DNA of 35,260 bases from the NCBI GenBank assembly GCA_016219105.1, contig JACRCI010000046.1:1-35260 (forward strand). The letters are read 5' to 3'. The notes below the pieces were generated by a model. The model was not told the origin of the DNA. It did no database searches and worked only from the letters and a program-made list of their open reading frames with translations. Of the stretch, positions 1-35,260 are shown piece by piece. Source of the stretch: Deltaproteobacteria bacterium (GTDB taxonomy: Bacteria; Desulfobacterota; GWC2-55-46; DRQE01). The translations under genes were made by a program, and so were the position numbers. Each line of letters opens with the position of its first letter. Positions within the stretch are counted from its first letter, which is position 1.

Positions 1-25
1 AAAAACCCATAAAAAATAGGAAGTC

Positions 26-77
26 TGTCATGCTGAACCATGGCCTGAATTTATTTCAGGCTTGTTTCGGGGGTGAC
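26..77. repeat. Imperfect inverted repeat (TGTCA...GCCTGAAtttatTTCAGGC...TGACA)
   Basis: Perfect 7-bp stem GCCTGAA/TTCAGGC (43-49/55-61) nested within outer TGTCA (26-30)/TGACA (73-77) arms. Confidence 0.6.
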
Positions 78-130
78 ATAAAGTCACTTTTTCAGCAGCC
101 TGCTAATAAAGAATGAGGGAGGTTACATAG

Positions 131-1516
131 ATGCAGCTTACCGGACTTCTCTGGGGACAGAGGCTTTTAAAGAAGGTCGAGTTCCCGGTCGCCGAGGTGC
201 TCGGACCCGAGGCCACGGTTGACGAGATAAAGGCCCTCATAAAGAAATGCGCCGGGGTGTTCGTAAAACCCGTCTTCAAGGGCGGCGTGGGCAAAAAAGG
301 CAAGGCGGGACTCATAGGCAGGGCGTCCGACATAAACGAGGCCCTAAGACACAAGGAAAGGCTCTATTTCGTCGAACACCGTTTCAGCAACTCCACTGCC
401 AAGGCCGACGGGGTTACGTTCGAGGGGCTCGTCCCGGCCCAGCACGAGGTCTACTTCTCGATTGCCGATTCAACCGTATACCGCGCCCCCACCATGACCA
501 TAACCCACCACGGAGGGGTGGACATAGAGGAACTCCCCAAGGACAAGATACAGGAAGTCCCCTTCGACCCGCTGACCGGGCTTAAAAGCTACCACGTATC
601 CAACGCGCTCGAGGAACTCGGCGCGCCCAAGGAGATTATAAGCCCGCTCGTGCAGAACCTTCCCAGGCTCTGGACGCTTTATAACAACTACGGCATGAGC
701 ATGCTTGAGCTCAACCCCATAAGGATGATGCCCGGGGCGCAGGACAGGCTCACGCCGGTCGCGTGCGATTTCAAGGGTTCGTTCGACCAGGACGACCCGG
801 CCTGGAAAAGGCTCGATCTGCCGGCCCATATATTCGCGTCCGACTATTCCGAGTTCGAGCAGGAGATAAACCAACTCAGGACCTATCAGGGGCAGAGCGA
901 CGTGTTCATCATCAACCCGCACGGCACCATAACCGCCCCGACCTTCGGCGGAGGCGCCAACGCCCTCGTCACGGAACTGCTCGGCGAGAGCGCCACCATA
1001 TCGTCGGACTTCGGCGGAAACCCCCCGTACGAAAAGATGTTCCAGATATCGCGGATAGTGTTCAAATACTGGCTCAGGCAGTCCAACGTCCTTTTTATAA
1101 TAGGCGGCAAGGCCAATAACACCGACATATACGAGACCTTCAGGGCCATGGCCGACGCCCTCAGGAACTTTTTCCAGACCAACGGCCCCACCCCTCTGTT
1201 CGTCGTCATAGGCAGGGGAGGTCCTAACCTCGTAAGGGGCATGGCCTACATGAAGGACACCCTCGATCAACTGAAGCTTCCCTACCGCATCTTCGGCCAT
1301 GACAGCGCCATGAGCGAGGTCGTGAACTACGCACTGAAGATTGACGGGTGGATGGAGAGGGAGGGTAGAAGCCTTATCTCTAAAAGGTTTTCATCCCCCG
1401 GCGCCGAAGGCCTGGTCACGGCGGCCCCGGAGGCAAACCGCAAGGCGACTACTTCTCGCGTGAAAGGCGGCCGTAAGGCTGAAGGACGCGGACCCCGCCG
1501 CGGGGCGACAACGTAA
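131..1516 (+). CDS. aclB: ATP-citrate lyase small/ATP-grasp (citrate-binding) subunit
   Basis: 461 aa; ATP-grasp-like N-terminus (VFVKPVFKGGVGKKGKAGL...), MLELNPIR, FGGGANALVTELLG, VVIGRGGPNLVRGM; RBS-like gagggagg upstream; adjacent to the large subunit. Confidence 0.85.
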   Translation: MQLTGLLWGQRLLKKVEFPVAEVLGPEATVDEIKALIKKCAGVFVKPVFKGGVGKKGKAGLIGRASDINEALRHKERLYFVEHRFSNSTAKADGVTFEGLVPAQHEVYFSIADSTVYRAPTMTITHHGGVDIEELPKDKIQEVPFDPLTGLKSYHVSNALEELGAPKEIISPLVQNLPRLWTLYNNYGMSMLELNPIRMMPGAQDRLTPVACDFKGSFDQDDPAWKRLDLPAHIFASDYSEFEQEINQLRTYQGQSDVFIINPHGTITAPTFGGGANALVTELLGESATISSDFGGNPPYEKMFQISRIVFKYWLRQSNVLFIIGGKANNTDIYETFRAMADALRNFFQTNGPTPLFVVIGRGGPNLVRGMAYMKDTLDQLKLPYRIFGHDSAMSEVVNYALKIDGWMEREGRSLISKRFSSPGAEGLVTAAPEANRKATTSRVKGGRKAEGRGPRRGATT

Positions 1517-1545
1517 AAAGAACGAAGGGACCAACGTGAGGGATT

Positions 1546-4263
1546 ATGCACAAAGAAGGCGTTAAAAAATTCAACTACTACGTCGGCGTCAATTCCCTGG
1601 AGAATGTCGCGACCAGGGAAGACAGGGTCTGCGTCCTGAACATACTCGGCACCGAAAGCCGGACCGTCACCCCGGTAAGCCATGAATTTTCCGGCGGGAA
1701 CGTCGTTTTCGGGACAGGCCCCGGAAGGAGCGGGCAGAGCCTTCCGACGAAGCTCGGCGGCATACCGGTTTTCAACTCCATAAAAGAGGGCCTCGACAAA
1801 GGGCACCCGTTCAACACGGCCGTCATCTATCTGCCCCCCTCAGGGGTGAGGGACGGGGTAGCCGAGGCCGTGAAGTTCAACCCGAAACTGAAAAAGGTCG
1901 TGATACTGACCGAGAAGGTTCCGATAGGCGACTCCCGGATCATAAGGGCCATCTGCCAGACAAACGGCGTGGACGTCTTCGGCGCCAACTGTCTCGGGGT
2001 GGCGGACGCGTGGAACAGGGTCAGGATAGGCGGGGCGCTCGGGGGCAGCAAGCCCGACGAATCACTCGTAAAGGGTTCCATAGCAATATTCTCCAATTCC
2101 GGAAATTTTACCACTACCATAGCCGTTTACCTCCTTACGAGCGGATGGGGCACCACCACGAGCGTATCCAGCGGAAAGGACGTCTACATACAGTTCGCGC
2201 CGGCGGAGTTTTTCAACGCGCTGGAGAAGGACGGGAGAAGCAAGGGCGCCGTCATATACGTTGAGCCGGGCGGTTACTACGAACGCGGCCTCAATATCAC
2301 CAAACCCACGGTCGCGTGCGTTGTCGGGAGATGGAAGGCGCGCCTTACCAAGGCGTGCGGACACGCCGGCAGCCTTGCCGGAAGCGGCGACGACGCCAGG
2401 GCCAAGGAGAAGTGGTTCATGGATTATTTCGGCGTGGACGGCATATACACGCCCGAGAGGCCCGTTTTCTCCAAGAAGGGCGCGGTGGTGACCAACATCG
2501 CGCACATACCAGAGGCGCTTTCGAAGGTCATGGAACTCGGCGGCGTGGAGCCGGACTTCGAGCCCAAAGGCGACCTTTCCCTTAAATGCTGGCTCGCGAA
2601 CAACGCCGGTATCAGCCTGCCCAAGGCGCTCGACGTAAAGCAGGTTCTGGCGGTCGCTCCCTATGGCGAGCAGATAGAGACGGTCTTAAAACAGGTCGGC
2701 GCCCAGTACCCGCGTCAGCCCATGAAGGACTGTAGCGGCGCCTCCATGATGGATCCCGCGACGCAGGTAACGCGGATATACGACGTTTCGATACTCGACG
2801 CATCAAAACGCACGCTGGAGGAAAACCTCGTCCTGTCGCTTCTTAAAAGCTATCCGGACCCTTACGGGAGAAAACTCGCGAACCTCGCGTTTAACGCCTT
2901 TGTAAACCACCACGACGACCCGGCGCTCATGGCCGCCGCGGCAAGCAGGGAGGCCGAGAATTCGCCGAACACCGTCGTCGCCGCCGCGGTCTCGATAATA
3001 GGAAAGGGCAGGGTTAAGAAGTCGCTGGAGGTATCGAGACTGCTGCTCGGAAAATTCCAACACTCGGGACTGGTAAACCCGACTTCCGGTTTTAATTATT
3101 CGGCGATACTTAAGTCCCTTACAAAGGACGAAAAGGCGCTCTTTGCCGGCGCGGGAGCGGACGGCGCGGCCAGGGCGAGCATCATGATCGCCGAGCTAAG
3201 CTCCTTGAAGAAAGAGTCGGTATTCATAAACTTCGTAAGGGACGCATCCGGAGGGAAACCCTCGGTGGACGCCGTCCTTTCCGCGATATGGACGACACTC
3301 GGATGGGAAGGCCTCCTCAAGAAGGACATCTCGCGGTGGACGCTTATGACGCTCCCGTGGTATTCGAGGGTGTTTTCAACCATCGTGGGCTGTTCCGTGC
3401 CCACTGACAGGCACACCAGGAAAGGGTTCTGCGGGGTTGACACCGCGGAGATATTAAAGGACTGGTCGTTTACCGAGACCGCGTTCCTCGCCCTGGTGGG
3501 CCGCCGTCCGGCGGCGGCTGAGCTGTTTGAGTTCTCCATGCTCCTGGGCCTCATCATATCCAACGGCCCCGGGACTATCTCCGCGCAGGGGGCCAAGGGA
3601 GGGGTGAGCGCGGACGGACCGGAAAGCCCGATGAGGGTGCAGATAAACAAATCCTTCGTAGGCTTTTTAACCCATACCGGTTTCGCGCACGGCGGCAACG
3701 GCTATGAGGCCATAGCCTTCCTCATCGAGAGGTTCAAGGATAGCGGGCTTAAAGACCCGGGCAACAAAAACCACTCCATTGATCTTAAGGCCATAGCCGA
3801 CGCGTATTCACGGCACTACAGTAAATATAAGGCCGAGCAGAAATCCATCGGGAACCTCGAATACGCCAAGATCCCATGCTTAAACCATCCGATATTCAAG
3901 GGCAGGCCCGTGAACTACGACCCAAGGGAGAGGTTCATCAGCTCCACGTTCGAGGAGAGGGGGATATACAACGTCTTCCTCGACTTCTACGGAAGGCTCG
4001 TCAACTCGCTTTTCCAGGCCAAGGTCACCCCCAACGTCTACTGCGTCAACGTGGACGCCGTGATAGCGGTGATACTCCTTAAGATACTGTGGCAGCCCTT
4101 CCATAAGGGGACAATATCGGAAAGGGAGATGGAGGACTCGGCGTTCACGACGTTCCTTTTCGGAAGGATGATAGGCTCGGCCTCGGAGATAGACGACCAT
4201 ATAAACCGCGGCCGCGACATGGACACGAGGACTCCCGCGAGCAAGTGCCTGTACGTGCGCTGA
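1546..4263 (+). CDS. aclA: ATP-citrate lyase large subunit (CoA-binding + citrate-synthase-like), elongated/divergent
   Basis: 905 aa; succinyl-CoA-synthetase-like core with GHAGS phosphohistidine motif (His273), C-terminal citrate-synthase-like region (GFCGVDTAEIL, SNGPGT, HGGNG, CLNHPIF, NVDA). Confidence 0.8.
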   Translation: MHKEGVKKFNYYVGVNSLENVATREDRVCVLNILGTESRTVTPVSHEFSGGNVVFGTGPGRSGQSLPTKLGGIPVFNSIKEGLDKGHPFNTAVIYLPPSGVRDGVAEAVKFNPKLKKVVILTEKVPIGDSRIIRAICQTNGVDVFGANCLGVADAWNRVRIGGALGGSKPDESLVKGSIAIFSNSGNFTTTIAVYLLTSGWGTTTSVSSGKDVYIQFAPAEFFNALEKDGRSKGAVIYVEPGGYYERGLNITKPTVACVVGRWKARLTKACGHAGSLAGSGDDARAKEKWFMDYFGVDGIYTPERPVFSKKGAVVTNIAHIPEALSKVMELGGVEPDFEPKGDLSLKCWLANNAGISLPKALDVKQVLAVAPYGEQIETVLKQVGAQYPRQPMKDCSGASMMDPATQVTRIYDVSILDASKRTLEENLVLSLLKSYPDPYGRKLANLAFNAFVNHHDDPALMAAAASREAENSPNTVVAAAVSIIGKGRVKKSLEVSRLLLGKFQHSGLVNPTSGFNYSAILKSLTKDEKALFAGAGADGAARASIMIAELSSLKKESVFINFVRDASGGKPSVDAVLSAIWTTLGWEGLLKKDISRWTLMTLPWYSRVFSTIVGCSVPTDRHTRKGFCGVDTAEILKDWSFTETAFLALVGRRPAAAELFEFSMLLGLIISNGPGTISAQGAKGGVSADGPESPMRVQINKSFVGFLTHTGFAHGGNGYEAIAFLIERFKDSGLKDPGNKNHSIDLKAIADAYSRHYSKYKAEQKSIGNLEYAKIPCLNHPIFKGRPVNYDPRERFISSTFEERGIYNVFLDFYGRLVNSLFQAKVTPNVYCVNVDAVIAVILLKILWQPFHKGTISEREMEDSAFTTFLFGRMIGSASEIDDHINRGRDMDTRTPASKCLYVR

Positions 4264-4286
4264 AAAAACGCGGCTGATATCCTGCG

Positions 4287-4323
4287 CCCCGGAGAGGTTC
4301 CCATCTCTTTCCGGGGTTTTTTG
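4287..4323 (+). terminator. Rho-independent terminator after the ACL genes
   Basis: CCCCGG-AGAG...CTCTTT-CCGGGG stem followed by TTTTTTG. Confidence 0.75.
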
Positions 4324-4433
4324 TTTGACAAGGGTTTTTGCGCCTGTTATAAAGTTGTCATCATGTTTTTTAGCGTCCGACGTGGCCGGCTGGTTGGCCG
4401 TCGCGTCTATCTGGCTGGAAGGAGGGGTGTCAA

Positions 4434-5162
4434 TTGAAACAATCAAGCTCTACCGGCGAGAAGAAGTTGTTTTTATTGGTGGTTATTTTGCTGATAGTCG
4501 GCGGGGGCGTGCTTCTTTTTTATCTTTTCAAGGCAGGCAAGACCCCCCGGTCCGGCGAACATAAAATAGTATCCGCGAGGGTTAAGATAGAGACCGTCAT
4601 GGAAACTACCGGGGTTCCGACCACCACTCCGTCCGTGACGACCAACACTCCGTCCGTGACGACCAACACTCCGTCCTCGACGGCCAACCAGCCGTCCTCG
4701 ACGGCGGTGAAGCCCGTTGTGGAGGAAAAACCGTCTAAGAGGCCTTTGGTCAAGCCGTCCGAAAAACCTGTTACGAAGGCCGCGGAAAAACCTGCGGATA
4801 AAGCAGTCGCGAAACCCGTTGAAAAGACGATCAAACAGACCGCACAGGCCAGGACGACCTCGACGGCCGGCACTCCGGCCAAAAAACCCGTCCGTTATAA
4901 GCCGTGGGCCGTGCACATAGCGTCGGTCGCGAGCAAGAAGGAGGCCGCGGAGCTTAAAAGCGCCGTCGCCGGAAAGGGCTATAAAGTCTATGTGACCGAC
5001 TTCAACAAAGAGGGGCTTAAATGGTACAGGGTCAGGGTCGGTTTCTACTCAACGCGCAAAGACGCGCAGAAGGCCGCCTCAAGCCTCGCAAAACAGTTTG
5101 AGAACATAGACGCATGGCCGGTCATGCCGTCCAAAGACGAGGTACGCAGGCACATGAATTAG
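4434..5162 (+). CDS. SPOR-domain membrane protein with Thr/Pro/Ser repeat linker
   Basis: N-terminal TM (LFLLVVILLIVGGGVLLFYLF), TPSVTTN-type repeats, C-terminal SPOR-like YKPWAVHIASVASKKEAAELKSAVAGKGYKVYV...WYRVRVGFYSTRKDAQ; TTG start preceded by ggaaggagg. Confidence 0.8.
   Translation: MKQSSSTGEKKLFLLVVILLIVGGGVLLFYLFKAGKTPRSGEHKIVSARVKIETVMETTGVPTTTPSVTTNTPSVTTNTPSSTANQPSSTAVKPVVEEKPSKRPLVKPSEKPVTKAAEKPADKAVAKPVEKTIKQTAQARTTSTAGTPAKKPVRYKPWAVHIASVASKKEAAELKSAVAGKGYKVYVTDFNKEGLKWYRVRVGFYSTRKDAQKAASSLAKQFENIDAWPVMPSKDEVRRHMN
4623..4706 (+). repeat. Tandem 21-bp repeat, 4 units, inside the SPOR gene
   Basis: accactccgtccgtgacgacc / aacactccgtccgtgacgacc / aacactccgtcctcgacggcc / aaccagccgtcctcgacggcg. 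Confidence 0.9.
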
Positions 5163-5200
5163 CTTGACCTGACCGTGGTTCTACCCTTAAAATATTGCTT

Positions 5201-6694
5201 ATGGAGGACGCGGTTTATCAGCCAACCAGCCTTGACGGCCAACCAGCCGTCTACGACGGCCAACCAACCGGCCCTGCCGGCAAAGAAAAATACGTATTTA
5301 TCGAGACGTTCGGCTGCCAGATGAACGACAATGACTCCATGAGGATGCTCGCTCATCTCAAGGACTCGAAATACCTTCCCACCGACGAGCCTGCGAGCGC
5401 CGACCTCATACTGATCAACACATGCAGCATCCGCGACAAGGCGGAACAGAAATTCTACAGCGCCGCCGGCAAGTATAGGGAGCTCAAGGAGAAAAACCCA
5501 TCGCTTATCATAGGCATAAGCGGATGCGTGGCGCAGCAGGCGGGAGCGGGGCTACTCAAAAGAATCCCATACGTTGACATGGTCATCGGGACGCACAACG
5601 TGCACAATGTCCCCGAACTCGTCGAGGAGATATCCGACCGTCGTGGACGGCTGGCAGGCCGGCCGGATGAAAAGATATCCAGGACAGAATTTCGTGACAC
5701 TATAGGGCCAGGCGAATATGCTGCTTACGGATTGCCTTACGGCGGCGGGGTAAAGGCCTCGGTGAGCATAATGCGCGGCTGCGATAATTTCTGCACCTAC
5801 TGCATCGTGCCGTCAGTAAGGGGAAAAGAGGCGTCGAGGCCGTGCGAAGACATCCTCGACGACGTAAAAAGGCTCGCTGACCAGGGGGTAAAGGAGATTA
5901 CCCTTCTGGGACAGAACGTAAACTCATACCGGCCAACCAGCCGTTCTCAACGGCCAGACGGGCCTGCCGTGACGTTCCCGGGGCTTTTAAGGCTGGTATG
6001 CGCGGTGGACCCTATCGAGAGGGTGAGGTTCGTGACATCGCACCCGAAGGATATGTCCACGGAGCTTATTTATCTCTTCGGTGAAGAGGCAAAAAAGCTA
6101 TCGAGGAACGTGCACCTGCCGCTTCAATCAGGCTCCGACAGCGTCCTTGGGCGCATGAAAAGGGGCTATACGGTCGCCGGGTACCTTTCAAAGGTCGCCC
6201 TTTTAAGGAGGCTCTATCCGGACATCTCGATTACGACCGATATAATAGCCGGTTTCCCCGGCGAGAGCGGGGAGGATTTCGAAAAGACCGTTACAGTCCT
6301 GAGGGAAGTGGAATTCGACGGCGTATTTTCGTTCAAGTATTCGCCGAGGCCGAATACCGCGGCTGCGGGGTTTTCCGATCAGGTCCCGGCCGAGGTAGCC
6401 CAGGAAAGGCTCCTCAGGATACAGGAAATACAGAAAGGCATAACCGCCAAGAAGATGAAAGCGCTTGTCGGCAGAAACATGGATGTCCTCGTGGAGGGAG
6501 AGAGCAACCGTCAGGGACGGCTGGATGGCCGTCAGGGCCGTCCAACCGACTGTCAGGGCCGTCCAACCGAGATGACCGGAAGGACCCCGTGCAACAGGGT
6601 CGTGAATTTCCCCGGCCCGCGCGAGCGTGTCGGCGCCATAGTCGGCGTCCTCATAACAGGGGCGTGTTCAAACTCTCTAAGGGGGATTCAATGA
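5201..6694 (+). CDS. miaB: tRNA-2-methylthio-N6-dimethylallyladenosine synthase MiaB
   Basis: YVFIETFGCQMN, radical SAM CDNFCTYC, EITLLGQNVNSY, HLPLQSGSDSVL, IAGFPGESGEDFEKT, TRAM-like C-terminus NRVVNFPG. ORF opens at TTG 5195; ATG 5201 chosen. Confidence 0.93.
   Translation: MEDAVYQPTSLDGQPAVYDGQPTGPAGKEKYVFIETFGCQMNDNDSMRMLAHLKDSKYLPTDEPASADLILINTCSIRDKAEQKFYSAAGKYRELKEKNPSLIIGISGCVAQQAGAGLLKRIPYVDMVIGTHNVHNVPELVEEISDRRGRLAGRPDEKISRTEFRDTIGPGEYAAYGLPYGGGVKASVSIMRGCDNFCTYCIVPSVRGKEASRPCEDILDDVKRLADQGVKEITLLGQNVNSYRPTSRSQRPDGPAVTFPGLLRLVCAVDPIERVRFVTSHPKDMSTELIYLFGEEAKKLSRNVHLPLQSGSDSVLGRMKRGYTVAGYLSKVALLRRLYPDISITTDIIAGFPGESGEDFEKTVTVLREVEFDGVFSFKYSPRPNTAAAGFSDQVPAEVAQERLLRIQEIQKGITAKKMKALVGRNMDVLVEGESNRQGRLDGRQGRPTDCQGRPTEMTGRTPCNRVVNFPGPRERVGAIVGVLITGACSNSLRGIQ
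5221..5280 (-). repeat. Dispersed 21-nt-unit repeat, multi-unit copy at the miaB 5' end
   Basis: gccaaccagccttgacggccaaccagccgtctacgacggccaaccaaccggccctgccgg. Confidence 0.85.
5638..5666 (+). repeat. Dispersed repeat copy inside miaB
   Basis: CCGTCGTGGACGGCTGGCAGGCCGGCCGG; 24/25 nt identical to the copy in hypD (30158-30182, reverse complement). Confidence 0.85.
5929..5970 (-). repeat. Dispersed repeat copy inside miaB
   Basis: ccggccaaccagccgttctcaacggccagacgggcctgccgt. Confidence 0.8.
6505..6569 (+). repeat. Dispersed repeat, tandem copy inside miaB (21-nt period)
   Basis: GTCAGGGCCGTCCAACCG occurs exactly at 6531-6548 and 6552-6569; preceded by ACCGTCAGGGACGGCTGGATGGCC. Confidence 0.85.
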
Positions 6695-6710
6695 AAGAAA
6701 GGAGGGCCGC

Positions 6711-7211
6711 ATGCTGGTAAAGATGAAAGTCACGGGGCTTACGATGGACCCGTTCACAAACGCGCCTATAGTGATACTGAAGGACCAGGAGGATAAGAAC
6801 GCGCTTCCCATATGGATAGGGTTGCTTGAGGCAAGCGCCATAGCGTCGGAACTCGAAAAGATGGAGTTCTCCAGGCCCATGACGCACGACCTGGTTGAGG
6901 ACATCTTGAAGCGCATGGACGTAACCGTCACGAAGGTGGAGGTAAACGACTTGAAGGACAACGTCTACTACGCCACCATCCATATGGAAAAGGGCGGGGA
7001 TAAATACGCTATAGACGCAAGGCCGAGCGACGCTATCGCGATCGCGCTCAGGGTGAGTTCCCCCATATACGTGGATACGAGGGTCCTCGACAAATCAAGA
7101 AGCATAGACATGAGAAACGCTCAGGGCGGTAAAAAAGGCGACGGCAAGGACAACCTGCTTGAGCTTCTCGAGGATATGTCGCCCGAGGCCTTCGGCAAGT
7201 ATAGGATGTAG
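6711..7211 (+). CDS. DUF151 / bifunctional nuclease (BFN) domain protein
   Basis: 166 aa; LPIWIGLLEASAIASELE, RPMTHDLVEDILKRM, VYYATIHM, IDARPSDAIAIALRVSSPIYV are typical of the BFN family. Confidence 0.9.
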   Translation: MLVKMKVTGLTMDPFTNAPIVILKDQEDKNALPIWIGLLEASAIASELEKMEFSRPMTHDLVEDILKRMDVTVTKVEVNDLKDNVYYATIHMEKGGDKYAIDARPSDAIAIALRVSSPIYVDTRVLDKSRSIDMRNAQGGKKGDGKDNLLELLEDMSPEAFGKYRM

Positions 7212-7215
7212 CCCC

Positions 7216-7239
7216 TGGCCGCCAGCCGGCCCTGCCGGA
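7216..7239 (-). repeat. Dispersed repeat, partial copy just 3' of the BFN gene stop
   Basis: ctggccgccagccggccctgccgg. Confidence 0.6.
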
Positions 7240-7288
7240 AAGCCGCTTAAGGCCTTTCTTTTATAAACCCCCTCTTGCAACGGAAATT

Positions 7289-8326
7289 ATGGACATGGAG
7301 ACCGTTAAGGAAGAACCGGTATTCAAAGACTTCTCGCTCATGGATGAGTCCAGGAAGCTCCTTGAGAACCATTTCTACGACTCGGCCTTCATAAACGAAT
7401 ACGGCAGGATCGAGACCGCCAGGAGCGAGAGATACGGCCTTTCATATTCGGTAATAATCATCCACATAGAGTCGTTCGGCGGCGCGAAAACGGCGCCGGG
7501 GAAAAAAGAATTGCTCAAGTTCCTCAAGGCCGTCGTCTCGGCGCTCATGAAGGTCGTCCGCACCTGCGACGTGGCCGGAATGCTCGAGGACAAGAGGATT
7601 ATAGTGATACTGCCGCACACCGATTACTTCGGCTCCCTGATAACCATTAAAAAGATCCAGAAGGCCCTCGAGTCCGTCTCGACGGCGGGTGAGCCGCGCG
7701 CGGAAATAATATTCGCGCAGGCTACATACCCGAAGGACGCAAACGGTTTCGGAGAGCTTGTCGGCACCGCCGGAAGGAGGGTCGCCGGGAGGCTCAAGAG
7801 CCTGTGGGTGCAGCTCGGGCTTGAGGGAAAGCTCTTCTGGGAGACGGTGGCATCTCTGACCTCGGGCACGTATGGAGCGGAGGCTTATTCGACCTTTGAC
7901 ACGGGGCCGGACCTGGACCTTAAGAATTCGTTCATCCAGAGCGTTAACTCGGCGATACTGATGGAGATAGCGAGGACCCCGGAGAAAAGGGGGATACTCT
8001 ACCTTGGGGTTAAAAAGGTCTCGAATGACCTCCCGTTCATGAAGGATATCGAGACCGCGGGCAGGACCGCCATGAAGATATTCGTCGTAGGCACGGACGG
8101 AAGTTCCGTGCCCGACACGAAGAACTCCACCACCGTGGCCCTCGGCGACCACCGTCTGGAGGGCGTGTATTTCACCTTTTTCATGAACGAGGACGCGGCA
8201 TACGCCGTGATATGCAGGGAGAACTGGGGGGATACGCACAACTGTTTCCATACCTCGGACGAGTTCATAGTCGAGGGGCTTATAACCAAATTTCAGAGGG
8301 ATTATTCGCTTCAGGAGCAGCTCTGA
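7289..8326 (+). CDS. Degenerate GGDEF-like domain protein with unassigned C-terminal domain
   Basis: 345 aa; GGDEF-like fold pattern (YSVIIIHIESF...LMKVVRTCDVAGMLEDKRIIVILPHTD) lacking the GG(D/E)EF motif; C-terminal about 150 aa not recognised. Confidence 0.55.
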   Translation: MDMETVKEEPVFKDFSLMDESRKLLENHFYDSAFINEYGRIETARSERYGLSYSVIIIHIESFGGAKTAPGKKELLKFLKAVVSALMKVVRTCDVAGMLEDKRIIVILPHTDYFGSLITIKKIQKALESVSTAGEPRAEIIFAQATYPKDANGFGELVGTAGRRVAGRLKSLWVQLGLEGKLFWETVASLTSGTYGAEAYSTFDTGPDLDLKNSFIQSVNSAILMEIARTPEKRGILYLGVKKVSNDLPFMKDIETAGRTAMKIFVVGTDGSSVPDTKNSTTVALGDHRLEGVYFTFFMNEDAAYAVICRENWGDTHNCFHTSDEFIVEGLITKFQRDYSLQEQL

Positions 8327-9918
8327 TGCCGGATGGCAAAAAGATACTGCTGGCGCTCAAGGACCGGAAGGTCTCGGAAGAGTTAGCGAGGTTCCTGAAA
8401 GAAAAGGGCCTTGAGATAGCATCGGTCGAGGACGGCGCCAGGGCGCTCGAGAGCGTCCTTAAAGAACCCCCGTCCTTCATAGTCATAGACCCGTATCTGC
8501 CCATCATCAAGGGGGAGCGGCTTTTCCAGATACTCAAGAATAACCCCCACACGTCCAGGGTGCCGTTCATGTTCATTTCCGAGGCCCAGAAGGACGTGAA
8601 GGGTTTCAGGATCGGCATGGACATCTTTGTCACGAGGCCTTTCCATTGGGATGAGATATACGGTAAAATAAAACATACGCTCGCCTCCGGGGGGAGGATG
8701 GACGCCTCCCTCGGGGATAAGGACTTACAGGGAAGGCTCTCCCACATACATCTTGCGGACGTAATCCAGATGCTTCACATGAACAAAAAGGAGGGGGAGT
8801 TGTCCGTAAGTTCGCCCGCCGGGACAGGCTCCGTGTCAATGAAGAACGGAGAGATATTCAACGCCGTCTGCGGCAGGGCCGAAAGGGAAAAGGCGCTTTT
8901 CAGGCTCCTCACATGGAAGGACGGCACGTTCGCGTTCCGCCCGGCGGCGGTAGAATCCACCAGGAAGATAACCCTTACCACCGGCAACCTCCTCATGGAG
9001 GCGATGAGGCAGATGGATGAATACGAGAATTCGAAACACCTTTTCCCGGCGCCTGAAACGGTGCTCACGACGAATATCGAGGTGGCTTCTTTGCCCGGGG
9101 GGCTCAAGCCCGTGATGCACGAGGTCTTCAACCTCGTAAAGCACCACCCCGTGGTAAGAGACCTCGTTGACCGGTCATCTTTCCCGGACTATGAAGTCTA
9201 CAGAACCCTTGCGAGCCTTTTGACAAGGCGGCTTGTCGAAGAGGTCAAGGGGGAGAAAAGGGAAGGGGGCAGGGAATTCGTCCCTCCGGCGCAGGCGATA
9301 AAGATAAAGGAAAAGTTGATAAGCCGGTGGTCGGACATGCTCGCCGTTAATTTCGGCAAGCTTTTGATAGCCTCGACCGCGGCCGCGCTTACGCGGAGGT
9401 TTGTGGAAGCCTCGGCGGCCCTGCCTGATTTTTTTCCCCGCCTCATGGATGAAGACACGGCGGCCCTGGGACGACCCACCGGTAAAGAGGCGCGGATGGG
9501 CGAGGACTGCCTCGGAGACCTCGGCGTGCTCAAGCTGTACGGGGGCATGGAGGTCGTTTTCTTTTCAGTGCCGACGGTTGGAGGCATGAGCCCTCTCATC
9601 AAAACGCTTTCCGGGAACGTCATAGGGTTGGTTCTTCTGTGGGACTCTTCGAGCGAGGCCGGGATACCGGGACTCATCTCGACCAGGAACGATGTGCTTT
9701 CCAGGAGGCGGGTCCCGGTCATGCATATCCACGCCGGAGATACCGAGCCGGATAAGGCAATCGTCAAGAAATACAGGACCATGCTGAATCTGAAGCAGGA
9801 CGACCCCGTATTCACGCTTACCGTGCCGAGGAAGGATAACATGCAGGGCATCTTCCAGTCGTTCTTCATGGCGCTTTTAAAGGAAGACTATATCACTGGC
9901 AAGGTCTACGCCGTATGA
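8326..9918 (+). CDS. Response-regulator receiver + PATAN/DUF4388-type protein
   Basis: REC-like FIVIDPYLPIIKGERLFQILKNN...VPFMFISEAQ; DUF4388-like LQGRLSHIHLADVIQMLHMNKKEGELSV...GSVSMKNGEIFNAVCG; start overlaps the upstream stop (TGATG). Confidence 0.75.
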   Translation: MPDGKKILLALKDRKVSEELARFLKEKGLEIASVEDGARALESVLKEPPSFIVIDPYLPIIKGERLFQILKNNPHTSRVPFMFISEAQKDVKGFRIGMDIFVTRPFHWDEIYGKIKHTLASGGRMDASLGDKDLQGRLSHIHLADVIQMLHMNKKEGELSVSSPAGTGSVSMKNGEIFNAVCGRAEREKALFRLLTWKDGTFAFRPAAVESTRKITLTTGNLLMEAMRQMDEYENSKHLFPAPETVLTTNIEVASLPGGLKPVMHEVFNLVKHHPVVRDLVDRSSFPDYEVYRTLASLLTRRLVEEVKGEKREGGREFVPPAQAIKIKEKLISRWSDMLAVNFGKLLIASTAAALTRRFVEASAALPDFFPRLMDEDTAALGRPTGKEARMGEDCLGDLGVLKLYGGMEVVFFSVPTVGGMSPLIKTLSGNVIGLVLLWDSSSEAGIPGLISTRNDVLSRRRVPVMHIHAGDTEPDKAIVKKYRTMLNLKQDDPVFTLTVPRKDNMQGIFQSFFMALLKEDYITGKVYAV

Positions 9919-10565
9919 TAGACTTTCATGTCCACACGCTTTTTTCGGATGGCTCGCTCATACCGTCCGAACTCGTGGCGAGGGCGAAGGACTTAAGCTA
10001 CATCGCCTTTGCCATAACCGACCATGCCGATGGATCGAACGTCGAAGAGGTCCTTAAAAAGACCGTCAGGTTCGTCGAGACCATGGACCCCGACTGCGGC
10101 CTCACCGTCGTGGCCGGGGTCGAGCTTACGCATATCCATCCAAAGGGCATAGCCGGGCTTACCAGGGAGGCACGGAACCTGGGCGCCAGGGTCGTGGTAT
10201 GCCACGGAGAGACTATCACCGAGCCGGTTTGCGCCGGGACGAACCGTGCCGCCATAGAGGCGGGGGTTGACGTGCTGGCGCACCCTGGATTGGTGGGCGA
10301 GGCGGAGGCACGGCTTGCCGCCGAAAGAGGAGTGCTTTTTGAGATAACGACCCGCAAGGGACACAGTCTTACCAACGGGCACGTTGCCGCCATGGCAAAA
10401 AGGTTCGGCGTGGAGCTGATCCTCAACACTGATACCCATTCGCCGGAAGACCTCGTAACCGCGGATTACGCCCGCAGGGTGGCGCTTGGCGCCGGGCTCG
10501 GAGAGGACGACTATGAGAAAATCAAGGATAACGCGCGCAGGCTCCTGCGGAAGGTCTCAGGTTAA
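9915..10565 (+). CDS. PHP-domain phosphoesterase (histidinol-phosphatase-like)
   Basis: MIDFHVHTLFSDGSLIPSELV, AITDHADG, VCHGET, LAHPGLV, LILNTDTHSPEDL; ATGA overlap with upstream gene. Confidence 0.88.
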   Translation: MIDFHVHTLFSDGSLIPSELVARAKDLSYIAFAITDHADGSNVEEVLKKTVRFVETMDPDCGLTVVAGVELTHIHPKGIAGLTREARNLGARVVVCHGETITEPVCAGTNRAAIEAGVDVLAHPGLVGEAEARLAAERGVLFEITTRKGHSLTNGHVAAMAKRFGVELILNTDTHSPEDLVTADYARRVALGAGLGEDDYEKIKDNARRLLRKVSG

Positions 10566-11802
10566 AAAAAGGGTCTTTTTGTTTTTGCTTTCCCTCGTCC
10601 TTATCGCCTGCGCGGGCGCCCAGGCCGCGGACAATACCGCTTTTTCAGACCGGTCATGGGGCACCCACCTGCACGACGCGGAGAGGACCAACTCCGCGCC
10701 CGGCGCGCTTACGCTCCCCCCGGCGCGGGAGTGGACCAAAAGCATCGCCTCGGTTTTCAGCCTTTTCAGGGTCAGGCCTCAGGCGGAATTCGTAACCTCC
10801 CCGGCGGTTTACAAAGGCTCAATCTATGTCGGCTCCAAAGATGGCCGGTTCTACGCCTTTGACCTCGACTCAGGCAAGGACATGTGGAAGTTCAAGCCCG
10901 CCTCCGGGGTGGACGGCCCCGCCACCGCATCGGAGGGCATGGTCTGTTTCGGCTCCATCGAAGGGGTTCTCTACTGCGTTCAGAGGGAGAGCGGACGGGA
11001 GATCTGGCGGTTCAAGGCACGGTCGGAGATAACGTCCTCGCCCGTAATAGCCGACGAAAGGGTCTATTTCTCGTCCTCCGACGACCGCGTCTACGCGCTC
11101 GATAAATCCGCCGGCGAGAAGATATGGACCTACACGCATAATTCGGCGAGCTACGTCGCCTCCCGCCTTGACGCCTCGCCGGCGGTATGGGGCGGCAGGC
11201 TCTACGTCATGTTCAACGACGGCTGGCTCGTATGCCTCGATAGTCGAACCGGCGCCGAGGTCTGGAAAAAAGACGTGTTGAACGGGAACATGCTTACCCT
11301 CCGGGGGCGCAGGACCCCGTACCTTTATGAAGGGCTTGTCTACGTCATTGACGATAAGGGCTGGGTGATAGCCCTTGACGCGGTAAGCGGCGAGGAAAAG
11401 GCGCGTTACGACATCGTAAGGGCCGTTGACTTCATCGTGACGAAAAAGGACATATACATCGCCGGTCATGAACTCCTTGTGGCCCTCGGCCGCCCATCCG
11501 GCCGCATCTCATGGACGGCCGAACTCTCCCACGGAGAGCCGTACTCCATGGCCTTCTCAGAGGGCCATATCTTCGTCCTTTCAAATTTCGCCAGCACGCC
11601 GTTCGATATCCGTTTCCTCGAGAGAGACCACGGCTACATCGCCGCGTATACCGCCGATGGAGGCGCGCAGACCTGGGGGGTTAAACTCAGGGAAACGGTG
11701 CACTCCTCCGTTGCGCTGGCCTCCAACCACATAGCCCTCGTGACGACTAACGGGGTCCTTCATGTCTTCGGAACGGCCAACACTCCGGCCTCGACGGACT
11801 GA
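10513..11802 (+). CDS. PQQ-type beta-propeller repeat protein, signal peptide/possible lipoprotein
   Basis: Repeated YVGSKDGRFYAFDLDSGKDMWKF, VCFGSIEGVLYCVQRESGREIWRF, VYFSSSDDRVYALDKSAGEKIWTY; N-terminal VFLFLLSLVLIAC. Start uncertain. Confidence 0.8.
   Translation: MRKSRITRAGSCGRSQVKKRVFLFLLSLVLIACAGAQAADNTAFSDRSWGTHLHDAERTNSAPGALTLPPAREWTKSIASVFSLFRVRPQAEFVTSPAVYKGSIYVGSKDGRFYAFDLDSGKDMWKFKPASGVDGPATASEGMVCFGSIEGVLYCVQRESGREIWRFKARSEITSSPVIADERVYFSSSDDRVYALDKSAGEKIWTYTHNSASYVASRLDASPAVWGGRLYVMFNDGWLVCLDSRTGAEVWKKDVLNGNMLTLRGRRTPYLYEGLVYVIDDKGWVIALDAVSGEEKARYDIVRAVDFIVTKKDIYIAGHELLVALGRPSGRISWTAELSHGEPYSMAFSEGHIFVLSNFASTPFDIRFLERDHGYIAAYTADGGAQTWGVKLRETVHSSVALASNHIALVTTNGVLHVFGTANTPASTD
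11773..11798 (-). repeat. Dispersed repeat copy at the 3' end of the PQQ gene
   Basis: acggccaacactccggcctcgacgga encodes the terminal TANTPASTD. Confidence 0.65.
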
Positions 11803-11807
11803 GGCGT

Positions 11808-14024
11808 ATGAAAAAGCCCCTCAACATAGCCTTCCTCTGGCACATGCACCAGCCCCTTTATAAAGAACCGTTCACCGGAGAATACGTCCTCCCATGGGTG
11901 CTCTACCACGGCACCAAGGATTACCTGGGGATGGCCGACATGCTCAATGAATTCCCTTCCATACATCAGGTCTTTAATCTCGTGCCGTCGCTCGTGGAGC
12001 AGCTTAACGACTACGCCGCCGGCACCGCGAAGGACAGGTATATGGATGTAACGCTTAAGAAGGCCCCGGCCTTGACAAAGGGCGACAGGGCATTTCTGCT
12101 TGAGAGGTTTTTTCACGCCAACTGGGAGACGATGATAAAGCCGGTCGGGAGATACTGGGAGCTCTTGAAAAAGAGGGGCTTTTCCGCGAGGGAAGAGGAC
12201 ATAGAGGCCGCGATACGGTATTTTACGGACGCCGATTTTCTGGACCTGCAGGTGCTCTTCAACCTCGCGTGGATTGATCCGGATATCGCGGCCTCCGATG
12301 CCTCGCTCGGCGCCCTTATAAAAAAGGGCAGGGACTATACGGAGGGAGACAAGAAAATCCTCGTCTCAAGGCAGATTGAAATAATAAAGATGATAATCCC
12401 CATGTACTCCGCGCTGAAGGACCGGGGCATTATCGAACTTACGACCTCGCCGTATTACCATCCGATACTGCCGCTTTTGTGCGACAGTTTGAGCGCCACA
12501 GAGGCCATGCCGGACGCCGTCCTGCCGTCCGAGAGGTTTACGCACCCCGAAGACGCCCTGGGCCAGATAGAACGCGCCGTGGCCCTTCATGAGAAGACCT
12601 TCGGTGTAAGGCCCTCAGGCATGTGGCCCTCCGAGGGTTCGGTGAGCATGGATATGATGAGGCTCGTTAAGACGTGTGGCATGAACTGGGTCGCCACCGA
12701 CGAGGAGATACTCGCCGCATCGACGGGAAAGCCGGTATGGAGGGACGCCGACGGCAACTGCAAGATATCGGCCATATACCGGCCGTATGAGGTGGCTACG
12801 CCCGCGGGGCCGGTAGCCGTGCTTTTCAGGGACAAGGTGCTCTCGGACTTGATCGGGTTCGATTACCCCAGGTGGGACCCCGAAAAGGCCGCCGGGGATT
12901 TCATAAAGAGGCTTCAGTGGGTATACGACATGGTTGCCGAGCCGCAATCACACATCGTAAACATAATCCTCGACGGCGAGAACGCGTGGGAGTATTACAG
13001 GAATAACGGCAGGGACTTTCTCCGGGCGCTTTACTCAAGGCTCAGCGAAAGCGAGACGCTTCGCTGCGTCACCGCAAGCGAGTTTCTTTCGGCTCATCCG
13101 GAAAGAGAGCCGCTTAAAAGGATAGCGAGCGGCTCATGGATAAACCGCAATTTCAAGATATGGATAGGCCATCCCGAGGACAATACGGCGTGGGATTACA
13201 TAAGCGCGGCGCGTAAGGCGATAGTTTCCCATCAGGAATCCGCCGGGACGGGCCCGGAACCTGACGAGGTCAAAGGCGCATGGACGGAGCTCTACGCCGC
13301 TGAGGGGAGCGACTGGTTCTGGTGGTACGGGGACGAGCACTCCTCCATGTGCGAGGGGGACTTCGACAACCTTTTCAGGCTGCACCTTAAAAAGATATAT
13401 TCGCTTTTGGGGGCGGAGGCGCCGGCGATCCTCGACGTCCCCATAATATCCGAGGAGAGGGGATATGTGCCTCCGAAGGTCCCGAGGGGCTTTATACAGC
13501 CGGCGATAGACGGCGAGATTACGAACTATTACGAATGGCTCTACGCGGGAGTTCTTGAGAGAGCCTACTTAAGCGGCGCCATGCACAGGGAGGGCGAGCC
13601 TCACGGGCTTATCCATGCCGTGGCGTATGGCTTCAGCCTTTCGACCCTTTTTTTCAGGTTCGATTACATGAAGGACATCGTCCCGTACAGGGGAAAATGG
13701 AGCTTCACGCTCAACTTCCTGCATCCGGCGCGCATGAGGGTGCGCGTTACGGTGGAGGGGAGGGATGCGAAGGGGACGGTATGGGAGAAGCCTTCCGACG
13801 AAAAAGAGTGGGTCGAAAAGGGAGGTCTAAACCTTCTCGCATCCGGCGATGTCGTTGAGACCGGGATACCTTTCAGCGAGCTCGTGGCCCGGGTAGGCGA
13901 CGAGTTGAGGTTATTCATAGACATAGAGGGCGGCGAGTTGGGGTTTGAAAGATGGCCCGCACGGGGATTCTTGCTCATCGAGGTCCCAACCGAGGATTTC
14001 GAGTCTCTCAACTGGACGGTATGA
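11808..14024 (+). CDS. Glycoside hydrolase family 57 protein
   Basis: 738 aa; IAFLWHMHQPLYK, HQVFNLVPSLVEQL, TTSPYYHPILPLL, GMWPSEGSVSMDM, ILDGENAWEYY. Confidence 0.9.
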   Translation: MKKPLNIAFLWHMHQPLYKEPFTGEYVLPWVLYHGTKDYLGMADMLNEFPSIHQVFNLVPSLVEQLNDYAAGTAKDRYMDVTLKKAPALTKGDRAFLLERFFHANWETMIKPVGRYWELLKKRGFSAREEDIEAAIRYFTDADFLDLQVLFNLAWIDPDIAASDASLGALIKKGRDYTEGDKKILVSRQIEIIKMIIPMYSALKDRGIIELTTSPYYHPILPLLCDSLSATEAMPDAVLPSERFTHPEDALGQIERAVALHEKTFGVRPSGMWPSEGSVSMDMMRLVKTCGMNWVATDEEILAASTGKPVWRDADGNCKISAIYRPYEVATPAGPVAVLFRDKVLSDLIGFDYPRWDPEKAAGDFIKRLQWVYDMVAEPQSHIVNIILDGENAWEYYRNNGRDFLRALYSRLSESETLRCVTASEFLSAHPEREPLKRIASGSWINRNFKIWIGHPEDNTAWDYISAARKAIVSHQESAGTGPEPDEVKGAWTELYAAEGSDWFWWYGDEHSSMCEGDFDNLFRLHLKKIYSLLGAEAPAILDVPIISEERGYVPPKVPRGFIQPAIDGEITNYYEWLYAGVLERAYLSGAMHREGEPHGLIHAVAYGFSLSTLFFRFDYMKDIVPYRGKWSFTLNFLHPARMRVRVTVEGRDAKGTVWEKPSDEKEWVEKGGLNLLASGDVVETGIPFSELVARVGDELRLFIDIEGGELGFERWPARGFLLIEVPTEDFESLNWTV

Positions 14025-14036
14025 TATGGGCACAGT

Positions 14037-14072
14037 CGGTTGGTTGACCGGCGAGGCTGGGTGGTTGAACGG
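14037..14072 (+). repeat. Dispersed repeat-like copy abutting the mutS start codon
   Basis: cggttggttgaccggcgaggctgggtggttgaacgg, ending 2 nt before ATG 14075. Confidence 0.6.
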
Positions 14073-14074
14073 AT

Positions 14075-16852
14075 ATGGATAAGGTCATGGAAAAAGTGAC
14101 TCCGGCGATGAGGCAGTACCTTGAGATAAAGGCCAAAAATAAGGACGCCATAGTCTTCTTCAGGATGGGAGACTTCTACGAGATGTTTTTTGAAGACGCG
14201 AAACTCGCGGCGGCAATCCTCGGTATAGCCCTTACCTCAAGGGATAGGCAGCGTAAAATCCCCATGTGCGGGGTTCCTTACCACGCCGCTTCTCAATACG
14301 TGGCCAGGCTCGTGAAGGATGGCTACAGGGTCGCGATATGCGAGCAGATGGAAGACCCTGAGGACGCCGACGGGGTGGTGGACAGGGCGGTCGTGAGGAT
14401 AATAACGCCCGGGGTGGCGCTTGAGGACGAACTCCTGGATGCAAAGACGAATAACTACGTGGCCGCCGTATCGTTTGGCGCGGGGGGAAAGACGGCCCGC
14501 CTGTACGGACTTTCTTTCATGGACGCGACAACCGGCGAGTTCAGGGTCGCGGAATTTACCTCCCTCGCCGCGCTTAAAGACGAGATACGAAGGATAGCCC
14601 CGGCGGAACTGCTGCTCCCTGAGGGAGAATCATTGAACGGCAGGGGCGCGCCCGCGGCGTCCGAGACTGAGCTGCAGGTAAAAAACACAAGATATTTAAG
14701 CGGGTTCGAGTTAAGATATGATAGTTCGCTTGAACTTATGCTCAGCCACTTTAACACGCTCTCGCTTGACGGTTTCGGCCTGAGCGGGTTCAGTGAGGGG
14801 ATCAAGGCCGCCGGAGCGCTTCTAAGCTACGTTAAGGGAACCCGGAAGGCCGACCTCGGCCACGTAAGAAAGTGCGTCCCTCATTACCCGGATGACTTTC
14901 TCGTCATGGACCATACGACGAGGAGGAACCTCGAACTGCTCGAAAACGCAAGGACGCTTACAAAGGAAGGCAGTCTCTTTGACCTGCTCGACAGGACGCG
15001 CACTCCGATGGGAGGGAGGCAGCTCAGGCAGTGGCTCCTCTACCCGCTGCGCGACGTTTCAGGTATAGAAGACCGGCTTGCCGGCGTTGCCGACCTCTTG
15101 GAGGACAGATTGATGCGCGGCGAAGTTGAGAAGGAACTGGCCGGCATATACGACCTCGAAAGACTTGCCGGCAAGGTGGCGGTCGGGATAGCCGGGCCAA
15201 GGGACCTCATATCCCTCAAGGAATCGCTTAAAAAGGTCGGTATGGTCAAAAGTATACTTGGGGCGATCCTTGGGGGAATTCCCAAGGGGTTCAAGTCTCC
15301 CGTTCTAAGCCGCATCTCGTCCTCCCTTGATTGCGTGAGCGAGGTCATAGGGCTTATAGAGGAGTCTATAAACGATACCCCGCCGCTTAAGGTGATGGAC
15401 GGAGGTTACATAAAAAAAGGTTATTCAAAGGAGCTTGACGAGTTGAGGGATATCGGCCGCCACGGCAAGGATTGGATTGCCGGATTGGAGGCAAGCGAGA
15501 GGCAGAGGACCGGCATATCCACGCTCAAGGTGAGCTACAACAGGGTATTCGGCTATTACATAGAGTGCACGAAGGCTAATCTCAAAAACGTCCCTCCCGA
15601 CTACACGAGGAAGCAGACCCTCGTCGGGGCAGAGAGGTTCGTAACGCCGGAGTTGAAGGAGTGGGAGTCACGGATACTCTCGGCCGAGGATACGGCGAAG
15701 GCGCTCGAGGCGGCCCTCGTCGAGGGCATAATGAAGGATACGGCGAGGCACGTGGAAAGGATACAGTCGAGCGCGGCGCTCGTGGCCGCCCTCGACGTGC
15801 TGGCATCGTTCGCCGACGTGGCCGAGGATATGAACTACGTAAGGCCCGAGGTGCGTGACGGCGAAGCGATTATAATAGAAGACGGCAGACACCCGGTGAT
15901 AGAGAAGGATTTTCCGGGGGGCGGTTTTGTGCCGAACGACCTGAGGCTCGACCGCGGGGAAGACCAGATAATCATACTTACCGGGCCGAATATGGCCGGC
16001 AAGTCAACCTACATAAGGCAGGCCGGGCTTACGGTCGTCATGGCGCAGGCCGGCTCGTTCGTGCCCGCTAAAAAGGCGATAATAGGGGTCGTGGACAGGG
16101 TCTTTACGAGGGTAGGGGCCTCGGACGACATCGCAAGGGGGCAGAGCACTTTCATGGTCGAGATGAACGAGACCGCCAACATCCTCAATAACGCCACGCC
16201 GAGAAGCCTCATAATCCTCGATGAGATAGGCCGCGGCACCTCGACGTTCGACGGGTTGAGCATCGCGTGGGCCGTGGCCGAGTACATACACGACAGCCCG
16301 GCTCTCGGCGCGCGGACGCTTTTCGCCACGCATTACCACGAGCTGACCGACCTATCCTTGACAAAGGAAAGGGTCAAAAATTATAATATGGTTGTAAAGG
16401 AAAGCGGCGGCAAGGTAATATTCTTGAGGAAGGTTCTGCCCGGAGGGGCGAGCCGCAGCTACGGCATACAGGTGGCCCGGCTCGCGGGCCTGCCGATGCC
16501 CGTGATAGAGAGAGCCTCGGAGGTGCTCGGCAACCTCGAAAAAGGGGAACTGAACGAGGCCGGGCTGCCGCGGATAGCCGGCCGTCATGGCCGGATGAAC
16601 CCCGGCCAAATGAACCCCGGGTTGAAAAACTCCGCGGATACCGGCGGCGCGGCATCCGGCCGGTTAGACGTCCTCGACAAGGGGCAGCCCGGCCTCCCGT
16701 GCCTTTTCGGCCCATCAGCCGGCCCAGCCGGCCAGCACTCCGTCCTCGACGGAAGGATCAGGAAACTTCTGACGGAACTCGATGTGAACGGCATTACCCC
16801 GGTAGAGGCGCTTAACATTCTGAACAAGCTTAAAGGGATGCTCGACGAATAA
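14075..16852 (+). CDS. mutS: DNA mismatch repair protein MutS
   Basis: FFRMGDFYEMFFEDA; GPNMAGKSTYIRQ Walker A; LIILDEIGRGTSTFDGLSIAWA; FATHYHELTDL. Confidence 0.97.
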   Translation: MDKVMEKVTPAMRQYLEIKAKNKDAIVFFRMGDFYEMFFEDAKLAAAILGIALTSRDRQRKIPMCGVPYHAASQYVARLVKDGYRVAICEQMEDPEDADGVVDRAVVRIITPGVALEDELLDAKTNNYVAAVSFGAGGKTARLYGLSFMDATTGEFRVAEFTSLAALKDEIRRIAPAELLLPEGESLNGRGAPAASETELQVKNTRYLSGFELRYDSSLELMLSHFNTLSLDGFGLSGFSEGIKAAGALLSYVKGTRKADLGHVRKCVPHYPDDFLVMDHTTRRNLELLENARTLTKEGSLFDLLDRTRTPMGGRQLRQWLLYPLRDVSGIEDRLAGVADLLEDRLMRGEVEKELAGIYDLERLAGKVAVGIAGPRDLISLKESLKKVGMVKSILGAILGGIPKGFKSPVLSRISSSLDCVSEVIGLIEESINDTPPLKVMDGGYIKKGYSKELDELRDIGRHGKDWIAGLEASERQRTGISTLKVSYNRVFGYYIECTKANLKNVPPDYTRKQTLVGAERFVTPELKEWESRILSAEDTAKALEAALVEGIMKDTARHVERIQSSAALVAALDVLASFADVAEDMNYVRPEVRDGEAIIIEDGRHPVIEKDFPGGGFVPNDLRLDRGEDQIIILTGPNMAGKSTYIRQAGLTVVMAQAGSFVPAKKAIIGVVDRVFTRVGASDDIARGQSTFMVEMNETANILNNATPRSLIILDEIGRGTSTFDGLSIAWAVAEYIHDSPALGARTLFATHYHELTDLSLTKERVKNYNMVVKESGGKVIFLRKVLPGGASRSYGIQVARLAGLPMPVIERASEVLGNLEKGELNEAGLPRIAGRHGRMNPGQMNPGLKNSADTGGAASGRLDVLDKGQPGLPCLFGPSAGPAGQHSVLDGRIRKLLTELDVNGITPVEALNILNKLKGMLDE
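16577..16621 (+). repeat. Dispersed repeat-like copy plus direct repeat (ATGAACCCCGG x2) in the mutS C-terminal linker
   Basis: GCCGGCCGTCATGGCCGG followed by ATGAACCCCGG at 16595 and 16611; encodes GRHGRMNPGQMNPG. Confidence 0.6.
16709..16753 (-). repeat. Dispersed repeat copy in the mutS C-terminal linker
   Basis: ggcccatcagccggcccagccggccagcactccgtcctcgacgga. Confidence 0.75.
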
Positions 16853-16853
16853 A

Positions 16854-18083
16854 GTGACCCCGGTCTTTAACATAAAGATACGCCGCGCGTTTTTCCTGCT
16901 CGCCCTCGTCTTTTTTCTGCTTCAGGCCCAAACCTCCTCGTCCCTCGTAACCCCGTCCCATGTTGAAGACGTAAGGTACTGGTCGGCCCCGAATTACACG
17001 AGGGTGGTGATTACTCTAAGCCGCAAGACGGACTATGCATGGAGGCTGCTTAAGCAGGATGCATCCATAAATAAGCCCAGGCGTCTCTATATAGACGTCT
17101 CATCCGCCCGGCTCGGAAGCGAGGTAGGCAAAGAGATACCGATTAACGACGGGCTTTTGAAGGTTGTAAGGACCGCTCAGCACGACAGGGATACCGTCAG
17201 GGTCGTTCTGGACATACAGACGATAGAGGACTACAAGGTATTTCCACTTTCAAACCCTTACAGGATAGTAATAGACGTCCTTGGCGAGGGCTCCAAATTC
17301 AGCAAGGCGAAAGCGGCCGGCCTGACCCTCTCGGTGCCGGGAGCGATAGCGCCCGGCGGCGCCGGAGGCGATAAAGAGGGCGCGGCCTCTAAAAAAACCG
17401 CCATACGCACCATCGTCATAGACCCTGGCCACGGGGGCAAGGACCCCGGCGCCATAGGACCGAGGGGGCTTGAGGAAAAGGAAGTGACGCTTAAGATAGC
17501 GCGGAGGCTTAAGGACGAACTCGGTAAACTCCTCGACTCGAAGATAATACTGACGAGGGAAAAGGACGTATATATTCCGCTCGATGAGAGGACGGCCATT
17601 GCCAACAGCCGGGAGGCCGACCTCTTCGTGTCCGTGCACGCAAACGCTTCCGCGAGGAGGCTCGCCTCCGGGGTCGAGACATATTATCTCGGCTCTACCG
17701 AGGACAGGGAGGCGATAAGGGTCGCGGCGAGGGAAAACAATTCCTCGGCCGCGGAGATGAGCGACACGCTGAGGTATATCCTCAAAGACCTCCAGAGAAG
17801 CGGAAACCAGCAGGAATCCATCAGGCTCGCCGCGATGGTGCAGGAGGGGCTTTCCGGCGAACTTAAGAGGCACTACGGCGATTCGAAGAGCAACGGCATC
17901 AAGGGCGCGCTCTTCTACGTGATCGTCAACTGCAACATGCCGAGCATACTCGTCGAGGTGTCGTTCATAAGCAACCCCGTCGAGGAGGACAGGATGAGGG
18001 GCGATAGATACATAGAGGAGATAACAAAGGGCATCTCAGCCGGCATACTTAAATATATAAACGGCGGGGCAGGGGGGTTATAG
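16854..18083 (+). CDS. N-acetylmuramoyl-L-alanine amidase (AMIN + amidase_3)
   Basis: AMIN-like VRYWSAPNYTRVVITLSRKTDY; amidase_3 IVIDPGHGGKDPGAIGPRGLEEKEVTL, LFVSVHANAS, SILVEVSFISNPVEE; GTG start. Confidence 0.92.
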   Translation: MTPVFNIKIRRAFFLLALVFFLLQAQTSSSLVTPSHVEDVRYWSAPNYTRVVITLSRKTDYAWRLLKQDASINKPRRLYIDVSSARLGSEVGKEIPINDGLLKVVRTAQHDRDTVRVVLDIQTIEDYKVFPLSNPYRIVIDVLGEGSKFSKAKAAGLTLSVPGAIAPGGAGGDKEGAASKKTAIRTIVIDPGHGGKDPGAIGPRGLEEKEVTLKIARRLKDELGKLLDSKIILTREKDVYIPLDERTAIANSREADLFVSVHANASARRLASGVETYYLGSTEDREAIRVAARENNSSAAEMSDTLRYILKDLQRSGNQQESIRLAAMVQEGLSGELKRHYGDSKSNGIKGALFYVIVNCNMPSILVEVSFISNPVEEDRMRGDRYIEEITKGISAGILKYINGGAGGL

Positions 18084-18091
18084 GGAATTTA

Positions 18092-20725
18092 ATGCCGACC
18101 GGCGGGGCGTTAGAGGTGATTAAAGGCGACAGGGCCGCGTTAACGGCCAGAGTAAAGGAGTATCTCAATGACCGTGAAGAGGGGCTTAAAAAGGCCCACC
18201 TCGCGCTTACGCCGGGCATCGAGATAACGCGCTCGCACACCCTCGGCGTTGACGATATCCTCAAGTCCCTTTTCATGTCTCTCTCGGGGGATTCCACGGC
18301 CGGGGACAAAGCGGCGCTGGTGGCGCTCGGCGGCTACGGCAGGGGGGAGCTTAACATACGCTCGGACATAGACCTCATGCTCCTTTATAAAAGCCGCATA
18401 ACCCCCGGAATAGAACGCCTCACGCAGGATATGCTCTACATACTCTGGGACGCCGGGCTTGACGTGGGATTCAGCATAAGGAGCCCCGGCGAGTGCATCG
18501 CGCTCGCCAGGGAGGACTCCAAGACCATGACCTCGCTTTTAGACATGAGGTATCTTCTCGGAAACAACGCCCTTTTCGCCGGTCTCGAGGAAAAGGTGCG
18601 CGGTTCTCTTTTTACCGGCAGGGCGCTTAAAAATTTCATCGAGGAGAAGGTCGAGGAGCGCAAGGCCCGCCACGAAAAATACGGCGGAAGCGTATACATC
18701 CTCGAGCCCAACGTCAAGGAAGGGGAGGGGGGGCTGAGGGACATCCACACGGCCCAGTGGGTGGTGCGGGCGAAACAGGAGGGGCGTTTCGAGCCCCTCA
18801 GGGACGGACTGCTTTCCGGGGATGAAAAAAAGGCCATGGACGACGCGGCCGGGTTTCTGCACTGGGTGAGGAACGACCTGCATTTCGCAAGCAGGAGGAA
18901 GAAAGACCAGTTGACCTTCGACCATCAGGAACGGATGGCCGGGCTGATGGGTTTCAGGGACTCGGACAGTTCTCTGGCGGTCGAGTCCTTCATGCAGAAC
19001 TACTACCGTTTCGCCTCGGCCGTCAAAAATATAACCTCGCTCATCCTCTCGCGGTGCCTTCGCAAGAAGGACGGCGCCTTTACCTTCATCAGGAAAATTG
19101 CCGCGATAGACGGGGATTTCGTCATAAAGGGCGGGCTCCTCGCGGCGGCGGCGGACGGGGTCTTCGCGAAAGACCCGGCCTCCATCATGAGGGCCTTCGA
19201 GTATTCGCAGTCCTATGAGGTTGGTATGGAGCAGCGCACCAGGGACCTCATACTCGCAAATCTCAACCTGATAGACGACCCTTTCAGGATATCGCCGGCC
19301 GTCGGGGAATCGTTCAGGAACATACTCAAGGGCGGTAATGTGTATGACACCCTCTCCGAGATGCACCAGTTGAAGGTGCTCGAAAGGTATATCCCTGAAT
19401 TCAGCGCCATAACGTGCAGGGTCCAGCACGACATGTATCACGTATACACGGTTGACGCGCATTCGCTCTTCGCGATAAGGGAGATTGAAAGGCTTAAGGA
19501 CGCGTATAAAGGCGAGTTTACGGTGCTGGCCACCCTCTTCGAGGAGGTCAAAGACCGACATGTCTTCATGCTCGGGGTTCTGTTGCACGATATAGGCAAG
19601 GCCATGGGAAAGGGCCATGCCGAAAAGGGCGCGGCCGTGGTCCCGGCCGTATGCAGAAGGATCGGGTTTTCCGAGGACGAGACCAACCTCGCGGCATTCC
19701 TCGTCAAAAACCACCTGATACTGGCCGACACGGCGCAGTACAGGGACATGCACGATGAAAGGCTCGTCATCGAGTTCGCCAAAAAAGTCGGGGACGCCGA
19801 GAGGCTTACGCTCCTCTACCTCCTGACGTTCGCGGACGTGAGGGCCGTCGGCCCGGAGGTCTGGACGCAGTGGAAGGGGGAGCTTTTCAGGGAGCTTTTC
19901 TTCAAGGCCCTCACGGTGCTGGACAGGGGCGCTTACGAGGTCGAGGACGCGGGAGCCAAGATTTCAAGGACAAAGGACGCGGTGAAAGCGCTCCTTAAGG
20001 GTGAAGTCGAGGCCATGGCAATTGACGATTATTTCGGCCTCCTTCCCCACCGCTATTACCTCGCCAACGGCCCGGAGGCCATCGCGGGGCATATAAAGAT
20101 CGTAAGGGGTCTCGGACAGAACCCCTGCGTCACGAGGGTAGGGCAGGTGCCGGACAGGGACTATACCGAGGTTGTCGTCGTGACCCACGACATGCACGGG
20201 CTTTTTTCAATGATAACCGGCGTAATGGCCGCCAATTCGGTTAACATACTCGGGGCGCAGATAAATACCCTGAATAACGGCATAGCCCTCGACGTGCTGC
20301 AGGTAAAAAACGCCCTCGGGGAGTTGCTGACGGACGAGCTGAAGCTCGGTAAGATTAAAAAAGACATCGAGGACGTCGTTTGCGGCAAGGTAAGGGTCTC
20401 CACGCTCGTTGAAAAGGTAAGGCCGTCGCTCCTCGATAAAAAAGCCCTGCCGTCCGTGCCGACATGGATAGAGATAGACAATGAGGTCTCGGACGTGTTC
20501 ACCGTCGTGGACATACACACGCGGGACAGGATCGGGCTGCTTTACAGGATAACCTCGACCCTTGCGCGGATGGGGCTTTACATAGGGGTAGCCAAGATTT
20601 CCACCAGGGGCAACGAGGCGGCCGACATATTTTACATAAAGGATATCTTCGGCCAGAAGGTATACGATACGGAACTGATTAAAAAAATAGAGAAGGCGCT
20701 TTATGACTCTATCTCGGCCGATTAA
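18092..20725 (+). CDS. glnD: [Protein-PII] uridylyltransferase GlnD
   Basis: GGYGRGELNIRSDIDLMLLY nucleotidyltransferase motif; GEGGLRDIHTAQW; HDIGKAMGKGHAEKG HD motif; two C-terminal ACT domains. Confidence 0.95.
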   Translation: MPTGGALEVIKGDRAALTARVKEYLNDREEGLKKAHLALTPGIEITRSHTLGVDDILKSLFMSLSGDSTAGDKAALVALGGYGRGELNIRSDIDLMLLYKSRITPGIERLTQDMLYILWDAGLDVGFSIRSPGECIALAREDSKTMTSLLDMRYLLGNNALFAGLEEKVRGSLFTGRALKNFIEEKVEERKARHEKYGGSVYILEPNVKEGEGGLRDIHTAQWVVRAKQEGRFEPLRDGLLSGDEKKAMDDAAGFLHWVRNDLHFASRRKKDQLTFDHQERMAGLMGFRDSDSSLAVESFMQNYYRFASAVKNITSLILSRCLRKKDGAFTFIRKIAAIDGDFVIKGGLLAAAADGVFAKDPASIMRAFEYSQSYEVGMEQRTRDLILANLNLIDDPFRISPAVGESFRNILKGGNVYDTLSEMHQLKVLERYIPEFSAITCRVQHDMYHVYTVDAHSLFAIREIERLKDAYKGEFTVLATLFEEVKDRHVFMLGVLLHDIGKAMGKGHAEKGAAVVPAVCRRIGFSEDETNLAAFLVKNHLILADTAQYRDMHDERLVIEFAKKVGDAERLTLLYLLTFADVRAVGPEVWTQWKGELFRELFFKALTVLDRGAYEVEDAGAKISRTKDAVKALLKGEVEAMAIDDYFGLLPHRYYLANGPEAIAGHIKIVRGLGQNPCVTRVGQVPDRDYTEVVVVTHDMHGLFSMITGVMAANSVNILGAQINTLNNGIALDVLQVKNALGELLTDELKLGKIKKDIEDVVCGKVRVSTLVEKVRPSLLDKKALPSVPTWIEIDNEVSDVFTVVDIHTRDRIGLLYRITSTLARMGLYIGVAKISTRGNEAADIFYIKDIFGQKVYDTELIKKIEKALYDSISAD

Positions 20726-21659
20726 GACAGACACGGTCTTACACCGTCATGGGCGGCTAATTGGCGGGAAAGAGCCTTTGCTTGCGGACTATATTAACGT
20801 CCTCGCGGTCGAGAGGGGGCTTTCCAGAAATACGGTTGAGTCGTACGGACGGGACATAGGCAGGTATCTCCGTTATATTGAATCAATAAAACGACACCCG
20901 CTGAAAGCGGCGCATGAGGACGTCTCGGCGTTTCTTCTCAGGCTCAGGCAGGGCGGGCTGTCCTCACAGAGCGTTGCGAGGAGCCTTATCGCAATACGGG
21001 GCTTTTACCGCCACCTCCTTAAAAAGGGGGCGATAGGGGACTCCCCGTGCTCGTATGTGGACATACCGAAGACGACCAGGAGACTGCCGGCCTACCTCAC
21101 GCTGAATGAGGTTGAGGGTCTTTTGGGCGCCTCCGACACCGCGACGGCTACCGGCTTGCGGGACAGGGCCATGATCGAGGTCCTTTACGCGACGGGGCTC
21201 AGAGCGAGCGAGCTCGTGAACCTGAGACTGAACGACCTTAACCTCCAGATTGGGTGTCTTACGGCCTTTGGCAAGGGCAACAAGGAGAGGATGGTCCCGC
21301 TCGGGGGCGAGGCAATGAAATGGCTCAAGCGCTACATCGAGGACGCCCGCCCCGGCATATTGAAAAACAGGATGACTTCAAGGCATCTTTTCATTACATC
21401 GAGGGGTTCCAACATGACGCGGCAGAATTTCTGGTGTATGATGAAAAAGTATGCCGTCGTTGCGCGTATAGACGGGGATAGGGTAAAACCTCACATAATA
21501 CGTCACTCCTTTGCGACGCATCTGCTGGAAAGGGGCGCGGATCTAAGGGCCGTCCAGGAGATGCTCGGACACGCCGACATATCAACCACCCAGATATATA
21601 CTCACGTAAGGAAAGAGATGCTTAAAAGGCTCCACAGGGAGCACCACCCGAGGGGGTAG
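20703..21659 (+). CDS. Tyrosine recombinase XerC/XerD
   Basis: GLRDRAMIEVLYATGLRASELVNL, HIIRHSFATHLLERGADLRAVQEMLGHADISTTQIYTHV. First ATG overlaps glnD; the true start may be later. Confidence 0.92.
   Translation: MTLSRPIKTDTVLHRHGRLIGGKEPLLADYINVLAVERGLSRNTVESYGRDIGRYLRYIESIKRHPLKAAHEDVSAFLLRLRQGGLSSQSVARSLIAIRGFYRHLLKKGAIGDSPCSYVDIPKTTRRLPAYLTLNEVEGLLGASDTATATGLRDRAMIEVLYATGLRASELVNLRLNDLNLQIGCLTAFGKGNKERMVPLGGEAMKWLKRYIEDARPGILKNRMTSRHLFITSRGSNMTRQNFWCMMKKYAVVARIDGDRVKPHIIRHSFATHLLERGADLRAVQEMLGHADISTTQIYTHVRKEMLKRLHREHHPRG
20742..20768 (+). repeat. Dispersed repeat-like copy between the glnD stop and the conserved start of the xer gene
   Basis: CACCGTCATGGGCGGCTAATTGGCGGG, encoding HRHGRLIGG. 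Confidence 0.5.
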
Positions 21660-21750
21660 GCGGATAAAGGCTCATTTCACACAGACGTTCCAGACCCCAC
21701 GCAATTTGACATAATATCCATTATGCGACATGGCGTCATGGGGATGGGTA

Positions 21751-21776
21751 TCCGGGCCGGCATGGCCGGCTGAAGG
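21751..21776. repeat. GC palindrome GCCGGC-ATG-GCCGGC, related repeat
   Basis: Perfect inverted repeat 21756-21770; 13-mer CCGGCATGGCCGG shared with 22242 and 22956. Confidence 0.65.
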
Positions 21777-21780
21777 GTTT

Positions 21781-22014
21781 TCAGGCAATTATCACGCACG
21801 TAAGGGTTTTCTTGACCCCTTTGACGAGTTGCATCTTTTTTATCACCACGTCCCCGAGGACCTTGAAATTGGAGGCCTCGACGTGGGCTATCACATCGTA
21901 AGGCCCCGTCACCAGCCGCGCATCCCTCACTCCACCGATTTTGATAATCTTTTCCGCCACATCCGATGACTTGCCGTGCTCACACTCGATTAACACATAC
22001 GCCTCTACAGACAT
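21781..22014 (-). CDS. Stand-alone Lrp/AsnC ligand-binding (RAM) domain protein
   Basis: 77 aa; AYVLIECEHGKSSDVAEKIIKIGGVRDARLVTGPYDVIAHVEASN, no HTH. Confidence 0.88.
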   Translation of the reverse strand: MSVEAYVLIECEHGKSSDVAEKIIKIGGVRDARLVTGPYDVIAHVEASNFKVLGDVVIKKMQLVKGVKKTLTCVIIA

Positions 22015-22214
22015 ATCAGCCCTCCGTGTTCCATCATATTTTTGCCGCCGAGCCTGCGCCGCTGTTGTAAAACTTGATAATTAATCAAAGTAAAGTTACG
22101 TAACGCGTTGAAATTTAAAGAGTTTTAATACTGCCTATTGAGATATTACTAAAGCACTGAATAGCGCAACGGTTAATTTTAGCCCATCATTGGCGAGTTG
22201 GCAAGACAAAACGT

Positions 22215-22267
22215 CACCGGATGGGCTGGATCGTTGATTGACCGGCATGGCCGGGGCTGGCACGCCT
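22215..22267 (+). repeat. Dispersed repeat-like copy, intergenic
   Basis: caccggatgggctggatcgttgattgaccggcatggccggggctggcacgcc, contains CCGGCATGGCCGG. Confidence 0.6.
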
Positions 22268-22324
22268 CACGGCGACCCTCGGCTTCGCCGAGAGGCGAGC
22301 GCGGGTTGACCGGGTGCGTATCCA

Positions 22325-22939
22325 CTAACCAAACTCCGGCCACAAGAAATCTCGTGGGCACGTCCTTTCTATCAGCTTTACCGCGGCCATGAGGTCGTCG
22401 GCGATATAATCCGGCATCGCGGCGCACGAGGAGTCCGCGCCTCCGTAACCGGTCCTCACCATTATCGTCTTAACCCCGGCGTCGCTTCCGGCCCTGATGT
22501 CCGAGGTCTTATCGCCGATGAGCCATGAATCCCTGAGCTCAAGGGCATATTCCGAGGCAGCCTTAACTATCATCCCGGTGCCGGGTTTCCTGCAATCGCA
22601 CTCTATCCTGTATCTGGCCACGGCCGCCGATGGGTGATGGGGGCAGTAATAGACCGCGTCCACGCGTACGCCTCTTTTTGAGAGCACATAGAGCATTTGG
22701 TCCGTGAAAAGGTGGTAATCGAGTTCGGAAAAATAGCCGTGCGCTATGCCGGGCTGCTCGGTCATGATTATTATCCTGAACCTGCCGCTTCCCGCAAGCG
22801 CCTCCAGCGCCTCGATCGCCCCGGGGATGAAGCGGAGTTGGTCCATCCGGTGGACGTTGCCGGCCTCCTCTATCAAAACGCCGTCCCTGTCTATGAAGAC
22901 CGCCTTTGTCAGCGCGGTCGTATGATACCTCCCCTTCAA
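22325..22939 (-). CDS. gmhB: HAD-IIIA phosphatase, D-glycero-D-manno-heptose-1,7-bisphosphate phosphatase-like
   Basis: AVFIDRDGVLIEE, YYCPHHP, CDCRKPGTGMI, WLIGDKTSDIRAGSDAGVKTIMVRTGYG. Confidence 0.85.
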   Translation of the reverse strand: MKGRYHTTALTKAVFIDRDGVLIEEAGNVHRMDQLRFIPGAIEALEALAGSGRFRIIIMTEQPGIAHGYFSELDYHLFTDQMLYVLSKRGVRVDAVYYCPHHPSAAVARYRIECDCRKPGTGMIVKAASEYALELRDSWLIGDKTSDIRAGSDAGVKTIMVRTGYGGADSSCAAMPDYIADDLMAAVKLIERTCPRDFLWPEFG

Positions 22940-22954
22940 GCGTGTGCCTCCCTT

Positions 22955-22976
22955 ACCGGCATGGCCGGATGGATGG
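22955..22976 (+). repeat. Short repeat copy upstream of the gmhB-like gene
   Basis: ACCGGCATGGCCGGATGGATGG. Confidence 0.55.
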
Positions 22977-23227
22977 TATGCTTCCGCCGATCAATTTGAT
23001 GGTTTAAATCGCGGTGCGGCTACGAGATGCGGCTCGTGCCAGGCGCTGCGATGCTACGCTGGAAAGTTCTTTTCCTCAAGTGAGGGAGCATCCGGAACAA
23101 AGATGCGGGATACATGGAGGGGTTGATTTGCTCTGTAAATAATATAATGAAATATCCGGCGGAAGTCAATCCTTTACGGGAAAGAAGTCGAAAAACAGAA
23201 AAAGGAAGGTAATGTAGTCATTTTTTA

Positions 23228-23265
23228 AATTAAAAGGGGCTACGGGAATCCCGTAACCCCTTGAT
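23228..23265 (-). terminator. Rho-independent terminator downstream of tRNA-Arg
   Basis: Reverse complement AAGGGGTTACGGGATTCCCGTAGCCCCTTTTAATTT: long GC stem plus T-rich tail. Confidence 0.8.
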
Positions 23266-23270
23266 TTTTA

Positions 23271-23347
23271 TGGCGCCCCCGAGACGATTCGAACGTCCGG
23301 CACACGGATTAGGAATCCGTTGCTCTATCCTACTGAGCTACGGGGGC
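23271..23347 (-). tRNA. tRNA-Arg (anticodon CCT)
   Basis: Reverse complement GCCCCCGTAGCTCAGTAGGATAGAGCAACGGATTCCTAATCCGTGTGCCGGACGTTCGAATCGTCTCGGGGGCGCCA: cloverleaf, 7-nt anticodon loop TTCCTAA, encoded CCA. Confidence 0.95.
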
Positions 23348-23433
23348 TATGGATCCAACGGGAGAGGATTATAAACCGCCCTCGCCTCTCATGTCAATAC
23401 CGAATTATCTATCCGTGGCCGGGCCGGGTGCGG

Positions 23434-23970
23434 TCAGTATTGCACAAGTGAAAACACCTTATGGGGAAGGAGCCTTTTCCTTCCATCAAGCTCATTGAGC
23501 TCCACTAAAAACGCGCACTCGAGGACCTTTCCCCCCGTTCTTTCCACAAGGTCCACGACCGCCTTTGCCGTGCCGCCGGTGGCGAGGAGATCGTCCGCTA
23601 TTATGACCCTCTGGCCTTTTTTAATCGCGTCCTGGTGGATCTCCAGCGAGTCCTCGCCGTACTCCAGGGTATAGCTCGCCCTGTGGGTCTTATAAGGGAG
23701 TTTCCCGGGTTTTCTCACAAGCACCACCCCGGCCCCGAGTTTGTAGGCGAGCGCCGCGCCGACTATAAACCCCCGCGCCTCAATGCCTACGACGAGGTCA
23801 ACGTCCTTTCCTATGTAGCGATGGCCGAGCAGATCCACCATCCTCTGGAAAGACAGCGCGTCCTGGCACAGCGTCGTTATGTCTTTGAAGATTATCCCCT
23901 TTTTAGGAAAATCCGGGACGTCTCTGATGATCTTCTTTAATTGTTCGACCATATCATGCTCCCGCAGCAA
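23434..23970 (-). CDS. apt: Adenine phosphoribosyltransferase
   Basis: [69 protein letters not shown]. Confidence 0.96.
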
Positions 23971-23978
23971 AGGCTGTT

Positions 23979-24911
23979 CTAAATCACGTCGAGGGACGTG
24001 ATTTCTTTTCCGATCATGATCTTTTTAAGCTTGTTCAAAGCCCTTGTCTCTATCTGGCGTATCCTCTCCCGCGTAACGCCGAACCTTTTGCCGATACTGC
24101 CGAGGGTTTCTCTATCGCCATCAAGCCCGAATCTCAGGGTTACGACCTTCCTCTCGGTCGAGTCGAGGAGGGCCAGCCACTCCTTGAGCCTCCCTGCCCT
24201 GTCCTCCCTGCTCATTAGTTCCATCGGCTCGGGGAACTTTTCGTCCTCGAGCCTGTCGAGGAGGGTTTCGTCGGTATCCTCGTTAAGCGTTGAATCCATC
24301 GAGCAGACCCTTCGCCTGACGGTGGTGAGCTTTTTGATATACCTGCCGCTCACCCCCATACTCGCCGAAATCTCGGATGTCGTCGGCTCCCTCTTGAGCT
24401 TCCTGTCAAGTTCGACCGAGATTTTGACCATCCTCGATATGTCGTTTGCGACGTGGATGGGCACCCTCACGACCGCCGCCTGGTTAAGGACGGCCCTTTC
24501 CACCGCCTGCCGTATCCAGTACGTGGCGTATGTGGAAAACCTGCAACCCTTTGAGCTCCTGAACTTCTCTACCGACCGTATAAGCCCTATATTGCCCTCT
24601 TCTATGAGGTCCTGCAGCGGCAGACCCCTTCCGGCATACCTCTTTGCGATGCTTATGACAAGGCGCAGGTTCGCCTCTATCATCTTGGCGCGGGCCATTG
24701 CGTCGCCGCGAGCAACCATCAGCGAAAGGGCGTTTTCCTCACTGGAACTGAGGAGGGGATGCTTCCTTACGTTATCGAAGTAGAGTTTTATCGAATCCCT
24801 GAAAGCCGCTGTCGAGGACGGCTGGTGGGCCGTTGCGCCGGGCCCGCTCCGGGAGGACGATAACCCTTCGGTGGCACTTTCACGCGGACCCTTTTCTGAC
24901 TGTGTCCCCAT
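23979..24911 (-). CDS. rpoS: RpoS-type sigma-70 family sigma factor
   Basis: [86 protein letters not shown]; adjacent to an nlpD-like gene. Start at MGTQSEKG. Confidence 0.88.
24806..24833 (+). repeat. Dispersed repeat copy in the rpoS 5' coding region
   Basis: CCGCTGTCGAGGACGGCTGGTGGGCCGT; reverse complement 26/28 identical to 4680-4707 in the SPOR gene. Confidence 0.85.
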
Positions 24912-25026
24912 ATAAAATTTCCTTAAAAAAACACTCGATTGGCTTTTCAAGGGATACGGGAAGTCTTCGGGGATGAAAAGGTTCAATGGATGACCGCAAC
25001 GTATTGTTTATACTACAAAAAAGGAA

Positions 25027-25761
25027 TTAAGGCAAGAAAAAAAGAGGGTTCCTCGTTTTTCTCCCGCGTCGTATCTCGAAATGAAGGTGCGGGGTGGCGG
25101 CGTTTCCGCTGTCCCCCACAAGCGCGACTTCCACGCCCTTTTTAACGGCATCCCCTTCTTTAACGAGGTTTCTGTCGTTATGGGCGTATACGGTAAAATA
25201 GTCATCGGCGTGCTCCACTATGACGACGTTGCCGTAACCGGCCATGTTGTTGTTGGAATAGACCACCTTTCCGTCCGCCGCAGCCTTGACCGGCGATCCC
25301 TTCGGCGCCTTTATGTCTATGCCGCTGTGCATCACCTCCCCCCTCGCGCCGTAGCCGGAGATGACCGTACCTTCGATGGGCCAGGAAAACCTGCCCTTTT
25401 CCATGACAATCCTGCCCGGCTCTTCTCCTTCGTCTCCGCCGTCGCGCGGGACTCTGCCGGGACTGCGGGATTTTTTAGGGGTGTTATAGGGGGCGACCTT
25501 GCGCGCGTGTCTGGCGCCGGGGATGAAGATTTTCTGCCCGAGTTCTATCTTTGTGGGGTCCTTTATGTTATTGACCTCTGCCACGTCCTGTATGTCCGCG
25601 CCGTAGGTGTGACTTATCCTCCAGAGGGTTTCACCTTTGCCTACGGTGTGGTAAACCCCCCCTCCCGGCCCGGCGCAGCCAATCAGGATGGCCATGATCG
25701 CCGGCAGTACCGCCGCCCTCTTAACCCTGCTCCTCAACGGCATAGACACCGATGCATCCAC
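25027..25761 (-). CDS. nlpD: LysM + M23 peptidase lipoprotein, NlpD-like
   Basis: Lipobox-like ILIGC; LysM YHTVGKGETLWRISHTYGADIQDVAEVNNI; M23 HSGIDIKAPKGSPVKAAADGKVVY...HLHFEIRRG. Confidence 0.88.
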   Translation of the reverse strand: MDASVSMPLRSRVKRAAVLPAIMAILIGCAGPGGGVYHTVGKGETLWRISHTYGADIQDVAEVNNIKDPTKIELGQKIFIPGARHARKVAPYNTPKKSRSPGRVPRDGGDEGEEPGRIVMEKGRFSWPIEGTVISGYGARGEVMHSGIDIKAPKGSPVKAAADGKVVYSNNNMAGYGNVVIVEHADDYFTVYAHNDRNLVKEGDAVKKGVEVALVGDSGNAATPHLHFEIRRGRKTRNPLFFLP

Positions 25762-25784
25762 TATTGCGATAAGACGTTTTCATT

Positions 25785-25826
25785 CTGCCAGCCTGCCTGC
25801 TGCAGGCAGGCCGTCCTCGACGGAGA
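25785..25826 (-). repeat. Dispersed repeat with perfect palindrome, between the DedA-like and nlpD genes
   Basis: ctgccaGCCTGCCTGCtGCAGGCAGGCcgtcctcgacggaga; 10-bp perfect arms with 1-nt loop (25791-25811). Confidence 0.85.
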
Positions 25827-25849
25827 CGATGACGCCCGCGGGGTCTTTT

Positions 25850-26431
25850 TCACAGCACAAATTTTATAACGATAAAACTCAACAGTAGAAGGACGGTAAA
25901 TGCCACGGTAAGGATATTGAAGTACCTGTCAATAAGGGCCTTTATACCCACGCCGTACTTGTAGATGAGAAGGCCTACGAGAAAAAACCGGGCTGAGCGG
26001 CTTATGACCGAGGCTATCACGAACACGAGAAAGTCTATCCTGAAGGCGCCGGCGGCGATGGTGAAGAGCTTGTAAGGGATGGGTGTGAATCCGGCGATAC
26101 CAACGGCCCACGCGTCGTACTGCCGGTAGAGCTGCTGTATATACGCGTACCTATCGGCCAGGCCGTAAATCTCGACGATGTGGTGTCCGACGGCATCCAT
26201 GAAGTAAAGCCCTATCACGTAGCCGAATATCCCGCCAAGGACCGAGCCCACGCTCGATACGGCCGCGTAGCGGAAGGATTTCTCCGGACGCGATACCGAA
26301 AGCGCTATCAAAAGCACGTCCGGCGGGATCGGGAAAAAACTCGACTCCGCGAACGCTACCGCGAAAAGGGCCCATGCGCCGTACGGCGTGTGAGCCCACT
26401 CCAAGACCCAGTTATACGTCCTGCGCAGCAT
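25850..26431 (-). CDS. YqaA/DedA-family (SNARE-associated) membrane protein
   Basis: 193 aa; ALFAVAFAESSFFPIPPDVLLIALSV, GSVLGGIFGYVIGLYF, AGFTPIPYKLFTIAAGAFRI. Confidence 0.88.
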   Translation of the reverse strand: MLRRTYNWVLEWAHTPYGAWALFAVAFAESSFFPIPPDVLLIALSVSRPEKSFRYAAVSSVGSVLGGIFGYVIGLYFMDAVGHHIVEIYGLADRYAYIQQLYRQYDAWAVGIAGFTPIPYKLFTIAAGAFRIDFLVFVIASVISRSARFFLVGLLIYKYGVGIKALIDRYFNILTVAFTVLLLLSFIVIKFVL

Positions 26432-26436
26432 ATGGT

Positions 26437-27111
26437 TTATCCGTTATTGGCCGCCTGCCAGCCGTACCTCCCGATGAGCTTTACGAACCTGCATCCGCCG
26501 AGGCTTTCCCTGAGTATCCTGCCCTGCCTTCTCGTGACCCTTACGAGGTCCTGCACGAACTCCCCGCCCACCGGTATAAGGAGCCGGCCACCCTCGGCGA
26601 GCTGCTGCATGTAGACCGGCGGTATCTCCGGCGAGGCGGCCGTGACTATTATAGCGTCGAACGGGGCCTCTTCCGGCCACCCGAGGGTTCCGTCGTCTAT
26701 CTTTATTATGACCTTGGAGTAATGGAGGGTGTCGAGGAGCCTGCGCGCTTTTATAGCCACCGACGTTACCCTTTCAATGGAAAAAACGCGGCTCGCTATA
26801 AGCGACAGCACGGCCGCCTGATAGCCGCTTCCGGTGCCTATCTCAAGCACCTTCTCCCCGCCTTTCAACTTAAGCGACTCGGTCATATACGCCACCATGA
26901 AGGGCTGCGATATCGTCTGCCCCTCGTCTATGGGCAGAGGGTAATCGCCGTACGCCTGGGACTTAAGCCCCTCGTCAACGAACAGGTGCCGCGGCACGGC
27001 AAGCATAGCCTCTATCACCTCTTTCTGCTTTATGCCCCTGGCTATAATCTGGGTCTCCACCATGGCCGAGCGAGCCCTTGCGTAGACGTCCTTTTCCATT
27101 GCGCCTTTCAT
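26437..27111 (-). CDS. pcm: Protein-L-isoaspartate O-methyltransferase
   Basis: [60 protein letters not shown]. Confidence 0.95.
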
Positions 27112-27114
27112 GCC

Positions 27115-27981
27115 TCAGAATTTCCAGTGCTGAAGTCCGCTCACCGCCGAATAGTTCGTCATGTCGAGGTGCACCGGCGTTATGGATATATAACCCTTCG
27201 CAACCGCGGCGAAATCCGTGTCCTCGCCCCCCTCCCACCTGAGCATGTCCCCGCCTATCCAGTAGTATTTTTTCCCGCGCGGGTCAACCTTTTCGACGAC
27301 GACGTCTCCGAACACGCGTTTACCCTGCCTCGTTATCCTCGCGCCTTTTATCCTGCCCGCCGACGGCACGTTTACGTTCAGGAGCGTGTCCTTCGGCAGT
27401 CCGTTTTCAAGTATGAGCCTTACGAACCTCGCGGCGAACCTCGCGCTGGCCCTGAAATTGAAATTCCTCCGCGCAACGAGCGACACTGCTATGGACGGGA
27501 TACCGAGGAGCGTGCCCTCCATGGCCGCGGACACGGTCCCGGAATAGGTTATGTCCTCTCCGAGATTGCCGCCCATGTTTATGCCGGATACGACTATCGA
27601 GGGCCTCATGGGGAGTATCCCCTTGACCTTGAGCGCCAGCGTTATGCAGTCCGTAGGCGTGCCGTCAATGGCGTATTCGCGAGGGCCTACCCTGTGTACC
27701 CTCAGTGGCCTGTGCAGGGTAAGGGAGTGGCTTGCCGCGCTCCTTTCCCTGTCAGGCGCCACGACGTAGACCTCGCCAAGCTTTTTGAGCGCCGAGGCGA
27801 TGGCCTTTATCCCCGGGCTGCGTATGCCGTCGTCGTTTGAAACGAGGATTACGTGCTTTTTCCCGCCTTGAGTTTTCTTCCTGCCGACCATAACTGTTCC
27901 TGCCAACAATACTGTTCCTGCCAACAATACTGTTCCTGCCAAGAATACTGTTCCTGCTGATAATAACGGGTCAAAAGTCAA
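27115..27981 (-). CDS. surE: 5'-nucleotidase SurE (ORF includes a repeat-encoded N-terminal extension; conservative start ATG at 27891)
   Basis: VILVSNDDGIRSPGI, VVAPDRERSAASHSLT, IDGTPTDCI, VSGINMGGNLGEDITYSGTVSAAMEG. Confidence 0.93.
   Translation of the reverse strand: MTFDPLLSAGTVFLAGTVLLAGTVLLAGTVMVGRKKTQGGKKHVILVSNDDGIRSPGIKAIASALKKLGEVYVVAPDRERSAASHSLTLHRPLRVHRVGPREYAIDGTPTDCITLALKVKGILPMRPSIVVSGINMGGNLGEDITYSGTVSAAMEGTLLGIPSIAVSLVARRNFNFRASARFAARFVRLILENGLPKDTLLNVNVPSAGRIKGARITRQGKRVFGDVVVEKVDPRGKKYYWIGGDMLRWEGGEDTDFAAVAKGYISITPVHLDMTNYSAVSGLQHWKF
27890..27961 (-). repeat. 18-bp tandem repeat, 4 units, at the surE 5' end
   Basis: ATAACTGTTCCTGCCAAC / AATACTGTTCCTGCCAAC / AATACTGTTCCTGCCAAG / AATACTGTTCCTGCTGAT. 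Confidence 0.95.
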
Positions 27982-28139
27982 AAAATCAACCTCCCCCCGG
28001 GCTTAAGGGTTTAGAATCGGGCGCACGTATTTGCCGCGGCCGTTAATGAAGGGGGAAATAACAGGCGCAACGAGCGATTTTACTATGAACAGGGGAAGAT
28101 ACACAATAAAATTCATGGCCGGAAATGTCCGGGGGAAAA

Positions 28140-29141
28140 TCAGCATATCCTCGGCAACTGCTCGCCGGACAACTTTTCCACTATTCTCCGGTTCCCCATG
28201 GCCGTTGTGAGGATGACCTTCTTTTTCGGCCCTTCGGCCGCGTATCCGATTATCGCGGCGTTGCGTCCGAGGGGGTTTTTCCTCATCGCGGCCAATATCT
28301 CGTCTGTGCCCTGTCGCTCAGCCACAAGGACGAGTTTCCCCTCGTTGGCGAGGTACAGGGGATCGAAACCGAGTATCTCGCAAGCCCCCCTTACCTCGTC
28401 CCTTACCGGGATGAGCGTTTCGACGATGTGCATCGAGCAGTCCGCGGTATCCGCGAATTCGTTCAACACGGTCGCCAGGCCGCCCCTTGTGGGGTCCCTC
28501 ATCGCCTTTACCCCGGCCCCGGTCGAAAGTATGTCGGCGGCAAGGATATGGAGCGGGGCGCAGTCGCTTTCAACCGGTATCTCAAGCCCCCCTCTTTTGG
28601 TGAGTATCGCCATGCCGTGGTCGCCCACTGTGCCGGAAATGATTATCGCATCCCCCGGCCTTATGAAAGAGGGAGAGAGTTCTACCCCGTCCCTTACAAC
28701 CCCTATGCCCGAGGTGTTTATAAAGACAGTGTCCCCTTTTCCCCTCTCAACCACCTTGGTGTCGCCGGTCACTATCCTGACCCCGCACTCGCGGGCCGTC
28801 TTTGCCATGGAGCCGGCTATCCTTCTTATGTCGTCGAGCGGCGCGCCTTCCTCTATTATGAAAGAGGCGCTCATGTAGACCGGCAAAGCCCCTCCCACGG
28901 CGAGGTCGTTTACCGTGCCGCACACGGCGAGTTTCCCGATATCGCCGCCCGGGAAAAATATCGGGCTGATGACGTAGGAATCGGTCGTAAACGCGAGCAT
29001 CGCCCCGGGGCTTAAAAAAACGGCCTGGTCGTCCATCCGGGCCAGCAGCGCGTCATCGAACGATTTTACGAAGACCTCCTCTATGAGGCTGTGGCTTAAT
29101 TTGCCTCCGGAGCCGTGCGCTAAAAGTATGCGGTCCTCCAT
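28140..29141 (-). CDS. hypE: Hydrogenase maturation protein HypE
   Basis: ILLAHGSGGKLSHSLIEEVF, DSYVISPIFFPGGDIGKLAVCGTVNDLAVGGA, RDPTRGGLATVLNE, C-terminal PRIC; start overlaps hypD stop. Confidence 0.96.
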   Translation of the reverse strand: MEDRILLAHGSGGKLSHSLIEEVFVKSFDDALLARMDDQAVFLSPGAMLAFTTDSYVISPIFFPGGDIGKLAVCGTVNDLAVGGALPVYMSASFIIEEGAPLDDIRRIAGSMAKTARECGVRIVTGDTKVVERGKGDTVFINTSGIGVVRDGVELSPSFIRPGDAIIISGTVGDHGMAILTKRGGLEIPVESDCAPLHILAADILSTGAGVKAMRDPTRGGLATVLNEFADTADCSMHIVETLIPVRDEVRGACEILGFDPLYLANEGKLVLVAERQGTDEILAAMRKNPLGRNAAIIGYAAEGPKKKVILTTAMGNRRIVEKLSGEQLPRIC

Positions 29142-30259
29142 CACACCCTCTCGTACCTGTAATACGCGGCGCACGTGCCTTCGCTCGATACCATGCACGG
29201 GCCCTGCGGAGCGTCCGGCCTGCACGCCTTTTGAAAAAGCGGACATTCCGGCGGCGTTATAAGCCCCTTCAACACCTTGCCGCAGGCGCATCCATGCGCC
29301 TCTTCCACTACGCACCCATCGTAGCCTATGTCGAACCTCTTTTCCGCGTCGAACGCGGCGAATCCCTCCCGTATCTTCAGCCCGCTCCCCGGTATCACCC
29401 CTATCCCCCTCCACATGGCGTCGGCCTCGGTAAAGACGTCGTTTAAGACGGCCTGCGCCTTTCTGTTACCCTCCCACGTCACGACCCTTTTATACTGTAT
29501 CTCTATGTCGCGTCGCGCCTCGCTGAGCTGTTTTACGAGCATCCACAGGCCCGCGAGCGCGTCGAGCGGCTCGAAACCCGCCACAACGCACGGCAGTCCG
29601 TATTCTTCCGAGAGAAAGCCGTAGGCCCGCGCCCCTATGACCGCGGTCACGTGCCCCGGCGCTATGAAGCCGTCAATATTGATGTCTCCGGCGTCCACGA
29701 GCGCCCTCATGGCCGGAGGGGTGAGTTTGTGGAGGGAAAGGACGGAGAGATTTTTTACGCCTTTACGCCGGGCCTCGACGATTGTCGCCGCAACCGTCGG
29801 GGCGGTGGTCTCGAAGCCGACAGAATAGAACATGACCTCTTTTGACGGGTTAGCGGCCGCGATATCGAGGCAATCGAGCGGCGAATAGACGACCCGTATC
29901 TCGGCCCCCTCCGCCCTTTCCCTTTCAAGCGATGAAAAACTCCCGGGCACCCTCAGCATATCTCCGAATGTGGCGACTATCGCCTTTTTTTCTCTCCTTA
30001 CGAAATGTATGAGCCGGTCTATGTCCGGCTGCGAGGTAACGCATACCGGGCATCCCGGGCCCGAGATAAGCCTTATGTTTTGCGGCATGGCCGCCCTTAT
30101 GCCGTATCTGGATATGGAGTGGGTATGCGTGCCGCATATCTCCATTATCCCGATCTCCCGGCCTGCCAGCCGTCCTCGACGGCCTGCCGAGAGGGTCTTT
30201 ATGGCCTCGACCATGGCCGCTGCCGGAGCGGGGCGCCTGAATTCGTCCATGTATTTCAT
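29141..30259 (-). CDS. hypD: Hydrogenase maturation protein HypD
   Basis: IMEICGTHTHSISRYGI, GPGCPVCVTSQPDID, VGFETTAPT, CVVAGFEPLD, HGCACGKVLKG. Confidence 0.96.
   Translation of the reverse strand: MKYMDEFRRPAPAAAMVEAIKTLSAGRRGRLAGREIGIMEICGTHTHSISRYGIRAAMPQNIRLISGPGCPVCVTSQPDIDRLIHFVRREKKAIVATFGDMLRVPGSFSSLERERAEGAEIRVVYSPLDCLDIAAANPSKEVMFYSVGFETTAPTVAATIVEARRKGVKNLSVLSLHKLTPPAMRALVDAGDINIDGFIAPGHVTAVIGARAYGFLSEEYGLPCVVAGFEPLDALAGLWMLVKQLSEARRDIEIQYKRVVTWEGNRKAQAVLNDVFTEADAMWRGIGVIPGSGLKIREGFAAFDAEKRFDIGYDGCVVEEAHGCACGKVLKGLITPPECPLFQKACRPDAPQGPCMVSSEGTCAAYYRYERV
30158..30190 (-). repeat. Dispersed repeat copy inside hypD
   Basis: Reverse complement CTCGGCAGGCCGTCGAGGACGGCTGGCAGGCCGG; encodes AGRRGRLAGR. 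Confidence 0.85.
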
Positions 30260-30483
30260 GCCGTATCCCGCCCCCCGGCGAACCCGTCGAGAAACCGGAT
30301 TGTCTCCTGCGCGGCGTCCTCGTCGAGCGTCTGTATCGCGAACCCGGCGTGCACTATAACATACGAATCCAGCTTCGCGCCTTCGAGGAGGGCAAGGCTC
30401 ACCTCCCTTTTCGTGCCGCCCACGTCCACCTTCGCCCACTCGCCTTTTATTTCAATTATCTTTCCCGGAACTCCGAGGCACAT
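30256..30483 (-). CDS. hypC: Hydrogenase assembly chaperone HypC
   Basis: MCLGVPGKIIEIKGEWAKVDVGGTKREVSLALL...YVIVHAGFAIQTLDEDAAQETI. Confidence 0.96.
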   Translation of the reverse strand: MCLGVPGKIIEIKGEWAKVDVGGTKREVSLALLEGAKLDSYVIVHAGFAIQTLDEDAAQETIRFLDGFAGGRDTA

Positions 30484-30495
30484 AGTCCCCCTCCC

Positions 30496-32826
30496 TTAGC
30501 TTTCAATTCCCCTACCCTTTACCCTCTCCCTCACCCTCTCCCATGCGACCGCGGCCTGTCCGAGGGCAATTCCTCCGTCGTTTATCGGGATCTGCTCGTT
30601 ATGAAAAACCCTCATCCCGTCTTCGGCAAGTCTTTTAACCGCCCCGGTTAAAAGACGGAAGTTCTGAAACACCCCGCCGCTTAAAACGACCGTGTCTATC
30701 GAGGTCGCATCCCTGAGCCTCTTTACGGTTTCAGCTATTATCTCAACCGTTGTATTGTGAAAAACAGCCGAGATGACGCCTCCTGGGCGTCCTTTTTTCA
30801 TGTCCTGGACTATCGCCCGTATCAAGGGGGCCGTGTCAATCTCCATCACCCCGCCGTCCGCCACCTCGAAGGGGTAAACACCCGCCGTATCCAGAGCGGC
30901 CTTTTCAAGGGCTATAGCCGCCTCTGCCTCGAACGTCGAGACGTCGGTTATCCCGAGTATCGAGGATACCGCGTCAAAAAGGCGTCCGGCGCTCGATGTA
31001 AGAGGAGAGTTTATCCCCTCCTGTATCATCTTTGTAACCAACTGTATCCTATCCCGGCCTATCCTTTCAACAAAAAACGGGGCAAGATGCGGGAAACCCT
31101 CGCCCAGGGCCGAATAGAGATAGCTCGTTGCCATCCTCCACGGCTGCCGCACCGCCGCGTCGGCCCCTGGCATGGGGACGTATTTAAGATGGGCTATCCT
31201 TGAAAAACCAGCGCGCGAGGCGATGATAAACTCGCCTCCCCACACCCGTCCGTCCGCGCCGTAGCCGGTGCCGTCGAACGATACGCCTATGACGTCGTTG
31301 TCGAGGCCGTGTTCGGCCATCGCGCTTACGATATGGGCGTGGTGGTGCTGGACCGCCACCGCGTTTAAGTCCGGGATATCCTCGTTTTCCTTGCACTCCA
31401 TCGCCAACGCGGTCGAGAGATAGTCCGGGTGCATGTCATACGCGACAATACGCGGCCTTACCCTGAACGTGTTCCTGAGGTTTTTAATCGTTTCACGGCA
31501 GAAATCGAGGGATTCGAGGTTCGTTACGTCCCCCATGTGCTGGCTCAGGATGGAGTATCTTCCCTTTGTAAGCGCGAACGTGTTTTTAAGTTCCGCCCCG
31601 GAGGCGAAGACCGAACCCATCTCAGCGCCGCAGTCCACCACGCCTGGGGTATAGCCCCTTGCCCGCCGCAGGACCATGGTCTTGCCCGTGTCCTTCTTAA
31701 GCCGCACTATCGAATCGTCAACCCTCATGTAGATGTCCCTATCGTGGAGGAGGAAAAAATCCGCTGCGAAGGAGAGCTTTTCCACGGCCTCTTCGTTCGA
31801 TATCACGATGGGCTCATCCGCGACGTTCCCGCTCGTCATGACGAGGGCGGCAAATCCGTCGAGGACGAGATGATGGAGCGGCGTATAGGGGAGCATTACG
31901 CCGAAGGTGGATGTAGACGGGGCTACGTGTTCTGAAACGAGACTTTCGGGGCCGCGCTTTTCGAGTATGACTATGGGCCGTATCCTCCCGGAGAGGATAT
32001 CCTCCTCTTTTCCGTCCGTTCGGGCGTATCCCCTGACGCTCGGTATATCCGGCGACATGAGGGCAAAGGGTTTGTTGGATTTTCTCTTCCTCTCCCTCAG
32101 CCTCTTGACCGCCTTGTCATTGGCCGCGTCGCAGGCTATATGGAACCCCCCGAGCCCTTTTATCGCCACGACGGCCCCTTCCCTCAAAAAATCCTTCACG
32201 AGTTCTATGGCGTCGCTGCCTCTGGCGTACGCATTGCCGGGGCTGTCTCCTTTTTTCACAAGCCACACGCGCGGCCCGCACACCCCGCAGGCGTTTGGCT
32301 GCGCGTGGAAGCGGCGGTCGGCCGGGTCATTATATTCCGCCTCGCACTGGCCGCACATCTTGAACCTCGCCATGGTCGTAGAGGGGCGGTCGTACGGGAT
32401 ATCGAGGATGATGGAATAACGCGGGCCGCAGTTGGTGCAGTTTATAAAGGGATACCCGTGGCGCCTGTTCAAGGGGTCTTTCATCTCCCTCAGGCAGTCG
32501 TCGCAGGTGGCCACGTCAGGGGATACGAGGGCGAATTTACCCTCTTCTTTTTGGCTTTCCCTTATTGTGAAGCCTGTGTATGGCGCGCCGGGGTCCGTGG
32601 GGACGGCTTTTGCCGTGAGCGAATCTATGCGGGAAAGCGGCGGCGCGGACGCCTGTATCTCGGCGATGAACCCGTCCATGCAATCGCCTTCGGCCTCTAT
32701 GACCACGCCATCGGAGGTGTTCTGGCAGAACCCCCTGATATCGCGGCGCTTCGCGAGGTTATAGACAAAGGGGCGGAAACCCACTCCCTGCACGACCCCT
32801 TTTATGAGTATCCTCACCCTGCCCAC
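30496..32826 (-). CDS. hypF: Carbamoyltransferase HypF
   Basis: Acylphosphatase VQGVGFRPFVYNLA; CDDCLREM, CTNCGPRYSI zinc fingers; YrdC-like GLGGFHIACDA; VSFDGTGYGADGRVWGGEF; GTG start. Confidence 0.96.
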   Translation of the reverse strand: MGRVRILIKGVVQGVGFRPFVYNLAKRRDIRGFCQNTSDGVVIEAEGDCMDGFIAEIQASAPPLSRIDSLTAKAVPTDPGAPYTGFTIRESQKEEGKFALVSPDVATCDDCLREMKDPLNRRHGYPFINCTNCGPRYSIILDIPYDRPSTTMARFKMCGQCEAEYNDPADRRFHAQPNACGVCGPRVWLVKKGDSPGNAYARGSDAIELVKDFLREGAVVAIKGLGGFHIACDAANDKAVKRLRERKRKSNKPFALMSPDIPSVRGYARTDGKEEDILSGRIRPIVILEKRGPESLVSEHVAPSTSTFGVMLPYTPLHHLVLDGFAALVMTSGNVADEPIVISNEEAVEKLSFAADFFLLHDRDIYMRVDDSIVRLKKDTGKTMVLRRARGYTPGVVDCGAEMGSVFASGAELKNTFALTKGRYSILSQHMGDVTNLESLDFCRETIKNLRNTFRVRPRIVAYDMHPDYLSTALAMECKENEDIPDLNAVAVQHHHAHIVSAMAEHGLDNDVIGVSFDGTGYGADGRVWGGEFIIASRAGFSRIAHLKYVPMPGADAAVRQPWRMATSYLYSALGEGFPHLAPFFVERIGRDRIQLVTKMIQEGINSPLTSSAGRLFDAVSSILGITDVSTFEAEAAIALEKAALDTAGVYPFEVADGGVMEIDTAPLIRAIVQDMKKGRPGGVISAVFHNTTVEIIAETVKRLRDATSIDTVVLSGGVFQNFRLLTGAVKRLAEDGMRVFHNEQIPINDGGIALGQAAVAWERVRERVKGRGIES

Positions 32827-32827
32827 T

Positions 32828-33349
32828 TTAAACCCCGCGCCTTTGTTTTCTCTTGAGCCTCACCCCTGACTTGAGAAGTTCGCCCTCGACCGATTTTATT
32901 AAAGCAGGCAGTCTTGACTCAATAAGGGGCGAAAGCCCAAGCCCCGGGGAGATATCAAAAGGTTCCATGCCAAGCACGATAGTCCCGGGGAGTTTCCCTT
33001 CAAGCGACGCCGCTTCGAGGAGTTCCTTTACGCCGAGTCCGTGGAGGCTTGAAAGCGGGCGGCGCGCCGCGGAGAATTTTTCAGCGCCCAACCTGTAAAC
33101 CGCGCCGGGCCGTTGCCCCCCCCTTATCGCGTCTATTATTATCACGTAGGCGCGGCCTTTTATGACGGGGAGGAGGTTCAGCCCGCCCGTCCCTCCGTCA
33201 ACCAAAGACACGGAAGGAGGGATGGAATAGTCGGCGGCGAGGCGTTCAACGGCCCTCACCCCCAGCCCCTCGTCCGAAAGCAGCACGTTCCCGACGCCGA
33301 GCACGAGGATCTTTTTCTTGCCGCGCCCCCCGTTCATTCCCCCACTCAT
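32828..33349 (-). CDS. Hydrogenase maturation endopeptidase (HyaD/HupD family)
   Basis: KKILVLGVGNVLLSDEGLGVRAVERL, VDGGTGGLNLLP, GLGVKELLEAASLEGKLP; ATGA overlap with the upstream transporter. Confidence 0.92.
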   Translation of the reverse strand: MSGGMNGGRGKKKILVLGVGNVLLSDEGLGVRAVERLAADYSIPPSVSLVDGGTGGLNLLPVIKGRAYVIIIDAIRGGQRPGAVYRLGAEKFSAARRPLSSLHGLGVKELLEAASLEGKLPGTIVLGMEPFDISPGLGLSPLIESRLPALIKSVEGELLKSGVRLKRKQRRGV

Positions 33350-35031
33350 TCCCGATGTCCGCTTTCGAGCACGCCGTAAGCTATGTTGCATGCGTAAGAG
33401 TTTATCCTCTTCAGGTTGGCCAGCACGTCGAGGTGGATGGAACTCGTGTCTATTGATTCCTTGAGCCCCCTGTGGAGTCTGTCTATATGGGCCTCCCTCA
33501 TCTGCTTTTCCATCTCGGCTATCCGCGCCTTATGGGCAAGGAGCCTGCGGGAAAGCCCGGAGTCGCTCGATGCGAACGCGGCCACGCCTTCCTTGAAATT
33601 CTCCATTACCCGCAGGTGGAGTTCCACTATGTCCTTCATCCCCTCGGCCGAGAACGAAAAGCCCCCCTTCAATTTCTTCCGCGCCAGTTCCATGAGGTTT
33701 TTGTCTATCACGTCCCCCATGTTCTCCATGTTGTTGGTGAACGTGAGTATCTCGAACTCCCTGCGGGCCTCGTCCGCGGTGAGGCTTTCCTTCGCGAGCT
33801 TCGTCAGATACAGCTTTATCTCCCTGTCGAGGAGGTCCACGTCGTTATCCATATCCTGTATCCCGTCTATCAGCGAAAAGTCGTTTTTCCTGAACGCCTC
33901 GATCGAATCCTTAAGCATCTCCTCCGCCGTGTCGGCGAGTCTCAGCGCCTCGCGCGTGGCCTGTCCGAGCGCGAGCGGCGGATGGGCCAGCACGAGCGGG
34001 TCGAGATACCTCGGCCCGGCTTTTCTATCCTCCGCCTTAAGCGGAAGAAAATGCTGCACCATGGTCGTAAGGGGCCCGGTGAACGGCAGGAACATGGCCG
34101 CTATCCCAATGTTGAAAAACGTGTGCGCGTAGGCGACCTGACGGGCGACCTCATGGCTCGGAAGGCTTACGAGGCGCGTAAAAACCCCCAACAGCGGCAG
34201 TACGATGATAACCCCGGTCACCTTGAAAATCACGTGCGCCAGCGCGACCCTCTTCGCGTCCGGCGGGGCACCCATGCTCGATATCGCCGCGCTTACGCAC
34301 GTGCCGATATTGGCCCCCAACACGACCGGCACGGCCGCGTCCAGCGTAAGGAGCCCGGAATGCGCGAAGGTTATGGCTATCGCGAGGGTGGCCGCGCTCG
34401 ACTGCAGGAGCGAGGTCGCCAGGGCCGCGATTATTATCCCGGCCGCCGGGTCCCTGCTGAATCCGAGGAGGAATTCCGCGAGGAGCGGGTTTTCCGCGAG
34501 CGGCGAGAACGTGTCCATAAGGATCTTAAGCGCGAGGAATATAAACCCGGCGCCGAGTATCGCAAGCCCCGCGTCACGGGCCGCGCCGCCCTTTGAAAGA
34601 AATCTTAATAATATCCCCGTCCCGACGATGGGTATCGCGTAGGCGTATACCCTGAAGGTTATTATCTGGACGGTGAGGGTCGTGCCGATGTCCGCCCCCA
34701 ATATCACACCCATCGTCTGGGAGAGGCTCATAAGCCCGCTCCCCACCAATCCGACGAGTATGACGGTCGTCGCGCTCGAGCTCTGAAGGAGCGCGGTTAT
34801 GGCCGCGCCTACAATGACCCCTTTGACCCTGTTTCCGGTCGCGGCAAGCAAAAACCCCCTGAGTCTGGCCCCCGCGGCCCTCTGGAGCCCGTCCCCGGCA
34901 AGCCTCATGCCATAGAGGAGGAGCATCACCCCGCCGAAAAAACTGAATATCGCGAATGAAGTCATAACCGTCCTTGAAACACCTTTATTTTCCGCTGGTT
35001 TTATCTTAGCTCCACTTCCCTCTCCGCGCAA
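33346..35031 (-). CDS. Na/Pi cotransporter family protein with C-terminal PhoU-like domain
   Basis: GVMLLLYGMRLAGDGLQRAAGARLRGFL, GAAITALLQSSSATTVILVGLVGSGLMSL, GANIGTCVSAAISS; PhoU-like helical C-terminus. Confidence 0.92.
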   Translation of the reverse strand: MRGEGSGAKIKPAENKGVSRTVMTSFAIFSFFGGVMLLLYGMRLAGDGLQRAAGARLRGFLLAATGNRVKGVIVGAAITALLQSSSATTVILVGLVGSGLMSLSQTMGVILGADIGTTLTVQIITFRVYAYAIPIVGTGILLRFLSKGGAARDAGLAILGAGFIFLALKILMDTFSPLAENPLLAEFLLGFSRDPAAGIIIAALATSLLQSSAATLAIAITFAHSGLLTLDAAVPVVLGANIGTCVSAAISSMGAPPDAKRVALAHVIFKVTGVIIVLPLLGVFTRLVSLPSHEVARQVAYAHTFFNIGIAAMFLPFTGPLTTMVQHFLPLKAEDRKAGPRYLDPLVLAHPPLALGQATREALRLADTAEEMLKDSIEAFRKNDFSLIDGIQDMDNDVDLLDREIKLYLTKLAKESLTADEARREFEILTFTNNMENMGDVIDKNLMELARKKLKGGFSFSAEGMKDIVELHLRVMENFKEGVAAFASSDSGLSRRLLAHKARIAEMEKQMREAHIDRLHRGLKESIDTSSIHLDVLANLKRINSYACNIAYGVLESGHRE

Positions 35032-35134
35032 GGCGATTTTATGGCGCAGGCGCTATTTCTCCTTTCTTTCCGCTTTTCCGTTTCTGTTTTTACCTTGCTT
35101 TTTCAGGGGCTGAAAGTATAATCTAAGGAAGGTC

Positions 35135-35260
35135 TGATTAATTCTCTTTTTGTCATTGCGAGCCGCGTTTTTGCGGCGAAGCAATCTCGTAACTCACTGA
35201 TTTGCCTATAGGACGAGATTGCTTCGCTACGCTCGCAATGACGGGACTGGGAATTAATCA
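35135..35260. repeat. Inverted-repeat (MITE-like/palindromic) element at the window end
   Basis: 10-bp termini TGATTAATTC/GAATTAATCA; inner arms GTCATTGCGAG...CGAAGCAATCTCGT (35152-35190) pair with ACGAGATTGCTTCG...CTCGCAATGAC (35213-35242). Confidence 0.88.

Follow-up and report, generated by a model that had tools for sequence, protein, structure and literature searches.

The hairpin ends of the IS200/IS605 insertion sequences act as single strands, and these elements insert beside a short target without duplicating it. REPs, described in a GTAG and a CGTC type, are small, high-copy palindromic hairpins with a short tail that occur singly or in groups; they are mostly intergenic, yet in several species they are found inside genes, repair genes included (PMC3733652). 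The CGTC REPs have a CGTC end, a stem of 8-9 bp in which A-T pairs come first, a loop of 4-5 nt and a CCA tail, and lack a dedicated transposase (PMC3733652). Rickettsia palindromic elements (RPEs), which are ~150 bp long, are dispersed repeats that enter unrelated genes without breaking the frame and are translated with them; the first report listed 44 insertions in metabolic genes (review PMC10969869, citing Ogata 2000 and 2002). In cyanobacteria, SDR5 is characterized as a very small mobile repeat that inserts into HIP1 sites (PMC4390886, citing Elhai 2008).

The window analyzed here, the whole stretch of 35,260 nucleotides, contains a miaB gene in the open frame 5195-6694 (plus strand, stop included), which starts at TTG 5195 or ATG 5201. 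The product scores above the NCBIfam equivalog cut-off (TIGR01574, 482 bits vs 355) and contains Pfam matches to UPF0004 (residues 34-132), Radical_SAM (190-366) and TRAM (455-497); by the equivalog score and the Fe-S and radical SAM cysteines, it is a member of the MiaB family. The initial annotation had recognized four repeat-derived segments in this protein. All four are present and each matches the repeat at the DNA level, a match that is far beyond chance. The interval given for them, 5221-6569, lies inside the miaB frame, as proposed, and has to be corrected at its start, which is one base out of frame. The protein was aligned with 29 orthologues belonging to its family and order (30 proteins in all). 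All four inserts are unique to this MiaB, and the repeat has no match in eight genomes of relatives from the same family, which bears out the earlier view that a dispersed repeat was inserted in a lineage-specific manner; a search of the same 29 orthologues for the inserted residues in relatives free of the repeat found no such case. The cysteines of the GCQMN, NTCS, SGCVAQ and GCDNFCTYC motifs are all preserved, in line with the earlier statement that the Fe-S and radical SAM motifs are untouched.

By the alignment of the 29 orthologues, site 1 adds ~20 residues at the N-terminus, site 2 adds 8-9 (residues 148-156), site 3 adds 8-10 and site 4 adds 16 in all between VEG.S and GRT, where about 15 had been estimated. 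The array at site 1 has to be translated: the sole start codons upstream of the conserved domain are the two named above, and none occurs between the array and that domain. Sites 1, 2 and 4 lie outside the Pfam domain matches, and site 3 falls within the radical SAM domain, at a variable loop the length of which varies naturally. The solved MiaB structure (PDB chain 7mjz) aligns to residues 28-497 and has no large TRAM-proximal insert. Location of the inserts in tolerant surface loops, as originally suggested, is indirectly supported by the domain boundaries and the natural length variation; a single-sequence structure model of the protein (pLDDT 39) was too poor for exposure mapping. The coordinates of these sites and of other copies in the window are listed in the table.

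Table. Copies of the 21-bp repeat located in the window
Feature	Positions	Strand	Remarks
Intergenic unit upstream of 4434	4377..4399	-	
Array in upstream gene 4434-5162	4640..4704	+	three units, read as TNTPSSTANQPSSTA
miaB site 1	5216..5280	+	array at the N-terminus: two clear units and one degenerate 21-bp unit
miaB site 2	5638..5660	-	single unit, read as RRGRLAGRP, between UPF0004 and radical SAM
miaB site 3	5930..5954	+	single unit, read as RPTSRSQR, after QNVNSY
miaB site 4	6508..6530	-	canonical unit before TRAM
miaB site 4, continuation	6527..6568	+	two tandem 21-bp copies of a divergent unit (repeat D7, spacing 21)
Unit at the C-terminal end of gene 10486-11802	11775..11797	+	
mutS (14075-16852), single unit near the C-terminus	16658..16680	+	net insertion of 9 residues
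mutS, two-unit array near the C-terminus	16709..16752	+	net insertion of 10 residues
Sigma-70 family factor (23979-24986, -), N-terminal part	24809..24831	-	read as TAHQPSST
hypD (29141-30439, -), N-terminal part	30160..30182	+	read as GRRGRLAGR

Repeat discovery connected the four miaB segments to further copies within the window, and the phenomenon, going beyond the initial annotation, is genome-wide, the inserted unit being a defined 21-bp hairpin module. The figures for the whole genome given here are pattern counts, and the unit statistics come from a 386-kb sample. In the 1.87-Mb genome, a 15-mer taken from the repeat has 226 occurrences (at most one mismatch), compared to none for the reversed pattern. 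In the sample, a weight matrix detects 218 units, split equally between the strands (106 and 112), vs 14 in the reversed control, and 113 units match the consensus at 17 or more of the 21 positions, vs none in that control. The units are found in all 21 sampled stretches, which are similar in GC content. Extrapolation from the sample suggests roughly 1000 units per genome, an estimate that is perhaps somewhat high because the sampled contigs were picked for length and repeat matches. A strict pattern is found at 369 places in this genome, in none of eight genomes of the same family, and at most 12 times in any of ~300 genomes from the phylum. Of 58 relatives, 57 lack the 15-mer and the remaining one has a single copy. 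A scan of GTDB genomes yielded only four single matches in unrelated bacteria, which we take to be chance matches, and the virus contigs searched for the repeat contained no copies. In one deeply sampled relative from the same family (G006), the most common repeats are unrelated to the 21-bp unit; that genome has a separate repeat containing ACCAATGTCTGCGCACAACTCAC, with ~10 copies in 1.1 Mb.

Within the sample, the units form 164 arrays scattered on both strands, of which 121 are single units. Called genes, predicted with our own simple codon-usage method rather than a published gene finder, contain 115 of these arrays (~70%) compared to 141 expected at random, which amounts to a mild excess between genes; 69 of the 327 sampled genes (21%) carry at least one array. 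Several of the affected genes are usually needed for growth. Besides miaB, the repeat is found in mutS, mutS2, trmD (two sites, of 14 and 20 residues), der (two sites), hypD and the genes for IF-2, protoporphyrinogen oxidase and a sigma factor. The densest gene found encodes a transglutaminase-like (TgpA) protein of 777 residues (L058:3271-5604), with at least 8 arrays in both orientations.

The conserved core, delineated from 79 clean copies, comprises 23 bp with sharp ends, GG-CCAACCAGCCGKCCHYGMC-GG; the GG of the left flank is conserved in only 63-68%, and no clear target duplication longer than GG was detected in these copies. The unit (consensus GGCCAACCAGCCGKCCHYGMCGG) consists of an 8-nt tail, CCAACCAG or a variant of it, and, in the right half, a hairpin, CCGKC-CHY-GMCGG, with a 5-bp stem and a 3-nt loop. 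The fourth stem pair (13-19) alternates between T-A and G-C; it shows Watson-Crick pairing in 137 of the 164 distinct copies, compared to 77 +/- 6 in shuffled sets, and covaries more strongly than any other pair of the unit (z 27.7). In our counting, covariation of the stem exceeded all 500 shuffles and all slid controls. The stem is kept by compensatory changes, and one of these, C-G to T-A in the fifth pair (CCGTT/AACGG), is seen at site 3 of miaB. A second hairpin across the unit borders (GACGGC...GCCGTC) was considered as a conserved feature and rejected for lack of covariation at its variable pair. All six frames of the unit are open, which is not special: the same holds for 46% of units after shuffling and for 25% of 21-mers from the genome.

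Insertion was assessed by comparing each repeat-bearing gene with its best homologue in ~1.1 Mb of the relative G006, mostly an orthologue and in some cases, MiaB included, a paralogue (for MiaB, the proper test is the alignment of the 29 orthologues). The ends of the insertions were derived from the protein alignments and flank conservation. A net insertion of at least 5 residues was found at 33 of the 42 repeats located inside alignments, vs 6.7% of control windows, and the median net insertion was 7.5 residues for single units, 14 for doubles and 33 for the only triple, indicating that one unit adds ~21 bp. About 8 of 34 single-unit matches have no accompanying insertion and probably arose by chance. 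In IF-2 and some other proteins, the repeats fall outside the aligned part or give no net insertion, so not every match to the repeat is proven to be an insertion.

Inside genes, the repeat is read in frame and, judging from the open frames, adds blocks of ~7 residues to the proteins. In the translated comparison with one relative, no frame change was detected at the elements (none of 17 frame-shifted pairs coincides with one). The choice of the reading frame is non-random (p = 5e-7), with the arginine-rich frames being the rarest, as expected of selection on the peptide. Taken together, these observations make it likely that the miaB segments stem from a 21-bp repeat specific to this genome, copies of which insert as whole units in either orientation, inside genes as well as between them.

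Nearly all neighboring units in the sample are exactly 21 bp apart, head-to-tail. The same period is observed between genes (21 of 23 spacings), and hence belongs to the element and does not only reflect selection for the frame. Head-to-tail arrays of a fixed period, along with the two similar 21-bp copies at site 4 of miaB, could alternatively signify that insertion of single units is rare and that the arrays, and with them the peptide length, expand by replication slippage, in the manner of in-frame minisatellites. This seems unlikely, considering that 121 of the 164 arrays are single units dispersed over the genome on both strands and that adjacent units are as unlike as random ones: they are identical at 15.3 of 21 positions, compared to 15.2 +/- 0.3 in pairs drawn at random, and not one of the 52 adjacent pairs consists of identical units. 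This lack of resemblance argues against slippage and for the independent arrival of each unit, and suggests that the arrays were built by serial independent insertion, although very old duplicated arrays might likewise look unrelated unit by unit.

Another explanation would be that the repeats are binding or uptake sites, similar to DNA uptake sequences, carried into genes by selection at the DNA level. The very high copy number and genome-specific consensus, the constraint on sequence even at variable positions and the mild intergenic excess of the arrays all fit such sites. However, the repeats in coding genes are insertions of ~21 bp rather than native sequence altered by point mutations, and they form tandem arrays; moreover, known uptake sequences are shorter than ~21 bp with a covarying hairpin. 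Accordingly, we regard this explanation as quite improbable. Given that the elements form hairpins and are located in conserved housekeeping genes, it could also be imagined that the inserts are cut out of the transcript as mini-introns or passed over by translational bypass, so that the proteins are normal. The frame is kept at the elements (none of 17 frame-shifted pairs coincides with one), the bias in its choice suggests that the peptide matters, and the MiaB sites avoid the catalytic motifs, all of which render this scenario very improbable. An assembly or binning artefact is hardly conceivable even though the genome is a 137-contig assembly: the units are present in every sampled stretch at a similar GC content, the open frames are intact, and an assembly error cannot produce compensatory changes in the stem.

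As an inserting unit, the 21-bp repeat matches in kind the intragenic REPs and the RPEs as well as the very small mobile repeats known from cyanobacteria; it is set apart by its 21-bp unit, its share within genes, its density and its in-register arrays of unrelated units. It resembles REPs in being a small, high-copy palindromic hairpin with a short tail, single or grouped and found inside genes. Unlike the GTAG REPs, it has no terminal GTAG, as seen in the consensus, and no associated RAYT (Y1) transposase, PF01797 having no match in the 95%-complete genome. Unlike the CGTC REPs, it has a stem of 5 bp mainly of G-C pairs with a loop of 3 nt, and CGTC is found only within the stem. The units are arranged in head-to-tail arrays, in contrast to the head-to-head dimers of REPs, and most of the arrays are in genes whereas REPs are mostly intergenic. 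The in-frame insertion into unrelated genes, translated to judge by the open frames, is shared with the RPEs, from which the repeat differs in length (21 vs ~150 bp) and in the many more copies, several per gene. By description, SDR5 is likewise a very small module and inserts precisely at a short target, to which the GG flanks and sharp ends of the 79 copies here may correspond; also by description, it differs in that the flank here is GG rather than HIP1, the arrays are self-adjacent and the location is mainly intragenic. Of the hallmarks of MITEs, terminal inverted repeats are lacking, the hairpin being at one end only, and no clear target duplication beyond GG was detected in the 79 copies. 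The IS200/IS605 elements are comparable solely as a model of mechanism, the Y1 transposase being undetected in this genome.

The hairpin and the analogy with REPs and IS200/IS605 suggest how the inserting unit might spread. The module would be a small, non-autonomous hairpin element that an enzyme acting in trans mobilizes, possibly in single-stranded form, and a new unit would insert adjoining GG. Each copy ends in GG, so that an existing copy would itself be a target, and successive insertions there would produce arrays in register. As 21 bp preserve the frame, insertions in loops, linkers and termini would survive selection, and the added peptide would be translated as a neutral or slightly costly extension. 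The 95%-complete genome has no matches to the Y1 transposase (PF01797, for which control genomes were positive), the TnpB zinc-ribbon domain (PF07282), the reverse transcriptase (PF00078), DDE_Tnp_1 (PF01609) or the IS110 transposase (PF02371). The mobilizing enzyme may have been lost, may be of another kind or may be encoded in the 5% of the genome that is missing. We tentatively propose, with less than even confidence, that a translated 21-bp mobile unit spreads without a known transposase and targets the ends of its own copies, giving rise to serial arrays, such that about one fifth of the proteins carry its peptide.

The repeat represents a dense natural experiment in which short peptides are inserted into conserved proteins, and the sites reveal loops of MiaB, TrmD, Der, MutS and other proteins that tolerate at least 7 extra residues. 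The case bears on how REP-like and RPE-like repeats can spread when they have no transposase, and the unit-by-unit independence within tandem arrays leads to a specific, testable model, namely, serial insertion at the end of the element itself.

Several other features of the window deserve mention. Additional dispersed palindromic repeats, TGCTGAAATAAATTCAGCATGACA / CCTGAAACAAGTTCAGGGTGACA and TCATTGCGAGC...GAAGCAATCTCGT, occur at 20-80 and 35150-35260 of the window and at L043:16000-18600, and are distinct from the coding 21-bp family. An 18-bp tandem repeat, ACTGTTCCTGCCAACAAT, present in 4-5 copies at 27856-27964, is part of the extension at the N-terminus of a SurE-like frame; it is read as (LAGTVL)n and, within the sample, was found at this locus only. 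Two adjacent frames at 131-4263 encode proteins that we take to be similar to ATP citrate lyase subunits; if true, this would suggest a reductive TCA cycle.
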